Source: Geothrix limicola
GTDB lineage: Bacteria; Acidobacteriota; Holophagae; Holophagales; Holophagaceae
Length of the DNA: 64,000 bases
NCBI RefSeq assembly: GCF_030268085.1
Contig: NZ_BSDE01000003.1
Span: 248,001-312,000, forward strand
Reading direction: 5' to 3'
Position numbers and translations under genes: made by a program. Numbering within the stretch: the first letter of the stretch is position 1; each line of letters begins with the position of its first letter. This document shows positions 1 to 64,000 of this stretch, piece after piece. Below the pieces are notes generated by a model. That model was not told where the DNA came from and made no database searches. It was given only the letters and a program-made list of their open reading frames with translations.

Positions 1-711
1 CGCCCGAAGGCGCTGTCTGGGGGGCAGCGCCAGCGCGTGGCGATCGGCAGGGCCATCGTGCGCAAGCCCGGCGTCTTCCTCTTCGACGAGCCCCTCTCCA
101 ACCTCGACGCGGGCCTGCGCGTGCAGATGCGCGTCGAGCTGGCTCGCCTGCACGCGGACCTGCGCACCACCATGATCTACGTGACCCACGACCAGGTGGA
201 GGCCATGACCCTGGCCAACCGCATCGTCGTCATCAACCAGGGCCGAATCGAACAGGTGGGCGCGCCGCTGGAGCTCTACCACCGACCCGCCAACCGCTTC
301 GTGGCGGGCTTCATGGGCTCGCCCAAGATGAACTTCCTGCCCTGCACGCTGGTGTCGGCCACGGAGCGCCTGGCCACCGTGCGCCTGAAGGATGGCACCC
401 CGGTGACCGTATCTGCGGACGCTCGCGGGCTCGGCGACGGCGCCGCGCTCACGCTGGGCATCCGCCCCGAGCACCTCCTGGCCGGCAGCGAGGCCGGCGA
501 AGGCCGCGCCCGCACGGCGGTCCGCGTGGCCGAGCACCTGGGCGATACGGTCTTCCTCTACGTGGAATCGCCGGGGTCGCCCGAATCGCTGACGGTGAAG
601 GCGCTGCCCGAAAACCGGCTCGGCATGGGCGACCCGGCCCACCTGAGCTTCCCGCCGGAACACGGCTACCTCTTCGGTCCCGACGACCGGACCCTTCCCC
701 GCACGTCCTGA
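1..711 (+). CDS. malK: Maltodextrin ABC transporter ATP-binding subunit MalK, 5' truncated
   Basis: Cytoplasmic ATPase that powers maltose/maltodextrin import through MalFG. The window opens inside the gene, just before the ABC signature LSGGQ (bases 13-27); the Walker A part lies outside. Visible in order are the signature, Walker B with FDEP, the D-loop SNLDA, the switch histidine in VTHDQ, and a C-terminal TOBE-type regulatory domain containing GIRPEH. This layout is that of MalK/UgpC-type importer ATPases. It is followed 57 bases later by malE, malF and malG, which fixes the substrate as maltodextrin by context. The ATG at base 37 lies inside the signature region and is not the true start. 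Confidence 0.93.
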
Positions 712-768
712 TCCGCACCACTTCCTCATCAGGGGGCCCTCGGGCCGCCATCCAACCAAGGAGACACC

Positions 769-1965
769 ATGACTTCATCCAACCTCCGCAAGCTGGTGAC
801 CGCCGCGGCCCTGACCCTCGTCGCCGGCGTTTCGATGCAGGCCGCCGAAAAGGGCAAGCTGCTCATCTGGATCAACGGCGACAAGGGCTACAACGGCCTG
901 CAGAAGGTGGGCGACGAGTTCACCAAGAAGACGGGCATCAAGGTCATCGTCGAGCATCCCGAAGACGCGCCCGGCAAGTTCCAGCAGGCCGCCGAAGAAG
1001 GCAAGGGCCCCGACATCTGGATGTGGGCGCACGACCGCGTGGGCGAGTGGGCCGAGAGCGGCGTCATCAACGCCATCAACCCCGGCAAGAAGATCAAGGA
1101 CGACATCGAGCCCAGCGCCTGGCAGGCCTTCACCATCAAGGGCAAGGTCTGGGCCTACCCCGTGGCCATCGAAGCGGTCTCACTCATCTACAACAAGAAC
1201 CTGGTGAAGACGCCGCCGAAAACCTTCGAAGAGATCTTCGCCCTGGACAAGGCCCTGGTGGCCAAGGGCAAGAAGGCCATCCTCTGGGACTACACCAACA
1301 CCTACTTCACCATGCCCATGCTGGCGGCCAACGGCGGCTACGCCTTCAAGATGAAGGCCGACGGCACCTACGATCCCAAGGATACGGGCGTGAACAACGC
1401 CGGGGCCCTCAAGGGCGCCGAGATGCTCACCCGCCTCGTGAAGGAAGGGGTGATGCCCAAGGGCGCCACCTACGCCGACATGGAGTCCAACATGGCCCAG
1501 GGCAAGCTGGCCATGATGATCAGCGGCCCCTGGGCCTGGGACAACCTCAAGAAGGCCAAGATCAACTTCGGCGTGGCCAAGATCCCCAGCGTGGGCGGCA
1601 AGGCCGCTTCGCCCTTCGTGGGCTACCTGGGCGCCATGATCACCAAGGCGGCCTCCAGCGTGGGCAACGTCGACATCGCCCGCGAGTTCATCGAGAACAA
1701 CATGCTGAGCCTCAAGGGCCTGGAGACCATCAACGCCGACGTGGCCATCGGCACGCCCGCCAGCAAGGCCGCCTTCGCCAAGATGAAGGCCGATCCCTTC
1801 ATCCAGGTATCGATGGCCAGCGCCAAGGACGGCGTCGTCATGCCCAACAACCCGCAGATGGGCCGCTTCTGGGCCGCCATGGTCTCGGCGCTGAACAACA
1901 TGACCGAAGGCCGGCAGACCCCCAAGGAAGCTCTGGACGCCGCCGCCAAGCGGATCCTGAAGTAG
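769..1965 (+). CDS. malE: Periplasmic maltose/maltodextrin-binding protein MalE
   Basis: Solute-binding protein that captures maltodextrins in the periplasm and delivers them to MalFG. It is 398 residues, the usual MalE length, with a signal peptide of about 25 residues ending near MQAAEKG. The mature start reads [15 protein letters not shown], nearly identical to enterobacterial MalE, and the landmarks [22 protein letters not shown] and a C-terminal GRQT segment follow in the same order. The start ATG is preceded by AAGGAGA. The gene sits between malK and malF and is followed by a strong hairpin. Such close likeness to the proteobacterial protein is notable if the host is an acidobacterium. 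Confidence 0.96.
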
Positions 1966-1977
1966 TCGTTCCCCTCT

Positions 1978-2004
1978 CCAGAAGCGGGCCCGGCCCGCTT
2001 CTGG
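1978..2004 (+). promoter_or_regulatory. Intercistronic malE-malF hairpin
   Basis: CCAGAAGCGGGCC at 1978-1990 and its exact reverse complement at 1992-2004 form a perfect 13-bp inverted repeat separated by one base. No T-tract follows, so it looks like an mRNA-stabilising or attenuating stem-loop, not a full terminator. It begins 13 bases after the malE stop. Its 3' arm contains part of GGAG (2003-2006), the only good ribosome-binding site for the TTG start of malF. Known binding-protein operons use such stems to keep binding-protein mRNA in excess over permease mRNA; that role here is inferred. Confidence 0.6.
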
Positions 2005-2011
2005 AGCTGAT

Positions 2012-3565
2012 TTGACCTCGAAGCTGGAACACCCCATGTCGATGCCCCAGGCCCTGAAGCGATTCCTCCACCCCGCCCTGATGATCCTCCTGGGCCTGGC
2101 GGGGCTCTACATCGTCACCCTCGTCTACGCCACGGGCGAAAGCCTGCTGGCCTGCGTGATGCTGGTGACCCTGGCCTGCTTCGTATGGATCTACACCTCG
2201 CCGAAGACCTACGCCTACCGCTACCTCTTCCCGGGCATCGGCGCGGCGCTGATCTTCGTCGTCTTCCCCATGCTCTACACCGTGCGCATCGGGTTCACGA
2301 ACTACAGCTCCAAGAACCTGCTCACCTTCAAGCGCGCCACCCAGTACCTGCTGGAGGAGACCTACCGCGCCGAGGGCGCCACCTACAACTCGAGCCTGTA
2401 TCCCGAGGGCAGCCGCTGGCGCCTCCGGCTGGAGGACGCGGACAGCGGCGCGGCCTTCGCGACGGATCCCCTCGACCTCAGCGCCGAAAAGCACCTGACC
2501 CTGAAGGCCAGCCCCTCTCCCGCGTCGCTTCCCGGCGAGGAAATGGCGATGAAGGATCTCATCGACCGGCAGGCGGCTCTGAAGGCGATCACCGTGCAGA
2601 TGCCGGACGGCGCCCTGGTCCGCATGACGGGCCTGCGGGAGTTCGCGCCCTCGCGCCTGCAGTACGCGCGCAACCCCGATGGCAGCCTCACCAACAACCA
2701 GGATCACAGCGTCATCCGTCCCAACCTGAAGAGCGGCTTCTATGAAACCTCCGACGGGGAACAGGTGCAGCCGGGCTTCCAGGTGGACATCGGCTGGAAG
2801 CACTACGTGGACATCCTCAAGGATCCGGGCGTGCGGGAACCCTTCGGCCAGATCTTCATCTGGACGATCACTTTCGCGGCCCTGACGGTGGTCTTCGCCA
2901 CCAGCCTTGGCATGCTGCTCGCCGTGCTCCTGAACTGGGAATCCCTGCGCTTCCGCAGCGTGTACCGCCTGCTGCTCTTCCTGCCCTACGCCATCCCGGG
3001 CTTCATCTCCATCCTCGTGTTCAAGGGGCTCTTCAACAACAACCTGGGCGAGATCAACATCGTCCTTAGCTCGCTGTTCGGCATCAAGCCGGCCTGGTTC
3101 TCGGATCCCTTCCTCGCCAAGACGATGATCCTCATCGTCAACACCTGGCTGGGTTTCCCCTACATGATGGTGGTCTGCATGGGCCTCATCAAGGCGATCC
3201 CGCAGGACCTCTACGAGGCCTCGGCGGTGGCGGGCGCGGGGCCCATCACGAACTTCTTCAAGATCACCGTGCCGCTGATCATCAAGCCGATGACGCCGCT
3301 CCTGATCTCGTCCTTCGCGTTCAACTTCAACAACTTCGTACTCATCAGCCTGCTCACGGGCGGGCGGCCGGACATCCTCAACACCAGCTTGTCAGCGGGC
3401 ACCACGGACATCCTCGCCACCTTCACCTACCGCATCGCGTTTGAGGGTGAGGGCCAGCAGTTCGGCCTCGCCGCGGCCATCTCCACACTGATCTTTCTCA
3501 TGGTGGCGGTGATTTCCATCGTGCAGATCCGGGCCACGAAGATCACCCAAGACGACAAACGCTGA
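2012..3565 (+). CDS. malF: Maltodextrin ABC transporter permease MalF
   Basis: Inner-membrane permease of the MalFGK2 importer. The 517 residues match the large enterobacterial MalF. Two early membrane segments and a third near residues 80-95 precede a long periplasmic insert (about residues 100-265, the MalF-P2 type domain), followed by five more membrane segments. The cytoplasmic coupling (EAA) loop reads EASAVAGAGPITNFFKITVP. The TTG start at 2012 has GGAG five bases upstream; in-frame ATGs at 2036 and 2042 are alternatives with poorer sites. It is encoded between malE and malG, 13 bases before malG. Confidence 0.94.
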   Translation: MTSKLEHPMSMPQALKRFLHPALMILLGLAGLYIVTLVYATGESLLACVMLVTLACFVWIYTSPKTYAYRYLFPGIGAALIFVVFPMLYTVRIGFTNYSSKNLLTFKRATQYLLEETYRAEGATYNSSLYPEGSRWRLRLEDADSGAAFATDPLDLSAEKHLTLKASPSPASLPGEEMAMKDLIDRQAALKAITVQMPDGALVRMTGLREFAPSRLQYARNPDGSLTNNQDHSVIRPNLKSGFYETSDGEQVQPGFQVDIGWKHYVDILKDPGVREPFGQIFIWTITFAALTVVFATSLGMLLAVLLNWESLRFRSVYRLLLFLPYAIPGFISILVFKGLFNNNLGEINIVLSSLFGIKPAWFSDPFLAKTMILIVNTWLGFPYMMVVCMGLIKAIPQDLYEASAVAGAGPITNFFKITVPLIIKPMTPLLISSFAFNFNNFVLISLLTGGRPDILNTSLSAGTTDILATFTYRIAFEGEGQQFGLAAAISTLIFLMVAVISIVQIRATKITQDDKR

Positions 3566-3577
3566 GAGGAGGCAACC

Positions 3578-4468
3578 ATGGCCATCGTCATCGACAAATC
3601 CCAGCGCTGGCGCGTCTTCGCGGCCCACCTCTTCCTCATCGTGCTTTGCGCACTGGTGATCTTCCCCCTGCTCATGGTGATCTCCATCTCGCTACGGCCC
3701 GGCAACTTCGCCACGGGCAAGCTGATCCCCGAGACCATCAGCCTCGAGCACTGGCGCTTCGCCCTGGGCATCCCCTCCATGGGCCCCGACGGGCAGATGA
3801 TCAAGCCCGACCTGCCCGTGCTGCTCTGGCTCTGGAATTCCGTGAAGGTGGCCACCATCTCGGCCACGGTGGCGCTCTTCCTCTCCACCACGGCGGCCTA
3901 TGCGTTTGCGCGCATGAAGTTCGCCGGGAAGAAGGCCGCGCTGCTGGGCCTGATGCTCATGCAGATGTTCCCCACGGTGCTGGCCCTCATCGCCATCCAC
4001 GCCATCTTCTCCCGCATCGGCCACGTCTTCCCGCTCTTCGGCGTCGATAGCCACTGGGCCCTGGTGCTGGCCTATTCCGGCGGCATCGCCCTGCATATCT
4101 GGACCATCAAGGGCTTCTACGAAACCATCCCCGGCGAGATCGAAGAGGCCGCCACGGTCGATGGGGCCACGCCCTGGCAGGCCTTCTGGCGGGTACTCCT
4201 GCCCATGTCCCTGCCCATCCTCATGGTCATTTTCCTGCTCGCCTTCATCGGCGCCATCATCGAATACCCCCAGGCCTCGGTCCTGCTGCGCAGCCAGGAC
4301 AAGCTCACGATGGCCGCGGGCATGAAGCAGTTCCTCTACGCCCAGAAGTACCTCTGGGGCGACTTCGCGGCGGCCGCCATCCTCTCGGGCCTGCCCATCT
4401 CCATCGTCTTCATCCTCGCCCAGCGCTGGATGATCTCCGGCCTTACCTCCGGCGCCAACAAGGGCTGA
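3578..4468 (+). CDS. malG: Maltodextrin ABC transporter permease MalG
   Basis: Second permease of the MalFGK2 importer, 296 residues, the normal MalG length, with six predicted membrane segments. The EAA coupling loop is clear (EEAATVDGATPWQAFWRVLL). The protein ends with GLTSGANKG, as in enterobacterial MalG where the C-terminal tail reaches the MalK interface. The ATG has a strong GGAGG ribosome-binding site. It lies 13 bases downstream of malF and 53 bases upstream of the CBM41 protein, so the transport genes and glucan enzymes are probably co-transcribed. Confidence 0.94.
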   Translation: MAIVIDKSQRWRVFAAHLFLIVLCALVIFPLLMVISISLRPGNFATGKLIPETISLEHWRFALGIPSMGPDGQMIKPDLPVLLWLWNSVKVATISATVALFLSTTAAYAFARMKFAGKKAALLGLMLMQMFPTVLALIAIHAIFSRIGHVFPLFGVDSHWALVLAYSGGIALHIWTIKGFYETIPGEIEEAATVDGATPWQAFWRVLLPMSLPILMVIFLLAFIGAIIEYPQASVLLRSQDKLTMAAGMKQFLYAQKYLWGDFAAAAILSGLPISIVFILAQRWMISGLTSGANKG

Positions 4469-4520
4469 CCTCTCCCCCACCCCGAGGGCCCCGGCCCTCC
4501 CTTCCCCCAAGGAGTCATGC

Positions 4521-4952
4521 ATGAGCCTCCGCTCTAGCCTCCTCAAGGCGATCGCCGTGATCGCCCTGGCCTTCACTCCCCTTCTCGCCGAGCCCCCCGC
4601 GGGCAAGATCGAGATCAACTACCACCGTTGCGACGGCAACTACACCAAGTGGGGCGTGCACCTCTGGAAGAGCCCCAACATGCCGCTGCCCGATATCGAG
4701 TGGCCCAATCCCATGATGCCGACGGGCAAGAATGATTTCGGCGTCTACTGGCACGTGGACCTGGAGGAGTTCAACACGGGCTCCAAGTCCCAGGTGAACT
4801 ACATCATCCACAAGGGCGACATCAAGGAGCAGGGCGCCAAGGACATGGCCTTCGACGGCCGCGCCCACAAGGCCATCTGGGTGGTGAACAACGATCGCGC
4901 CATCTACTTCTCCAAGGAAGACGCGATGAAGGATCACGTCTGCAAGAAATAG
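4521..4952 (+). CDS. Secreted stand-alone CBM41 (pullulanase-associated) starch-binding protein
   Basis: A 143-residue exported protein with a signal peptide of about 23 residues ending LLAEP. Nearly all of the mature protein is one carbohydrate-binding module of the pullulanase-associated (CBM41) type: INYHRCDGNYTKWGVHLW at residues 32-49, then NYIIHKGDIKEQG and IWVVNNDRAIYF. In known enzymes this module sits at the N-terminus of pullulanases and binds alpha-1,4 glucan ends through the two tryptophans and the HKGD lysine. Here there is no catalytic domain. The start has AAGGAG six bases upstream. A role as a periplasmic glucan-holding protein for malS and the pullulanase is inferred from context. 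Confidence 0.85.
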   Translation: MSLRSSLLKAIAVIALAFTPLLAEPPAGKIEINYHRCDGNYTKWGVHLWKSPNMPLPDIEWPNPMMPTGKNDFGVYWHVDLEEFNTGSKSQVNYIIHKGDIKEQGAKDMAFDGRAHKAIWVVNNDRAIYFSKEDAMKDHVCKK

Positions 4953-4959
4953 TTTCAGC

Positions 4960-4991
4960 GGCACATCAGGGGCACCTGCCCCTGATGTGCC
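4960..4991 (+). terminator. Strong hairpin between CBM41 gene and malS
   Basis: A perfect 14-bp stem (4960-4973 with 4978-4991) and a four-base ACCT loop lie 7 bases after the CBM41 stop codon. Only a short TTTT follows at 4996-4999, so termination may be partial and the stem may instead set relative mRNA levels within the operon. Confidence 0.5.
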
Positions 4992-5023
4992 CATAGTTTT
5001 GGCCTGCCCTGCGGAGTGTTTCC

Positions 5024-6721
<1,698 letters not shown>

Positions 6722-6786
6722 TGGAATCATCCCCGTCCGACTGGACGGCGCAGCGCACAGCTTTGATGCATGACGAAGGAGCCCGC

Positions 6787-8439
6787 ATGGCCACCAAGAA
6801 ACTTTCCCGGGTCGCGTATTTCTGCATGGAGTACGCCCTCGACAGCCCCTTCAAGATCTATGCGGGGGGCCTCGGCATCCTGGCCGGCGACTACCTGAAG
6901 GGCGTGAAGGATCACGGCTACCCCATGGTGGGCATCGGCATCCGTTGGAAGCAGGGCTACGGCGAGCAGATGGTGGACGCACAGTCCGGCAAGGTCTACG
7001 ACGCCTACAAGAACGGCAACCATGAGTTCCTGGAAGACACGGGCGTGATCGTCGAGATCGAGATCAAGGGCAAGCCCGTGAAGATCAAGGTCTGGCGCGT
7101 GAACAGCTTCGGCGTGGATTCCCTCTATCTGCTCGATACCGACATCGAGGAGAACGACGGCGAATCCCGCTGGATCACGGGCCAGCTCTACGGCTGGTTC
7201 GGCGAGGAGCGCGTCGCCCAGGAGATGGTGCTCGGCATCGGCGGCGTGCGGGCCCTGCAGGCCCTGCGCATCAAGCCCGAGGTCTACCACTTCAACGAAG
7301 GGCATGCCCTCTTCGCGGGCTTCGAGCTCATCCACCAGCGCATGGCCAAGGGCGCCACCTTCGAGGCGGCCCTGGCCAAGACGCGCGACGAGGTGGTCTT
7401 CACCACCCATACGCCCATCGTGCAGGGCAACGAATCCCACCCCATCGACCGCTTCCTCTACATGGGCGCCAACCTCGGCATCAGCAAGGCCCAGCTCAAG
7501 CAGCTCGGCGGTAGCCCCTTCAACATGACGGTGGGCGCCCTGCGGATGTCGCGCATCGCCAATGCAGTGGCGGATCTTCACCGCGTCACGGCCAACAGCA
7601 TGTGGAAGAAGGTGGAGGGCCGCTGCGAGATCATCGGCATCACCAACGCCATCCACCGGCCCACTTGGGTGGACCAACGCATGCTCGATCTGTCCGCCGC
7701 CTGCGACGGCTCGAAGAAGGCCAAGGAGGCGCTGTGGAAGGCGCACATGGACAACAAGAAGAAGCTCATCACCTTCGTGGAGGGTCGCACGGGCGTGAAG
7801 CTCGACGCCGACAAGCTGCTCATCGGCTTCTCCCGCCGCGCGGCGCCCTACAAGCGGTCGAACTTCATCTTCACGGACCGCAAGTTCATCGAGCCCCTGC
7901 TCAAGAGCGGCAAGCTCCAGATCGTGTTCTCCGGCAAGGCCCATCCGCTGGATGACAACGGCAAGAAGATCGTCGAGAACATCCTGGAGATGACCCAGAA
8001 GTATCCGAACAGCGTCGTGTTCCTGGAGAACTACGACATGGAGATCGGCCGCATGCTGACCCGCGGCTCGGACGTGTGGCTGAACAACCCGCGCCGCCCC
8101 AAGGAGGCCTCGGGCACGTCGGGCATGAAGGCCGCCATGAACGGCGTGCTGAACCTCTCCATCCTCGACGGCTGGTGGCCCGAGGCCTGCAATCACGGCG
8201 TGAACGGCTGGCAGTTCGGCGACGGCTTCGAGAGCGAGGACGAGGCCGTGCTGGACAAGCACGACTTCAAGGCCTTCAAGAAGGTGCTGGCCGACGAGGT
8301 GCTGCCCACCTACTACGAGCGCCGCGAGGCCTGGATGGACATGATGGTGGCCTCCATCCAGAGCACCCGCGACGCCTTCGGCATGCAGCGCATGCTCGAC
8401 GAGTACTACAGCCGGATGTACCGGCGCACCACCCGCTAG
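6787..8439 (+). CDS. glgP: Alpha-glucan (glycogen/maltodextrin) phosphorylase, short GT35 type
   Basis: Cytoplasmic PLP enzyme releasing glucose-1-phosphate from alpha-glucans. At about 550 residues it is the short alpha-glucan phosphorylase type, not the 800-residue GlgP/MalP. It begins VAYFCMEYALD, followed by AGGLGILAGDYLK. The PLP-binding lysine is K448 in EASGTSGMK, followed by NGVLNLSILDGWW. I chose the ATG at 6787 because AAGGAG lies just upstream and the family begins here; an in-frame ATG at 6718 overlaps the malS stop (ATGA) but would add 23 unrelated residues. With malS and the pullulanase it completes degradation of imported dextrins. Confidence 0.92.
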   Translation: MATKKLSRVAYFCMEYALDSPFKIYAGGLGILAGDYLKGVKDHGYPMVGIGIRWKQGYGEQMVDAQSGKVYDAYKNGNHEFLEDTGVIVEIEIKGKPVKIKVWRVNSFGVDSLYLLDTDIEENDGESRWITGQLYGWFGEERVAQEMVLGIGGVRALQALRIKPEVYHFNEGHALFAGFELIHQRMAKGATFEAALAKTRDEVVFTTHTPIVQGNESHPIDRFLYMGANLGISKAQLKQLGGSPFNMTVGALRMSRIANAVADLHRVTANSMWKKVEGRCEIIGITNAIHRPTWVDQRMLDLSAACDGSKKAKEALWKAHMDNKKKLITFVEGRTGVKLDADKLLIGFSRRAAPYKRSNFIFTDRKFIEPLLKSGKLQIVFSGKAHPLDDNGKKIVENILEMTQKYPNSVVFLENYDMEIGRMLTRGSDVWLNNPRRPKEASGTSGMKAAMNGVLNLSILDGWWPEACNHGVNGWQFGDGFESEDEAVLDKHDFKAFKKVLADEVLPTYYERREAWMDMMVASIQSTRDAFGMQRMLDEYYSRMYRRTTR

Positions 8440-8454
8440 CCGATCGGAGCTCCC

Positions 8455-10734
8455 ATGACCCGCCGCCCCGCCTCCCTGCTTGCCCCCCTGTTTGCTTCAG
8501 GCCTGGTGCTGTTCTGCGGCTGTGGTGGCGGAGGATCTTCCGCGTCGGCGCCGCCCCCGCCGGCCCTGGCCATCGACAACGATCCCAACGCCACGCCGAC
8601 GGCGGATGCGGCCTACTTCAAGGTGCCGAGCAACCCGTTGGGCGTTCTCTTCAGTGGCGGCCAGGTCACCTTCAACTACTGGAACGCCAATGCCAGCGGC
8701 GTCACGCTCTGCCTCTACGCCCACTGGAACGATGCCCTCAACGCGCCCGCGGCCACCCAGGCCCTCACGCGGGGAGCGGGAGGCGTTTGGACGACGGGGC
8801 CAATGTCCGTCCCAGCCCAGCCCTACTACGTCTACAAGATCGGCAGCGACTACGTGCTGGATCCCTACGCGAAGTCCATGGCCCAGTGGGTCCATGCCAA
8901 CGGCAGCGCCATCGCTGGAGACAGCATCGGCAAGGGCGCCATCCTCGACCCTGGGGCCTCGGCACCCGACGGCGGCTGGGCTTTTGCGGGATCGGCCAAC
9001 TACTTCGACGGCTCGAGGATGAAGGGGCCGGACGGAGCCACCGCCGCGCCCTACGCCTACGCCTCCAACCGCGACGCCATCGTCTACGAGGCCGGGGTGC
9101 GCGATCTCACGGTGGATCCGGTCCTCACAGGTTTCTCATCAGGTCATCCCTGGGGCACCTACAAGGGCCTGGTGGACCTGCTGCCCCACATCCAGAAGCT
9201 GGGCGTCACCCACGTCCAGCTGCTCTGCCCCCTGGCCAACTACAACTACGACCAGACCAAGATCGGCACGCGGGAACTCGACATCACCAGGACCTCGGGC
9301 GCCAACTACAACTGGGGCTACGATCCCCAGAACTACTTCACGCCCACGGGCATGTACTCGGCCGCACCGGACAACGCAGCGGCGCGCATCAATGAGCTGA
9401 AGACGCTCATCAACGAGATCCACAAGCAGGGCATGGGCGTCATCCTGGACGTGGTCTACAACCACACGGCCAACAACGCCGTGCTGGGCGACACGGGCAT
9501 CCAGAGCTACTTCTACCGCAGTAGCTCCAACAACGGCGCGGGCAGCCGCGACGTGAAGTCCGAGGCCAAGATGATGCGCAAGCTCATCCTGGATTCGGTG
9601 GTGCACTGGGTGGGCGAGTACAAGGTGGACGGCTTCCGCTTCGACCTCATGGGTGTGCTGGATTCGCAGACCCTCAAGGCGGCCTACGGCGCGGCCAAGG
9701 CCCTCAATCCCAACACGCTCTTCCTCGGCGAGGGCTGGAACGGCTTCTACACCGGCCCCACCACGGACTACAACGGCGACCCCATCACGGGCGCCGACCA
9801 GGGGAACTCGGCCCAGTTCAACGGCCTGAACATCGCCATGTTCTCCGACAGCTACCGCCAGATCTTCAAGAACGGCTATCCCAATGACGGCGCCCCGGCC
9901 TTCCTCACGGGCACGCCCCAGAATCCGGCCGCCCTCTTCTCCAACGTGGCGGGCCTGCCCACCAACACCAACCCGACCTTCGCGCCGGGATCGACCAACA
10001 GCGTGGTGAGCTACCTCACCTGCCACGACAACCTCTGCCTCTACGATGTCCTGGCCATGGGCACGGGGGCCCTGAAGGGCGCCGCGGGCGATGCGGACAT
10101 CCTCAAACGAGCCAAGATGGGCTACGCCGTGCTGCTGACCTCTCAGGGCCTGGCCTTCATTCATGCGGGCGACGAGATGTTCCGCACCAAGGAGACGACG
10201 GGCGGCTACGCCAACACCAAGTCGAATTCGACCTCGTTCCGTTCCTTCGTGGACAACTCCTACAACGCCTCGGACGCCATCAACCTGGTGAAGTGGTCCA
10301 ACGTCTACGCCAGCGATCCCATGGCCGGTGGCTTCACGAACTACGACACGACGGCGAACGGATACAAGCTCTACGCCTACGTGCAGGGGCTGGCAGCCCT
10401 GCGCAAGAGCAGCAACGCCTTCCGGCTGCCGGATGCCTCGCGCGCGGCCAACCTCAGTCGCATCGATCCCTTCGGCCTCGGCAGCAGCACCCTCGCCTTC
10501 GGCTACAAGGCCGTGGCCACGGACGGCACGGCCTTCTACGTGCTGCACAACGCCGACACCACCGCGAAGTCCTTCAATGTGGGCGCAGATCTGAACGCCG
10601 CCGCCCTGCTGGTGGATGGCGCCCAGGCGGGCCTCACGCCCATCGCCGCGCCCACGGGCGTATCCGTCGTCACCACGGCCGGCGCCAGCACCGTCACGCT
10701 CCAGCCTCTGACCTCGGCCATCCTGCGCAAGTAG
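8455..10734 (+). CDS. Type I pullulanase-like GH13 debranching enzyme, predicted lipoprotein
   Basis: A 759-residue exported enzyme predicted to hydrolyse alpha-1,6 branches in starch-type glucans. The N-terminus is a lipoprotein-like signal (LVLFCGC) followed by a Gly/Ser/Pro linker. A CBM48-like beta domain spans about residues 55-200, followed by a GH13 barrel. YNWGYDP (285-291) is the type I pullulanase signature. Catalytic residues are D397 in GFRFD, E426 in GEGW and D525 in CHDN. GGAG lies five bases before the ATG. The CBM41 module usual in pullulanases is absent and is instead supplied as a separate protein at 4521-4952. It is the last gene of the glucan operon. Confidence 0.9.
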   Translation: MTRRPASLLAPLFASGLVLFCGCGGGGSSASAPPPPALAIDNDPNATPTADAAYFKVPSNPLGVLFSGGQVTFNYWNANASGVTLCLYAHWNDALNAPAATQALTRGAGGVWTTGPMSVPAQPYYVYKIGSDYVLDPYAKSMAQWVHANGSAIAGDSIGKGAILDPGASAPDGGWAFAGSANYFDGSRMKGPDGATAAPYAYASNRDAIVYEAGVRDLTVDPVLTGFSSGHPWGTYKGLVDLLPHIQKLGVTHVQLLCPLANYNYDQTKIGTRELDITRTSGANYNWGYDPQNYFTPTGMYSAAPDNAAARINELKTLINEIHKQGMGVILDVVYNHTANNAVLGDTGIQSYFYRSSSNNGAGSRDVKSEAKMMRKLILDSVVHWVGEYKVDGFRFDLMGVLDSQTLKAAYGAAKALNPNTLFLGEGWNGFYTGPTTDYNGDPITGADQGNSAQFNGLNIAMFSDSYRQIFKNGYPNDGAPAFLTGTPQNPAALFSNVAGLPTNTNPTFAPGSTNSVVSYLTCHDNLCLYDVLAMGTGALKGAAGDADILKRAKMGYAVLLTSQGLAFIHAGDEMFRTKETTGGYANTKSNSTSFRSFVDNSYNASDAINLVKWSNVYASDPMAGGFTNYDTTANGYKLYAYVQGLAALRKSSNAFRLPDASRAANLSRIDPFGLGSSTLAFGYKAVATDGTAFYVLHNADTTAKSFNVGADLNAAALLVDGAQAGLTPIAAPTGVSVVTTAGASTVTLQPLTSAILRK

Positions 10735-10764
10735 GGGCTGAGGTAAGGCGAGGAAGGAAGCTTC

Positions 10765-10846
10765 AAGCGGAGGGATGCGGAGGAGCGGAGGAAAGCGGAG
10801 AAAATGATTCCTCAGCTTTCCTCAGCCTCTCCGCTCTCCTCCGCTT
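10765..10846. repeat. Long imperfect palindrome between convergent genes
   Basis: A purine-rich arm (10765-10800) and a pyrimidine-rich arm (10811-10846), each 36 bases, are reverse complements at about 29 of 36 positions and enclose a 10-base AT-rich loop. The arms are built from GCGGAG/GAGGA modules. It fills the gap between the pullulanase gene and the convergent epimerase-like gene and could act as a bidirectional terminator or be a member of a dispersed palindromic repeat family. Confidence 0.65.
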
Positions 10847-10864
10847 ATTGAATTCCTTTGGGCG

Positions 10865-12337
10865 CTACTGCAGCCCCGTGAAGGCCACATCCACCTTCTG
10901 GTGTCCGGGGAAGCCCGGCAGGGGTTGGCTGCTGCGGCTACCGACGGTGCCTTCGAAGAAGTAGGGGCGCAGGAGGGCCTTGGCGCTGGGTGGCGCGAAA
11001 TAGAGATGGGCCGGCTGTCCGTGCAGGGCCTGGGCCGTGAGGTAACCCACGAGGGCGTGCTCGGCGGAGTGGTAGCCGCTCTTCCACTGATGGATCTTGG
11101 GGCCCTCCCAGGGCTGCATGTCGGGGCCACCGGCCCCACCCCAGACTTCGTGGCCCTGATGATCCACCATCACGCGGAACCAGAAGTCCGCCGTGCGCGG
11201 CAGGGGCATGGCCTGGGCAGGGTCGCGCAGCGCCAGCGTTTCGGCCAGCTGATCGAGCTCCGCGTAGATCCACCACTCCTTGCCTGAATCCACGGATCCA
11301 TCGGGCCGAAGCCGCGAGCCCCAGGTGCCTGAATCCGGCAGGTAGGCCTGTTTCAGCACGGCCTGGGCACCCGTGGTGGCGAGGTCCACCAGGGCCGGAT
11401 CCTTGGTGAGGCGGCCGATGCGCTCGAGCATCCAGTAGGCCTTGGCGCTGTGGCCGAAATCCGTGTGTCGCGAGCCCAGCTTCTTCTGGGCGGGATCGTG
11501 GAGGGTGCCCCAGAACAGGTGGCGGTCGGCGTCCTGGTAGTCGCGCACCATCACCTGGGCGAGCCGCTTCAGATCCGCGGTCCACGCCTTCCGGTCCCGC
11601 TCCGGCAGGATGGGCGTGAGCAGCAGCATGTAGGCGTTGACCTGGTCCAGCTGGGCCACCAGTTCCTGGCGCAGGTGCTCGCCGTCGGGGGATGCCTTCT
11701 TCACCCAGCGCAGGGCCTGCCACTGGGGGTTCCAGTATTCGGTGAAGATGTGCGCCTTGAGCCTCTTGATGTCGCGGAGCATGGCCTCGTCGCGGGTGAG
11801 GTAGTAGTACATCGCCAGGCCCAGCTCGGCGTAGGCGAGATCCTGCGTGGTGCGCGCGAGTACCTCGGGTTTGGCTTCGCCCTTCTCCCAGTAGGAGACG
11901 GCGCTACCGGTCTTCGGATCCAGGGCCTTCTTGCGGATGAAGGTCGCGCCGTCCCGCGCCAGCTCCAGCATCTTGGGGTCGCCCGTGAGGTGGTAGGCGA
12001 CGCCGTAGAAGTAGGTCTGGCGGGACTTCATGCGCACGTACTCGCGGCCGAAGTTCTCCTTGATCCAGCCCGGCGCCGTGGCGAGTTCTTCAGGGGGCTT
12101 CGTCCAATCCACGGCGTGGCCATCGTTGGAGCGGAAGGTGGGGAAGTCGCCCCGGGGCTGGCCCCAGGCGTCCGGCTGATTCCAGAAGGGCAGCAGGTCC
12201 TCGTTGAAGTGCTTCAGCCAGCGCTCGCCCGTGGGCAGGTCTGCGGGAAGCTGGGCCTGCGCGGAAGGGGCCGGAGATTGAGCCGGAAGTCCGGCGCCGG
12301 AGAGCACGAGTAATAGGCAAAGCGTGGGTTTCAGCAT
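10865..12337 (-). CDS. Secreted AGE/cellobiose-2-epimerase-like (alpha/alpha)6-barrel protein
   Basis: A 490-residue exported protein with a clear signal peptide (about residues 1-20). Repeated helical segments rich in Trp, His and Tyr, such as QTYFYGVAYHLTGD, DFGHSAKAYWMLERIG, KEWWIYAELDQLAE and GYHSAEHALVGYLTA, are typical of the N-acylglucosamine 2-epimerase / cellobiose epimerase superfamily, and the spaced histidines fit the active-site pattern. The exact substrate cannot be read. The start at 12337 has GGAG six bases upstream; an upstream in-frame ATG (12406) lacks one. It is convergent with the pullulanase gene, so a sugar-processing role is plausible but inferred. Confidence 0.65.
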   Translation of the reverse strand: MLKPTLCLLLVLSGAGLPAQSPAPSAQAQLPADLPTGERWLKHFNEDLLPFWNQPDAWGQPRGDFPTFRSNDGHAVDWTKPPEELATAPGWIKENFGREYVRMKSRQTYFYGVAYHLTGDPKMLELARDGATFIRKKALDPKTGSAVSYWEKGEAKPEVLARTTQDLAYAELGLAMYYYLTRDEAMLRDIKRLKAHIFTEYWNPQWQALRWVKKASPDGEHLRQELVAQLDQVNAYMLLLTPILPERDRKAWTADLKRLAQVMVRDYQDADRHLFWGTLHDPAQKKLGSRHTDFGHSAKAYWMLERIGRLTKDPALVDLATTGAQAVLKQAYLPDSGTWGSRLRPDGSVDSGKEWWIYAELDQLAETLALRDPAQAMPLPRTADFWFRVMVDHQGHEVWGGAGGPDMQPWEGPKIHQWKSGYHSAEHALVGYLTAQALHGQPAHLYFAPPSAKALLRPYFFEGTVGSRSSQPLPGFPGHQKVDVAFTGLQ

Positions 12338-12452
12338 CGTCGGCTCCGGGGGCTCGGGGCACCGAAAAGGTGGAATGGATCGCACGGGGTGCTCCCAACC
12401 TACCACTCCGGTTCCCGGCGCGGAACGCGGGAGGTCGGCTCCCGGAAGCCGC

Positions 12453-13718
12453 TCAGAGCTGCAGCAGCCGCCGCCAACCGAGTAGTCCCAACTGGCCGGA
12501 GCGGGCCCGCACCAGGGCGCCGAAGTAGGCGAGGGTGCCGATCATGGCGGCGCAGGCGGCGGGGATGGCGACGCGCAGCCAGGTGGGCTGTCGCTCGGAA
12601 AGCAGGGCCCAGCCGCAGAGGAGGACGGCCAGGCTGCCCAGGTAGACGAAGGCGTCCATCAGGCGCCGGATGCGGCGCGCGCTCTTGGCGCCCTTCCTTC
12701 CCAGCAGGCTTTCGACCTGGGGGCGCGAGACGCAGTGATCGAGGTAATCCGCCGCGGCCCTCAGGGTCAGCTCCAGGGGGACGGGCTTGGCGCTGCTTTC
12801 CGCCAGCAGCTCCTCGTAGAGGGCGAGGTAATGGCTCACCATGTGTTCGAGGCTGAAGGCCTCGCGGACCCGCGCCTGCACGCTGCGCGCCTCCTGGGGA
12901 TCGTATTCGGCGATGGCCCGCTCCAGATCCGTCGGCGTCGCGGGTCGGAGGAGGCGCCGTCCGAAATTGCAGTTCAGGAAGGTCTGGAAGCGCCCGTCTG
13001 TGACGAAGCCGCCCAGGCCCTCCAGGCCCCAGACGATGACGGCGTTGCCCTTGGCCATGGCCTCCATGGCGCTGCGTCCCAGGCCGAACACGAGGTCGTA
13101 GCGGCCGAGTTCGTCTTCGGGACGGGCCAGCGAACGCTGGAAGCCCGCGCCCGCCAGGCTGAGGGAGAGGCCCTGGCGCTGGCAGGCCCGCTCGAGATCC
13201 CGGTAGTCCGCGTGGGAGCGGATGTAGTTGCTGAAGAGCAGCGCCGTCTGGGGCCTGGATGGGAGGGGCGTCCTGGGGCTGAAGCGCCGCGTGTCCACGG
13301 TGTTGGGCAGGATGGTGACGAGCTCGGGCGGAACGCCCTGGGTCAAGACGAGGCGGTCCCGCCGCGTCTGATCCACGGCCACGAAGCGGCGGATCTGGGG
13401 AAAGGCGAGGGGCGTGTCGTGCCAGCTGTGCCAATCGTGGACGACGAAGAGGGCTGGCGCCTTCGGAAAGCGCAGCAGGGCCCGGGCCGTCTCTTCGCAA
13501 TGGTGCCCGTGGATGATCTCCGGCGCCTCGGAGATGTCGCCGAGGTGGCTCACGACGGGCACGGTGGCCTGCCTCAGATCCTCGGCGAGGGGCCCCAGAT
13601 CCGGCGAGTAGACGATGGGGTGCATGCCGCGGCCCAGCAGCCCCAGGGCCAGGTCGCGGATGAAGGTCTCCGTGCCGGTGCGGCCCGCCAGGGTGTGGTT
13701 GGTGAGAAGGATGCGCAA
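12453..13718 (-). CDS. Glycosyltransferase family 4-like protein with C-terminal membrane segments
   Basis: A 421-residue protein with a GT-B, GT4-like fold: N-terminal RILLTNHTLAGRTGTETF, a central HDWHSWHD, and a C-terminal donor-site segment around GRSAMEAMAKGNAVIVWGLEGLGG, the usual place of the EX7E-type motif. Two hydrophobic helices near residues 345-400 suggest membrane attachment, which is less common. I prefer the TTG at 13718 (GGGAGGGG eight bases upstream); an in-frame ATG at 13736 lies inside the gapA terminator stem. It is downstream of gapA on the same strand but separated by that terminator. Acceptor and sugar are unknown. Confidence 0.75.
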   Translation of the reverse strand: MRILLTNHTLAGRTGTETFIRDLALGLLGRGMHPIVYSPDLGPLAEDLRQATVPVVSHLGDISEAPEIIHGHHCEETARALLRFPKAPALFVVHDWHSWHDTPLAFPQIRRFVAVDQTRRDRLVLTQGVPPELVTILPNTVDTRRFSPRTPLPSRPQTALLFSNYIRSHADYRDLERACQRQGLSLSLAGAGFQRSLARPEDELGRYDLVFGLGRSAMEAMAKGNAVIVWGLEGLGGFVTDGRFQTFLNCNFGRRLLRPATPTDLERAIAEYDPQEARSVQARVREAFSLEHMVSHYLALYEELLAESSAKPVPLELTLRAAADYLDHCVSRPQVESLLGRKGAKSARRIRRLMDAFVYLGSLAVLLCGWALLSERQPTWLRVAIPAACAAMIGTLAYFGALVRARSGQLGLLGWRRLLQL

Positions 13719-13724
13719 AAGAAG

Positions 13725-13761
13725 AACCCCTCCCATGGACCCTCGGATCCAGGGAGGGGTT
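13725..13761 (-). terminator. Rho-independent terminator of gapA
   Basis: Read on the minus strand, AACCCCTCCC pairs exactly with GGGAGGGGTT and the stem extends inward through TGGATCC/GGGTCCA, followed by the T-rich tail CTTCTTTT (13726-13717). It lies 26 bases after the gapA stop. The 3' arm and tail also supply the ribosome-binding site and TTG start of the next gene, so readthrough and translation of the glycosyltransferase may be linked. Confidence 0.8.
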
Positions 13762-13786
13762 GAACGTCCCTCAGATCAGGCGGTGA

Positions 13787-17291
<3,505 letters not shown>

Positions 17292-17329
17292 GACATGTTC
17301 CTTCTGGTGCCCGGCAACGCCTCGGCGGA

Positions 17330-17344
17330 TGTAATATTATTACT
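17330..17344. promoter_or_regulatory. Putative HexR operator 1 (edd/zwf intergenic)
   Basis: TGTAATATTATTACT is a 15-bp palindrome, perfect except for the outermost pair. The HexR consensus known from gammaproteobacteria is close to TGTAATTWAATTACA. The site lies 38 bases upstream of the edd start and 54 upstream of zwf, in an AT-rich island. A hexR gene lies in the same cluster. Binding is inferred. Confidence 0.65.
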
Positions 17345-17371
17345 TCGCGACGCCGATTCCATCACAAATAT

Positions 17372-17386
17372 CGTAGTATTTCTACA
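17372..17386. promoter_or_regulatory. Putative HexR operator 2 (zwf-proximal)
   Basis: CGTAGTATTTCTACA reads TGTAGAAATACTACG on the other strand and fits the TGTAR-N5-YTACA pattern with an imperfect outer pair. It ends 12 bases before the zwf start codon, placing it where a repressor would block zwf initiation. Its centre is 42 bases from that of operator 1, four helical turns. Confidence 0.5.
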
Positions 17387-17398
17387 TTCGGAGTGCGC

Positions 17399-18859
<1,461 letters not shown>

Positions 18860-18861
18860 AG

Positions 18862-19551
18862 GTGGCAAGGCTGCACGAATTCGCGGACATGGCCGCGCTC
18901 ACGGCCGCCTTGGCCGAGCGCGTGGCGTGGCGCCTGCGCGACGATCTGGCTCAGCACGAGCAGGTGGTGCTGGCGGTCTCCGGCGGCAAGAGCCCGGTGC
19001 CCCTCTTCGACGCCCTGTCGGCCCAGTCCCTCGTCTGGAGCCGCGTGGCCGTCACCCTGGCCGACGAGCGCTGGGTGCCGCCCGATCATCCCGACAGCAA
19101 CGAAGCCCTCGTCCGCACCCACCTGTTGAAGGACCGCGCGGCGACGGCGCTCATGGTGCCCTTCTGGAACGGCGACGCGGTGCCCGAGACGGCCGCCCCG
19201 GCCCTGTCCCGGGTGCTGGACGCGCTGCCGCACCCCTTCAGCGAAGTCATCCTGGGCATGGGCGAGGATGGCCACATCGCCTCCCTCTTCCCCGGGGCGC
19301 CCGAATTGGCCGCGGGGCTGTCGACCCGGGCCTCGGCCCTGGCCGTCAATCCGACGCTCGCGCCCCACGCACGCCTGAGCCTGTCGCTGCATGCGCTGCT
19401 GAACACCCGCGACATCGTGCTGCTGATCACGGGCGAAGCCAAGCGGCGCGTCTACGAGCGCGCGCTGGGCCAGGGGTCCGAGGAGGAATTGCCTGTGCGC
19501 GCCATCCTGCGCCAGAACGGCGTGCCGGTTTCGGTATTCTGGGCCCCGTGA
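18862..19551 (+). CDS. pgl: 6-phosphogluconolactonase (DevB/SOL type)
   Basis: Hydrolyses 6-phosphogluconolactone to 6-phosphogluconate, linking Zwf to Edd. The 229 residues show the family landmarks LAVSGGKSP, TLADERWVPPDHPDSN and ILGMGEDGHIASLFPG. The GTG start is two bases after the zwf stop and GAGGA lies within the zwf 3' end. It ends just before, or overlaps, the hexR start, so the three genes are one transcription unit. Confidence 0.95.
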   Translation: MARLHEFADMAALTAALAERVAWRLRDDLAQHEQVVLAVSGGKSPVPLFDALSAQSLVWSRVAVTLADERWVPPDHPDSNEALVRTHLLKDRAATALMVPFWNGDAVPETAAPALSRVLDALPHPFSEVILGMGEDGHIASLFPGAPELAAGLSTRASALAVNPTLAPHARLSLSLHALLNTRDIVLLITGEAKRRVYERALGQGSEEELPVRAILRQNGVPVSVFWAP

Positions 19552-19553
19552 GT

Positions 19554-20396
19554 ATGTCCCTTCTCAGCCGCATCCAGGCCCTCCTCCCCGACCTCCCGCC
19601 CTCCGAAAAGCGGGTGGCGGAGCTGGTGCTGAACCGGCCCGTGGAGGTGGTCTCGGCGCCCATTTCGCAGATCGCCCAGTGGTCCGACGTGAGCCAGCCG
19701 ACGGTGATCCGCTTCTGCCGCCGCCTGAAATGTCCGGGCCTGCCCGGGTTCAAGCTCAAGCTGGCGGGCGATCTGGGCGCGGGCATCCCCTTCGTCCATG
19801 CGAGTCTCGCGCCCGGGGACGACCTGAGCCAGCTCATCGGAAAGGTCTTCGATCACGCGGTGGCGGGCCTGGCCCGGGGCCGGAACGCCCTGCCGCCCGA
19901 GGCCGTGGACCGGGCGGTGGAGGCCCTCGACCGGGCCAGCCGCATCGAGTGCTATGGCCTGGGCAATTCGGCTATCACGGCCCAGGACGCCCAGATGAAG
20001 CTCTTCCGCCTGGGCACGGCCACGGTGGTCTGCACGGATTCGCAGATCCAGCGCGTCGCCGCGGCCCTGCTGCCCGGGGATGCCGCGGTGCTCGTCATCT
20101 CGAACTCCGGGCGGACGAAATCGCTCCTCGACGTGGCGGCCCTCGCCCGGCGATCAGGGGCCACGATCATCGCCCTCACCCGCTCGGACTCGCCCCTGGC
20201 CGAGGCGGCCGACATCCTGCTGCCCGCGGACGTGCAGGAGAATCCGGAAGTCTACGCGCCCATGGTTTCGCGCCTCGTCCACCTCGCCATCATCGATGTG
20301 CTGACGGTGGCCCTGGCCCTGCGCAAAGGGCCCGCCGCCATCACGCGCATGGAAGTGGCCAAGGCCTCGCTCCAGGCCACGCGCGAGCCCCGCTAG
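19554..20396 (+). CDS. hexR: HexR-like RpiR-family transcriptional regulator
   Basis: Predicted regulator of central carbon genes, about 280 residues. An N-terminal RpiR helix-turn-helix (residues 1-77) contains SQPTVIRFCRRLKCPGLPGF, and a C-terminal SIS sugar-phosphate domain contains LVISNSGRTKSL and VYAPMVSRLVHLAIIDVL. In both halves it is more like E. coli HexR than other RpiR proteins. In proteobacteria HexR is released from DNA by KDPG. It closes the zwf-pgl-hexR unit, and palindromes of the HexR type lie upstream of zwf/edd. An in-frame GTG at 19548 overlapping the pgl stop is an alternative start. Its stop shares CTAG with the convergent gene. Confidence 0.88.
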   Translation: MSLLSRIQALLPDLPPSEKRVAELVLNRPVEVVSAPISQIAQWSDVSQPTVIRFCRRLKCPGLPGFKLKLAGDLGAGIPFVHASLAPGDDLSQLIGKVFDHAVAGLARGRNALPPEAVDRAVEALDRASRIECYGLGNSAITAQDAQMKLFRLGTATVVCTDSQIQRVAAALLPGDAAVLVISNSGRTKSLLDVAALARRSGATIIALTRSDSPLAEAADILLPADVQENPEVYAPMVSRLVHLAIIDVLTVALALRKGPAAITRMEVAKASLQATREPR

Positions 20397-21544
20397 GCCG
20401 GAAGGTTGGTCGGACGATAGGGCGCCGGTGTCCGGTCGGGTTCGCAAAGCACCGCCGAGGCGGACTGGCGTTCCTGGATCGAAGCGTCCAGGCTCAACCC
20501 GCTTGGGAACGTGCGCGGCCCGAGGCGCACGCCCGGCAGGCACCAGGGCAGGGCGGCCCAGGGTTGATGAGCCGTCGCCGTCGCGTTGGGCTGGATGCCA
20601 TCGAGCCATCCGGGGCGGAAGGTGAGGCCCACCTGGCCGAGCTGCTGGGCCATCCATTTCAGCGCGCCATCCGACAGGCCGCTTTCACCGTTGGCCGAGG
20701 GATAGCCGCCGCCCACATCCGCGTGGGCGCCCGGGAACAGCACCTGGCGGATGCGGTCGGCCGGATCCCAGAGGGTGGGCACGAAGTCGTCGCGCCGTTC
20801 GTCCAGGGCCACCGCGTGGAAGCCGTTCAGCACCTTGTCGCTGAGCTTGGTGTCGGCGAAGCGGAAGGCGTCCTGGCGCTGCCCGGCGTCGTAATCGGGA
20901 ATCCCCATGGCCCCGACGGTGTCCCACACGCCGACGGCGGCCAGGGTCGGCACGGGCACGAGGTCCGCGTCCTTGAGGGAACCTTGGGAGAGGAAGGCCG
21001 GCAGGTCGGCGATGATCTCGCCGAGACAGGCCAGGCTGAAGGGATTGCGCAGGGCGGCGCGCCGGTAGCGGTACCAGGCCTCGGCGCCGCAGCGGTAGGC
21101 CTTCTCGTGATCGGCGGTGAGGGCGGGATTGAGCAGGCCCTGGGAGGCGATCAGGCCCGCCAGGGCGCGGGCCGTGTAGGCACCGCGGCTGAAGCCGAGG
21201 ATGGTGATGGCGTCGCCCGGCGCGTAGTTGCGCGAGATGAAGGTGTAGCCGCGGACGATGCGTGAAATGATCCCTGCGCCGAAGGCGCCGCCCATGAGCT
21301 TGATGATGGGGTTGCGGGAATCGCCGACGCCGTGGAGGTACTTGGCGATCTGGATGGTGGCGCCGTCCTGCTGCAGTTCCTTCTCCTGTTCGTCCGCCAG
21401 CAGCAGGGAGGCGTCGGACAGGGCGCCATCCAGGCCCACGAAGAGCTTGTAGACGTTGGTCGGATCCGAGGTCTGATCGTGGTTCTCGTCTTCGTTCGGA
21501 TTGTTCCAGGTGCCGTCCGCGCAAAAGACGATCTGTTTCGACAT
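20393..21544 (-). CDS. DUF2235 alpha/beta-hydrolase (Tle1-like family)
   Basis: A 383-residue protein of the DUF2235 family, which contains uncharacterised hydrolases and the Tle1 phospholipase effectors of type VI secretion. It begins KQIVFCADGTWNNP; the nucleophile elbow is GFSRGAYTAR with S119, and PGAHADVGGGY carries the expected Asp/His region. No signal peptide or membrane segment is visible. No type VI genes are in the window. It is 36 bases downstream of a membrane-anchored pentapeptide-repeat gene on the same strand, suggesting a two-gene unit. Substrate is unknown. Confidence 0.8.
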   Translation of the reverse strand: MSKQIVFCADGTWNNPNEDENHDQTSDPTNVYKLFVGLDGALSDASLLLADEQEKELQQDGATIQIAKYLHGVGDSRNPIIKLMGGAFGAGIISRIVRGYTFISRNYAPGDAITILGFSRGAYTARALAGLIASQGLLNPALTADHEKAYRCGAEAWYRYRRAALRNPFSLACLGEIIADLPAFLSQGSLKDADLVPVPTLAAVGVWDTVGAMGIPDYDAGQRQDAFRFADTKLSDKVLNGFHAVALDERRDDFVPTLWDPADRIRQVLFPGAHADVGGGYPSANGESGLSDGALKWMAQQLGQVGLTFRPGWLDGIQPNATATAHQPWAALPWCLPGVRLGPRTFPSGLSLDASIQERQSASAVLCEPDRTPAPYRPTNLPA

Positions 21545-21580
21545 GTCTGTCTCCAGGGGGGCCGCTCGAGGGCGGGCGGG

Positions 21581-22900
21581 TCAGTGGGGGTGGGATCCGG
21601 TCTTCCGCCGTCCGGGGTGGGTGCGGTTCAGGCTGGCCACATCGAGGTCGAAGAGCCCCGTGTCGATGACACAGTCGATGAAGGTGGGGTGAATGAAGGC
21701 GCAGGTTCGGAAATCCGCACCGCCGAAGCGGCAGCCTTCGAAGGTGGCGTCCGTGAAGGTGGCGGAGGGCCACCTGGAGCCGCCGAAATCGCAACGGAGG
21801 AAGGCGGTCTTCTGGACCACGGCCGCCTGTCCGTTCAGCCCCATCAGCTCGCAGTCCTCGAAGCGGTCGTGGGACCACTCGGCCTCCGAAAGGTCCGAGG
21901 CGGTGAGCTTGGCGTGGCGGAATTCGGACTCAACCCAATGGGATTTTGGAGCGTGGACCTTCCGGAGGTCGGACTGGTCGAAGCGGCAGCCCGTGACGTG
22001 AAGGCCCGGCAGCTCGGCCTGGACGAGGCTCGCCTTCAGGAAGGTCGCGGCCTCCAGGTGGGCGCCGTCGAAATGCGAGTGGTCGAGATCGGCGTGATCG
22101 AAGGTGCCTTTTTTCAGCACGAGGTGGACGGCCTGCAGGGGGCCCTTGGCCCCGGTGAGGTCGCAGCCCTGGAGGTGGGCGTCCGTGAAGACGGCGCCTT
22201 CGAGCACGGCGCCGCGGAAGTTGCCTTCCCGGATGCGGGCCTGCTTGAGAACCGCGCCCCGGAGGTTGCACTTCCGGAAGTTCGCGCCCTGGAGCTTGAG
22301 GCCGAGGAAGATGCACTTGGACAGGTCCACGTCCGCGAGGTCGTACTGCTGGGTGGAGCCGCCATCCGCCTGGATCAGGAGGTTCTGGATGGCCACCTTG
22401 GTCCGGGCCGCGAGGCGCTCGCCGTCATAGATGTCACCGGCCTGAAGGATCGTGTTGGAGGTTTCGGCCTCGAAGACCTGGGCGATGCGGTTCAGACGGA
22501 TCAGTTCGGGTAGCACCTCGGGGCCCATGCTCACGAGGGCCAGCAGCACCGACTTGCTGATCTCCTCGTCGAAACGGCCCAGGGACATGGTGAGGAGGCG
22601 CCCGGTCTCCTTCGGGTAGAGCGACAGGGCGAGGATGATCCAGGTCTTCTTCTCGGCGTCAGGGGCCTGGTTGAAGGCCGCGAGGAGGTTGGCCACCCGC
22701 TCGGCGCGGCGGCCCTCCTCGTCGAGGCGCTGCTGGTCCAGGCGGTCCTTGTCGGCCTTCGCCCGCTGCGCGCGGTCCTGCTGCCTCTGATCGAAATAGC
22801 GGACGAGCGCCCAAATGGCGCCGATGAATCCCGCCAGGATCGTGAACGCCAGGGTGCCGGCGTCCACGAGGGCCTTGATGAATTTGGGATCGGTCAGCAC
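21581..22900 (-). CDS. Membrane-anchored pentapeptide-repeat protein
   Basis: A 439-residue protein. One hydrophobic segment near residues 15-33 is followed by a charged, probably coiled stretch (about 36-75), a helical region, and then a long pentapeptide-repeat beta-helix from about 185 to 425 with A(D/N)LXX-type units such as GANFRKCNLRGAVLKQA and DFGGSRWPSATFTDATFEGCRF. The GTG start has CGGAG six bases upstream. It precedes the DUF2235 gene by 36 bases and is probably co-transcribed. Function is unknown; an anchoring or immunity role for the hydrolase is only a hypothesis. Confidence 0.8.
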   Translation of the reverse strand: MLTDPKFIKALVDAGTLAFTILAGFIGAIWALVRYFDQRQQDRAQRAKADKDRLDQQRLDEEGRRAERVANLLAAFNQAPDAEKKTWIILALSLYPKETGRLLTMSLGRFDEEISKSVLLALVSMGPEVLPELIRLNRIAQVFEAETSNTILQAGDIYDGERLAARTKVAIQNLLIQADGGSTQQYDLADVDLSKCIFLGLKLQGANFRKCNLRGAVLKQARIREGNFRGAVLEGAVFTDAHLQGCDLTGAKGPLQAVHLVLKKGTFDHADLDHSHFDGAHLEAATFLKASLVQAELPGLHVTGCRFDQSDLRKVHAPKSHWVESEFRHAKLTASDLSEAEWSHDRFEDCELMGLNGQAAVVQKTAFLRCDFGGSRWPSATFTDATFEGCRFGGADFRTCAFIHPTFIDCVIDTGLFDLDVASLNRTHPGRRKTGSHPH

Positions 22901-22965
22901 CTCGGACTCCGGGTGATCCGGCCCAGCCTATCAGAGCGCGACTGGGAAAAGTCCGTGAGAAATGT

Positions 22966-24576
22966 CTACCGGATGGGCTTGAAGGCGGGGCGGGTGTCGG
23001 CGTTGGCCAGGGCCTGGCCCAGGTCGAAGGTGAACTGGGCCTGCTGCGCCATGCCGCGCAGATCCCAGGTCGGGTCGTACTCGTCCGTCACCTGGTGGTA
23101 GCGCTTTCCGTAGGTCGCGGCCTTGGCCTTCAAGGCCGCCGGATCGGCGCCGAGGTAGTCGTGGCCTCCGCCCACGGAAAGGGCGGGCACGCCGGCCTGC
23201 ACGAAGCTGTAGTGGTCCGAACGGAAGTAGCCGCCGCCCGTATCCGGGCGGGCGGGGGCGATCATGAGGCCCGAAGCCTTGGCCACGGCGGCGCCGACCT
23301 CGCCCAGAGTGCTGCGCTCGCCGAAGGGCAGGCCGATGTCGCGGGTGGGGGCGACGAAGTTGAGGCAGTCCAGGTTGAGGTCCGCGGCCGTCTTCGCCAG
23401 CGGCCACAGGGGATCCGCCGCGTAGGCCTTGGATCCCAGCAGGCCCTGCTCCTCGCCGCAGACGAAGAGGAACATCCGGCTGCGCCGCGCGGGCGCGTGG
23501 CGGGCGGCCTGGGCCATGGCCAGCAGGCCCGCGCAGCCTGAGGCGTTGTCGATGGCGCCGTTGTAGATGGTGTCGTCCTCGTGGCCCGGTTCGGACTGGG
23601 GATGGGTGTCCACGGCCAGATCGGTGCCCCGGCCCAGGTGATCCCAGTGGGCGGAGTAGATCACGACTTCATCCTTCAGGGCCGGATCGGTGCCCGGCAC
23701 CAGGCCCGCCACGTTGAACTGCTCGAGGGTGCGCACGGAGCTGCTGAGGTGGCCCTTCATCTGCAGATCCAGGGGCACGGGCTGGAAATCCCGCCGCAGG
23801 GCCCGGGCGCGCAGGGTGTCGAGGTCCTGGCCGCCCTGTTTCACCAGGGCCCTGGCCGTGTCCTCGGTGACCCAGCCCTTGAGGGGGGCGCCCGCGGCCT
23901 CCTTGGCGAGGGAAAAGCGTTCCGCGTCCCATCCGGTGCGCACGACGGACCAGCCGTAGGTGGCGGAAGGCGTCGTGTGGATCAGCAGCACGCCCGCGGC
24001 TCCGCGCCGGGCGGCCATCTCGAACTTGGTGGTCCAGCGGCCGTAGGCGCTGAGGTTCGGCCCCTCGAAGAGGCCCGGCTCCTCGGCGGTGGGGGCGGGC
24101 TCGTTGACCATCATGAGCAGCACCTTGCCGTGCAGGTCCACGCCTTTGTAGTCGTCCCAGCGGTACTCGGGCGCCTCGATGCCGAAACCCACGAACACGA
24201 CGGGCGCGTCGAAGGTCTGCTCGGTCTCGGCCCGGCCCGATCCGAAGACGATCTCGGATCCGAACCGCGGCGTGGCGCAGGCACCCCCGCCCATGAAGCT
24301 GATGGTGCTGCGCGGCACGAGGGTCCGCAGGCCCAGCAGGGACACGGCCTGGCGGTAGGAACCCCGCACCGGGCTGAGGCCCAGGGCCTGGAGCTGGGTC
24401 TCCAGGTAGCGCACCGTGAGATCGGCGCCGCGCTGACCGGTGCCGCGGCCCTCCAGCAGGTCATCGGAGAGGAAGGCGAGGTGGGCGCGCAGGGTCGCCT
24501 CCTGGACCTTGGGGGCGGGCACGGCCCCCTGGGCAAGCAGGCCGGCCGCGGCCAGTACAGGCAGCATGAAACGCAT
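22966..24576 (-). CDS. Secreted M28-family zinc aminopeptidase with PA domain
   Basis: A 536-residue exported peptidase with a signal peptide of about 18 residues. A PA-type insert covers about 120-290. The M28 zinc ligands are visible: H310 in SAHWDHLG, D343 in GAIDNASG, the E375/E376 pair in CGEEQGLLGS, D403 in LNLDCLN, and H455 in SDHYSF. Such enzymes release N-terminal amino acids from peptides in the periplasm or outside the cell. The ATG at 24576 is supported by GGGAG five bases upstream; an upstream in-frame ATG (24612) would put the signal peptide inside the protein. The ribosome-binding site lies inside a hairpin. Confidence 0.88.
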   Translation of the reverse strand: MRFMLPVLAAAGLLAQGAVPAPKVQEATLRAHLAFLSDDLLEGRGTGQRGADLTVRYLETQLQALGLSPVRGSYRQAVSLLGLRTLVPRSTISFMGGGACATPRFGSEIVFGSGRAETEQTFDAPVVFVGFGIEAPEYRWDDYKGVDLHGKVLLMMVNEPAPTAEEPGLFEGPNLSAYGRWTTKFEMAARRGAAGVLLIHTTPSATYGWSVVRTGWDAERFSLAKEAAGAPLKGWVTEDTARALVKQGGQDLDTLRARALRRDFQPVPLDLQMKGHLSSSVRTLEQFNVAGLVPGTDPALKDEVVIYSAHWDHLGRGTDLAVDTHPQSEPGHEDDTIYNGAIDNASGCAGLLAMAQAARHAPARRSRMFLFVCGEEQGLLGSKAYAADPLWPLAKTAADLNLDCLNFVAPTRDIGLPFGERSTLGEVGAAVAKASGLMIAPARPDTGGGYFRSDHYSFVQAGVPALSVGGGHDYLGADPAALKAKAATYGKRYHQVTDEYDPTWDLRGMAQQAQFTFDLGQALANADTRPAFKPIR

Positions 24577-24598
24577 GAAGGCTCCCGGGGGAGCCTTC
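24577..24598 (-). promoter_or_regulatory. Hairpin covering the ribosome-binding site of the M28 peptidase gene
   Basis: GAAGGCTCCC (24577-24586) and GGGAGCCTTC (24589-24598) are exact reverse complements with a two-base spacer, directly next to the start codon. On the minus-strand mRNA the GGGAG ribosome-binding site is in the 3' arm, so folding would hide it. Confidence 0.5.
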
Positions 24599-24629
24599 AG
24601 CATACCTCGCAAGCTGTGGTGAATTCGGG

Positions 24630-25127
24630 CTAGATCTGACTGGCGCCCGAGGGAATGCTGACGCCGGCCACGCCCGCGACCTTGGCATTCGCCAGGAGCT
24701 TGCCGCCGGTGCCGGGGCCCATGCCGAGCACCGCGCCCTGGCGGACACCGGCTTCCGTCGTCGAGACGGTGGGCACCTTGGCGGCGGCCATGCGCTGAAT
24801 GAGGAAGGTGGCGGCGCTGGTGCCATCCCCGGCGATGCGGTCACCGGCCACGAGCACCACGGCGTCCGGGCGGCGGGTGCCGAGCGTGCCCAGGGCCTTG
24901 CCCATGTCCTGGGGGCCCTTCACGTCGACGACGATGAGCTTCATGCCGGGCATGGCCGCGGAGATCGAATCGAGGGCGCCCCGGTTGCTGGCGGAATCGC
25001 AAACCACTGCCACGGTCGACACCTGGGGCCAGGCGCTGCGCATGGCCTTGCCGAGGGCATCGTAGTCGCCGGCGGCCAGGGGAGCGGTCAGGAGGGCGGC
25101 AGTGGACAGAAGGGTGACAAGCTTCAT
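24630..25127 (-). CDS. Small secreted protein resembling one lobe of an ABC substrate-binding domain
   Basis: A 165-residue protein with a signal peptide of about 20 residues. The mature part alternates beta strands and helices (VAVVCDSASNRGAL, LIVVDVKGPQDMGKAL, DAVVLVAGD) and ends with a Gly-rich GPGTGGKLLANAKVAGVAG. This resembles half of a type I periplasmic-binding fold, but no transporter genes are nearby and no assigned function can be given. AGGAGA lies upstream of the ATG at 25127. It is followed by the M28 peptidase gene 53 bases downstream and preceded by an AT-rich region that probably holds its promoter. Confidence 0.6.
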   Translation of the reverse strand: MKLVTLLSTAALLTAPLAAGDYDALGKAMRSAWPQVSTVAVVCDSASNRGALDSISAAMPGMKLIVVDVKGPQDMGKALGTLGTRRPDAVVLVAGDRIAGDGTSAATFLIQRMAAAKVPTVSTTEAGVRQGAVLGMGPGTGGKLLANAKVAGVAGVSIPSGASQI

Positions 25128-25189
25128 GAAAGGATCTCCTCTAGGGGCTGTCCGGACACACGCCGGACTGGGCACAAGGAGTCTCATCG

Positions 25190-25361
25190 GCCGCCGCAAA
25201 CAATTCTTGAACAGACTAAATGTTGTTTTATTTTAATTTAAAAAAAAGGTAAAAATCGTGACCTTCATCCGGGTAAACCAGTCGACTTGTCTTGGGACGA
25301 AAGCCATAAAAACAGATTTCGTTTGGGTTGAATTTTTGAGCAGGGCTCAGCGACCCTTGAC
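25190..25361. other. AT-rich intergenic region with possible promoter and GEMM-like RNA motif
   Basis: About 170 bases that are far more AT-rich than the flanks, including a run of A around 25240. It must contain the minus-strand promoter of the 24630-25127 gene. On the plus strand GGGTAAACC (25271-25279) is followed 14 bases later by GGGACGAAAGCC (25294-25305), similar in sequence and spacing to the conserved core of GEMM-I cyclic-dinucleotide riboswitches, although one core base is missing and the stem between them pairs poorly. Confidence 0.3.
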
Positions 25362-26090
25362 TCAGTGAGGCTCGGACAAGCGGCCCAGCTGGAACTGCAC
25401 GGCGCCCAGCAGGGCCACGGGGGTTGTGACGGCCCGGAGGATGCTGCGGCCCAGGCTGACGGGCAGCCATCCGGACTGGCGGAGGGCGGCGAATTCCTCG
25501 TCGCTGATGCCGCCCTCGGGCCCGCTGGTGAAGGCCAGGGCTTCGGCGCGGAAAGTAGGATTGGCTTCGCCCGTGGCCAGCTCGTAGGCCACCCATTTCT
25601 GGGGCGCCTCCCAGGTCAGCAGCGACGCGAAGGGCAGCGGCGCGCGGAGGTCGGGGCGGCGGCTCCGGTGGCTCTGCTCGCAGGCGGATTGGATGAGGCG
25701 GGTCCAGCGTTCCATGCGGGCCTCGGTCTTGGCGGCGTCGTACTCGCTGCGGGCGTAGACCACGGGCTGGATGAGGGTGACGCCCAGCTCCACCAGGGGC
25801 GGCAGCCATTCGTCGAAGAGGCTGAGCTGGGCGGGAAGGGGCAGGCAGGCCTGGAGGGCGAAGGGCGGCTCCCGGTCCTCGAGCAGGGGGGTGACGAGGC
25901 GGGCTGTCGCGCGGCCCCGGTCGAGTTCCGCCAGGTCCGCGGTCCAAGCCTCGTCCCCCAGCACCAGTTCCAGGGCCGACCCGGGCCTCAGGCGCAGGGC
26001 CTTCAGGTGCCGGGCGGCCTCGGGCCCGAGGGGGATCAGCGTGTTTTCGACCGCGGGCTGGGCATCGAGGAAGAGGCGGGGCAGGCTCAT
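25362..26090 (-). CDS. rsmE: 16S rRNA (uracil-1498-N3)-methyltransferase
   Basis: SPOUT-class methyltransferase that methylates U1498 of 16S rRNA, 242 residues. It has the N-terminal PUA-like part (PRLFLDAQ, HLKALRLRPG) and the C-terminal knot with FTSGPEGGISDEE and LGRSILRAVTTPVALL, the RsmE signature (usually LGxRILRxETA; here serine replaces an expected residue but the pattern is clear). I placed the start at MSLPRLFL (26090); a longer frame to 26162 has no similarity and no better ribosome site. Monocistronic as far as can be seen. Confidence 0.92.
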   Translation of the reverse strand: MSLPRLFLDAQPAVENTLIPLGPEAARHLKALRLRPGSALELVLGDEAWTADLAELDRGRATARLVTPLLEDREPPFALQACLPLPAQLSLFDEWLPPLVELGVTLIQPVVYARSEYDAAKTEARMERWTRLIQSACEQSHRSRRPDLRAPLPFASLLTWEAPQKWVAYELATGEANPTFRAEALAFTSGPEGGISDEEFAALRQSGWLPVSLGRSILRAVTTPVALLGAVQFQLGRLSEPH

Positions 26091-26282
26091 GGGGACATGA
26101 TGGGCGATTCCGGGCCCTCCTGGCGAGGCAGGCTGCCACAGGCGGAGCATCCGCTGAGGCAAGGTTCCACGCGGGCCTCCCTCAACCTTTTGCGAAGGCT
26201 TGGGGTCAAGTCAGATACCCGACTGGCACGGGTTGTGACCAGGAACCCCCGGGGCCGTCGCCCCTGATCGAAAGGAACCGCC

Positions 26283-26639
26283 ATGAACGTTCGCCGTTTC
26301 TCCGTCGCCGCCTTCGGAATGCTCCTCATGGGCGCCTCGCTCTTCGCCCAGAGCCCCGAGCCGGGCACCCAGACCAGCACCCCCAAGCGCGAGGCCCACG
26401 CGGAAAAGCGCGCGGAGCGCCAGCAGAAGCGCATCGCCCAGGGCGTGGCCAGCGGCTCGCTGACCCCGAAGGAGACCGCCCGCCTCGAACGCCAGGAGGG
26501 GAAGGTCAACAAGGACATCGCCAAGGCCGAGGCCGACGGCAAGATCACGAAGAAGGAAGCCGCCAAGATCCAGAAGGAGCAGAACAAGGAAAGCCGCCGC
26601 ATCCACCGGCAGAAGCACGACGCCCAGACCACCAAGTAG
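26283..26639 (+). CDS. Small secreted, highly charged protein, uncharacterised
   Basis: A 118-residue protein with a signal peptide ending at SLFAQ. The mature chain is very rich in Lys, Glu, Gln and Arg and largely helical, with two related segments, RIAQGVASGSLTPKETARLE and DIAKAEADGKITKKEAAKIQ, followed by NKESRRIHRQKHD. I have an impression of similar anonymous proteins in acidobacteria, but this is memory, not a search. AAAGGAA precedes the ATG. A weak promoter-like TTGCGA-N18-GATACC lies at 26190-26219. A strong hairpin follows, so it is probably a single-gene unit. Function unknown. Confidence 0.7.
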   Translation: MNVRRFSVAAFGMLLMGASLFAQSPEPGTQTSTPKREAHAEKRAERQQKRIAQGVASGSLTPKETARLERQEGKVNKDIAKAEADGKITKKEAAKIQKEQNKESRRIHRQKHDAQTTK

Positions 26640-26659
26640 GCGAGGCGCTTGTTCTGGAT

Positions 26660-26680
26660 GGGGCCCCGCGGGGCCCCTTC
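26660..26680 (+). terminator. Terminator after the small charged protein gene
   Basis: GGGGCCCC (26660-26667), a two-base loop and GGGGCCCC (26670-26677) form a perfect 8-bp GC stem followed by TTCCTC. It lies 20 bases after the stop codon at 26639. The T-tract is short, so efficiency is uncertain. Confidence 0.55.
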
Positions 26681-26738
26681 CTCGTGGCGCTGGGCCGGGG
26701 CTGGCCAACCCAGATAAGCTGGTGGTTCTGGAGGACCC

Positions 26739-27683
26739 TTGGTCGACGCCCTACTCCAAGCCGCGCCCTGGTGGGCTTGGGCCGGATTCCACGCCTTTGT
26801 GTTCCTGATGCTGGCCCTGGATCTGGGCGTCTTCAACCGCCGGGTCCACGCGCCGACCATGCGTGAAGCGGGCATCTGGAGCGCCGTGTGGATCGGCCTG
26901 GCGCTGCTGTTCAACGGCCTGATCTTCCAGGCCGGGGGCACGCAGAAGGGCCTGGAATGGTTCACGGGCTACGTGCTGGAGAAGTCCCTCAGCGTCGACA
27001 ACCTCTTCGTCTTCGTCCTCGTCTTCCGCAGCTTCCAGGTGGATCTGCGCCACCAGCACCGGGTGCTCTTCTGGGGCGTGTTCGGAGCGCTGGTCATGCG
27101 CGCCGCCATGATCCTGGCGGGCACGGCCCTGCTGAACCGCTTCGAATGGATGATGTACGTCTTCGGCGGCTTCCTCGTCTACACCGGACTGAAGATGCTG
27201 CTGGTGGAAGAGGCGGAAGCCGATCCCACCCAGAACCCCCTGGTGCGGGCCTTCCGTCGTTTCGTGCCCTACGACGAAACCGGAGGTCACGAACGCTTCT
27301 GGTCCGTGCGTCAGGGCCGCCGTTTCGCCACGCCCATGCTGGTGGTGCTCATCACCATCGAGGTGACGGACCTGGTCTTCGCCGTGGATTCCATTCCGGC
27401 CGTGCTGGCCGTGAGCCGGGATCCCTTCGTCGTCTACACGTCGAACATCTTCGCGATCATGGGCCTGCGAAGCCTCTACTTCCTGCTGGCCAAGATGATG
27501 GACCGCTTCCACCGCCTGAAGACGGGACTGGCCGTCGTGCTCGCCTTCGTGGGCGTGAAGATGTGCATCGCGGAATGGGTGAAGATCCCCGTGCAGTACA
27601 GCCTGCTGGTCATCGCGGCCATCCTGGCGGGCAGCGTCGTCGCGAGCCTGGCCTGGCCCCTGGAACAGGACGGTCCCGAATGA
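26739..27683 (+). CDS. TerC/Alx-family integral membrane protein
   Basis: A 314-residue inner-membrane protein with about nine membrane helices. The family landmarks are EKSLSVDNLFVFVLVF and the acidic helix VTDLVFAVDSIPAVLA, followed by TSNIFAIMGLRSLYFLL. TerC/Alx proteins are linked to tellurite resistance, alkaline response and manganese export; the substrate here cannot be read. The start is TTG with GGAGGA just upstream. Its stop overlaps the ribF start (ATGA), so the two are translated together although their functions are not obviously linked. Confidence 0.9.
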   Translation: MVDALLQAAPWWAWAGFHAFVFLMLALDLGVFNRRVHAPTMREAGIWSAVWIGLALLFNGLIFQAGGTQKGLEWFTGYVLEKSLSVDNLFVFVLVFRSFQVDLRHQHRVLFWGVFGALVMRAAMILAGTALLNRFEWMMYVFGGFLVYTGLKMLLVEEAEADPTQNPLVRAFRRFVPYDETGGHERFWSVRQGRRFATPMLVVLITIEVTDLVFAVDSIPAVLAVSRDPFVVYTSNIFAIMGLRSLYFLLAKMMDRFHRLKTGLAVVLAFVGVKMCIAEWVKIPVQYSLLVIAAILAGSVVASLAWPLEQDGPE

Positions 27684-28618
27684 TGGAGGTCTGGCACCAC
27701 GACCTCGAGACCGCCCCCGCCTCGGGACCTTTCGTCGTGACCCTGGGCACCTTCGATGGCGTCCACGCGGGGCATCGGGAGCTGCTGCAGGTGGCCTCGG
27801 GCCGCGCCAAGGCGCTGGGGCACCGGGCGGCCGTCGTGACCTTCGATCCCCATCCGGCCGTCGTCGTCGCCCCCGAGCGCCGGCCGAAGCTGCTGATGAC
27901 CCTGGACCAGCGGCTGGCGGCCTTCGAGGCCGAGGCTATGGATCTGGCCTGGGTGATCCCCTTCAGCCGCACCTTCTCCGAACTGAGTCCCATGGACTTC
28001 CTGGACCGGCTGGAACGGATCCTTTCTCCCGTGGAGTTGCACGTGGGCCGGGCCTTCTGCTTCGGCCGCGACCGCAGCGGCACCGTGGAAACCCTGGAGG
28101 CCTGGGGTGCGGCCCATGGCTGCCGCGTGCACACCCTGGCGCTGCGCGCCCCCGACGGGGGCCGCCTGTCCAGCACGCGGATCCGGGAGGCGCTGGATCT
28201 GGGCGATGCGGAGGGCGCGGCGCAGCTGCTGGGCCATCCCTACACGCTGACGGGCGTGGTGGTAGAAGGCGACCGGCGGGGTCGCCATCTGGGCTTTCCC
28301 ACGGCCAACCTGGCCTGGGAGCAGGAGCAGCTGCCGGCCAACGGCGTCTATGTCACGGAGGTCGTGCTGCCTCATCACGGGGGCATGCACCTGGGCCTGA
28401 CGAACGTGGGGGAGAAGCCCACCTTCGACGGCCGCCGTCTCACGGTGGAAACGCACTTGCCAGGTTTCGAGGGCGACCTGTACGGGGCCCGTCTCAGCGT
28501 GCGATTCCTCCACCGCATCCGCGGCGAAGCGAAGTTCGCTTCGGTGGACGAGCTGAGGGTTCAGATCGGCCAGGATGTGGCCGAGGGTTGGGCCTGGTGG
28601 AAGGCGCACAAGGCCTAG
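27680..28618 (+). CDS. ribF: Bifunctional riboflavin kinase / FAD synthetase
   Basis: Makes FMN and FAD from riboflavin, 312 residues. The N-terminal FAD synthetase half has the nucleotidyltransferase motif GTFDGVHAGHRELL and the RLSSTRIREAL motif; the C-terminal kinase half has GRHLGFPTANLAW, NGVYVTEV and TNVGEKPTF. Start ATG 27680 overlaps the terC stop by four bases; ATG 27683 is an equal alternative. Confidence 0.96.
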   Translation: MMEVWHHDLETAPASGPFVVTLGTFDGVHAGHRELLQVASGRAKALGHRAAVVTFDPHPAVVVAPERRPKLLMTLDQRLAAFEAEAMDLAWVIPFSRTFSELSPMDFLDRLERILSPVELHVGRAFCFGRDRSGTVETLEAWGAAHGCRVHTLALRAPDGGRLSSTRIREALDLGDAEGAAQLLGHPYTLTGVVVEGDRRGRHLGFPTANLAWEQEQLPANGVYVTEVVLPHHGGMHLGLTNVGEKPTFDGRRLTVETHLPGFEGDLYGARLSVRFLHRIRGEAKFASVDELRVQIGQDVAEGWAWWKAHKA

Positions 28619-28637
28619 TCGACCCGCTCGATACGCC

Positions 28638-28838
28638 TCAGCTGGCGGCGTCCACCCGCCAGCGGGTGAGGGGGCGCTCGGCCAGGTCCCAGATCTGCAG
28701 GCCCTGGGGCAGGCGGCCCACGCTCAGGCGCTGCCGGATCTGGGCTTTGGCGGCGTCCAGGCTATCGGCCTCGATGGGGCCGTATTCCATGAAGTAGCCG
28801 CTGAGTTTGTAACCGAAACTGCGAAGAGGGGTCCGCAT
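28638..28838 (-). CDS. Small protein of unknown function (66 aa)
   Basis: A short gene supported by GGAG five bases upstream of the ATG at 28838 and by coding-like composition. The sequence begins RTPLRSFGYKLSGYFMEYGP and ends in a tryptophan-containing LTRWRVDAAS; there is no signal peptide or membrane helix. A longer frame to 28862 lacks a ribosome site. I do not recognise the family. It is convergent with ribF, with a 19-base gap. Confidence 0.5.
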   Translation of the reverse strand: MRTPLRSFGYKLSGYFMEYGPIEADSLDAAKAQIRQRLSVGRLPQGLQIWDLAERPLTRWRVDAAS

Positions 28839-28983
28839 GAGGGCTCCATCTGTTCCGTTCATCTATGATTCGTTTTATTTTCGTGTTTGTCAAGATCAAA
28901 AGCGAAAATAAACGGGAGGGCAAATTCGGGCGCCCTCCCAGTATTCGAATTCACATTGGACAGTGGTTGTCGCATCCGAACGA

Positions 28984-29289
28984 TCAGCGGAACCGGAGCT
29001 CCACTCGGCCCTCGAAGGGGGCCTCCAGCGGCCGCAGGGGCATGAAGACGACACGGCCTTCTCCGCAGCCATCCTGGCGATACCGTTCGTACCGTTCGCG
29101 CCGCTCCCAGCGGTCGTCCCAACGATCATCCCAGTGGCGCGCCTCCCAGCGCCGTTCTTCCCAGCCGCGGTAGGGGGCGCAGCGGGGCGCTTCGACCACC
29201 ACGATGCGGCGGGGGCCCCGCCAGTGGTCGTGAGCCGAGAGGGGAAAGGCCGCGAGGGCCACGAGGGTGAGCAGAACCAGGCGTCGCAT
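28984..29289 (-). CDS. Small secreted Arg/Trp/Glu-rich protein, unknown
   Basis: A 101-residue protein with a clean signal peptide cleaved near LSAHDH. The mature part has an unusual low-complexity stretch of alternating W, R, E and D (WEERRWEARHWDDRWDD) then a run of RRERYERYR, and ends EGRVELRFR. A perfect AAGGAGG ribosome site lies just before the ATG at 29289. No known domain is recognisable. The 145 bases between it and 28838 are AT-rich and hold no gene. Confidence 0.65.
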   Translation of the reverse strand: MRRLVLLTLVALAAFPLSAHDHWRGPRRIVVVEAPRCAPYRGWEERRWEARHWDDRWDDRWERRERYERYRQDGCGEGRVVFMPLRPLEAPFEGRVELRFR

Positions 29290-29464
29290 GGGACCTCCTT
29301 CGCCGGGGCGGGATCGACCACCCCATGGCAGCTAGATTCACGAGCCGTGCCAAAGCCCAAAGCGAGGTTCTGTGCGGGGTTTCAAGGTCTAGGCGGAAGA
29401 GGTGTTCGCGAATTGCAACAGAGGATCGCCACGGTGTGGCGGTCCGCCAATGGGCAAACCCCTC

Positions 29465-30079
29465 TCACTTGTCCCGACGGTCTCCCACGACCCTGGCCGG
29501 CACGCCCGCCACGATGGCCCATTCGGGCACGTCCTTCGTCACCACGGCGCCCATGGCCACGACGGCGTGATCCCCGATGACGACGCCATCGGTGACGCCC
29601 GCGTTGGCGCCGATCCAGACGTCCCGCCCGATGCGGATGCCGTGGGATCGCACGGACTGGTCCTTGATGTCGCGGTCGGGCTTCAGGCCGTGGTCGAAGG
29701 CGTAGAGGGCCGCGCCGCTGGCGATGCGGGTGCCGTCGCCGACGATGAGCCCCTTGCGCCCGCCGTCCAGCCGGGCGCCGGCGTTGACACTCACCTCATT
29801 CCCCAGCGTGATGGGGCCGTGAAGGAAGGCCTGGGCGGCGATGGCGCAGCGGTCGCCGAGCACGACGGCCCGGCCCGGCTCGCCGAAGATGGCAGCTTCC
29901 GGCGCGATGAAGCAGCCCGTACCGAGTTCCACCGTCTCCTGGGCCAGGAGCCGCGCCTGCACCTCCGCCTGCCAGGCCTCGGCCCAGCCGCGGTGCCGCG
30001 CCTTCAGCGCGAAGTAGAGCCAGGGCATCCAGGAGAGGCGTCGCTTGTGCTGTTCCCGCAGGGATTCCGGATCACGCAT
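29465..30079 (-). CDS. Hexapeptide-repeat (left-handed beta-helix) acyltransferase
   Basis: A 204-residue sugar O-acyltransferase-like protein (LacA/NodL/WbbJ type). An N-terminal helix region is followed by hexapeptide-repeat coils ([38 protein letters not shown]). The catalytic histidine is probably that in AFDHGLK. The C-terminus [22 protein letters not shown] and [18 protein letters not shown] is the standard ending. Acceptor unknown; envelope or exopolysaccharide modification is the usual role. It is divergent from marC with only 27 bases between starts. Confidence 0.85.
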
Positions 30080-30106
30080 GGGTTCATGCTAGCGCTACAG
30101 TACCGC

Positions 30107-30793
30107 ATGCCCCACCTCGGCCCCCTGCCCTCCTGGTCCTTCGCCCTGGGCGTGACGACGTCGCTCTTCTCGGTGCTCAACCCCATCAGCGCGGCGGCGA
30201 TCTTCGCCAGCGCCACGGTGGGCATGGACCGGGCGGCCCTCCGGCGCAGCGCGCGCAAGGCCGCGCTGACGGCCGGCGCGGCGATGATCGTCTTCGCCCT
30301 CGTGGGCCAGTTCATCTTCAGCTTCTTCGGCTTCACGGCCCTGGCCATGCGCTTCGTCGGCGGTGTGCTCGTGCTCTACCGGGCCATCTCCATGCTCTAC
30401 GGCGAGGATCCCCGCGAGCGGAGCACGGAGGACGAGAAGGCCGAGGCCAGCCTCAAAGCGCCCGAGGATTTCGCCATCATCCCCTTCGGCATTCCGCTGC
30501 TGGCGGGCCCGGGCACCATCTCCACGGTGATGGGCATGATCGCCGGCACCAGTTGGCGCGAGTACGGCGTGGTACTCATGGCCATCCTGCTGAACGTGTG
30601 GGCGACCTACCTCTTCCTGCGCAAGGCCCCGGCCGTGTTCGCCCTCATCGGCGCCATCGGCACCAAGGTGGTGAACAAGCTCATGGGCCTCATCCTGGCC
30701 GCCGTGGCCATGCAGTTCCTCATCAACGGCGTGAAGGCCCTCTACATCGAGATGCAGCAGGGCCCTCCAACGGCCGTCGTATCGATGAAGTAA
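30107..30793 (+). CDS. MarC-family integral membrane protein
   Basis: A 228-residue, six-helix MarC/UPF0056 membrane protein. Typical features are the N-terminal LFSVLNPISAAAIFAS, GGVLVLYRAISML, and IIPFGIPLLAGPGTISTVM, followed by a C-terminal LMGLILAAVAMQFLINGV. Family function is not established. ATG 30107 was chosen by alignment to the family; an in-frame ATG at 30086 is possible and neither has a clear ribosome site. Its TAA stop abuts the TAG of the convergent glutathione peroxidase gene. Confidence 0.88.
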   Translation: MPHLGPLPSWSFALGVTTSLFSVLNPISAAAIFASATVGMDRAALRRSARKAALTAGAAMIVFALVGQFIFSFFGFTALAMRFVGGVLVLYRAISMLYGEDPRERSTEDEKAEASLKAPEDFAIIPFGIPLLAGPGTISTVMGMIAGTSWREYGVVLMAILLNVWATYLFLRKAPAVFALIGAIGTKVVNKLMGLILAAVAMQFLINGVKALYIEMQQGPPTAVVSMK

Positions 30794-31336
30794 CTACTTC
30801 AGGGCGGCCTCGATGGCGGCCTTCAGTTCGGGGCTGTCGGGCGCGACCTTGCTGCTGAAGGCTGCGATCACCTGGCCATCCTTGCCGATCAGGTACTTGT
30901 GGAAGTTCCAGGCGGGCTCGCCGTGCTTGGCCGTGAGGAACTGGTAGAGCGGGGCCTGGCCGGGCCCCTTCACCTCGAGCTTTTCGAAGAGGGGGAAGGT
31001 CACGCCGTAGTTCTTCTGGCAGAAGCTGTGGATCTCCTCGGCTGAACCGGGTTCCTGGCCTCCGAACTGGTTGCAGGGGAAGCCCAGCACGACGAGGCCG
31101 CGGCCCTTCTGCTGCTCGTAGAGTTTTTCGAGCCCGGCGTACTGGGGCGTGAAGCCGCATTCGCTGGCCACGTTCACGGCCAGCACGACCTTCCCCTTGT
31201 AGGCGGCGAGGGACTGGGGCTTTCCATCCAGGGTGTTGAGGGTGATGTCGTGGAGGGACATGGGGACCTTCCTTTCGGCGGCGGGCAGGGCCAGGGTGGT
31301 GGCGAGACTGAGGGCAAGGGCAAGGATGGGGCGCAT
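30794..31336 (-). CDS. Exported glutathione peroxidase-family thiol peroxidase
   Basis: A 180-residue peroxidase with an N-terminal signal peptide (about 20 residues), which most bacterial BtuE-type enzymes lack. The peroxidatic residue is cysteine C60 in NVASECGFT; the second motif LGFPCNQFGGQEPG and the WNFHKYLI motif complete the active site. It probably reduces hydroperoxides in the periplasm with a thioredoxin-like donor. The ATG at 31336 has GGAG five bases upstream. A longer frame to 31393 would bury the signal sequence. Confidence 0.92.
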   Translation of the reverse strand: MRPILALALSLATTLALPAAERKVPMSLHDITLNTLDGKPQSLAAYKGKVVLAVNVASECGFTPQYAGLEKLYEQQKGRGLVVLGFPCNQFGGQEPGSAEEIHSFCQKNYGVTFPLFEKLEVKGPGQAPLYQFLTAKHGEPAWNFHKYLIGKDGQVIAAFSSKVAPDSPELKAAIEAALK

Positions 31337-31480
31337 GGGATCTCCGGACTTGGTTCCTTGGGTGCCTGCGGGGAGCTCGGCGTTCCAAGGCAAATCGGCG
31401 AATCACCGGCGCCCTGCCCCGGTTGGGCGGGCGCCACTGGCCGCTCGGCGTGACCTCGCCCGGGAGGGTTCGGCTCGGGC

Positions 31481-32581
31481 ATGCTGGAACCCATGCGCCT
31501 CGCCCCCCTCCAACAGCATTTCCACGCGCGCCTCCGGAGGCGGGTGCCCTGGATCGTGGTGCTCGTCTTCGCGGTGGTGTTCACAGGGTTCCAGTTTCTG
31601 CTGGTGCCCGCGAACCAGCTGCGCCAGTCGGGGGCCCTGCTGAACACCCTGGTCATGCCCTTCGTGATCTCGTTCTGCTACGGCTTCCTCTCGCCCCTGC
31701 CCTGGCGCTGGAGCGGCGACGACCGGGCCCGGGCGCCCTTTTGGCGCGGCCTGGCCCAGGCGCTGCTCTTCAACACGCTGATCATCCTGCTGCTGGTCAG
31801 CGTCAGCTGGCTGATGGTGCGCAACGCGAGCCTGAAGGCGGAAGCCCTGGGCCTGGGCCAGGGGGCCAAGGTCACGTTCAAGACCGTGCTTTCGATGAAC
31901 CTCCTCGGAGGCGTGCCCATCATGTCCATCGTGGGCGCCATCATCGCCTTTTCCGTCATCACGGAGGAAGAGAAGCTCGCCGCCGAGGCCAAGCTGGAAG
32001 AGGCCCAGTGGGTGCTGCTGCGGGGCCAACTGAGTCCCCACGTGCTGTTCAATTCGCTGAACGGCCTGGCCGAACTGGTGCGCCAGGACCCCGAGGCGGC
32101 CGAACAGGCGCTTCTCGACCTGTCGGAGCTGTACCGCGCCCTGCTTCGACATGGCGACCGGCCCACGGCCCCCCTGGGGGACGAGCGGGCCCTGGTGCAG
32201 CGTTTCCTCGCGGTGGAGGGCCTGCGGATGGGCGAGCGCCTCAAGGTGAGCTGGGGTTGGGATTCGGGCCTGGATGCCGTGGAGGCGCCGCCCTTCCTGC
32301 TCCAGCCCCTCGTGGAGAACGCACTGAAGCACGGTATCGCGCCCCATCCGGCCGGAGGTGAAATGACCATCAAGCTGCTGCGCGACAAGGCCGGTCTGCG
32401 CCTGCAGGTCGTGAACACGGGGCGGGGCCTGGGCCTGGTGCCCGGCCAGGGTGTGGGGCTTCGCAATCTGGAGGCGCGGTTGAAGCTGGCCTATGGATCC
32501 GGGGCCAGTTTCCACCTCCGCTCCGAAGGGGCGACGACGGTGGCGGAAGTGGCCCTGGAAGGCCTGGAGACCCGGCGATGA
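31481..32581 (+). CDS. LytS/YehU-family sensor histidine kinase
   Basis: Membrane sensor kinase of 366 residues, partner of the LytTR regulator that follows. About four membrane segments occupy residues 22-165. The His_kinase domain has its phosphoacceptor H187 in QLSPHVLFNSLN; the family normally reads NPHFLFN, so serine and valine replace two conserved residues. The ATPase part carries LLQPLVENALKHG and GVGLRNLEARL. ATG 31481 (alternative 31493). Its stop overlaps the next gene's start (ATGA). Signal sensed is unknown. Confidence 0.9.
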   Translation: MLEPMRLAPLQQHFHARLRRRVPWIVVLVFAVVFTGFQFLLVPANQLRQSGALLNTLVMPFVISFCYGFLSPLPWRWSGDDRARAPFWRGLAQALLFNTLIILLLVSVSWLMVRNASLKAEALGLGQGAKVTFKTVLSMNLLGGVPIMSIVGAIIAFSVITEEEKLAAEAKLEEAQWVLLRGQLSPHVLFNSLNGLAELVRQDPEAAEQALLDLSELYRALLRHGDRPTAPLGDERALVQRFLAVEGLRMGERLKVSWGWDSGLDAVEAPPFLLQPLVENALKHGIAPHPAGGEMTIKLLRDKAGLRLQVVNTGRGLGLVPGQGVGLRNLEARLKLAYGSGASFHLRSEGATTVAEVALEGLETRR

Positions 32582-33315
32582 GGCCGCTGCGCGTGGCGCT
32601 GACCGACGATGAGCCCTTGGCCCGGGCCCGGCTGGCGCGCCTGCTGAGGGAGGCGGGCTGCGAGGTGAAGGCCGAGCTGGTGGACGGCCCCTCCGTCATC
32701 GCCTGGCTTCGCGATCCGCAGGACGTGGACGTTCTCTTCCTCGACATCCAGATGCCCGGGGCCACGGGCCTGGAGGTGATGGCCGAGCTGGGGGAATGCC
32801 GCCACTGTCCCCCCGTGGTCTTCGTCACGGCCTATTCGGAACACGCGGTCCGCGCCTTCGAGGCGGCCGCCGCGGACTACATCATGAAGCCGGTCTCTGC
32901 CGAACGGCTGGCGAAGACCCTGGCGCGCCTGGGCGAAGCCGGGCCCCGGCGCGTGGACGCGCCGGCCGCGGCGCCCCAGCGCTTCCCCGTGAAGGCGGGC
33001 GAAGGCCACGTCTTCCTCGACCTGAAACGCACGAGCCACTTCGAGGTGGAAGAAGAGGTCGTCTGGGCCTGGGCCTCCATCCAGGGCGCGCCGAGCCGCC
33101 ACCGCACGGCCTGGACCACCCTGGCCGAGGTGGAGGCCGCCTTCCCGGGGGCGGGTCTCATCCGCATCCAGCGCCACCTGCTGCTGCGCCCCGAAGCCGT
33201 GCTCGGACTCAGGCCTCTCGAAGGCGGCCGGGCTTCCGTGCGCGTGGCCGACGGCCTGGACCTTGAAGTGAGCCGCAGCGTCACGCCCAAGATCAAGGAG
33301 CTGTTCGGGCTGTGA
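32578..33315 (+). CDS. LytTR-family response regulator
   Basis: A 245-residue transcriptional regulator with a receiver domain (acidic D10/D11, phosphoacceptor D56 in LFLDIQMPG, lysine in YIMKPV) and a C-terminal LytTR DNA-binding domain (about 140-245, containing LIRIQRHLLLRPEAV and SRSVTPKIKELF). The start overlaps the upstream kinase stop by four bases, so they form a coupled two-component pair. Target genes are not evident in the window. Confidence 0.92.
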   Translation: MRPLRVALTDDEPLARARLARLLREAGCEVKAELVDGPSVIAWLRDPQDVDVLFLDIQMPGATGLEVMAELGECRHCPPVVFVTAYSEHAVRAFEAAAADYIMKPVSAERLAKTLARLGEAGPRRVDAPAAAPQRFPVKAGEGHVFLDLKRTSHFEVEEEVVWAWASIQGAPSRHRTAWTTLAEVEAAFPGAGLIRIQRHLLLRPEAVLGLRPLEGGRASVRVADGLDLEVSRSVTPKIKELFGL

Positions 33316-33361
33316 CGAGAGGGCTGGGATAGGATAGATCTCTCGACCTCCGGACCGCATC

Positions 33362-34735
33362 ATGCCCGAGCCGATCCAGATCCACCCGAAGGCCGCGGTA
33401 TCAAGCACGGTCGGAGCCCTGCGGATCGTCCTCCTCTACGCGGGATTCTCGGGTCTTTGGATTCTCCTGTCCGATCGCGCGGTGCAGGTGCTGGTGCGCG
33501 AACCGGCCATGATGACCGTCGTCAGCATCCTGAAGGGCTGGGTCTTCGTGGCCGTCACCGCGGCCATGCTCTTTGTCATGGTGAAGCATCTGGTGGAGCG
33601 GGTGGCCAATCGCGAAGCCAAGCTGCGGACCCTCATCCACGCCATCCCGGACCTGGTGTGGTTGAAGAGCCCCGAAGGCGTCTACCTCGCCTGCAACCCG
33701 GCTTTCGAGCACTTCTTCGGGGCCAAGGAGGCCGAGATCGTCGGCCGGACGGATCATGATTTCGTGCCCAAGGACATGGCGGATTTCTTCAGGCAGAAAG
33801 ATCAGGAGGCGATCGAGGCGGGGGAGACGCGGCAGAACGAAGAGTGGGTCACCGTCGCGGAGACGGGCCAGCCCATGCTGCTGGAGACCCTCAAGACGCC
33901 CGTGTTCGACCTCAGCGGCCGACTCGTCGGCGTGCTGGGCATCGGACGTGACATCACCGAGCACCACAAGCTCGTCACCGAGCGCGGCCGGCTCGAGGCC
34001 CAGTTGCATCAGGCCCAGAAGATGGAGGCGGTGGGGCGCTTCGCGGGGGGCGTGGCCCACGACTACAGCAACATGCTCGGCGTGATCCTCGCGAACGCGG
34101 ATTTGGCGCTTCACCGGATGCCCCCGGAACAGCGGGAGCGGAAGTACCTCGAGGAGATCCGGCGGGCGGCCCGCCATTCTGCGGAGCTGACGCATCAGCT
34201 GCTGGCCTTCGCGCGCCAGCAGCCGGTCACTCCCCGTCTGGTGGATCTCAACGAGACCTCGGCGGCCATGGAAGGCGTGCTGGCGCGGATGGTGGAACCG
34301 GAGATCGAGCTGAGCTGGCACAAGGAACCGGCGCTCTGGAAGGTGCGGATGGATCCCACCCAGCTCGGCCAGATCCTGACCAACCTGGTGGTGAACGCCC
34401 GCGATGCCATCTCCGGATCGGGACGGATCGAGGTGGGTACGGCCAACCGGACCTTGAACGAAGCCGACTGCGCCGCGCTGGGCGACACGCTGCCGGGAGA
34501 CTACGTCTGCCTCAGCGTGACGGACAGCGGGTGCGGCATGGCGCCCGACCTGGTGGCGCGGATCTTCGAACCCTTCTTCACCACCAAGCCCGCGGGCAAG
34601 GGGACGGGCCTGGGCCTCGCCCTCGTGCATGGCGTGGTGAAGCAGAACCGCGGAACCATCCACGTGGAAAGTGAATCCGGGCGGGGCACCCGCTTCCAGG
34701 TGCTGTTCCCGCGCGCCGAAGTGGCTACTTCCTGA
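33362..34735 (+). CDS. PAS-domain sensor histidine kinase
   Basis: A 457-residue membrane kinase. Two N-terminal membrane helices (about 18-38 and 52-75) are followed by one PAS domain (about 83-205; IPDLVWLKSPEGVYLACNPAF), a HisKA domain with H233 in GGVAHDYSNML, and a HATPase with NLVVNARDAI, DSGCGM, FEPFFTTK and GTGLGLA motifs, all intact. There is no receiver domain and no adjacent response regulator in the same operon, so its partner is elsewhere. Its last 11 bases overlap the convergent rseP gene. Confidence 0.92.
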   Translation: MPEPIQIHPKAAVSSTVGALRIVLLYAGFSGLWILLSDRAVQVLVREPAMMTVVSILKGWVFVAVTAAMLFVMVKHLVERVANREAKLRTLIHAIPDLVWLKSPEGVYLACNPAFEHFFGAKEAEIVGRTDHDFVPKDMADFFRQKDQEAIEAGETRQNEEWVTVAETGQPMLLETLKTPVFDLSGRLVGVLGIGRDITEHHKLVTERGRLEAQLHQAQKMEAVGRFAGGVAHDYSNMLGVILANADLALHRMPPEQRERKYLEEIRRAARHSAELTHQLLAFARQQPVTPRLVDLNETSAAMEGVLARMVEPEIELSWHKEPALWKVRMDPTQLGQILTNLVVNARDAISGSGRIEVGTANRTLNEADCAALGDTLPGDYVCLSVTDSGCGMAPDLVARIFEPFFTTKPAGKGTGLGLALVHGVVKQNRGTIHVESESGRGTRFQVLFPRAEVATS

Positions 34736-35861
34736 GCTTCAGCAGGTCCATGACGATCACCAGGGCGATGAGCGAGGCGAGCATCAGGAAGCCGCCGGTG
34801 AGGATCTTCTCCTTGAGTTCGATGGTGAGTTCCTTGCGGCGCAGCTTCTCGAAGGTGAGCAGGGCCATGTGGCCGCCGTCGAGGGCGGGGATGGGCAGGG
34901 CGTTGAGCAGGCCCAGCTGCAGGCTGATGGCGCCGCAGAGCCAGAGGAAGGCGTCCCAGCCCGTGCGGGCGGCACGGCTGCTCTGGCGGATGATGCCGAT
35001 GGGCCCCGAGACTTCCGCGCCCTTGAAGGTGACGAGGCGCTTGAGGACCGCGAAGACCTGGCTCGTCATGCGCCAGGACGTAACCACGGCGTACCTGGCG
35101 CCCACGGCGAAGTCGCCGGGGCGGTAGGCGCGGCGTTCGAGGGGCGTGGGCACGGGCATGGGCTGGAAGCCCAGGCGGCCCTTGCCGTTCTCCAGCCGGG
35201 GTGTGAGGGCGAGGTCCATGGCCTTGCCATCGCGGGTGAGGTGGAAGGGCACGGGCTGGCCGGGATGGGCCTGGATGTAAGCCACGGCCGTTTCCCAGGC
35301 GGTGGCGGGGAAGGCCAGGTCGCCGATGCCGCGGAGTTCATCGCCCACCTTGAGGCCCCCCTGTTCGGCGGCGCTGCCGGGTAGGACCTCGATGACCGTC
35401 CAGGATTCCTGCACCTTGGTGATGCGGGACTGGTCCGCGCCGATGAGGGTGAACAGGACCAGGGTGGTGGCGAAGTTGGCCAGGACGCCGCCGCTGTAGA
35501 AGAGCATGCGCTTGGCGTAGGGCTGCTTGAGGAAGCCGTAGGGGTCGTCGGCGCCGGGGTCTTCGGGGTTGAAGCCCGCCAGCTTCACATAGCCGCCCAG
35601 GGGCAGGGCCGAGAGGCGCACGTCCGTCTCCCGCCACTTGAAGCCGAAGAGCCGGGGGCCGAAGCCCAGCGAGAAGACTTCCACGGGCATGCCCATGTAC
35701 TTGGCCGCCAGGAAGTGGCCGCCTTCGTGCAGGAAGACGAGGCCGCCCAGCATGAGGATGGGGCCCCAGAAGCCCGCGCCCGGCATCTTGAGGGCGAAGA
35801 TGAACGTGACGACAACGGACAGCGACAAGGACAGCGGCAGACGAAGACGGCTCATGGACAT
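34725..35861 (-). CDS. rseP: RseP-like site-2 intramembrane zinc metalloprotease
   Basis: M50-family membrane protease of 378 residues. HEGGH (residues 45-49) in the first catalytic helix is the HExxH zinc motif; a single PDZ domain (about 150-225) follows, and the third zinc ligand lies in LNALPIPALDGGH. In known bacteria this enzyme cleaves anti-sigma factors and signal-peptide remnants. It is last in a uppS-cdsA-dxr-rseP operon, the order found in many bacteria. ATG 35861 and 35855 are both possible and neither has a strong ribosome site, suggesting coupling to dxr nine bases upstream. Confidence 0.93.
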   Translation of the reverse strand: MSMSRLRLPLSLSLSVVVTFIFALKMPGAGFWGPILMLGGLVFLHEGGHFLAAKYMGMPVEVFSLGFGPRLFGFKWRETDVRLSALPLGGYVKLAGFNPEDPGADDPYGFLKQPYAKRMLFYSGGVLANFATTLVLFTLIGADQSRITKVQESWTVIEVLPGSAAEQGGLKVGDELRGIGDLAFPATAWETAVAYIQAHPGQPVPFHLTRDGKAMDLALTPRLENGKGRLGFQPMPVPTPLERRAYRPGDFAVGARYAVVTSWRMTSQVFAVLKRLVTFKGAEVSGPIGIIRQSSRAARTGWDAFLWLCGAISLQLGLLNALPIPALDGGHMALLTFEKLRRKELTIELKEKILTGGFLMLASLIALVIVMDLLKLRK

Positions 35862-35870
35862 CCGAGAAGG

Positions 35871-37025
35871 TCAGGCCCGGGTTTGGACCCATCCTTCAGC
35901 ATGACGTCTCGCGGCCCGATCCGCATCCAGCACTTGGTCCAGGGAGCACAGGGGCTGGGCGGGCAGGCGGGAGAGGGTCTCCCGGTTGCAGGCCTGGATG
36001 TCCCAGAATCCCAGCCGGCCTTGGAGGAAAGCGGCCACAGCCACCTCGTTGGCGGCGTTCAGGAGGGCCGGGGCCGTGCCGCCTTCGCGCAGGGCCTCGA
36101 AGGCCAAGCCCAGGCAGGGGAAGCGTTCCGGATCCGGGGCCTCGAAGGTCCAGGTGCGGGCCGCCTCCCAGGGATAGGGCGCCACGGGGCCCGGCTGCTT
36201 GTCGGGATAGAGCAGGCAGTACTGGATGGGCAGCTTCATGTCGTTGGCGCAGACCTGCAGCTGGTAGCTGCCGTCGTGGAAGCCGACCATGGCGTGCACC
36301 TGGCTTTGCGGGTGGACGGTGACGGCCACCTGATCCGCCGTGAGGCCGAAGAGCACCGAGGCCTCGATGACTTCCAGACCCTTGTTCATCAGCGTCGCGC
36401 TATCGATGGTGATCTTGGGCCCCATCTTCCAGGTGGGATGGTTGAGGGCCTCCTGAACCGTGGCGGCCTGGATGCGGGACAAAGGCCAGTCGCGGAAGGG
36501 GCCGCCGCTGGCGGTGATGCGGACTTCGCGGACGCTGGCCGGATCCCGGCCGTCCAGCAGCTGGTGCAGGGCCGCGTGCTCGCTGTCCACGGGCAGCAGT
36601 TCGCCGCTTCCGGCCAGGGCCGCCTCGTGCATGAGGGCACCGCCGACGACGAGGGATTCCTTGTTGGCCACGCAGACCCGGCGTCCGGCCCGCAGGGCCG
36701 CCTCGGTGCTGGCCAGTCCCGCGCTGCCCACGATGGCGGCCACCACGGTGTCGGCGTCAGCGTGCAGGGCGCAGGCCAGGAGGCCTTCGGGGCCCCAGTG
36801 CAGCTCAGGCTGGTAGGAGAGCTGGGCACGCAGCCACTGGGCGTCCTCCTGGGAACCCACGGACACGCAGCGGGGGCGGAAGGTCTCGCACTGGGTCTTG
36901 AGCAGGTCCCGGTTCCGGCCCGCGGCGAGCGCCACGACGGACAAGCGGTCGGGATGGGCCCTCACAACATCCAGGGTGGAGGTGCCGATGCTCCCGGTGG
37001 AGCCGAGGATGGCGAGGGTTCGCAC
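35871..37025 (-). CDS. dxr: 1-deoxy-D-xylulose 5-phosphate reductoisomerase
   Basis: Second enzyme of the MEP isoprenoid pathway (DXP to MEP, NADPH-dependent), 384 residues. It starts with the NADPH-binding LAILGSTGSIGTSTLDVV; the substrate/metal region has ANKESLVVGG, PVDSEHAALHQ, TASGGPFRDWP and HPTWKMGPKITIDSATLMNK. The start is GTG at 37025, immediately next to the cdsA stop. In this operon it makes the precursor that UppS elongates. Confidence 0.97.
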   Translation of the reverse strand: MRTLAILGSTGSIGTSTLDVVRAHPDRLSVVALAAGRNRDLLKTQCETFRPRCVSVGSQEDAQWLRAQLSYQPELHWGPEGLLACALHADADTVVAAIVGSAGLASTEAALRAGRRVCVANKESLVVGGALMHEAALAGSGELLPVDSEHAALHQLLDGRDPASVREVRITASGGPFRDWPLSRIQAATVQEALNHPTWKMGPKITIDSATLMNKGLEVIEASVLFGLTADQVAVTVHPQSQVHAMVGFHDGSYQLQVCANDMKLPIQYCLLYPDKQPGPVAPYPWEAARTWTFEAPDPERFPCLGLAFEALREGGTAPALLNAANEVAVAAFLQGRLGFWDIQACNRETLSRLPAQPLCSLDQVLDADRAARRHAEGWVQTRA

Positions 37026-37913
37026 TCAGTTAAAACCGTGGACGAAGTGCAGGTAGGCGAAGAGGGCGGGCGCGGCGAAGACCAGGCTGTCCACGCGGTC
37101 CAGCAGGCCGCCGTGGCCCGGGATGGAGACGCCGCCGACGTTGGAATCCTTCACGCCCGTGCTGCGCTTCCAGGTGCTTTCCACGAGGTCGCCCAACTGG
37201 CCCACGGTGCCCAGCAGCAGGCCCAGGGCCACCACGTCCACCCAGGTCCATTCGGTGCAGACGGTGGCGCGCATGAGGGCGGCGCCGAGGAGGTTGCCGC
37301 CGAGGTTGCCGAAGGCGCCCTCCCAGCTCTTCTTGGGGCTCACCTTGGGGGCAAGGCGGTGCTTGCCGAAGTAGCTGCCCACGAAGTAGGCGGCGCTATC
37401 GCCGAACCACGTGATGATGAAAAGGGCCAGGATCAGGCGGCTGCCGGTCTTGGGCAGGGTGCCCTGCAGCATGAAGATCTTCTGTTGAAAGCCCAGGCCC
37501 AGGCCCAGGTAGAGGGCGCCGAGCCAGGTGATGGCCTGGCTGGGCAGGGCCTCTTCCAGCTTCTGGTCGAAGAAAAGGGCGCCGAAGTGGATGACCATGG
37601 CCCCCAGGGCCAGCACCAGCCAGAGCGGCAGGGGATCCTGGCTGCCGCTCTGCAGGAAGAAGTGGGCGAGAAGGCCCCAGGTCAGCAGGACGCCGGCGAC
37701 CAGCGAGGGATTGAAGCCCCGGGCCCGAGCCATGAGAGCCATCTCCCGCATGCCCATCAGGGAGGCGAGGGCCATGATGGCCAGGTAGGTGGGCGGGGCC
37801 CAGGACTGGTCGCCGAACCACAGGAGGCTGAAGAAAAAGACGCCGAAAACCAGGGCCGAGGTCACGCGCACGGTCATGTTCCTGGTGTCCACCTTGGGCG
37901 TGGTCCGTTCCAT
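37026..37913 (-). CDS. cdsA: Phosphatidate cytidylyltransferase
   Basis: Inner-membrane enzyme making CDP-diacylglycerol for phospholipid synthesis, 295 residues with about eight membrane helices. The C-terminal signature is present: WFGDSAAYFVGSYFGKH, LAPKVSPKKSWEGAFGNL and STGVKDSNVGGVSIPGHGGLLDRVDSL. The ATG at 37913 shares its A with the uppS stop (TGATG), and the gene ends next to the dxr start, so translation of the operon is tightly coupled. Confidence 0.96.
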   Translation of the reverse strand: MERTTPKVDTRNMTVRVTSALVFGVFFFSLLWFGDQSWAPPTYLAIMALASLMGMREMALMARARGFNPSLVAGVLLTWGLLAHFFLQSGSQDPLPLWLVLALGAMVIHFGALFFDQKLEEALPSQAITWLGALYLGLGLGFQQKIFMLQGTLPKTGSRLILALFIITWFGDSAAYFVGSYFGKHRLAPKVSPKKSWEGAFGNLGGNLLGAALMRATVCTEWTWVDVVALGLLLGTVGQLGDLVESTWKRSTGVKDSNVGGVSIPGHGGLLDRVDSLVFAAPALFAYLHFVHGFN

Positions 37914-38599
37914 CAGATCCCCCCGAAGCGGCGTTCGCGCTGGGCATAGTCCTCGAGCGCGGCTTGCAGTTCCGCGGGGCCAAAATCCGGCCAGAGGAGG
38001 TCGGTCATGTAGAGTTCGGCATAGGCCGACTGCCAGAGCAGGAAGTTGGAGATGCGGTGCTCGCCGCTGGTGCGGATGAGCAGGTCCACATCGGGCACCC
38101 CGGTGGTCCACAGGCGGGCTTCAAGGGCAGCCTCGTCCACCTGGTCGGCCCGGAGGCCGTCCTCGATGCAGCGGCGGGCCGCCTGGGAGAGTTCCAGGCG
38201 CGAGCCGTAGTTGACGGCGAGGTGGAAGGTCATGCCCGTGTTCTTCGCCGTGGCCGCTTCCAGGGCCCGGATGTCCGTGCGGATGCCCGCGGGCATGCCC
38301 TCCAGCGAGCCCAGGTGGTGGAAGCGGATCTGCTTCCGGGTGAGCTGGTGGACGAACATGCGCAGGTACATGCGGAGCAGGGCCATGAGCGCTCCCACTT
38401 CGAGGGCGGGCCGCTTCCAGTTTTCCGTGGAGAAGGCGTAGAGGCTCAGGTGCTGGATGCCCGCATCCGAAGCGGCCTCCAGGATGCGTTCGACCGCCTG
38501 CACTCCGGCCTTGTGCCCCTTGATGCGGGCCTTGCCTCGCTGGGCTGCCCAACGGCCGTTGCCGTCCATGATGATGGCGACATGGGTCGGGATGCTCAT
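37913..38599 (-). CDS. uppS: Undecaprenyl diphosphate synthase (isoprenyl transferase)
   Basis: Makes the C55 lipid carrier for cell-wall precursors, 228 residues. Signature motifs are HVAIIMDGNGRWA at residues 7-19, LYAFSTENWKRP, and the C-terminal DLLIRTSGEHRISNFLLWQSAYAE. GGGGAG lies seven bases before the ATG at 38599. The first codons, including the start and HVAIIM, lie inside a 107-bp tandem repeat, so diverged copies of the gene's 5' end occur directly upstream. First gene of the uppS-cdsA-dxr-rseP operon. Confidence 0.96.
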   Translation of the reverse strand: MSIPTHVAIIMDGNGRWAAQRGKARIKGHKAGVQAVERILEAASDAGIQHLSLYAFSTENWKRPALEVGALMALLRMYLRMFVHQLTRKQIRFHHLGSLEGMPAGIRTDIRALEAATAKNTGMTFHLAVNYGSRLELSQAARRCIEDGLRADQVDEAALEARLWTTGVPDVDLLIRTSGEHRISNFLLWQSAYAELYMTDLLWPDFGPAELQAALEDYAQRERRFGGI

Positions 38600-38818
38600 C
38601 GCGGGCTCCCCGGCTCGGTCTTGCCTGGCCATCCCGCGTGGGCGGCCTCGCGTATGCCCGATGGGCATACCGAGATGATGATGGCGACGTGGGTCGGCAT
38701 CGTCATCGCGCGCTTCCTGGCTGGATGGGGCCGAGTCCTGCCGCGTGGTCGGCCTCGCATACGCCCGACGGGCATACCGAGATGATGATGGCCACTTGGA
38801 TCGGGACGGTCATCGCGC
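38568..38818. repeat. 107-bp tandem repeat spanning the uppS start region (about 2.3 copies)
   Basis: Units begin at 38568, 38675 and 38782, exactly 107 bases apart, each starting ATGATGATGG; the third is partial and fades near 38818. Units 1 and 2 both end with a segment holding the palindromes TATGCCCGATGGGCATA or its TACGCCCGACGGGCATA variant, followed by CCGAG. On the minus strand each unit contains an ATG followed by a diverged copy of the uppS N-terminal codons (PTHVAII). This and unremarkable sequence up to 38941 make up the 343 bases without a gene between uppS and the GTPase-kinase gene; promoters for both directions must lie here. Confidence 0.85.
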
Positions 38819-38941
38819 CAGAAACCCCTGAAAGTGTGAAAAAGGTCATGCTAACACGGGGTTTGCCGTTGAGAGGGAGGTGGCGGCTTGTACCGCGGTC
38901 CTCCGTGGTAGGCTGGATTCCACTTTTTTCCTGGCGAACCC

Positions 38942-41323
38942 ATGGTTCAGTTTAATACCCGTGCCAATGAGATCCTGCTCAAGCTGGTCTATTACGGGCC
39001 AGGTCTGTCGGGAAAGACCACCAATCTGCAATCCCTGCACGCCATGTGCTCGGACACGCAACGGGGCGAGATGTTCTCCGTCAATACGCAGGAGGACCGC
39101 ACCCTCTTCTTCGATCTGCTGCCCATCAACCTGGGCTACATCTACGGCAACGCCATCCATCTCCAGATCTACACGGTGCCGGGCCAGGTGCAGTACGATG
39201 CCAGCCGGCGCGTGGTGCTCGGTGGGGCCGACGGCGTGGTGTTCGTGGCGGATTCCAGCGAAGCCAAGATGCAGGACAACGTGGACTCGCTGTCGAACCT
39301 CTACCACAACCTCAACGCCAACCGGCTGAACATCAAGCAGATACCCTTCATCATCCAGTACAACAAGCGGGATCTGCCGGACGCCATGGCCGTGGGTGTC
39401 ATGAATCGGCGCCTAAATTTCCGCAGCGTGCCGTACTTCGAATCCGTGGCGAACCGCGGCACCGGCGTGCTGGACACCTTCCTGGCCATCACCCGGGAAA
39501 CGGTGGGCTACACCTTCAAGAAGTACCACCTGGACAAGAAGATCAAGGACTTCGACGAGATGCTTAACCTCATCGAGTCCAACGTGCGCACCAGCATGCG
39601 GGAACTGCCACCTCCCCAGGAGGCGCCCCTGGCCCCGGCGGTGGAATCGACGGTGCTGCGCCACAGCAACGTGAGCGTGGCGGACCTGGTGCCCGGCAAG
39701 GTCGCCGACGCCCAGGATCTGCTGGAAGATGCCCTCAAATCCAACATGGAGACGGCCCGGCTCTATTCGGAGCTGAAGCAGGTCAAGGACACGCTGGAAA
39801 AGAAGAACGAGGAGATGAGCCAGCTCTACACCCAGCTGGACCGGGCGAACCAGGACAACCTGAAGACCCGGAAATACCTGGAGGGCCTCGTCCAGAACAT
39901 CGGCGAAGCGGTCATCTCCTATGCGCCGGATGGCAAGATCCTCACCTGGAACACTGCCGCGGAACGCATCTTCGGATACTCCCGCCCCGAGATCGTCGGC
40001 CGCAGCATGGCCCAGCTGACCCCGGATAACCTCCTGGGCGAACTGGACCAGGTGGCCCAGCAGGTGGGCCGCGGCCAGGTGGTGCGGGACATGGCCACCA
40101 CCCGGCTGCGCAAGGGGGGGATCGCCTTCCCCGCCAACATCACCTATGCGCCGGTGCGCGGCAACGATGAGCGCGTGCTGGCCTACTCGGCCCTGGTTCG
40201 GGACCTTTCGGAGCAGCGGGATCTGCAGGACCGCCTGGTCCATTCCCAGAAGCACGAGGCCCTGGGCCGCCTGGTTCCCACGCTCTTCCACGAGGCGGCC
40301 AACCGGCTCACGCCCGTGCTGCTCGAATCGCGCCTGATCGCGGAATCCTCCCTGGATCCCCACCAGGCCGAGCAGGCCACCCGCCTCGCCAAGGCCGTGG
40401 ATTCCATCCAGAGCCTGCTGCAGCCCCTGCTCACCGTGCTGAACCCGCCCAGCCCCCGGCCCCTGCCCGCGCAGGTGAATGACCTGGTGCGGGAGGCGGC
40501 GGCCCTGGTGGACGCCAAGGCCCAGCGCATGGGCGTGACGGTCGAACTGAACCTGGACGCCACCCTGCCCGAAACGGCCCTGGATCCCGGCCTGATGGTC
40601 CAGGCCCTCACCAACCTCCTGTTGAACGGACTCCAGGCCATGGCCATGAGCCCCATCAAGCGCCTGAGGGTGGCCACCCGGGCCTCCGGCGAGAACCTCC
40701 AGGTGGTCGTGCAGGACACGGCTCCGGCCCTCGGAGAGGCGTGCCAGGCCGAGCTGTTCGATCCGGCGCAGGCCACGACGACGGAGGCCCTGGGCCTGCC
40801 CATCGCCGACATCATCGCCCGCCAGCATGGCGGCCGCCTGAGTGCCCGCAGCCAGGAGGGCCTGGGGAACGCCTTCCTGCTGGAACTGCCCTGTACGGCC
40901 CTGCCCACACCGCCCGCGGTTCCGGTGGCGCCCATGGGATTGAAGGGGGCCAAGGCCCTGGTGGTGGATGACGAAAGCTTCCTGCTGGAATGCCTCGTGG
41001 ACGCCCTCGGCGCCTGGGGCATGGAGGTGGCGTCGAGCCCCCGCGGCGACGAAGCCATCCAGAAGCTGGAATCCGGCGCCTTCGACGTCATCGTCTCGGA
41101 TATCCGCATGCCGGGCCTTTCGGGCGTCGACCTCTTCGAGTGGCTGAAGGCCCAGCGGCCCGCCATGACGCGGCGGATCCTCTACACGACCGGGGATTCC
41201 TTCGACGCGAAGACGCGGGAATTCCTCGAGGCCAGCCAGGTGCCCTACCTGGGTAAGCCCTTCGATCTAAAGCAGCTCAAGCAAAGTCTCGAGCGTCTCC
41301 TAGAGACTCCGGTCGAGGCGTGA
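38942..41323 (+). CDS. MglA-like GTPase fused to PAS, histidine-kinase and receiver domains
   Basis: A 793-residue fusion. Residues 1-200 are an MglA-type small GTPase: P-loop GPGLSGKTTN (19-28), R53 in EDRTLFF and Q82 in TVPGQ (the MglA pattern with Thr in place of the usual Asp), and NKRD (141-144). A probable coiled coil (260-310) leads to a PAS domain (311-425), a HisKA-like helix pair with H450 in LFHEAANRL, a HATPase (510-650) whose first glycine box is degenerate (QDTAPALG), and a receiver domain with D676/D677, D720 in SDIRMPG and K772. MglA controls cell polarity and motility in known bacteria. This layout suggests GTPase state gating phospho-signalling; that is inference. Confidence 0.88.
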   Translation: MVQFNTRANEILLKLVYYGPGLSGKTTNLQSLHAMCSDTQRGEMFSVNTQEDRTLFFDLLPINLGYIYGNAIHLQIYTVPGQVQYDASRRVVLGGADGVVFVADSSEAKMQDNVDSLSNLYHNLNANRLNIKQIPFIIQYNKRDLPDAMAVGVMNRRLNFRSVPYFESVANRGTGVLDTFLAITRETVGYTFKKYHLDKKIKDFDEMLNLIESNVRTSMRELPPPQEAPLAPAVESTVLRHSNVSVADLVPGKVADAQDLLEDALKSNMETARLYSELKQVKDTLEKKNEEMSQLYTQLDRANQDNLKTRKYLEGLVQNIGEAVISYAPDGKILTWNTAAERIFGYSRPEIVGRSMAQLTPDNLLGELDQVAQQVGRGQVVRDMATTRLRKGGIAFPANITYAPVRGNDERVLAYSALVRDLSEQRDLQDRLVHSQKHEALGRLVPTLFHEAANRLTPVLLESRLIAESSLDPHQAEQATRLAKAVDSIQSLLQPLLTVLNPPSPRPLPAQVNDLVREAAALVDAKAQRMGVTVELNLDATLPETALDPGLMVQALTNLLLNGLQAMAMSPIKRLRVATRASGENLQVVVQDTAPALGEACQAELFDPAQATTTEALGLPIADIIARQHGGRLSARSQEGLGNAFLLELPCTALPTPPAVPVAPMGLKGAKALVVDDESFLLECLVDALGAWGMEVASSPRGDEAIQKLESGAFDVIVSDIRMPGLSGVDLFEWLKAQRPAMTRRILYTTGDSFDAKTREFLEASQVPYLGKPFDLKQLKQSLERLLETPVEA

Positions 41324-41381
41324 GTCTGCCGCCTGGGGCATACTGGGGCCATCCACAGCCCCCCCCATCGAGGAGTCCCCC

Positions 41382-42497
41382 ATGCAGCGAAGTTGGGTCA
41401 TGGCCGCCATCGTGGCCTCGGGCCTTCTGGCCCAGACACCCCCTCCTGAACCAAAGCCCGCCCCGGTCCAGGCCCCAGAAACCGCCACCAAGCCCGTCGA
41501 ATCGCCGATGGCGCCCCAGGCGGAGACGCCGAAACCCGCAGTTCCGGTTGTGGAGGCCAAGCCCTTCGAGCAGCTCCGCCCCACCCAGCGCAAGCTGGCC
41601 TACACCCTGCGTCGCGCCGCGCTGTCCGCCCACGAGCTGGGCTTCTACCGCAGCCATCCCCGGGCCATCGAAGTGCGCGACGGGCTGGAGGCGCTGCTGA
41701 AGGCCAAGGTCGATATCCCCGCGAAGGCTTCGGCCGCCTTGCCGGCGGTGGAAGCCTACCTGGCGAAGTTCAACGCCAACCATGGTTTCTACGACACTGA
41801 AGGGAAGAAAATTCTGCTCGAGTCCACCTGGAAGGACCTCCAGGCCGCCGCCCGCGGCGCGGCCAAGACCGGCCCCAAGGGCCTGGAGCCCCGCCTCGCG
41901 AAGGTGAAGGGCCTGCTCTTTGACGCCAAGGTGGATGCCACGGCGCCCAGCTGGGCGGAGCCCGAAGCCCCTGCCAAGGGCAAGAAGGCCAAGGCGAAGG
42001 GACCCAAGGCCCCCGAAGGCTTCGCCACCCAGAAGGCCATCACGGCCCTCTGGGTGAAGCGCGCCCAGGAGTGGATCGCCGTGACGCCGCAGGAGACCGA
42101 GGTCAAGGGCGAGAAGAAGACCCGCCGCCTGCCCGATCCCGTCCAGACCAAGGCCCTGAAGGACCTGGCGGCCTGGCTGGACAAGGAGGACCTGGACCTG
42201 CTGCGCGATCCCGCCTTCGGCTGGCTGGACCTGCGCCGCCTCGGCGCCATGCCCGGCGCCACCCTGATGGCCAAGGCCGGAGACATCGCCGCCTCCAAGG
42301 CCCCGGAAGGCCCCGCAGGTGAGCTGACCCTGCTGCCTGCGCTGGAACCCGTGATGGGGGAGAGCAAATTCGCCAAGGGTGACGAGAAGCGCGCCGTGCT
42401 CGCCGACGCGAAGCAGGGAGCCCCCGCCGCTACCCTCGCCGAGCAGTGCGCCGCCTTCGAGGCGCTGGCCCGCAGCCGGGATTTCGAGGTCAAGTAG
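41382..42497 (+). CDS. Secreted Ala/Lys/Pro-rich protein, weakly M49-peptidase-like, unknown
   Basis: A 371-residue protein with a signal peptide ending SGLLAQTP, then a Pro/Glu/Ala-rich linker (about 20-65). A helical part follows, with KLAYTLRRAALSAHELGFYR, AIEVRDGLEALL and YLAKFNANHGFYD. The order of these elements recalls the N-terminal part of dipeptidyl-peptidase III (M49), but the HEXXGH zinc motif and the rest of that enzyme are absent, so it is not a peptidase by sequence. The 200-225 region is a Lys/Ala low-complexity stretch. A strong terminator follows. Function unknown. Confidence 0.6.
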   Translation: MQRSWVMAAIVASGLLAQTPPPEPKPAPVQAPETATKPVESPMAPQAETPKPAVPVVEAKPFEQLRPTQRKLAYTLRRAALSAHELGFYRSHPRAIEVRDGLEALLKAKVDIPAKASAALPAVEAYLAKFNANHGFYDTEGKKILLESTWKDLQAAARGAAKTGPKGLEPRLAKVKGLLFDAKVDATAPSWAEPEAPAKGKKAKAKGPKAPEGFATQKAITALWVKRAQEWIAVTPQETEVKGEKKTRRLPDPVQTKALKDLAAWLDKEDLDLLRDPAFGWLDLRRLGAMPGATLMAKAGDIAASKAPEGPAGELTLLPALEPVMGESKFAKGDEKRAVLADAKQGAPAATLAEQCAAFEALARSRDFEVK

Positions 42498-42513
42498 TTC
42501 AGCCCAGCCAATG

Positions 42514-42541
42514 AAGAGGGGCGCTTTCGCGCCCCTCTTTT
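42514..42541. terminator. Bidirectional rho-independent terminator
   Basis: AAGAGGGGCGC (42514-42524), loop TTTC and GCGCCCCTCTT (42529-42539) form an 11-bp stem followed by TT on the plus strand. It lies 16 bases after the 371-residue protein's stop and overlaps the last base-pairs of the convergent response regulator, whose transcript would also meet the stem. Confidence 0.88.
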
Positions 42542-43259
42542 ATTCTTCGCCCTTGCGCTGGCGGCCTTCGGGATCGAACTGGTAGCCCACGCTGCGGATG
42601 GTGTGGACCCAGCGCGGGTGGTGGGGATCGTCCTCCATCACGCGGCGGATGCGCACGATGAAGTTGTCCACGGTGCGGCTGGTGGGGTAGGCGTCCTCGC
42701 CCCAGACCTTGTCCAGGATGTCCGTGCGGCTCACCACCTGGCCCGGCCGCTCCATCAGGAGCTTGAGGATCATGGATTCCTTCACGCCCAGCTGGAAGGC
42801 GCCGCCGGGGCCCTCGCCGCAGAAGTTGTCGAAGTCCACCCAGTAGTTGCCGTAGGGCTGGCGGCTGCTGATCTCCCGGCTCTTGTACCAGGATTCGCGG
42901 CGCAGGATGGCGCGCACGCGCAGCAGCAGCTCGCGCACCTGGAAGGGCTTGCCCAGGTAGTCGTCGGCGCCGGTCTCGAAGCCGTGGACGCGGTCGTCGT
43001 CGGTGTTCTTGGCTGTGAGGAAGAGGATGGGCGTGAAGTTCCGGGCGGCCCGCACCTTTTCGCAGATGGTGAAGCCGTCCATGCCCGGCAGCATCACGTC
43101 GAGGATCACGAGGTCGTAGGATTCGGCCAGGATCTGCTTCAGGGCCTGATCCCCACGGGGGATCCAGGTGCAGGCGAGGCCCTCCAGCTCGAGGTTCAGC
43201 TTGATCCCCTCGGCGAGGCTGAGCTCGTCTTCCACCAGCAGGATCTTGGGCTCGGGCAT
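42540..43259 (-). CDS. OmpR/PhoB-family response regulator
   Basis: A 239-residue regulator: receiver domain with D54 in LVILDVMLPGMDG and lysine in YLGKPF, and a C-terminal winged helix (ILKLLMERPGQVVSRTDILDKVWG, SRTVDNFIVRIRRVMEDD, VGYQF). The ATG at 43259 has GGAG six bases upstream. No kinase gene adjoins it on its strand, so it is an orphan regulator; the nearest kinases are the GTPase fusion at 38942 and the PAS kinase at 33362. A much longer frame continuing upstream to 44303 overlaps the glycosyltransferase and is spurious. Confidence 0.93.
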   Translation of the reverse strand: MPEPKILLVEDELSLAEGIKLNLELEGLACTWIPRGDQALKQILAESYDLVILDVMLPGMDGFTICEKVRAARNFTPILFLTAKNTDDDRVHGFETGADDYLGKPFQVRELLLRVRAILRRESWYKSREISSRQPYGNYWVDFDNFCGEGPGGAFQLGVKESMILKLLMERPGQVVSRTDILDKVWGEDAYPTSRTVDNFIVRIRRVMEDDPHHPRWVHTIRSVGYQFDPEGRQRKGEE

Positions 43260-43313
43260 GGCAGACTCCGGTACAGCCTTTGATCCTACTAGAATGGAAG
43301 CTTCGGAGCGCCC

Positions 43314-44276
43314 ATGGACGCCATGCCAAACACCTATCTCAGCGTCGTCATCCCCATCTACAACGAGGAGGAGAACATCCCCACGTTGTGGGCGCGGCTG
43401 TCCAAGGTGATGGCGGACCACTTCTCCGATCCGGCCAAACCCTGGGAGATCGTGCTCACGGACGACGGCAGCCGGGACCGCAGCCTCTCCATGCTCATCG
43501 AGATCGCCAAGGCCGAGCCGCGGGTGAAGGTGGTGGAGTTCAACCGGAACTATGGCCAGCACAGCGCCATCTTCGGCGCCTTCGCCGAGGCCCAGGGCCA
43601 GGTGATCGTGACCCTCGACGCCGACCTGCAGAATCCTCCCGAGGAGATCCCCAAGCTCGTGGCCAAGATCGAGGAAGGCTACGACGTGGTCGGCGGCTGG
43701 CGCCAGGGCCGCCAGGAGAACGACAGCTTCTTCCGCACCATGCCCAGCAAGATCGTCAACGCCGTCACGCGAAAAACCACGGGCGTGAAGCTGCATGACT
43801 ACGGCTGCATGCTGCGGGCCTACAACCGCGATGTCGTCAACGCGATGATGCTGTGCAAGGAGCGTTCGAGCTTCATCCCCGCCCTGGCCAACAGCTTCGC
43901 CAAGCGCATCACGGAAGTGCCCGTGGCCCACGCCGAGCGTGCCGCGGGAGAGAGCAAGTACGGGCTCTGGAAGCTCATCAACCTCCAGTTCGACCTGCTC
44001 ACGAGCTTCAGCCTGCTGCCCCTGCAGGCCCTCAGCGTGTTCGGCGTGATCACGGCGGCGGTGGGCTTCCTCCTCTTCCTCGGCCTCGTGATCTACCGCT
44101 TCCTCCACCCCGAAGGCACGGCCCAGGGCGTGTTCACGCTGTTCGCCATCCTCTTCTTCTTCGTGGGCTGCCAGTTCATCGCCTTCGGCCTGCTGGGCGA
44201 ATACATCGGCCGCATCTACCAGGAAGTGCGCGACCGGCCCCGCTACATGGTGAAGAAGGTCCATCAGGCGGACTGA
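43314..44276 (+). CDS. Family 2 glycosyltransferase, DPM1/ArnC/GtrB-like
   Basis: A 320-residue membrane enzyme expected to transfer a sugar to polyprenyl phosphate. The GT2 domain has VVIPIYNEEENIP, the DDGS motif, TLDADLQNPPEEIP (DXD-type metal site) and HDYGCMLRAYNRDV; two C-terminal membrane helices (about 235-300) and EYIGRIYQEVRDRPRY are characteristic of the ArnC/GtrB group. The sugar cannot be read. ATG 43314 or 43323 are both possible. It is divergent from the OmpR-type regulator. Confidence 0.88.
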   Translation: MDAMPNTYLSVVIPIYNEEENIPTLWARLSKVMADHFSDPAKPWEIVLTDDGSRDRSLSMLIEIAKAEPRVKVVEFNRNYGQHSAIFGAFAEAQGQVIVTLDADLQNPPEEIPKLVAKIEEGYDVVGGWRQGRQENDSFFRTMPSKIVNAVTRKTTGVKLHDYGCMLRAYNRDVVNAMMLCKERSSFIPALANSFAKRITEVPVAHAERAAGESKYGLWKLINLQFDLLTSFSLLPLQALSVFGVITAAVGFLLFLGLVIYRFLHPEGTAQGVFTLFAILFFFVGCQFIAFGLLGEYIGRIYQEVRDRPRYMVKKVHQAD

Positions 44277-44301
44277 CTTTCCGGGTGTGGCAGAATCGGC
44301 C

Positions 44302-45081
44302 ATGCCCTGGGATCCCGGCCAGTACCTGCGTTTCCAGTCCGAACGGCTGAGGCCGGCCCTCGACCTGCTGACCCGCGTGCCCCTGGAGGCCCCGGAGCGC
44401 GTGGTGGACCTGGGCTGCGGTCCCGGCCAGGTGACGCGGCTCCTGAAGGCCCGCTGGCCCGGGGCCCAGGTGCTGGGCGTGGACCGCGATCCGGAGATGC
44501 TGGCCCGGGCGGCCTCCGAGGCTCCTGGCCTAGCTTGGTGCCAGGCGGACCTGGCGGCCTGGGCTCCGGATCGGCCCGTGGATCTCCTCTACGCCAACGC
44601 CTCGCTCCACTGGCTGGACGGGCACGAAACCCTCTTTCCGCGCCTGATGGGCTTCCTGACCCCCGGCGGTTGCCTGGCAGTGCAGATGCCCTGCAACCAG
44701 GATCGCCCCTCCCACCGAGCGGCCTTCGACGTGGCCGAATCCGGCCCCTGGCGAGAGCGGCTTCGTCCGCTTCTCAGGCGCCATCCCGTCGCCGAGGCCG
44801 AAGCCTACCTGCGTTGGCTTTCGCCCTGGGCGAGCCGGATGGACCTTTGGCAGACCGACTACCTGCACCTGCTCGAGGGGCCGGATGCGGTCGCCGCCTG
44901 GACGCGGGGGAGCCTGCTGGTGCCCCTGCTGGAAGCGCTCGATGACGCGGAAGGCGCGGCCTTCTTCGAAGCCTACAGGCATCGGCTGCGCGAGGCCTAT
45001 CCGCAGGATGGGAATGGCCGCACACCCTTCTGGTTCCGCCGCCTCTTCCTCGTCGTGCAGCGTCCCCCGGGGCCTGATTAG
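44302..45081 (+). CDS. tam: Trans-aconitate 2-methyltransferase-like SAM methyltransferase
   Basis: A 259-residue class I methyltransferase. WDPGQYLRFQSERLRPALDL at the N-terminus, SAM motif VDLGCGPGQVTRLL, LLYANASLHWLDGH, CLAVQMPCN and a C-terminal RRLFLVVQR are close to E. coli Tam, which methylates trans-aconitate, a spontaneous by-product of the citric acid cycle. ATG 44302 matches the family start; an in-frame GTG at 44287 is possible. Its stop overlaps that of the convergent yacG gene. Confidence 0.88.
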   Translation: MPWDPGQYLRFQSERLRPALDLLTRVPLEAPERVVDLGCGPGQVTRLLKARWPGAQVLGVDRDPEMLARAASEAPGLAWCQADLAAWAPDRPVDLLYANASLHWLDGHETLFPRLMGFLTPGGCLAVQMPCNQDRPSHRAAFDVAESGPWRERLRPLLRRHPVAEAEAYLRWLSPWASRMDLWQTDYLHLLEGPDAVAAWTRGSLLVPLLEALDDAEGAAFFEAYRHRLREAYPQDGNGRTPFWFRRLFLVVQRPPGPD

Positions 45082-45266
45082 CCCTCTTCGCCTTCGTCGC
45101 TCCAGCCTTCGCCGTCCTCCTCCTGGGGCTTTTCCGGGATGCGGTAGCTTTCGCTGGACCAGGCGCCCAGGTCGCGGGTCTGGCACCGCTCCGAGCAGAA
45201 GGGCTTGAAGGGGTTCCCCTCCCAGGAGGTGGGGGTGCGGCAGGTGGGACAGGGCCGAAGGGTCAT
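45078..45266 (-). CDS. yacG: YacG-like zinc-ribbon protein
   Basis: A small protein of about 62 residues with a four-cysteine zinc ribbon, [26 protein letters not shown], followed by an acidic tail. YacG in E. coli inhibits DNA gyrase. ATG 45266 begins LRPCPTC directly; ATG 45278 would add four residues. The upstream extension towards 45323 is unlikely. The gene is monocistronic here, away from coaE, which often accompanies it. Confidence 0.88.
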
Positions 45267-45325
45267 GGCTTCCAGCATATTCATTCGAAGAAGAACATCA
45301 ACCGAGAAGAAAATATGAGTCAAAT

Positions 45326-45366
45326 CTTGAAGATCATGTTGACAATCCCGCCATCCCCCCTATCCT
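45326..45366 (+). promoter_or_regulatory. dnaK promoter
   Basis: TTGACA at 45339-45344 and TATCCT at 45361-45366, 16 bases apart, form a housekeeping-type promoter 50 bases before the dnaK start. CTTGAA (45326) with CCCGCCAT (45347-45354) also resembles a heat-shock sigma-32 promoter. CTTGAAG followed seven bases later by TGACAAT partly matches the HAIR operator of HspR (CTTGAGT-N7-ACTCAAG) in its left arm only. Confidence 0.5.
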
Positions 45367-45415
45367 AGGAATTCCAGGGGGGCGAAGCCTCGACCTGGCC
45401 CCCAGGAGGCACGAC

Positions 45416-47311
<1,896 letters not shown>

Positions 47312-47325
47312 CCAAGGCACGAAAC

Positions 47326-47351
47326 GGGGAGCCTGCGGGCTCCCCATTTTT
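47326..47351 (+). terminator. Terminator after dnaK
   Basis: GGGGAGCC (47326-47333), loop TGCG and GGCTCCCC (47338-47345) form an 8-bp stem followed by ATTTTT. It lies 14 bases after the stop and 37 bases before dnaJ, so dnaJ-hspR may be expressed by readthrough or from a separate promoter. Confidence 0.85.
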
Positions 47352-47388
47352 GTGCCTGAATGAAATCTTAGTGCCCTAGACTAAGACC

Positions 47389-48456
47389 ATGCCCCACCCC
47401 GACTACTACAAGATCCTGGGCGTGCCGAAATCGGCCTCCGATGAGGAGATCAAGAAGGCGTATCGGAAATTGGCGCGCAAGCACCATCCGGACCTGAACC
47501 CCGGGAATGCGAAGGCCGAGGCCGAGTTCAAGCAGCTCGCCGAGGCCAACGACGTGCTGTCGGATCCCGAGAAGCGGCGGAACTACGACACCTACGGCGA
47601 TCCCAACGGACCCGGCGCGCAGATCCCGCCGGATTTCCAGCATGGCGGCGGCTTCTCCTTCGAGGATGTCTTCGCGGGTTTCAGCGGCCGTCCCATGCGG
47701 CAGGGGCCCGAACGCGGCGAGGACCTGCTCCACTCGGTCCGCCTGGGCTTCAGGGAGGCCTTCGAAGGCACGCGTCTCAACCTGCGCGTGAACCGCTCCG
47801 AGCCCTGCCTGGCCTGCCGGGGCACGGGCGAATCCAACCGCAAACAGGAGCTGTGCCGCACCTGCCAGGGCAAGGGCAAGATCGGCGGAGGCTCGGGCTT
47901 CCTGTCCTTCGGTCGCAGCTGCCCGGACTGCGGCGGCCGCGGATCCAAGGCCCCGGCCTGCCCGGACTGCGGCGGGGCGGGCCGCCACGCCCGCCAGGAG
48001 ACCGTCACCATCGCCATTCCGGCGGGGGTGGAGGATGGCGCCAAGCTGCGCGTCGCGGGCAAGGGCGAGGCCGGGCGCCGCGGCGGTGGGCCCGGGGACC
48101 TCTTCCTGCAGATCAGCATGGAGCCGGATGCGCGCTTCGAGCGCAAGGGGCCGAACCTCTACGTGCGCCTGCCCATCAGCTTCACCGAGGCCGCCCTGGG
48201 CGCCAAGGTGGACGTGCCGACCCCCGAGGGCCAGCAGACGATCAAAGTGCCACCCGGCACCCAGACCGGCGCGAGGCTGCGCCTCAAGGGCCAGGGCATG
48301 CCCGTGCCGCGCAGCAACCAGCGCGGCGACCTCATCGCCGAGGTGGCTCTGGTCACGCCCCAGATCCAGGACGAGCGCAGCAAGGAGCTCCTGCGGGAAC
48401 TGGCCGAACTGAACGACGAAGACGTGAGAAAGCAGCGGAGTGTCCACCATGGCTAA
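47389..48456 (+). CDS. dnaJ: Chaperone protein DnaJ (Hsp40, zinc-finger type)
   Basis: DnaK co-chaperone of 355 residues. The J domain starts [21 protein letters not shown] and has the HPD motif; a short Gly/Phe segment ([10 protein letters not shown]) follows. Four zinc-binding CXXCXGXG repeats are present ([32 protein letters not shown]), then the C-terminal substrate domain. Its stop overlaps the hspR start region by eight bases. Confidence 0.96.
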
Positions 48457-48826
48457 AGACCCACGCATGGGGGCCTACATGATCGGCGTGGTGTCGATGC
48501 GCTATGGCGTGCATCCCCAGACCCTGCGCCTCTACGAACGGGAGGGGCTGCTCACGCCCAGCCGCACCGAAGGCAAGACGCGGCTCTACAGCGACGAGGA
48601 TCTGGAACGCCTGGAATTCATCCTGAACCTCACCCGTGACCTGGGTGTGAATTTGGCGGGCGTCGAGGTGGTGCTGGGCCTTCGGGATCGCATGAACCGC
48701 ATGCAGGAGGACATGGAGCGCCTGGCCCATCTGCTGGAAGCGGCGGGCCTGAAGGACGTGCCCCGGCCGACGACGGCCACGGGCCTCGTGAAGCTGACGC
48801 CCCACGGGCTCCGCAAACGCTCCTGA
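48449..48826 (+). CDS. hspR: HspR-like MerR-family heat-shock repressor
   Basis: A 125-residue MerR-type regulator. [20 protein letters not shown] is the winged-helix start, followed by [17 protein letters not shown] and a short helix with [14 protein letters not shown], the HspR-specific portion. HspR in actinobacteria represses the dnaK operon with DnaK as co-repressor at HAIR sites. Its place directly after dnaJ supports the same job. ATG 48449 has GGAG eight bases upstream; the GTG at 48440 lies inside that site. Confidence 0.9.
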
Positions 48827-48888
48827 CGTGAGGCATCGCTCGGAGGCGCGCTCGCTTGCTATGCTGGTCCCTCCCCATTAGGTGATCC

Positions 48889-49755
48889 GTGCCCCTCCGG
48901 CATCTCGAAGAGCGCTCGCTCGACAAGTATTTCGATTCGATCCGCCACCTGCCCCTGCTGACGGCGGAGGAGGAGCGGATCAACGGCCGTCTCTGGCAGA
49001 ACGACCGCAATCCCGAGGGCCTGCGCAAGCTGGTGGAGGGGAACCTGCGCTTCGTCGTCAAGGAGGCGCGCAAGTTCGAAGGCATGGGCCTCGACCTGCT
49101 GGACCTCATCAGCGAAGGCAACCTGGGCCTCATCGAGGCCGCCAAGCGCTTCGATCCCGAGCGCCTCAACAAGTTCCTCACCTACGCCTCCTGGTGGGTG
49201 CGGCAGGCGATCTTCCACGCCCTGGCCGAGCATGGCAACAAGATCCGCCTGCCCCAGAAGGTGGCGGGCCACCTCGTGCAGCTCAACCGCGTGACCCAGA
49301 AGCTCAGCCAGTCGCTGGGCCGCGCGCCCTTCCTGCAGGAGATCGCCGACGCCGCGGGCCTGAGCCTCGAGGACGTAGAGCGCTACCAGCTGCTGCAGCA
49401 GACGACCTCCACCGTCTCGACGGAGCAGGGCCTGGGCGATTCGGACCTCACCGTGGGCGACAGCCTGGAGCAAGAGGTCGAGCCCTCGGCCATGCACACC
49501 CTCGACCAGGAGGCCTTCCTCGAGCAGATCGACGCCAGCCTGGCCTCACTCAGCGAGAAGGAGCGCACCATCATCACGCTGCACTTCGGCATCGGCGGCG
49601 AGGATCCGCTGACGCTCGAACAGATCGGCAAGCGCTTCGATCCGCCCATCTCCCGCGAGCGCGTGCGCCAGCTGGAAGAGCGCGCCTTCGCGCGCATCCG
49701 CGAACGCCGCCGCGAAGTGCTGGGCGGCTTCCTGCGCGGCGGAGACGGGCCATGA
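48889..49755 (+). CDS. Sigma-70 family RNA polymerase sigma factor (RpoD-like, lacking region 1.1)
   Basis: A 288-residue sigma factor. Region 1.2 (SLDKYFDSIRHLPLLTAEEE), region 2 (NLRFVVKEARKFEGMGLDLLDLISEGNLGLIEAAKRFD split over FLTYASWWVRQAI), region 3 and region 4 (LSEKERTIITLHFGIGG, ISRERVRQLEERA) are all present. It lacks region 1.1, as in group 2 alternative factors. Position directly after dnaK-dnaJ-hspR suggests a stress role, but the promoter specificity cannot be read. The start is GTG at 48889. Confidence 0.92.
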   Translation: MPLRHLEERSLDKYFDSIRHLPLLTAEEERINGRLWQNDRNPEGLRKLVEGNLRFVVKEARKFEGMGLDLLDLISEGNLGLIEAAKRFDPERLNKFLTYASWWVRQAIFHALAEHGNKIRLPQKVAGHLVQLNRVTQKLSQSLGRAPFLQEIADAAGLSLEDVERYQLLQQTTSTVSTEQGLGDSDLTVGDSLEQEVEPSAMHTLDQEAFLEQIDASLASLSEKERTIITLHFGIGGEDPLTLEQIGKRFDPPISRERVRQLEERAFARIRERRREVLGGFLRGGDGP

Positions 49756-49768
49756 CGGGAGCGCGCGC

Positions 49769-50659
49769 ATGGTGAGGGGCCGCCCCGATTGCCCACGCTG
49801 CCACGGGAAGGGACTGGTCTTCGATCCGGATCCGCAGAAGCCCGTCTTCGTCTGCGGCTGCACCGCCGATCTGGCGCCCGACGCCGAAACGCTGGGCCTG
49901 CCCGCGCGCTACCGCGAAGCGGATTTCACCCGCTTCTGGAAGTGGTGGAACAACGCCCAGGCCAGCGGCGTGCGCGCCCTCCTGGACCGGGTGCCGGACC
50001 TCGAAGACCTGCTGGCCCGCCCCGCCGAGGAGGTGGGCGAACTGGAGGGCCGCGAGGATCTGGTGAAGCTGCTCCAGGCCCTGCGCAAGCGCCCCGAGCA
50101 CGGCATCCGGCCCGCCGGCGCCGACGGCCTGGCCCAGTGGGCCACCTCGGGCAAGCACCGCTTCCGCCACGGATGGGAGCTCTGGTGGATCCACGGCCCC
50201 GCCCAGAGCGGACGCAGCACGCTGGCCGCCGCCGCGCTGCGGGCCTGGACCGAGCGCACAGGCCGCAGCGGCAGCTTCATCTCCGTGCGCACCCTCAGCC
50301 AGACCATCAAGGACGCCTACTACGACGTGCGCAGCTTCCAGAACCAGGCCTTCCAGAGCGTGCGCGACCTCATCGAGCCGCTGCAGGAACAGCCGCTGCT
50401 GGTGCTGGATGACTGGGACCGCATGGACACGGACATCCGCGTCGCCGCGGCCCTGGCCCAGCTGCTGGATCACCGCTACAGCGAAGAACTGCCTACCATC
50501 CTCACGGCCTCGTACCCGCCCGAAGCCATGGACCGGCGGGAGAACCATCCCCTCGTGCGCCTGGAGGATGCCAGTCTCTTCGAGCGTCTGCGCGGTGCCG
50601 AGCGCGTGGAGATGGTGCCGGCACTGAGGCCCTGGATCGACCGCATCGAACGCTGCTAG
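49769..50659 (+). CDS. DnaC/IstB-like AAA+ ATPase with N-terminal zinc ribbon and altered Walker A
   Basis: A 296-residue protein. Cysteines C8, C11, C29 and C31 form a probable zinc ribbon, as in DnaC/DnaI-type helicase loaders. The ATPase core begins near 137: the Walker A position reads GPAQSGRST (143-151), with Arg149 where the catalytic Lys is expected, and Walker B reads LLVLDDWD (210-217). GGGAG lies seven bases before the ATG. It lies between a sigma factor and an MMPL exporter in a tightly packed run. A helicase-loading role is possible but the Walker change makes ATP hydrolysis doubtful. Confidence 0.75.
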   Translation: MVRGRPDCPRCHGKGLVFDPDPQKPVFVCGCTADLAPDAETLGLPARYREADFTRFWKWWNNAQASGVRALLDRVPDLEDLLARPAEEVGELEGREDLVKLLQALRKRPEHGIRPAGADGLAQWATSGKHRFRHGWELWWIHGPAQSGRSTLAAAALRAWTERTGRSGSFISVRTLSQTIKDAYYDVRSFQNQAFQSVRDLIEPLQEQPLLVLDDWDRMDTDIRVAAALAQLLDHRYSEELPTILTASYPPEAMDRRENHPLVRLEDASLFERLRGAERVEMVPALRPWIDRIERC

Positions 50660-50662
50660 CTC

Positions 50663-53224
50663 ATGAAAACGCCGATGAAAGCATTCCTGCGCGGCCTGCT
50701 TCGGCTGCACCTCTCCCGCTCGCGCGGCCTCTGGTTCGTCGTGGCGGGCCTCACGCTCCTGCTGGGCTGGGGCACGTTGCGGGTGGAGCGTGCCCTCGAC
50801 CTCATGAGCCTGCTGCCCTCCGAGCATCCGGCCGTGCGCGCCAACCTGGAGGCGGGCGTCGGACAGCAGGAATTGATGTGGGTGGTGGCCGAGGGCGGAG
50901 AGGCGGATCTGGAGGCCCGGCGGGCCTGGGCCGAAGGGGTGGTCGACCGCCTGCTCACCGAGGGCAACCTGCCCCTGAATGGATTGGCCGCCGAGGGACG
51001 CCTGAGCGATCCCGTGCCCGTGCCGGGTCCCGGCGGCGCCAGCCCCTGGCCCGCCCTGCTGGCCGTGGGGGCCATCACCGAAGGCGACGCCGCCGTCAGC
51101 CGCCTCACGACGGAAACGCTCTACACCCTCGCGCCCGCCTGGCTGGGCGACCGCCTCGCACCGCTGACGGATCCCGCCGCGCTGCAGCGCCGCCTGCAGG
51201 CCACGGCCAAGGCCCTGGCCTCGCCCGAGCCCCTGTCCGCCGCCCTGGCGCGCCTCGACCCCCTGGGCCTGCGCGACCTCGCGCCCCAGAACGGCGAAGG
51301 CATGGCCAAGGCCACCGCCCTGGGCCGGGCCTTCACGCTGCGGGTGCGCACCGGATACTTCGAGACCAAGGATGGCCGTTTCGTGCTGCTGCCCCTGGTG
51401 GTGGGCTTCCCGGCCACGGATGCCAAAGCCACCACGCATCTCATGGCCTGGCTGGGCCGCGGTGCCAAGGGGGCCCTGCCCGCCTCCGCCAACCTGGAGG
51501 ACGTGAAACGGGCACTGGCGCCCATGGAGGGCCGCGCCTTCCCGCTGCAGATCACGGGCGCCCACGCGATCACTGCCTGGGAATCCCACCGCCTCACGAT
51601 GGAGGTGCTGTTCAGCCTCGGCCTGAGCTTCGTCCTCATCGGCCTCGTCTACTGGCTGGGCTTTCGCACCCTGGCGGGCTACGGCTTCGTCATGGTGCCC
51701 CTGCTCGTCGGCATGGTCTGGGCGTTGGGCCTCACGGGCTGGGTGCTGGGCCGGGTGAACCTCATGGCCGCGGGCTTCGGCGCGGTGTTGCTGGGCGTGG
51801 GCGACGACGTGGGCATCCTACTCTTCAGCCGCTACCGCGACGAGCGCCGCGCGGGCCGGTCCAAGGCCTGGGCCCTGCGCGCCGCCCTGCTCGGCACGGG
51901 GCCCGGCGTGGTCGCGGGCGCCCTGGCCACGTCCTTTGCCTTCCTCGCGCTGGCCTTCGCGCCCTTCCCCGGCATCCGCGACCTGGGCCTCACAACGGGG
52001 CTGGGCCTGCTGGCCTGCCTGCTCGCCACCTTCCTCGTGCTGCCGCCCCTCCTCTTGGCGCTGGATCACGGCACAGGCACCTTCGCCCCCGGACCCGTCC
52101 AGACTGCTGCTTCGCGCCACCGCTGGGCGCCCTGGGTGGCCCTCGCCGTGCTGATCCTCGCCCTCGTCGGCGCCCCCCGCACGCGCTGGGAAGAGGATCT
52201 GCGGCGCTTCCGCGCCCAGGGCAATCCGGCCCTCAACCTGCAGGAGCGCCTCACGCGGAACCTCGGCGCCAGCCTGCAGCCCCTCGCCCTCCAGATCCCG
52301 CTGGAAGATCCGGACCGCCTGCCCGCGCGCTGGAACAAGCTGAGCCCCATCCTGCGGGAGGCGGGCCTGCCCGTGCCCGATTGGAAGACCCTCGATCCCG
52401 AACTGCGCCACGCGCTGGGTTCGGAAACCTGGCGCCACCAGGTGCTGGAGGCCGCCGCCAAGGCGGGCCTGGATCCTGCGGGTCTGGAGGGTCCGCTCAC
52501 GGCCCTGGCCGCCGCGGCCGCCGATCCCGCCCAGCCCGTGGGTGCCCTGCAGGCGATGCTGCCCCGCGTCTCCCAGCCCGAGGATCACCATCCCTGGAAC
52601 CTCTGGGACGGCTTCCACAGGAACCGCAAACCCGCGCCCCTGGCCCCGGCGCTGACCGTGCCCATCCGCCTGGACGAGGCCGCCCTGGCGCGGCTCACGC
52701 CGAGCGTGGAGGCCGCCGGCGGACGCTTCGTCGGCACCCAGCCCCTCTTCCGCGTGGTGAAGGGCATCGCCAAGGAGGCCGTGCAGCAGGCCGTGCTGCT
52801 GGCGGTGGCGGGCATCTTCATCGTCATCGCCACCTTCGGCCGCAGCCTGCGCTTCGCGGCTTTCGCCCTCGTGCCCCTGCTCGCCAGCCAGGTGGGAGTC
52901 TTCGGCGCCCTGGGCTGGTTCGGCGAACCCCTGACCTTCCTCTCCCTCATGGCCATCCCCATCGCGCTGGGCGTGAGCGTCGACACGGCCTTCAACCTCC
53001 TGCATCGCGCGCGCCGGGAGGCGGATGCGCCCGGGCGCGTGGCGCGCGTGAACGCCGTGTGCGCGGGCACCACGCTCGCGGGATTTGGCGGCATGGTCTT
53101 CAGCGGCTACCGCGGCCTGCGGGGCCTCGGACTCGCCTGCCTGGGCGGCGTGGCGCTGGCGCTCCTGCTCACGCAGTGGCTGCTGCCCGTGCTGCTGGAG
53201 ACATGGCCCCTGGAGAAGAAGTGA
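50663..53224 (+). CDS. MMPL/RND-superfamily exporter (HpnN-like)
   Basis: An 853-residue inner-membrane protein with two repeats, each a membrane helix, a large periplasmic domain and a bundle of five helices. Characteristic segments are GVGDDVGILLFSRYRDERR (about 376-394) and the second-half ALGVSVDTAFNLLHRARRE, with Asp residues in the proton-relay helices. The closest type I recall is HpnN, which moves hopanoids to the outer membrane; no hopanoid genes are visible, so the cargo is unknown. ATG 50663 follows the previous stop by three bases; the next gene overlaps by four. Confidence 0.85.
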   Translation: MKTPMKAFLRGLLRLHLSRSRGLWFVVAGLTLLLGWGTLRVERALDLMSLLPSEHPAVRANLEAGVGQQELMWVVAEGGEADLEARRAWAEGVVDRLLTEGNLPLNGLAAEGRLSDPVPVPGPGGASPWPALLAVGAITEGDAAVSRLTTETLYTLAPAWLGDRLAPLTDPAALQRRLQATAKALASPEPLSAALARLDPLGLRDLAPQNGEGMAKATALGRAFTLRVRTGYFETKDGRFVLLPLVVGFPATDAKATTHLMAWLGRGAKGALPASANLEDVKRALAPMEGRAFPLQITGAHAITAWESHRLTMEVLFSLGLSFVLIGLVYWLGFRTLAGYGFVMVPLLVGMVWALGLTGWVLGRVNLMAAGFGAVLLGVGDDVGILLFSRYRDERRAGRSKAWALRAALLGTGPGVVAGALATSFAFLALAFAPFPGIRDLGLTTGLGLLACLLATFLVLPPLLLALDHGTGTFAPGPVQTAASRHRWAPWVALAVLILALVGAPRTRWEEDLRRFRAQGNPALNLQERLTRNLGASLQPLALQIPLEDPDRLPARWNKLSPILREAGLPVPDWKTLDPELRHALGSETWRHQVLEAAAKAGLDPAGLEGPLTALAAAAADPAQPVGALQAMLPRVSQPEDHHPWNLWDGFHRNRKPAPLAPALTVPIRLDEAALARLTPSVEAAGGRFVGTQPLFRVVKGIAKEAVQQAVLLAVAGIFIVIATFGRSLRFAAFALVPLLASQVGVFGALGWFGEPLTFLSLMAIPIALGVSVDTAFNLLHRARREADAPGRVARVNAVCAGTTLAGFGGMVFSGYRGLRGLGLACLGGVALALLLTQWLLPVLLETWPLEKK

Positions 53225-54285
53225 ATCCGCTGAACGAACTGCTGCAGCCCCGATTGAACGAAGGCGCCGTGCCCGCGGCCGAAGTGATGGCCCTGGGCCT
53301 CTACCACCCGCAGCACGGCTACTACCGGCGGAAGGAAGGCCCCTGGGGTTTCGCGGGCAAGGACTACTACACGGCCCTGGATCTGGGGCCGTTGCTGGGG
53401 CAGACCCTCGCCCTGCGCCTGGAGGCCGCCTGGGAGCGCCTGGGCCGCCCCGCGCGCTTCACGGCCCTGGAGCCGGGCGCAGGGCGCGGCTGGCTCGGCC
53501 GCGACCTGCTGAACGCCGTCTCCGGGCCCTTCGCCGAAGCCCTCATCTACGTCCATCGCGACGACAATCCTGCAGCGAGGCATGCGGCTGAAGCGGCCCT
53601 GGCGCCTTTCCTCCAGGCGAATCGCGCGCGATTCGCCTCGGAAACCGATCCCCTTGAACCCTTCACCGGCTGCGTGTTCAGCAATGAACTCTTCGATGCC
53701 CTGCCCGCCCAGCCCTGGCGCTGGAATGGCGAGCAGTGGGCCCGCGAGGTGCTGGCGGCCTCCGGTCCCGAATGGCAGGCGGCGGATCCCGGCGAGGCCG
53801 GGGTCTGGTTCGCGGCGCAGACGGACGGCCTCGAACCCGGGGACGGAAGCATCTGGTGCGAGGCCCTGCCGGGTCTCGTGCGAGAGCTGTCCAGGGCCCT
53901 GGAGGCCGGGCTCTTCCTGGCGGTGGACTACGGCGAATCCGCCGACCGCCTGCTTGCCAAGGGCGCGGACCTGCGCCGCTTCAAGGCCCACGGAGTGGAT
54001 GGTCTGTGGCACGAGGATCTGGGTGAGGCGGATTTGACATCCGATGTTGATTTCACGCGCCTGGCGCACGTGCTGGAGGGTGAGGGTCTGACTTCCCTCT
54101 CGCACATGGAACTGAGCAGGTGGATCCGCACCCACGCCCCTCTCGACGCCTGGGGCGCCCAGTGGATGGGCCTGCCGGCCCCCGACCGCATGAAGCGCAC
54201 CGAGAACCTGCTCCAGCTCACCCTGCCCGGCATGATGGGCAGCCGCTTCAGGGTGCTGGAAGGCTGGAAGGGGAATGAAGGATGA
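53221..54285 (+). CDS. MidA/NDUFAF7-like SAM-dependent methyltransferase
   Basis: A 354-residue protein of COG1565 (DUF185). N-terminal AAEVMALGLYHPQHGYYRR, the SAM site ALEPGAGRGWLGRDLL, CVFSNELFDALPAQPW and FLAVDYGESADRL are the family landmarks. The mitochondrial homologue dimethylates an arginine of complex I; bacterial targets are not established. The start is GTG at 53221, overlapping the exporter stop (GTGA); a much longer frame running back to 50878 is an artefact of the exporter's GC-rich third frame. Confidence 0.88.
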   Translation: MNPLNELLQPRLNEGAVPAAEVMALGLYHPQHGYYRRKEGPWGFAGKDYYTALDLGPLLGQTLALRLEAAWERLGRPARFTALEPGAGRGWLGRDLLNAVSGPFAEALIYVHRDDNPAARHAAEAALAPFLQANRARFASETDPLEPFTGCVFSNELFDALPAQPWRWNGEQWAREVLAASGPEWQAADPGEAGVWFAAQTDGLEPGDGSIWCEALPGLVRELSRALEAGLFLAVDYGESADRLLAKGADLRRFKAHGVDGLWHEDLGEADLTSDVDFTRLAHVLEGEGLTSLSHMELSRWIRTHAPLDAWGAQWMGLPAPDRMKRTENLLQLTLPGMMGSRFRVLEGWKGNEG

Positions 54286-54359
54286 GCCACAGATAAACAC
54301 GGATAAACCCAGATGGAAAAACCATGCTTCATCTGCGTTTATCCGTGTTCATCCGCGGC
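54286..54359. repeat. Intergenic palindromic repeat (30-bp arms)
   Basis: Arms 54286-54315 and 54330-54359 are reverse complements at 26 of 30 positions, with three of the four mismatches being G-U compatible. The core CACGGATAAAC is repeated. It begins at the base after the MidA-like stop and ends five bases before the convergent hydrolase stop. Closely similar CACAGATAAACACGGATAAA palindromes are familiar from intergenic regions of several phyla (recollection, not a search). Confidence 0.75.
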
Positions 54360-54364
54360 TGCTT

Positions 54365-56269
54365 CTATTTTTCGGCGTAGACCCCGACACCCAGGTGGCT
54401 GGGCCGGGCGGCGTCGTGGAAGACGGTGTGGGTGGCCTTCTGGTAGTCGGCGGGCTGGGCCTCGTTGATGTTCATGAACACCTGGGGATTGCGGTCCATG
54501 AGGGGGAACCAGGTGCTCTGCACCTGCACCATGACGCGGTGGCCCTTCTTGAACGTGTGGAAGACGTCGTTCATGGACCAGGCGACGCGGGTGGGTTGGC
54601 CAGGCACGAAGGGGGCGGGCTTTTCGAGGCTGTCGCGGAACTTGCCGCGCATGACTTCGCCACGCACCAACTGCTGGTAACCGCCCATGGGGTTGGGTGT
54701 GCGGTCCCAGGGATCACCGCCCTCTCTGAAATCGGGGTTCCTGAAATCATCGGGGTAGACGTCGATGAGCTTCACCACCCAGTCGGCGTCGGTGCCCGTG
54801 GTGGCCACGAAAAGTTCGGGGCGCAGCGGACCAGCCAAGGTCAGGTCCTCACGAAGCGGCTCAGTCTGGAAGACGAGCACGTCCGTGCGGCGCCCGGCGA
54901 AGCGCTGGTCGGCCGACATGTACTCGCGGGGCATGCCGATGGCCACCTGCTCGATGAAGGGCACGGGCTTGGCGGGATCGGAGACGAAGGCATCGGAACC
55001 ACCCTCGGGTGGGGGCGCCGTGAAGGCGAGCTTTCCCCGGGGCTGAAGATAGAGGGCCCGCGGCTCAGCCCGCCTGGGGGGCCAAGCATCGAGCTTGTGC
55101 CAGCGGTTGGCGCCGGTTTCGAAGACGGTGGCCCGGGCCAGGTTCGCCTCCTTCGCGCCCTTCAGGTGATGCATGAAGAAGGGGAACAGCACCTCGGACT
55201 GGAACCAGTCGGAGGTGGCAGATCCGAATTGCACGGGGCCCAGATGGTCGCCCTTGCTGCGTTCCCAGCCCCCGTGGAACCAGGGGCCCATCACGAGGCG
55301 GCTGTCGGTGGCCGGGCTCTGGCGCGCGATCGTCTGGAAGACCTGGAGGGCCCCGTAGATGTTTTCGGCGTCGAACCAGCCGCCCACGGTAAGCACGGCG
55401 GGCCTCACGTCCTTCAGTTGGGGGCGCAGGTTGCGGGCCTGCCAGAAGGCGTCGTACGTGGGGTGGTCCATCATCTCGTTCCAGAAGGCGATGTCCTTCG
55501 TGAACTGCCGGGTGGCGGCGGTGCTGCCCAGGCGCAGGAACCACTCGTAGCCGTCCGAAGTGCCGTGATCCAGGGTGCTGGGCCAGGCCTTGGTCGGCAC
55601 GGGCCGGGGCTTGCCGAACGAGGTCATGAAGTTGAAGGCGTGGGGCAGCCAGAGGGCGCCGTTCCGATGGAAATCATCCCCCTGGAACCAGTCCACGATG
55701 GGGGCCTGGGGCGAGACGGCCTTGAGGGCGGGATGTCCCGAGAGCAGGCCCACGGCCGAGTAGAAGCCCGGATAGCTGATGCCCCACTGACCCACGCGCC
55801 CGTTGTTGCTAGCGGCATGTTCGAGCAGCCAGGCGATGGTGTCGTAGGTATCCGTGCTCTCGTCCACGGCGGCGCCGCTCACGGCGCGCTGGGGGCGCAT
55901 GTTCACGAACTCGCCTTCGGACATCATGCGGCCGCGCACGTCCTGGTAGACGAAGATGAAGCCCTCCTGCTGGAAGCGGGCGGAGGGGCCCAGGTGCGCC
56001 GGAAAGGCCTCTTCGCCGTAGGGGTGGATGCTGTAGGGCGTGCGCTGCAGGAGGATCGGATAGGTCCGGCTCTTGTCCCTGGGCGTGTAGATGGCCGTGA
56101 AGAGGTGGGCGCCGTCCCGCATGGGGATCCGCACCTCGCGCTTGGTGTACTGCTCGCGGACCGTGGCCTCGGTCTTTTCCGCCGACCGCTGGGCCCGCAA
56201 ATCGAGGGTGGGCGCCAGCAGGGCTGCGGCGAACAGGACTGCGGCCCGCAGAAGACGGGGAAGCGGCAT
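54365..56269 (-). CDS. Secreted CocE/NonD-family acyl hydrolase (S15-like)
   Basis: A 634-residue exported serine hydrolase with a signal peptide of about 27 residues. The alpha/beta-hydrolase domain starts VRIPMRDGAHLFTAIYTP; the nucleophile is S165 in GQWGISYPGFYSA; the C-terminal jelly-roll typical of CocE and glutaryl-7-ACA acylases spans about 440-620. The substrate may be a peptide or ester; it cannot be read. The ATG at 56269 has GGAG five bases upstream. Convergent with the MidA-like gene across a palindromic repeat. Confidence 0.88.
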   Translation of the reverse strand: MPLPRLLRAAVLFAAALLAPTLDLRAQRSAEKTEATVREQYTKREVRIPMRDGAHLFTAIYTPRDKSRTYPILLQRTPYSIHPYGEEAFPAHLGPSARFQQEGFIFVYQDVRGRMMSEGEFVNMRPQRAVSGAAVDESTDTYDTIAWLLEHAASNNGRVGQWGISYPGFYSAVGLLSGHPALKAVSPQAPIVDWFQGDDFHRNGALWLPHAFNFMTSFGKPRPVPTKAWPSTLDHGTSDGYEWFLRLGSTAATRQFTKDIAFWNEMMDHPTYDAFWQARNLRPQLKDVRPAVLTVGGWFDAENIYGALQVFQTIARQSPATDSRLVMGPWFHGGWERSKGDHLGPVQFGSATSDWFQSEVLFPFFMHHLKGAKEANLARATVFETGANRWHKLDAWPPRRAEPRALYLQPRGKLAFTAPPPEGGSDAFVSDPAKPVPFIEQVAIGMPREYMSADQRFAGRRTDVLVFQTEPLREDLTLAGPLRPELFVATTGTDADWVVKLIDVYPDDFRNPDFREGGDPWDRTPNPMGGYQQLVRGEVMRGKFRDSLEKPAPFVPGQPTRVAWSMNDVFHTFKKGHRVMVQVQSTWFPLMDRNPQVFMNINEAQPADYQKATHTVFHDAARPSHLGVGVYAEK

Positions 56270-56282
56270 GGGGGCTCCGGGT

Positions 56283-56307
56283 GGATACCCCATCTTACGC
56301 GGTATCC
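56283..56307. promoter_or_regulatory. Inverted repeat in divergent hydrolase/aguA region
   Basis: GGATACC (56283-56289) and GGTATCC (56301-56307) are exact reverse complements separated by 11 bases, 13 bases upstream of the hydrolase start on the minus strand and about 120 upstream of aguA. The spacing would suit a dimeric regulator. No regulator is assigned. The remaining bases to 56428 show nothing else. Confidence 0.3.
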
Positions 56308-56428
56308 TGGTCCGTCAAGGCGATCTTCCTGTCCGGGCAGCCATTCTCCTCGACGGGACCGTCGGCTTTTGATGAACTGGAGGGTGCGCCGCTCGAAGGC
56401 GCCCTTCCCCGCCAGGACCTTTTCCGTC

Positions 56429-57451
56429 ATGACGAATCCGATGATCCACCAACCCGCCGAATGGGATCGCCACAGCGCCTGCTGGCTGGCCTGGCCCAGC
56501 CACGGCCACCTGTGGCAGGAGAACCTGGCCTCGGCCCAGACGGAGTTTGCGGCCCTCTGCCTCGCCATCGCCGAAGATGGCGGTGAGGATCTGGATCTGC
56601 TCGTGCAGGACGATGTGGCCGAAGCCCAGGCCCGCGCGGCCCTGGCGCCCGTGCTGGGCCAGGTGCGCTTCCACCGTGTGCCCGTGGGCGACATCTGGCT
56701 GCGGGATACGGCGCCGATCTTCGTGAAGGCGGGCGGTGCGCTGCAGGCCGCCTGCTTCCGCTTCAACGGATGGGGCGGCAAGTACGTGCTGCCGGGCGAC
56801 GATCAGGTGGCCCCGCGGGTGGCGGCCCTGAGCGGCCTGCCTTCGCGGGTTCATGCGTGGATCCTCGAAGGCGGATCCGTGGAGGCAGATGGTGAAGGCA
56901 CCCTGCTCACCACCCGCCAGTGCCTGCTCAATCCCAACCGCAATCCGGGCCTGGATCAGGCGGCCCTCGAAGCGGCCCTGCGCAAGGATCTCGGCGCCGA
57001 GAAGGTGCTTTGGCTGGACGAGGGCCTCATCAACGATCACACCGATGGCCACATCGATACCCTGGCGCGCTTCGTGGCGCCGGGCGTCGTCGTGTGCATG
57101 GAGGCGCGCGATGCCGGCGATCCCAACGCCGCCACGCTGGCGCGCCTCGCGTCGGATCTCGAAGCCATGACCGATGCGCGGGGGCGGAAGCTGAAGGTGC
57201 TGCGCATCCCCTCGCCCGGCGCACTGGAAAACGAGGACGGCGAGCTCATGCCCGCCAGCTACGTGAACTTCTACATCGGCAACCGCAGCGTCGTCGTGCC
57301 GACCTACGGCACGCCCCACGACGAAGCCGCCGTGGCGGCCCTGGCGCCCCTCTTCCCTGGGCGGCGCGTGGTGGGCCGCTCGGCCCGCGCCATCCTCAGC
57401 GGGGGCGGCGCCTTTCACTGCATCACCCAGCAGCAGCCGGAGGTCCTGTGA
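56429..57451 (+). CDS. aguA: Agmatine deiminase
   Basis: Converts agmatine to N-carbamoylputrescine and ammonia; peptidylarginine-deiminase fold, 340 residues. N-terminal PAEWDRHSACWLAWPS, GDIWLRDTAPIF, FNGWGGKY, EGGSVEADGEGTLLTT, the catalytic His in DHTDGHIDTLARF and the catalytic C331 in GGGAFHCITQQQ are all in place. The ATG at 56429 suits the family; ATG 56441 is a possible alternative. Overlaps aguB by four bases. Putrescine synthesis by this pair is the established two-step route. Confidence 0.94.
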   Translation: MTNPMIHQPAEWDRHSACWLAWPSHGHLWQENLASAQTEFAALCLAIAEDGGEDLDLLVQDDVAEAQARAALAPVLGQVRFHRVPVGDIWLRDTAPIFVKAGGALQAACFRFNGWGGKYVLPGDDQVAPRVAALSGLPSRVHAWILEGGSVEADGEGTLLTTRQCLLNPNRNPGLDQAALEAALRKDLGAEKVLWLDEGLINDHTDGHIDTLARFVAPGVVVCMEARDAGDPNAATLARLASDLEAMTDARGRKLKVLRIPSPGALENEDGELMPASYVNFYIGNRSVVVPTYGTPHDEAAVAALAPLFPGRRVVGRSARAILSGGGAFHCITQQQPEVL

Positions 57452-58296
57452 ACACGACAATCCGCGTCGCCGCCACCCAGTGCGCCTTCACCGCCAGCCT
57501 GGACGAGAACGTGGCCCGGGTGGAATCGCTCGTGCGCGAGGCCGCGGCTCAAGGTGCGCAGGTGATCCTGCCTTCGGAGCTGTTCGAGGGCTACTACTTC
57601 TGCCGCGAAGAGAAGGACGAATTCTTCGACTGGGCCAAGCCCGCCGCGGGACACCCCACCATCACCCGATTCCAGGCCCTGGCCAGGGAACTGGGCGTGG
57701 TCATCCCCGTCTCCTTCTACGAGCGGGACGGCCACATGTACTACAACAGCCTCGCCATGGTGGACGCCGACGGCGCCCTGCTCGGCATCTACCGCAAGAG
57801 CCACATTCCCGACGGACCCGGCTACGAGGAGAAGTTCTATTTCCGGCCGGGCAACACGGGCTTCAAGGTCTGGGACACGCGCTTCGGCCGTGTCGGCGTG
57901 GGCATCTGCTGGGACCAGTGGTACCCGGAATGCGCCCGGGCCATGATGCTCATGGGCGCCGAGATCCTGATGTATCCCACGGCCATCGGCACCGAGCCCG
58001 AGAACCCCGAGCTGGACACGAAGGACCTCTGGCAGCGCGCGATGATTGGACACGCGGTGTCCAACGTGGTGCCCGTGGTGGCCTCCAACCGCATCGGTCT
58101 GGAGGGCGACCAGACCTTCTACGGCCACTCCTTCATCTCGAACCACCGCGGCGACAAGGTGGCGGAACTGGGGCGCACCGACTCGGGCATCATCCACGCG
58201 GCCTTCGACCTCGACGAGATCCGCCGCAACCGGGCCTCCTTCGGCTTCTTCCGTGATCGCCGGCCCGACCTCTACGGCACGATCACCCAGCTCTAG
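57448..58296 (+). CDS. aguB: N-carbamoylputrescine amidase
   Basis: Nitrilase-family enzyme releasing putrescine from N-carbamoylputrescine, 282 residues. The Glu-Lys-Cys triad is E44 in LPSELFEGYYF, K117 in YRKSHIPDGPGY and C154 in VGICWDQWYPE. The GTG start overlaps the aguA stop (GTGA). Its TAG stop shares the tetranucleotide CTAG with the convergent mocR gene. Confidence 0.95.
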   Translation: MNTTIRVAATQCAFTASLDENVARVESLVREAAAQGAQVILPSELFEGYYFCREEKDEFFDWAKPAAGHPTITRFQALARELGVVIPVSFYERDGHMYYNSLAMVDADGALLGIYRKSHIPDGPGYEEKFYFRPGNTGFKVWDTRFGRVGVGICWDQWYPECARAMMLMGAEILMYPTAIGTEPENPELDTKDLWQRAMIGHAVSNVVPVVASNRIGLEGDQTFYGHSFISNHRGDKVAELGRTDSGIIHAAFDLDEIRRNRASFGFFRDRRPDLYGTITQL

Positions 58297-59660
58297 GTTC
58301 CTTCGGCTCTCAGCGCCTCCGCCACGCCCTCGAGCCGCGCGAGGCCCTGGGCGAGGGTGGCGCGGTCCGGCGCGGCGCCGATGGAGATGCGCAGCCCCGG
58401 CTCCTGCACGGCCCGCGTGGCGGCGAAGACGTCTGAAGGCACCACGACCACGCCAACCTCCAGGGCCCGCCGGGTGAAGCGCTCGGGCCCGCCCGGAGGG
58501 GCGGGCAGCCACACGTGGGGGCAGTGGGGCGCGCCGCGCCAGGCGAGGTGGCGGAGATTTTGGGCGCAGAGGCGATGCCGGGCGGCGAGTTCCTTCCGTT
58601 GGGCGAGGAGGCGGTGCCAGGCCGTGCCGTCCTCCAGCCAGGCCGTGCCCAGGGCCATGCTCAGGGCCGTGACGTACCAGGTCGTGTGATGCTCAGCCTC
58701 GCGGGCCCGGGCCTGCAGCAGGGGCGGAAGCAGCAGGTAGCCCAGCCGCAGGCCCGGCGCGACGGTCTTGGAGAGGCCGGTCACGTACAGCACGCGCTCG
58801 GGCGCCAGGGCGGCCAGGGGCGGCGGCGCCCCCTCCTGCAGCAGGCCGTAGACGTCTTCCTCGACCAGGATCAGATCGTGCTTCCGGGCGAGGGCGACGA
58901 TCTGCTCGCGCCGCTTCAGGCCCATGGTGGCGGTGGTGGGGTTGTTCAGGGTGGGCGACAGGGCCGCCACGCGAAGGCCCGCGCGGCAAGCCGCCTCCAG
59001 GCCCGAGGGCAGGAGGCCCTCCTCGTCCATGGGCATGGGGTGGAGGCGGCGGTGGCTCTGGCGCGCCACGGCCTTCAGGCCCGGATAGACGAGGGCTTCA
59101 CAGGCAAGATCCTCGTGCTCGGAGAGCAGCCCCAGGGCCGTGTCCGCCGCGTGCTGCGCGCCGGCGCAGATCAGCACCCGCTCGGGATCGGCCGACACGC
59201 CGCGGCGCGCCATCCAGGCGGCGGCGGCCTCGCGGTGGAGGCGCGTATCGCCGGGACTCGGGTAGTTGAGGAAGCGCCCGCCTTCGCGGTGAAGGAGGGC
59301 CGCGAGCCCTTTGGCCAGGTCGTCCTCGGCGAGGCCCACGGGCGGGCGGTTGGTGGAGAGGTCGATGACGCCGCCCTCGGGCCGGCTGTGGAAGGCGAAG
59401 AGGGCTTCTTCCGAGGCCAGGCCCAGCACGTAGGTGCCGCGTCCCACCTCGCCGCCGACCAGCAGGCGGCGGGCGGCTTCGCGGTAGGCGCGTGTGATCG
59501 TGCTCACATTCACACCCAGGAGGTCCGCAAGGGCGCGGTGGGTCGGGAGCTGGTCCCCGGGCCTCAGCCGGCCCAGTCGTACCGCGGCTCCGATGGCATC
59601 GGCCACGGCCAGGTACGTGGGACGTGAATCCTCGGGAAGGTCGGGCACCCAGATTGTCAT
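58293..59660 (-). CDS. MocR-type GntR/aminotransferase-like transcriptional regulator
   Basis: A 455-residue chimeric regulator. The N-terminal GntR winged helix (about 14-80) has PGDQLPTHRALADLLGVNVSTITRAYREA; the rest is a class I aminotransferase-like domain with PLP lysine in TGLSKTVAPGLRLGY and the aspartate in LVEEDVYG. The ATG at 59660 sits inside a palindrome that is a likely auto-operator. It is convergent with aguAB and divergent from the dsrC operon, so either could be its target. Ligand unknown. Confidence 0.9.
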   Translation of the reverse strand: MTIWVPDLPEDSRPTYLAVADAIGAAVRLGRLRPGDQLPTHRALADLLGVNVSTITRAYREAARRLLVGGEVGRGTYVLGLASEEALFAFHSRPEGGVIDLSTNRPPVGLAEDDLAKGLAALLHREGGRFLNYPSPGDTRLHREAAAAWMARRGVSADPERVLICAGAQHAADTALGLLSEHEDLACEALVYPGLKAVARQSHRRLHPMPMDEEGLLPSGLEAACRAGLRVAALSPTLNNPTTATMGLKRREQIVALARKHDLILVEEDVYGLLQEGAPPPLAALAPERVLYVTGLSKTVAPGLRLGYLLLPPLLQARAREAEHHTTWYVTALSMALGTAWLEDGTAWHRLLAQRKELAARHRLCAQNLRHLAWRGAPHCPHVWLPAPPGGPERFTRRALEVGVVVVPSDVFAATRAVQEPGLRISIGAAPDRATLAQGLARLEGVAEALRAEGT

Positions 59661-59669
59661 GCAGACAAT
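59653..59669. promoter_or_regulatory. Palindrome over the mocR start codon (putative operator)
   Basis: ATTGTC-ATGCA-GACAAT is a 17-bp inverted repeat with perfect 6-bp arms. The mocR start codon (59660-59658) lies inside it, and the dsrC start is 68 bases downstream on the other strand. MocR/GntR regulators commonly bind such sites near their own starts; binding here is inferred. Confidence 0.5.
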
Positions 59670-59736
59670 TTTGATTCTGACCCACACAAAATCCAGCCCG
59701 GATGTGGGGCGCGGATCGCCCGGCTTGGGAGGATGC

Positions 59737-60057
59737 ATGGGCAGTCTGGTGTTCAACGGACAGGTGGTGGCGCTGAACGAGGAGGGTTTCCTCGTGGAGC
59801 CGGGCCTCTGGAACGAGGATCTGGCGCGGGTCTTGGCCCGGGAGGAAGAGGGGCTCGAGACCCTGGACGAGGAGCACTGGGCGGTCATCCGGTTCATCCG
59901 CGCGCACTTCGAGGAGAAGCAGGGGGCGCCCATGGTCCGCGCGGTCTGCAAGGGCACGGGTCTGCGGCTCCAGCGCATCTACGACCTCTTTCCCAGTGGC
60001 CCCGCCAAGGGCGCCTGCAAGCTGGCGGGCCTGCCCAAGCCCGACGGCTGCGTCTAG
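59737..60057 (+). CDS. dsrC: DsrC/TusE-family sulfur-carrier protein with both redox cysteines
   Basis: A 106-residue cytoplasmic sulfur carrier. The C-terminal arm has C94 in GACKLAG and the penultimate C105 in DGCV, exactly ten residues apart, the two-cysteine pattern of true DsrC; TusE-only proteins keep just the last. In sulfate reducers DsrC carries sulfur as a trisulfide that is reduced by DsrMK. GGGAGG lies just upstream of the ATG. It is first in an operon with a DsrM-like and a DsrK-like gene and a cysteine desulfurase; dsrAB are not in the window. Confidence 0.92.
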   Translation: MGSLVFNGQVVALNEEGFLVEPGLWNEDLARVLAREEEGLETLDEEHWAVIRFIRAHFEEKQGAPMVRAVCKGTGLRLQRIYDLFPSGPAKGACKLAGLPKPDGCV

Positions 60058-60066
60058 GGGGTGTCG

Positions 60067-60684
60067 ATGTCTGTCGTGCTGACCTTGGGCGTGCTCGCCT
60101 CGGCCACCTGGGCCGTGGCGGGTCTCGTCCTGCTGCGAGCCGAGGCCCGTGCCTACGGATCGCGCGCCCTCCACGCGGCCCCCGCCGGGGACCCGGCCGC
60201 GGGCGTGCGCTACGCCTTCACGGGGGCCATGAGCCCCGGTGCCAAGGAGAGCGTGCGGGAGCACCTGCCTTCGTACTTCGCGGGCCTGGCCTACCACGGT
60301 GGCATCTTCACGGCCCTGGGCCTGCTGCTGCTTGCCCTGTGCGATGTGGCGCTGCCCGGCCGCATCCTGATGGGAGCCCGGATTCTCCTTGGCTTGGGTG
60401 TCTTGGGCGGTCTCGGGCTGCTGTTGAAGCGCCTCCTGAAGCCGGAGCTACGCCGCCTCTCCCACCCGGATGACGTGGTATCGAACCTGCTCGCCACGGC
60501 CTTCGTGGCCCTGGCCCTCACAGGGCCCGTTACGGCCTGGATGCTGAGCGCCATGCTGCTGCTGATCTACGTGCCCCTCGGCAAGATCCGGCACTGCCTC
60601 TTCTTCTTTGTGGCGCGCCGCCACCTCGGGGCCTTCTTCGGCCGCCGGGGCGTCTTTCCGCCGGGAGGCGCCCATGTCCGCTGA
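60067..60684 (+). CDS. Membrane protein, small DsrM/TmcC/NarI-like cytochrome b candidate
   Basis: A 205-residue membrane protein with about five hydrophobic helices. Histidines occur in GLAYHGGIFTALG and KIRHCLFFFVARRH, positions that could bind heme b as in DsrM/NarI-type subunits, but the protein is shorter than DsrM (about 330) and I cannot confirm heme ligation. I chose ATG 60067 (AGGGGG five bases upstream) over GTG 60061. It overlaps the DsrK-like gene by 11 bases, which strongly supports a two-subunit membrane complex. Confidence 0.7.
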   Translation: MSVVLTLGVLASATWAVAGLVLLRAEARAYGSRALHAAPAGDPAAGVRYAFTGAMSPGAKESVREHLPSYFAGLAYHGGIFTALGLLLLALCDVALPGRILMGARILLGLGVLGGLGLLLKRLLKPELRRLSHPDDVVSNLLATAFVALALTGPVTAWMLSAMLLLIYVPLGKIRHCLFFFVARRHLGAFFGRRGVFPPGGAHVR

Positions 60685-62041
60685 ACTGGATCAGAAGCTG
60701 GAGGCCCTCACGGACGAGACCCTCGCCAAGGGGCTGGCGGTTTTCCGCGAACATCTCAAAGAGGCCGAGGCGGGCTTCCTGAACGCCTGCGTCCGCTGCG
60801 GTCTCTGCGCGGACAGCTGCCACTACCACCGCGCCGAACCCAGGCTGGAGAACGTGCCGGGCCGCAAGCTGGATCACATCGCGAGCGTCTTCCGCGCCCA
60901 TTACACGACTTTTGGCCGCGTGGCGCCGGGCTTGGTGGGCGCCAAGCGCTTCGACCGCGACATGGCCCGCGCCTGGGTGGATGCGGTCTTCGGCCGCTGT
61001 TCGCTGTGCGGGCGCTGCTCACTCAACTGCACCATCGGCATCCCCATGCCCGCGCTGTTCCGCGCGGCGCGGCGGGCGCTCGGCGCCATGGGCCTGGTGC
61101 CCGACGATCTGCAGGCCAACGTGGAAAACAGCCTGAGGCACGGCAACAACATGGCCATCGAGCGCGAGGAGTGGGTGGAGACCCTCGAGTGGATCGAAGA
61201 AGAACTGCAGGCCGAGACGGGCGATCCGCAGGCCCGGATCCCCGTGGACAAGCAGGGCGCGCGCTGCCTCTTCACGGTGAATCCCCGCGAGGCCAAGTTC
61301 TTCCCGCTCTCCCTGCAGGCCAGCGCCAAGGTCTTCTGGGCGGCCAAGGAGGACTGGACCCTGGCCAGCGAGGCGGGCTGGGATCTCACGAACTATGCGC
61401 TGTTCACCTGCGAGGACGACCAGGCCGCGGCCATCGTGAAGAACCTCACGGACGCCATGACGCGGCTGGGCTGCGAGGTGCTGGTCATCGGCGAATGCGG
61501 CCACGGCTACCAGAGCGCGCGCTGGATGGGGCCCGAGTGGCTCAAATCCGCATTCCCTTTTCCCGTCGTGAGCATCCTCGAACTCATGGATCAGTACCTG
61601 GACGAAGGCCGCATCCAGGTCGATCCGACGAAGAACACCCAGCCCGTGACCTTGCATGACCCCTGCAACCTCGTGCGCCACGGCGGCATTTCGGAACCCC
61701 AGCGCCGCGTGCTGCGCAGGGCCGTGAACACCTTCACGGAGATGGCACCGCGAGGCATCGAGAACTACTGCTGCGGCGGGGGCGGCGGCCAGCTGGCCAT
61801 GTCCGAATACCGGAACCGGCGCCTGAAGGCGGGCCGCATGAAGGCGGATCAGATCCGCGCCACCGGCGCCAAGGTGGTGGCCGCCCCCTGTCACAACTGC
61901 ATCGATCAACTCAGTGAGCTGAACAAGGAATACCAGCTGAAGGTTCACATCAAGACCGTGGCGGAACTCGTCGCCGCGGCCCTCGTCCCGCCCACGTCCA
62001 CTCCCTCGTCTACACCCACATTCGCGGAGGCCCAGCCATGA
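60674..62041 (+). CDS. DsrK/HdrD-like iron-sulfur disulfide (trisulfide) reductase subunit
   Basis: A 455-residue protein. Two ferredoxin-type [4Fe-4S] sites use C39, C42, C45, C49 and C109, C112, C115, C119. The C-terminal half has CCG-type cysteine motifs, LHDPCNLVRHGG, ENYCCGGGGGQL and APCHNCIDQL, which in HdrB/HdrD/DsrK hold the special catalytic iron-sulfur cofactor. Family knowledge says it should reduce DsrC disulfide or trisulfide using electrons from the membrane partner. ATG 60674 has GGGAGG upstream; the four-base overlap with the cysteine desulfurase ties the unit together. Confidence 0.88.
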   Translation: MSAELDQKLEALTDETLAKGLAVFREHLKEAEAGFLNACVRCGLCADSCHYHRAEPRLENVPGRKLDHIASVFRAHYTTFGRVAPGLVGAKRFDRDMARAWVDAVFGRCSLCGRCSLNCTIGIPMPALFRAARRALGAMGLVPDDLQANVENSLRHGNNMAIEREEWVETLEWIEEELQAETGDPQARIPVDKQGARCLFTVNPREAKFFPLSLQASAKVFWAAKEDWTLASEAGWDLTNYALFTCEDDQAAAIVKNLTDAMTRLGCEVLVIGECGHGYQSARWMGPEWLKSAFPFPVVSILELMDQYLDEGRIQVDPTKNTQPVTLHDPCNLVRHGGISEPQRRVLRRAVNTFTEMAPRGIENYCCGGGGGQLAMSEYRNRRLKAGRMKADQIRATGAKVVAAPCHNCIDQLSELNKEYQLKVHIKTVAELVAAALVPPTSTPSSTPTFAEAQP

Positions 62042-63264
62042 CCCTGCTCCACCTTCCGATTCCGCCCGAAGTGAAGATGATCTACCTCGACAACGGGGCC
62101 ACCTCCTTCCCCAAGCCGCAGGAGGTCTACACGCGCATGGACACCTTCTACCGCTCGGCGGGCGTGAATCCCGGACGCAGCGGCTTCGACCTCTGCCTGG
62201 AGGCGGGTTCCCTCGTGGACGACACGCGGCGCCTGCTCTGCGATTTCTTCGGGGGCACGGATCCCAACCGCCTCGTCTTCGGCCTGAATTCGACGGACGC
62301 ACTGAACCTGGCCATCTGGGGCAGCCTCCAGCCCGGCGATCACGTCGTCACCACCCACCTGGAGCACAACGCCACGCTGCGGCCCCTCTGGAAGCTGGAG
62401 CAGGAGGGCAGTCCCGTCGATTGGGTGGACTTCGACGCGACCGGCTACGTGGATCCCGCCGAGGTCATCCGCCGCTTCAGGCCCGAAACGAAGGCCTGCG
62501 TCATGAACCATGCCTCCAACGTCATCGGCACCGTGCAGGACGCTGCCACCATCGGCGCGGCATGTCGCGAGCGCGGCATTCGCTTCATCCTGGACGTGAG
62601 CCAGAGCGCAGGCATGGTGCCCGTGAAGATGGATGAGCTGAACGCCGATATCGTCTGCTTCACGGGCCACAAGAGCCTGATGGGCCCCATGGGCATCGGC
62701 GGCATGTACGTGCGCGAGGGCGTGGAGGTGCGCCGCACCCGCGCGGGCGGCACGGGCGTGAAGAGCATCCAGCGCCAGCACCTGGACGAGTATCCCTACC
62801 GCATGGAGTACGGCACGCCCAACCTGCCGGGCATCGCGGGCCTGAACGCGGGCGTGCGGTGGGTGAACGAGTTGGGGCTTTCGACGATCCACCACCACGA
62901 GATGGTCCTGTGGCGGCGCCTGCGGGACGCCCTGCGGGAGATCGAGGGCGTGAGGCTCTACTGCGCCGAGGACATCCCGGGCCGCGAGCGGATCAGCGTG
63001 CTCTCCTTCAACGTGGAGGGGATGGAGGCAGCGGACGTGGGCACCATGCTGGACGTGGACCACAACATCGCCTGCCGCACGGGCCTCCACTGCACGCCCA
63101 TGGTGCACGAGCACCTGGGCACGGCGGCGATCCACGGCGCCGTGCGCTTCGGCATCGGCGCCTTCAATCACGCCGAGCACATCGAGGCGGCCATCGAGGG
63201 CGTGCGCGAGATCGCAGCCGGGCGCAGGCGCCGGGCCGCGAAGCTGGAGACGACGAGCGCCTAG
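62038..63264 (+). CDS. Cysteine desulfurase-family class V aminotransferase
   Basis: A 408-residue PLP enzyme. [14 protein letters not shown] starts the fold after a 13-residue leader; the PLP lysine is K212 in FTGHKSLMG, and the persulfide-carrying cysteine is most likely C352 in GLHCTPMVH. It resembles the cysteine desulfurase family protein group (SufS-like) more than IscS. Last gene in the dsrC-dsrM-like-dsrK-like operon, so it may load sulfur from cysteine onto DsrC; that transfer is inferred. Its stop shares CTAG with the convergent chemotaxis gene. Confidence 0.88.
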
Positions 63265-64000
63265 ACCCTGAACTGTCCGACGAGCTGGTTCTGGTCCTCG
63301 GCGACGCGGGCCAGCTCGGCGGCGGTGCGCGCCACTTCACTCACGGTGCGGGCCATCTGCTCGGTGGCGGTGGCGTTGTGGGCGACGCGGCCCAGGTTCT
63401 GATCCACCTGCTCGGCCACTTCGGTGCTGGTGCGGGCCTGTTCGTCGGCGGCGGCACCCACTTCGAGGATCATGGCCGCGAGGCCCTGGATGTTCGTATC
63501 GATGGTGCCGAGGGCCGCCACGGTGGCGTCGACCATCTCGGCGCCGCGGTCCACGGAGGCGTTGCTGCGCTCGATGAGTTCGCCGATCTCCCGCGCGGCG
63601 GCCCCGCTGCGTTCGGCCAGCTTGCGCACTTCCTCGGCCACGACGGCGAAGCCCTTGCCCATGGCCCCGGCCTTGGCGGCCTCGATGGCGGCGTTGAGCG
63701 AAAGCAGGTTGGTTTGCCGCGCGATGTCCTGGATGAGACGGACGGCGGCCACCATCCGGACCGTGGATTCGCGGATGTCATCCATGGCCTGGGCGCTTTC
63801 GCCGCCGGCCTGGGTGCCCTGGTTCACGGCGGCCACGGCGGCTTCGGATTCCTTCTGTGATCTGCGGATGTTGCCCGAGACTTGGTCGATTGAAGCGGAG
63901 AGCTGGGTGACGGCGGCGGCGACGCGCTCGAAGGCGGCGCGCTGGGCCACGGAGTTCTCGGCCAGGCTCGAACTGGTGGTGGCCATCTCCTCGCTGGAGG
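63261..64000 (-). CDS. Methyl-accepting chemotaxis protein, 5' end outside window
   Basis: Only the C-terminal cytoplasmic signalling domain is present (about 246 codons). The hairpin tip that contacts CheA/CheW reads [18 protein letters not shown], followed by [16 protein letters not shown], the two most conserved MCP segments. The flanks are long helical methylation regions. The sensor and membrane parts lie beyond base 64000. It indicates the organism has chemotaxis. The gene is convergent with the cysteine desulfurase. Confidence 0.95.

Follow-up and report, generated by a model that had tools for sequence, protein, structure and literature searches.

In the 64,000-nucleotide stretch of Geothrix limicola DNA analysed here (the window), a single gene joins an MglA-type GTPase to a linker, a coiled coil, a PAS domain, a histidine kinase core (DHp and CA domains) with a degraded ATP site, and a receiver (REC) domain (Table 1). 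Judged from its motifs, the kinase core, taken by itself, is very probably a kinase-dead pseudokinase. The best reading, drawn by analogy with known proteins, is a RomR-like receiver input acting in cis on MglA, combined with a DivL-like reversed flow of signal. Tentatively, and with slightly less than even confidence, we propose a single chain in which a receiver and a PAS domain, read by a kinase-dead histidine kinase fold, would directly control a Ras-like polarity GTPase, with the flow from kinase to effector reversed.

Table 1. Features of the fusion gene, its neighbours and three related fusions. Coordinates are window positions unless a locus is named.
Feature	Residues	Coordinates	Strand	Basis
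Whole fusion gene, MglA - linker - coiled coil - PAS - DHp - CA (putative pseudokinase) - REC		38942..41323	+	ORF, Pfam, AlphaFold, orthologues
MglA-type GTPase domain	1-195	38942..39526	+	matches to solved MglA, orthologue alignment
Variable linker	196-262	39527..39727	+	orthologue alignment, AlphaFold
Conserved connector helix / coiled coil	263-319	39728..39898	+	alignment, AlphaFold
PAS domain	313-428	39878..40225	+	Pfam, AlphaFold
DHp-like two-helix domain, H450-E451-x-x-N454	429-505	40226..40456	+	alignment, AlphaFold
H450 codon, within DHp-like domain	450	40289-40291	+	
N454 codon, within DHp-like domain	454	40301-40303	+	
CA (HATPase) domain, degraded ATP site	506-655	40457..40906	+	alignments, genome comparison
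Receiver domain	670-788	40949..41305	+	Pfam, alignment
D720 codon, within receiver domain	720	41099-41101	+	
uppS (undecaprenyl diphosphate synthase), divergent neighbour		37913..38668	-	neighbourhood comparison
Conserved downstream ORF, 371 aa, no Pfam family		41382..42497	+	neighbourhood comparison
MglA-GAF-kinase fusion without phospho-His		L239:3344-5530	-	
MglA-GAF-kinase fusion without phospho-His		L244:3279-5459	-	
MglA-GAF-kinase fusion without phospho-His		L051:3776-5947	+	

One open frame conserved throughout Geothrix

The open reading frame begins with ATG and encodes 793 residues without interruption. The initial annotation had described it as a single 793-codon frame holding a GTPase, a coiled coil, PAS, HisKA-like and HATPase domains and a receiver; the frame is indeed free of stops, and the domain set was recovered by Pfam, alignment and AlphaFold. 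Pfam matches, all above cut-off, were obtained for PAS (residues 313-421), HATPase_c (549-651) and Response_reg (673-783), and the Pfam HisKA family gave no match in the fusion protein. The full-length AlphaFold model contains a helix at residues 269-319, a PAS fold, a two-helix DHp (423-468 and 474-500), a CA domain and a REC domain; with a pTM of 0.35 and a pLDDT of about 88 in CA it confirms the folds, the relative placement of the domains being unreliable. The pLDDT falls below 50 over residues 225-272. Foldseek searches with the middle part returned PAS/LOV histidine kinases, ThkA, HK853 and DivL (4q20).

A full-length, stop-free orthologue is present in 33 Geothrix genomes including that of the window, the others being 74-92% identical, and the carriers include G. 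rubra and G. fermentans. Among the 37 same-genus genomes searched, contig ends truncate two further copies, and two genomes are without the fusion. An origin of the fusion in a frameshift or an assembly join, for which the initial annotation had pointed to codons 200-310, was practically ruled out: the same frame is open in the 33 Geothrix genomes and in other genera with the gene order kept, and we found nothing in support of an artefact. Within Geothrix, dN/dS was well below 1 for each domain (MglA 0.05, coiled coil 0.17, DHp 0.19, PAS 0.22, REC 0.23, CA 0.37), so that the strongest constraint lies on the MglA domain and CA is the fastest-evolving folded part.

The N-terminal domain is an MglA-type GTPase

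Residues 5-186 match M. xanthus MglA (6h17/6hjh/5ymx; E about 1e-56, about 49% identity) and T. thermophilus MglA (E 3e-49), and Foldseek placed the N-terminus on MglA 6izw with a TM-score of 0.87 by target length. Alignment bore out the motif positions given in the initial annotation, namely the P-loop GPGLSGKT (19-26), the intrinsic arginine R53, the TVPGQ G3 motif (T78-Q82) and NKRD (141-144); these are shared with M. xanthus and T. thermophilus MglA, as are T54 and D58 of beta2 and the MglB-facing beta2 residues F56/F57. K25, T26, R53, T54, T78, Q82, N141, K142 and D144 were invariant in 59/59 orthologues. The domain thus carries the motifs of the MglA family (P-loop, R53, Gln82, T78 in G3, NKxD), but whereas MglA itself consists of one domain and about 195 residues (150-240 aa in the family), here several more domains follow in a sensor protein of 793 residues. 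The fusion does not adjoin mglB: the genome has one clear mglB, within a separate mglBA operon, and none was found among the gene neighbours of the fusion.

The kinase core has lost its ATP-binding motifs

H450 belongs to an H-box, FHEAAN, that aligns with ZraS, and this phospho-accepting position is His in 33/33 Geothrix orthologues. The ATP-binding boxes of a HisKA-type kinase (N, G1 as DxGxG, G2 as GxGxG) are not retained: G1 reads DTAPAL (592-597), and G2 is a remnant, TTEALGL, without GTG. Aligned to ADP-bound ZraS, DTAPAL stands in place of DSGKGI and two residues are deleted at GTGLGL. In all 33 Geothrix orthologues the second G1 glycine is absent (replaced by A/P/V/L/E/Q) and G2 is reduced to xxALGL with the leading GTG gone; this glycine and the GTG are missing in 51/51 aligned Holophagaceae DHp/CA sequences. 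A loose G2 pattern scores a few sequences by chance, and aligned positions were used instead; at these, no Holophagaceae sequence had an intact GTG. The Mg-binding Asn of the N-box varies within Geothrix (N 29, S 2, H 1, Y 1; n=33). When 50 of the other HATPase domains of the genome were sampled (the 30 best-scoring and 20 of the next tier, a choice skewed to higher scores), both G boxes were intact in 50/50; the HATPase of the fusion ranks near the bottom by score of the 102 in the genome. This degradation had escaped the initial annotation. ATP may bind without the canonical G boxes.

Conservation of the receiver, H450 and N454

The receiver carries an acidic pair, the phospho-accepting Asp, a Thr and a Lys (D676, D677, D720, T750, K772), all invariant in 46/46 REC-bearing orthologues. 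In 11 of these, from sister lineages, H450 is replaced by Asn with all five REC residues intact, and in a REC-less Holophagaceae subclade the position is occupied by Asp or Thr. N454, four residues past the H-box position, is present in all 46 REC-bearing proteins and lost together with H450 in five REC-less Holophagaceae proteins, a co-occurrence with REC that rests on two REC-less lineages within the alignment. The invariance of H450 in Geothrix suggests that the His retains some role there.

In M. xanthus CrdS, H371, E372 and N375 occupy the same positions; E372 is needed for the kinase activity only, N375 for the phosphatase activity only, and H371A keeps most of the phosphatase activity (PMC3510030). 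The pattern in the DHp domain is suggestive of a kinase-minus, phosphatase- or binding-competent module that would work with its own receiver. In the tree the His450-bearing sequences group together (SH-aLRT 99) and the outgroup root nests them inside Asn-bearing lineages. Either the His was regained or a long branch has drawn the root to the wrong place, and the tree cannot decide the ancestral state.

Distribution, shorter relatives and gene neighbourhood

A scan of one genome per species (84,980 species) confined the orthologues to Holophagae, where they occur in Holophagaceae, in one Holophagales MAG and in Acanthopleuribacteraceae (Sulfidibacter corallicola, Acanthopleuribacter pedis); outside Holophagae the same scan gave PAS-level matches only. 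Two contigs, L170 (labelled Deltaproteobacteria, 65% identity) and L173 (labelled Bacillota, 60%), carry Holophagaceae-type orthologues. We rejected them as cases outside Holophagae, as both group with Holophagaceae and are probably misnamed MAGs. In a plasmid search, the best places listed match the PAS-HK part only.

In a second family of the class the orthologue stops after PAS, at about 407 aa; that of the Holophagales MAG stops after PAS too. The Acanthopleuribacteraceae orthologues (about 630 aa) have PAS and a CA fold without the DHp His and without REC, and five Holophagaceae orthologues also have no REC. For these five we rejected a sequencing error: in the four whose contigs extend far enough, the frame ends in a clean stop and the usual downstream gene comes next. 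Since the shorter relatives drop the kinase part, REC or both, MglA-coiled coil-PAS is the constant core across the class, and the kinase part and REC are dispensable.

The gene order is rseP-dxr-cdsA-uppS (divergent), the fusion, the 371-aa ORF, an OmpR-type regulator and a glycosyltransferase. This order is preserved in Geothrix and, for the most part, throughout Holophagaceae, but not in Acanthopleuribacteraceae. The flank formed by uppS with cdsA, dxr and the gene of an rseP-like M50 protease behind it is kept in all Holophagaceae loci examined. In most of them the 371-aa ORF adjoins the fusion, and its product is a possible functional partner. A 107-nt direct repeat (2.3 copies, window 38568-38817) overlaps the 5' end of uppS and extends into the region shared with the upstream side of the fusion; the minus-strand start region of uppS recurs in each of its 36-nt cores, as though the start of uppS had been partly duplicated in tandem. 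Elsewhere in the window, an ORF at 45365-47347 (-) gives a Pfam match to PF10712 ('NAD-specific glutamate dehydrogenase', 1e-154), and the opposite strand encodes Hsp70/DnaK at 45416-47311 (+; 4e-249) followed by DnaJ. PF10712 looks like a spurious antisense Pfam family.

Other MglA fusions in Acidobacteriota

Fusions of MglA to a coiled coil and GAF, HisKA and HATPase domains were found in other Acidobacteriota families (L052, L237-L240, L242, L244), and in a sample of 347 Acidobacteriota genomes MglA matches lie within frames of 700-850 codons in many families. The H, G1 and G2 motifs are intact in L052, L237, L238 and L240. The phospho-His is lost in L239 (His to Ala), in L244 (His to Asn) and in L051, which has no recognisable site, so kinase decay recurs among MglA fusions. 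The GAF-type fusions resemble the present protein in their N-terminal MglA, in the connector-helix motif (ALKSNMETARLYSELK) common to both types and in having a sensor and a kinase core. They differ in carrying GAF for PAS, in that REC was not seen in those read, and in the complete kinase motifs of several members.

Whether the architecture is common thus has two answers: MglA-sensor-kinase fusions recur across Acidobacteriota, whereas the exact order MglA-coiled coil-PAS-pseudokinase-REC was found only in Holophagaceae. In the open-licence literature we found no description of MglA-sensor-kinase fusions and no characterised protein with the present domain order, in line with what the initial annotation had stated. 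The main census of prokaryotic small GTPases excluded MglA sequences longer than 240 aa (PMC4316618), and a whole layer of MglA fusions has in this way stayed outside the standard census. Together, the fusions provide a natural series of kinase decay on one invariant GTPase, from intact motifs (GAF-type) through His only and Asn to the loss of REC.

Comparison with known systems

In Myxococcus, Frz, FrzZ, RomR and MglB are separate proteins that stand between phosphorylation signals and MglA. Both the fusion and RomR have a receiver with a proposed role upstream of an MglA GTPase, but RomR is a separate protein without PAS, DHp or CA. ChpT/Spo0B-type phosphotransferases are recognised by a conserved His with a degenerate CA domain; this combination is present in Geothrix, and in the sister genera residue 450 is Asn with REC retained. 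The state of the RomR phospho-site, D53, alters the frequency of MglA-dependent reversals (PMC3441718).

The Caulobacter protein DivL is a pseudokinase proposed to have been repurposed as a sensor of a phospho-receiver (PMC4211667). It shares with the fusion a PAS-DHp-CA fold; the core of DivL is without kinase function, and in the fusion such a loss is indicated at the level of motifs. In DivL the N, G1, F and G2 boxes are intact and Tyr stands in place of His, whereas the fusion lost G1 and G2 and keeps the His in Geothrix; it also has a receiver in cis and an attached GTPase.

The actinobacterial conservons likewise pair an MglA-type GTPase with a histidine kinase protein (CvnA kinase, CvnB MglB-like, CvnD MglA-like; PMC13343842, PMC4316618), and the kinase CvnA8, a partner of an MglA-type GTPase, autophosphorylates (PMC13343842). 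Conservons are composed of separate subunits in one four-gene operon (HK, MglB-like, CvnC, MglA-like) with, in CvnA8, an active kinase, whereas the fusion has lost its kinase motifs, has no adjacent MglB gene and differs in its neighbours.

Proposed signal flow and alternatives

With marginally more than even confidence, we favour a reading based on the pattern of conservation, in which a dimeric PAS-pseudokinase-receiver module would determine, in cis, the activity or location of the MglA-type GTPase. The DHp domain and the coiled coil would dimerise the protein, other kinases or small phosphodonors would phosphorylate D720, and the kinase-dead DHp/CA unit would read the phosphorylated receiver and, with N454, may also dephosphorylate it. 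PAS ligand and receiver phosphorylation would be relayed via the coiled coil to the MglA domain, where they would change the GTP/GDP cycle, the access of MglB or polar placement, and the MglA domain would in turn have type IV pili or another polar machinery as its target. In these steps the two-component part would thus be the input and the GTPase state the output. Since the ATP-binding motifs are lost, signals probably pass from the 'kinase' end to the GTPase switch and not the other way round, the reverse of the direction assumed in the initial annotation; this direction is less certain than the kinase-dead status. With receiver, sensor and GTPase in one family-conserved chain, a single purified protein and its point mutants (D720, N454, H450, R53/Q82) suffice to assay the coupling.

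The initial annotation had suggested that polarity or GTP state could gate phosphotransfer directly; the protein would then be a working hybrid histidine kinase in which the GTP/GDP state of MglA switches autophosphorylation of H450 and transfer to D720. Both residues are invariant in Geothrix, four GAF-type relatives have complete kinase motifs and CvnA8 autophosphorylates, all of which would suit such a kinase. Gating of phosphotransfer by GTP is nevertheless unsupported, because it needs a working kinase: G1 and G2 are lost in all Holophagaceae orthologues, the N-box position varies, CA evolves faster than any other folded part and sister genera are without the His yet have REC. We therefore regard this account as very unlikely. 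A ChpT/Spo0B-like phosphotransfer intermediate, in which H450 would shuttle phosphate between the receiver in cis and another receiver, would suit the Geothrix proteins, where an invariant His in a retained HExxN box lies beside a degraded CA and an intact REC. It is unlikely all the same, as at least 11 orthologues with intact REC have Asn at the His position and a His relay can therefore not be the shared function.

The kinase core might instead serve for dimerisation only and be slowly decaying, in a protein that is essentially MglA-coiled coil-PAS and could dispense with its C-terminal domains. The family that has only these parts and the REC-less proteins described above (Acanthopleuribacteraceae and five Holophagaceae) agree with this idea. 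The CA domain is still under purifying selection (dN/dS 0.37), however, and the active-site residues of REC are invariant wherever it is present, which makes decay quite unlikely as the explanation. For the favoured cis-acting module, an output on the type IV pilus is possible, given that the genome encodes the mglBA operon, two further MglA-like proteins and PilT homologues; at the fusion locus itself no gene-neighbour link to motility was found. Two 1.2 Mb streamlined genomes of one genus in the family (G222 and G347, genus code g19) gave no MglA match at an E cut-off of 1e-30, whereas nearly all other sampled genomes of the family do have such matches. The two further MglA-like proteins of the window's genome (L056:4411-5289 (-) and L034:1501-2874 (+); frames of 296 and 475 aa) have long acidic/proline-rich C-terminal tails that end in a short conserved-looking segment, and similar tails recur at the Acidobacteriota loci L071, L075 and L252.

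Follow-up and report, generated by a model that had tools for sequence, protein, structure and literature searches.

A four-gene cassette in Geothrix limicola (Acidobacteriota; Holophagaceae), in which a two-cysteine DsrC is encoded together with a membrane subunit (M), an iron–sulfur subunit (K) and a cysteine desulfurase (CD), is a new form of the DsrC/DsrMK module. Two-cysteine DsrC has so far been regarded as a companion of DsrAB. On balance, we lean towards the view that the cassette is a cysteine-fed DsrC/membrane disulfide-reductase module with cysteine sulfur as an electron sink; the sulfur transfer and the direction of the reaction are what we infer. No description of a DsrC–desulfurase gene cluster was found in the literature searched.

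Results

The window, the whole 64,000-nucleotide stretch of DNA that was analysed, contains the following features:

58293..59660, minus strand: MocR-type (GntR plus aminotransferase) regulator, EhuR-like, divergent from the cassette
59653..59669, no strand: conserved imperfect palindrome ATTGTCATGCAGACAAT, overlapping the regulator start codon; candidate operator
59683..59692, no strand: another conserved element, CACACAAAAT, between the divergently transcribed genes; candidate half of an operator
59737..60057, plus strand: DsrC, 106 aa; CysB is C94 and CysA is C105; C-terminus ACKLAGLPKPDGCV; TusE-type insertion absent
60067..60684, plus strand: M, NarI-like membrane subunit related to HmcE/TmcC, 205 aa
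60674..62041, plus strand: K, with two 4Fe-4S sites and one HdrB/DsrK-type CCG site, 455 aa; in a clade of its own
62038..63264, plus strand: CD, PLP-dependent cysteine desulfurase (TIGR01977), 408 aa

The initial annotation had described four overlapping or closely spaced genes, and its positions for DsrC, M, K and CD, all on the plus strand, are borne out. The M and K reading frames overlap by 11 bases and those of K and CD by the four bases previously noted (ATGA; CD starts at 62038 and K ends at 62041). M could alternatively start at an in-frame GTG at 60061. In ten loci a homologue of the regulator lies divergently next to the cassette, and the MocR-type protein likely regulates the cassette.

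DsrC passes the thresholds of both PF04358 (114.5 bits, cut-off 24.9) and TIGR03342 (98.8 bits, cut-off 53.5). Both redox cysteines are present with ten residues between them, as had been claimed from the sequence at the outset. The tail of cassette DsrC reads PKPDGCV, versus PKPTGCV in the dsr-cluster DsrC of the same phylum; in the genome scan, PDGCV occurs in 41 of 42 cassette proteins and PTGCV in all 17 dsr-cluster proteins. Across a wider set of DsrC sequences the residue at this position is acidic in 57 of 59, and the PTGCV exception is without CD. CysB is retained in all cassette DsrC except two (loci L086 and L141), both of which have alanine there; disulfide or trisulfide chemistry therefore cannot apply to every cassette.

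The putative haem b ligands of M, H77 and H176, are invariant in 24 homologues, and all eight confident fold matches are to NarI. M appears to be a NarI relative with a single haem and not a full DsrM. Two complete 4Fe-4S motifs are present in K (C39/42/45/49 and C109/112/115/119). K also carries an HdrB-type motif (C331-X34-CC366/367-X38-C406-X2-C409), in which none of the five cysteines varies across 25 homologues, and HdrB is among its top fold matches. The earlier description of K as DsrK-like stands as far as the two 4Fe-4S sites and the CCG motif are concerned, but its NCBIfam scores lie nearer to HmcF (292 bits, cut-off 750) and TmcB (283 bits, cut-off 735) and fall under every equivalog cut-off, including that of DsrK (226 bits, cut-off 400; a canonical acidobacterial DsrK scores 670). 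K forms a separate clade, apart from DsrK, and a PDB sequence search with K returned no DsrK. The unusual length of K in L086 is caused by a run of N and was rejected as biology.

CD passes the TIGR01977 threshold (394.8 bits, cut-off 377). H110, the PLP lysine K212 and the catalytic cysteine C352 are invariant in 22 homologues. The active-site loop is short, as in SufS, and the closest solved structures are mostly of the SufS type. At 75% identity or above, CD occurs in 22 of the 77 genomes of the host's family, and these include 19 of the 20 DsrC-bearing genomes; the closest CD-like enzyme after that is 41% identical. CD is unlikely to be a housekeeping desulfurase, because the host genome has at least two further relatives (~30% identity) and congeners that lack the cassette keep such relatives.

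The affinities of CD also bear on a selenium route, with CD as a selenocysteine lyase and DsrC as a selenium carrier. CD scores 285 bits on the selenocysteine lyase SclA (cut-off 525), and relatives 37–41% identical to it adjoin selD in other Holophagaceae. However, SelD over cut-off is absent from all six cassette-bearing genomes of the host genus tested and from six further genomes (G061, G063, G073, G075, G450 and G453), and we regard this route as very improbable.

All 17 DsrC loci of the host's family in which the contig extends past K have the identical four-gene order. The neighbourhood survey proposed in the initial annotation thus found the order kept within the family, and the set recurs in other phyla. 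The genes co-occur in Acidobacteriota, Bacteroidota (including Butyricimonas-type gut genomes), Zixibacteria, Planctomycetota, Gemmatimonadota and others, at least six phyla with several arrangements. This shared order and the recurrence of the genes together elsewhere indicate that the set is not accidental. In the genome scan, DsrC, M, K and CD are found together in 45 of 80 loci in three arrangements, and the phylum survey added further ones. CD keeps company with DsrC despite these rearrangements, including in L108, L113 and L118, where M and K are not in reach. Given these three loci and the five others (L101, L107, L120, L125 and L128) that carry K from another subclade, there may be partners besides M-K. 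No broadly conserved fifth gene was found beside the cassette in the neighbourhood survey.

The host genome, which is 97% complete, has no match to dsrA. dsrA was detected in all seven canonical controls and is missing from 41 of 42 cassette-bearing Acidobacteriota genomes and from all 10 from other phyla. We therefore reject the presence of dsrAB elsewhere in the host genome, which the initial annotation had named as grounds for refutation, and its view of an operon without dsrAB holds. A siroheme sulfite reductase domain was found in none of the seven cassette-bearing Holophagaceae tested outside the host genus and in none of the four cassette genomes sampled from other phyla, and sulfite is thus generally unlikely as the sulfur source. 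The host genus has one sulfite reductase, beside CysH/CysD/CysN-like genes, which reads as part of an assimilatory Sir-CysH-CysD-CysN operon, with names taken from the sequences and not from a family scan. We rejected a sulfite reductase as a hidden partner of the cassette, given this setting and the empty result in the other cassette genomes tested.

A search for tusBCD/dsrEFH and tusA, suggested at the outset, was run on the host genome and found neither the DsrE family (DsrEFH/TusBCD) nor TusA; a Tus-type relay is rejected for this genome. The initial proposal that cysteine, not sulfite, supplies the sulfur is supported by the lack of dsrA, by the absence of the other known donors to DsrC (DsrEFH, TusBCD and TusA) and by the way CD tracks DsrC.

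Discussion

We propose that CD would remove sulfur from L-cysteine, bind it as a persulfide at C352 and hand it directly to C105 of DsrC, giving alanine and DsrC persulfide. There is in vitro precedent with another desulfurase: supplied with cysteine, E. coli IscS loads a persulfide onto the penultimate cysteine of A. vinosum DsrC (PMC3397948). Following known DsrC chemistry, C94 would then attack the persulfide, yielding sulfide and a C94–C105 disulfide, or a trisulfide. The anatomy of the membrane pair suggests that K, through its HdrB-type disulfide-reduction site, would re-reduce DsrC with electrons passed from the (mena)quinol pool through M. The net reaction would be cysteine + quinol -> alanine + H2S + quinone. 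It would serve as an electron sink, in which energy conservation may or may not occur. The PLP-binding MocR-type regulator probably induces the cassette in response to an amino compound.

The same components could in principle run in the oxidative direction, M-K oxidising DsrC thiols or persulfide and passing electrons to the quinone pool, with cysteine sulfur as the electron donor. DsrMKJOP of sulfur oxidisers is taken to be oxidative, and DsrC accepts sulfane sulfur (PMC3397948; PMC13293266). Counter to this, without DsrAB no enzyme is known that would oxidise the sulfur, and the neighbourhood has no conserved sulfur-oxidation gene; we consider this direction quite unlikely.

The initial annotation left two routes for the sulfur beyond DsrC, to membrane electron transport or to a biosynthetic acceptor. 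In the second case, CD would load DsrC for delivery to tRNA thiolation or another thio-cofactor, in the manner of TusE, and M-K would merely keep DsrC reduced. DsrC and TusE are one family, and in E. coli TusE hands IscS-derived sulfur to MnmA (PMC3397948). However, the host genome has neither TusA nor the DsrE family, no conserved acceptor gene lies nearby, and DsrC lacks the TusE insertion, retains CysB and scores 71 bits on the TusE equivalog, below the cut-off of 191. MnmA is present in all 24 genomes tested, cassette or not; this independence weakens the biosynthetic branch, which we judge unlikely, and CysB together with M-K favours redox chemistry.

The cassette occurs in only 7 of the 47 genomes of the host genus, and this patchy distribution indicates that its function is dispensable. 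Such a pattern, along with the small operon and the PLP-type regulator, is compatible with thiol redox sensing or persulfide homeostasis, in which DsrC would be signalling or protective, M-K would recycle it and CD would be a source of sulfide or persulfide and not part of energy-linked catabolism. Arguing against this rather unlikely case, a dedicated quinone-type membrane module and a conserved desulfurase would point to flux over signalling.

Among known systems, DsrC with DsrMK(JOP) of sulfate and sulfite reducers resembles the cassette in pairing a DsrC that has CysA and CysB with membrane cytochrome-like and CCG iron–sulfur subunits, and it reduces oxidised DsrC. The cassette differs in having no dsrAB and no conserved JOP neighbours, a cysteine desulfurase in their place, a K under the DsrK cut-off (226 versus 400 bits) and PDGCV instead of PTGCV. 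The Hmc and Tmc complexes of Desulfovibrio (HmcE-HmcF and TmcC-TmcB), whose models score best, likewise join a short NarI-like subunit to a K-type subunit, but K is far under their cut-offs (292/750 and 283/735), no conserved multihaem cytochrome gene adjoins the cassette, and the operon includes DsrC and a desulfurase. In the E. coli IscS-TusA-TusBCD-TusE relay, desulfurase-derived sulfur finishes on a DsrC-family protein, as it would here; the cassette differs by its lack of TusA and DsrE-family genes, its adjacent and apparently direct desulfurase, CysB and M-K. SufS-SufE/SufU and CsdA-CsdE share a SufS-like short-loop desulfurase that would require a dedicated acceptor; here the putative acceptor is DsrC, linked to a quinone-type module, and there is no conserved SufE/SufU gene. 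Phylogenies have also noted seven bacterial assemblies that carry DsrMK but in which DsrAB was not identified, a feature shared with the cassette; in the parts of that report consulted, a desulfurase partnership is not described (PMC10504309).

According to Stockdreher et al. 2012 (PMC3397948), CysB occurs only where DsrAB is present, apart from a few named exceptions. This rule is broken by a whole DsrC clade in several phyla, in which a desulfurase replaces the sulfite reductase. Counts of dsrC or dsrK-like genes can mislead as markers of sulfate reduction, and a gut survey lists dsrC among sulfur genes. Should the mechanism prove correct, it would establish a route by which cysteine sulfur accepts electrons. 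More tentatively, a desulfurase-DsrC-M-K pathway may constitute a widespread cysteine-sulfur respiration, independent of sulfite reductase, in which cysteine sulfur is the terminal acceptor for quinol electrons and H2S is produced, both in environmental bacteria of at least six phyla and in gut Bacteroidota. Relatives of Acetomicrobium are reported to reduce cysteine (PMC10579422). If correct, the mechanism would also supply H2S in bacteria that are not classed among the sulfate or sulfite reducers, gut Bacteroidota among them, and cysteine-derived H2S in the gut is a live medical question.

Gene set and sulfur genes of the host genome

The four-gene set DsrC-M-K-CD exists as the initial annotation placed it, on the forward strand and behind a divergent regulator:

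58293-59660, minus strand: MocR-type regulator, divergent, upstream of DsrC
59737-60057, plus strand: DsrC, passing PF04358 and TIGR03342
60067-60684, plus strand: M, membrane subunit; HmcE/TmcC model scores, all below the equivalog cut-offs
60674-62041, plus strand: K, iron-sulfur subunit; HmcF/TmcB/DsrK model scores, all below the equivalog cut-offs
62038-63264, plus strand: CD, cysteine desulfurase, passing TIGR01977

M and K overlap by 11 bases and K and CD by 4. At no fewer than ten of the surveyed loci, a divergent regulator and the conserved block ATTGTCATGCACACAAT...CACACAAAAT adjoin DsrC. Regulators of the MocR type are PLP-binding sensors of amino compounds, a property that fits an amino-acid substrate for the cassette. 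Upstream of the regulator, 56380-58296 (plus strand) likely encodes an agmatine deiminase and N-carbamoylputrescine amidase pair for putrescine synthesis (Pfam check on the amidase only, CN_hydrolase).

The operon was also said to stand without dsrAB, and a dsrA search of the genome (4.23 Mb, 97% complete), which holds one DsrC copy, gave no match. Neither DsrE-family proteins (DsrEFH, TusBCD) nor TusA were found in this 97% complete genome. The absence of Tus proteins, and the presence of MnmA with or without the cassette, lower the likelihood of a TusE-like part in biosynthesis. The genome encodes two additional CD relatives (about 30% identity). It also has a siroheme reductase, adjoining genes whose sequences read as CysH, CysD and CysN (G000:C2:378600-383200); by these sequence-based assignments the operon reads as assimilatory sulfate reduction. 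The NIR_SIR domain occurs in 6/6 cassette-bearing and 1/6 tested cassette-free congeners, and in 0/7 other cassette Holophagaceae; shared ancestry may be the cause of the association within Geothrix.

Distribution and conservation

Within Holophagaceae, DsrC is present in 20 of 77 genomes, and the order and strand DsrC-M-K-CD recur in all 17 loci whose contig extends beyond K; in the remainder the contig stops inside K (L031, L032) or right after DsrC (L029). CD homologues of at least 75% identity occur in 22 genomes of the family, comprising 19 of the 20 with DsrC and three others that are 64-83% complete. In the twentieth (G064), the contig breaks off by DsrC. Below this group, the best CD-like enzyme is 41% identical. 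The cassette is accessory, as only 7 of 47 Geothrix genomes carry it.

Across 396 genomes of Acidobacteriota, together with the neighbourhoods of 60 additional loci, three kinds of DsrC were recognised: those in dsr clusters (K 27-32% identical to the window protein), those in cassettes (K 42-57%, CD 48-66%), and others with no K or CD within reach and CysB (C94 in the window DsrC) mostly absent. Cassette-type arrangements vary, with CD convergent or divergent, M-K ahead of DsrC, or DsrC and CD together and M-K out of reach. No dsrA was found in 41 of the 42 cassette genomes of this phylum or in any of ten from other phyla. G300, the sole exception, carries dsrAB and, apart from its cassette-type copy, a canonical DsrC; its DsrC-CD pair (L113), with DsrC ending AKGCV, is possibly a specialised second copy.

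A K alignment run against 84,980 species genomes recovered 80 loci, including 45 full four-gene sets and 12 DsrC-M-K sets, several of the latter at the end of a contig; some loci hold just M-K or just K. They fall in Acidobacteriota (including Aminicenantes), Bacteroidota, Zixibacteria, Planctomycetota, Gemmatimonadota, Eisenbacteria, CSSED10-310 and others, taxa taken from record names that mostly denote MAGs, such that single assignments may be wrong. Complete chromosomes are represented, for example Bacteroidales bacterium CF (L195). DsrC occurs in 6 of the 56 genomes in the family to which 'Candidatus Butyricimonas faecavium' belongs, each time within a full ordered cassette.

Several loci differ in composition. 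Nine Bacteroidota cassettes (L150, L155, L163, L168, L169, L174, L181, L201, L206) have a small cysteine-rich protein directly upstream of DsrC (80-111 aa, CPN..C..........YC.......CKRY), a candidate lineage-specific extra component. Five Chloroflexota loci (L154, L158, L159, L166, L167) have M-K, without DsrC or CD, next to a Qrc/Psr-like set of molybdoprotein and iron-sulfur components and to a large protein that bears CxxCH, some adding DsrE-like and CobB/DsrN-like genes; this is another system with the same K clade. Eight gut or rumen Bacteroidales loci (L173, L188, L189, L194, L196, L197, L202, L208), a single clade in the K tree, have K amid housekeeping genes with M, DsrC and CD not nearby. 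Relatives of CD (37-38% identity) adjoin selD and TusA-like genes at G065:C1:4385470-4388048 and G066:C1:4855083-4858051, the latter with a DsrE-like gene; the desulfurase family of CD appears to supply selenium clusters via other carriers.

Protein features

CD retains the lysine, histidine and cysteine typical of cysteine desulfurases, and its loop is short and SufS-like. SufS-type enzymes need a dedicated acceptor, and DsrC is the obvious candidate. Direct transfer is chemically possible, since E. coli IscS with cysteine persulfurates A. vinosum DsrC at its penultimate cysteine in vitro (PMC3397948).

K has motifs for two cubane sites and one HdrB-type site, conserved except for a run of N in one sequence. 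Its AF2 model (pLDDT 91) matches EtfD and HdrB in Foldseek, and in a tree of K, long and strongly supported branches separate every cassette protein from canonical DsrK. The M model (pLDDT 94) has NarI as its sole confident fold matches. The invariance of H77 and H176, the former aligned to a histidine of NarI by the profile comparison, suggests that M binds one haem b.

The DsrC C-terminus reads ...ACKxAGLPKPDGCV in 41 of 42 cassette proteins of the phylum survey and PTGCV in 17/17 from loci with canonical DsrK. Asp or Glu occupies the same position in 57 of 59 DsrC of the wider scan, where the one PTGCV locus (L190) lacks CD. Because this residue lies two positions before CysA (C105), on the sulfur-carrying arm, we infer that it may mark the changed partner of DsrC. 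CysB is retained in all cassette DsrC except L086 and L141, natural Ala variants of use for testing the disulfide step. Stockdreher et al. (2012) stated that CysB exists only alongside DsrAB, a few exceptions aside (PMC3397948); the cassette clade is a large further exception.

Proposed function

DsrMK without DsrAB is known from phylogenies (PMC10504309). No account of a DsrC-desulfurase cassette turned up in the open-licence literature. For a MAG related to Acetomicrobium, growth on cysteine as electron acceptor is mentioned, without a DsrC mechanism (PMC10579422).

A selenium role for the cassette is unlikely because SelD is absent from the six cassette genomes tested in the genus. An oxidative role is a rival, against which stands the lack of an oxidising enzyme. 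Weak points of the reductive route that we favour include the two natural CysB-less members and loci with M-K absent or of another subclade. In this favoured route, with cysteine rather than sulfite as the sulfur source, as initially proposed, cysteine sulfur would form a persulfide on CD (catalytic C352) and pass to C105 of DsrC. The DsrC persulfide would then yield sulfide and a DsrC disulfide (or trisulfide), and K would reduce the oxidised DsrC with electrons from quinol via M.
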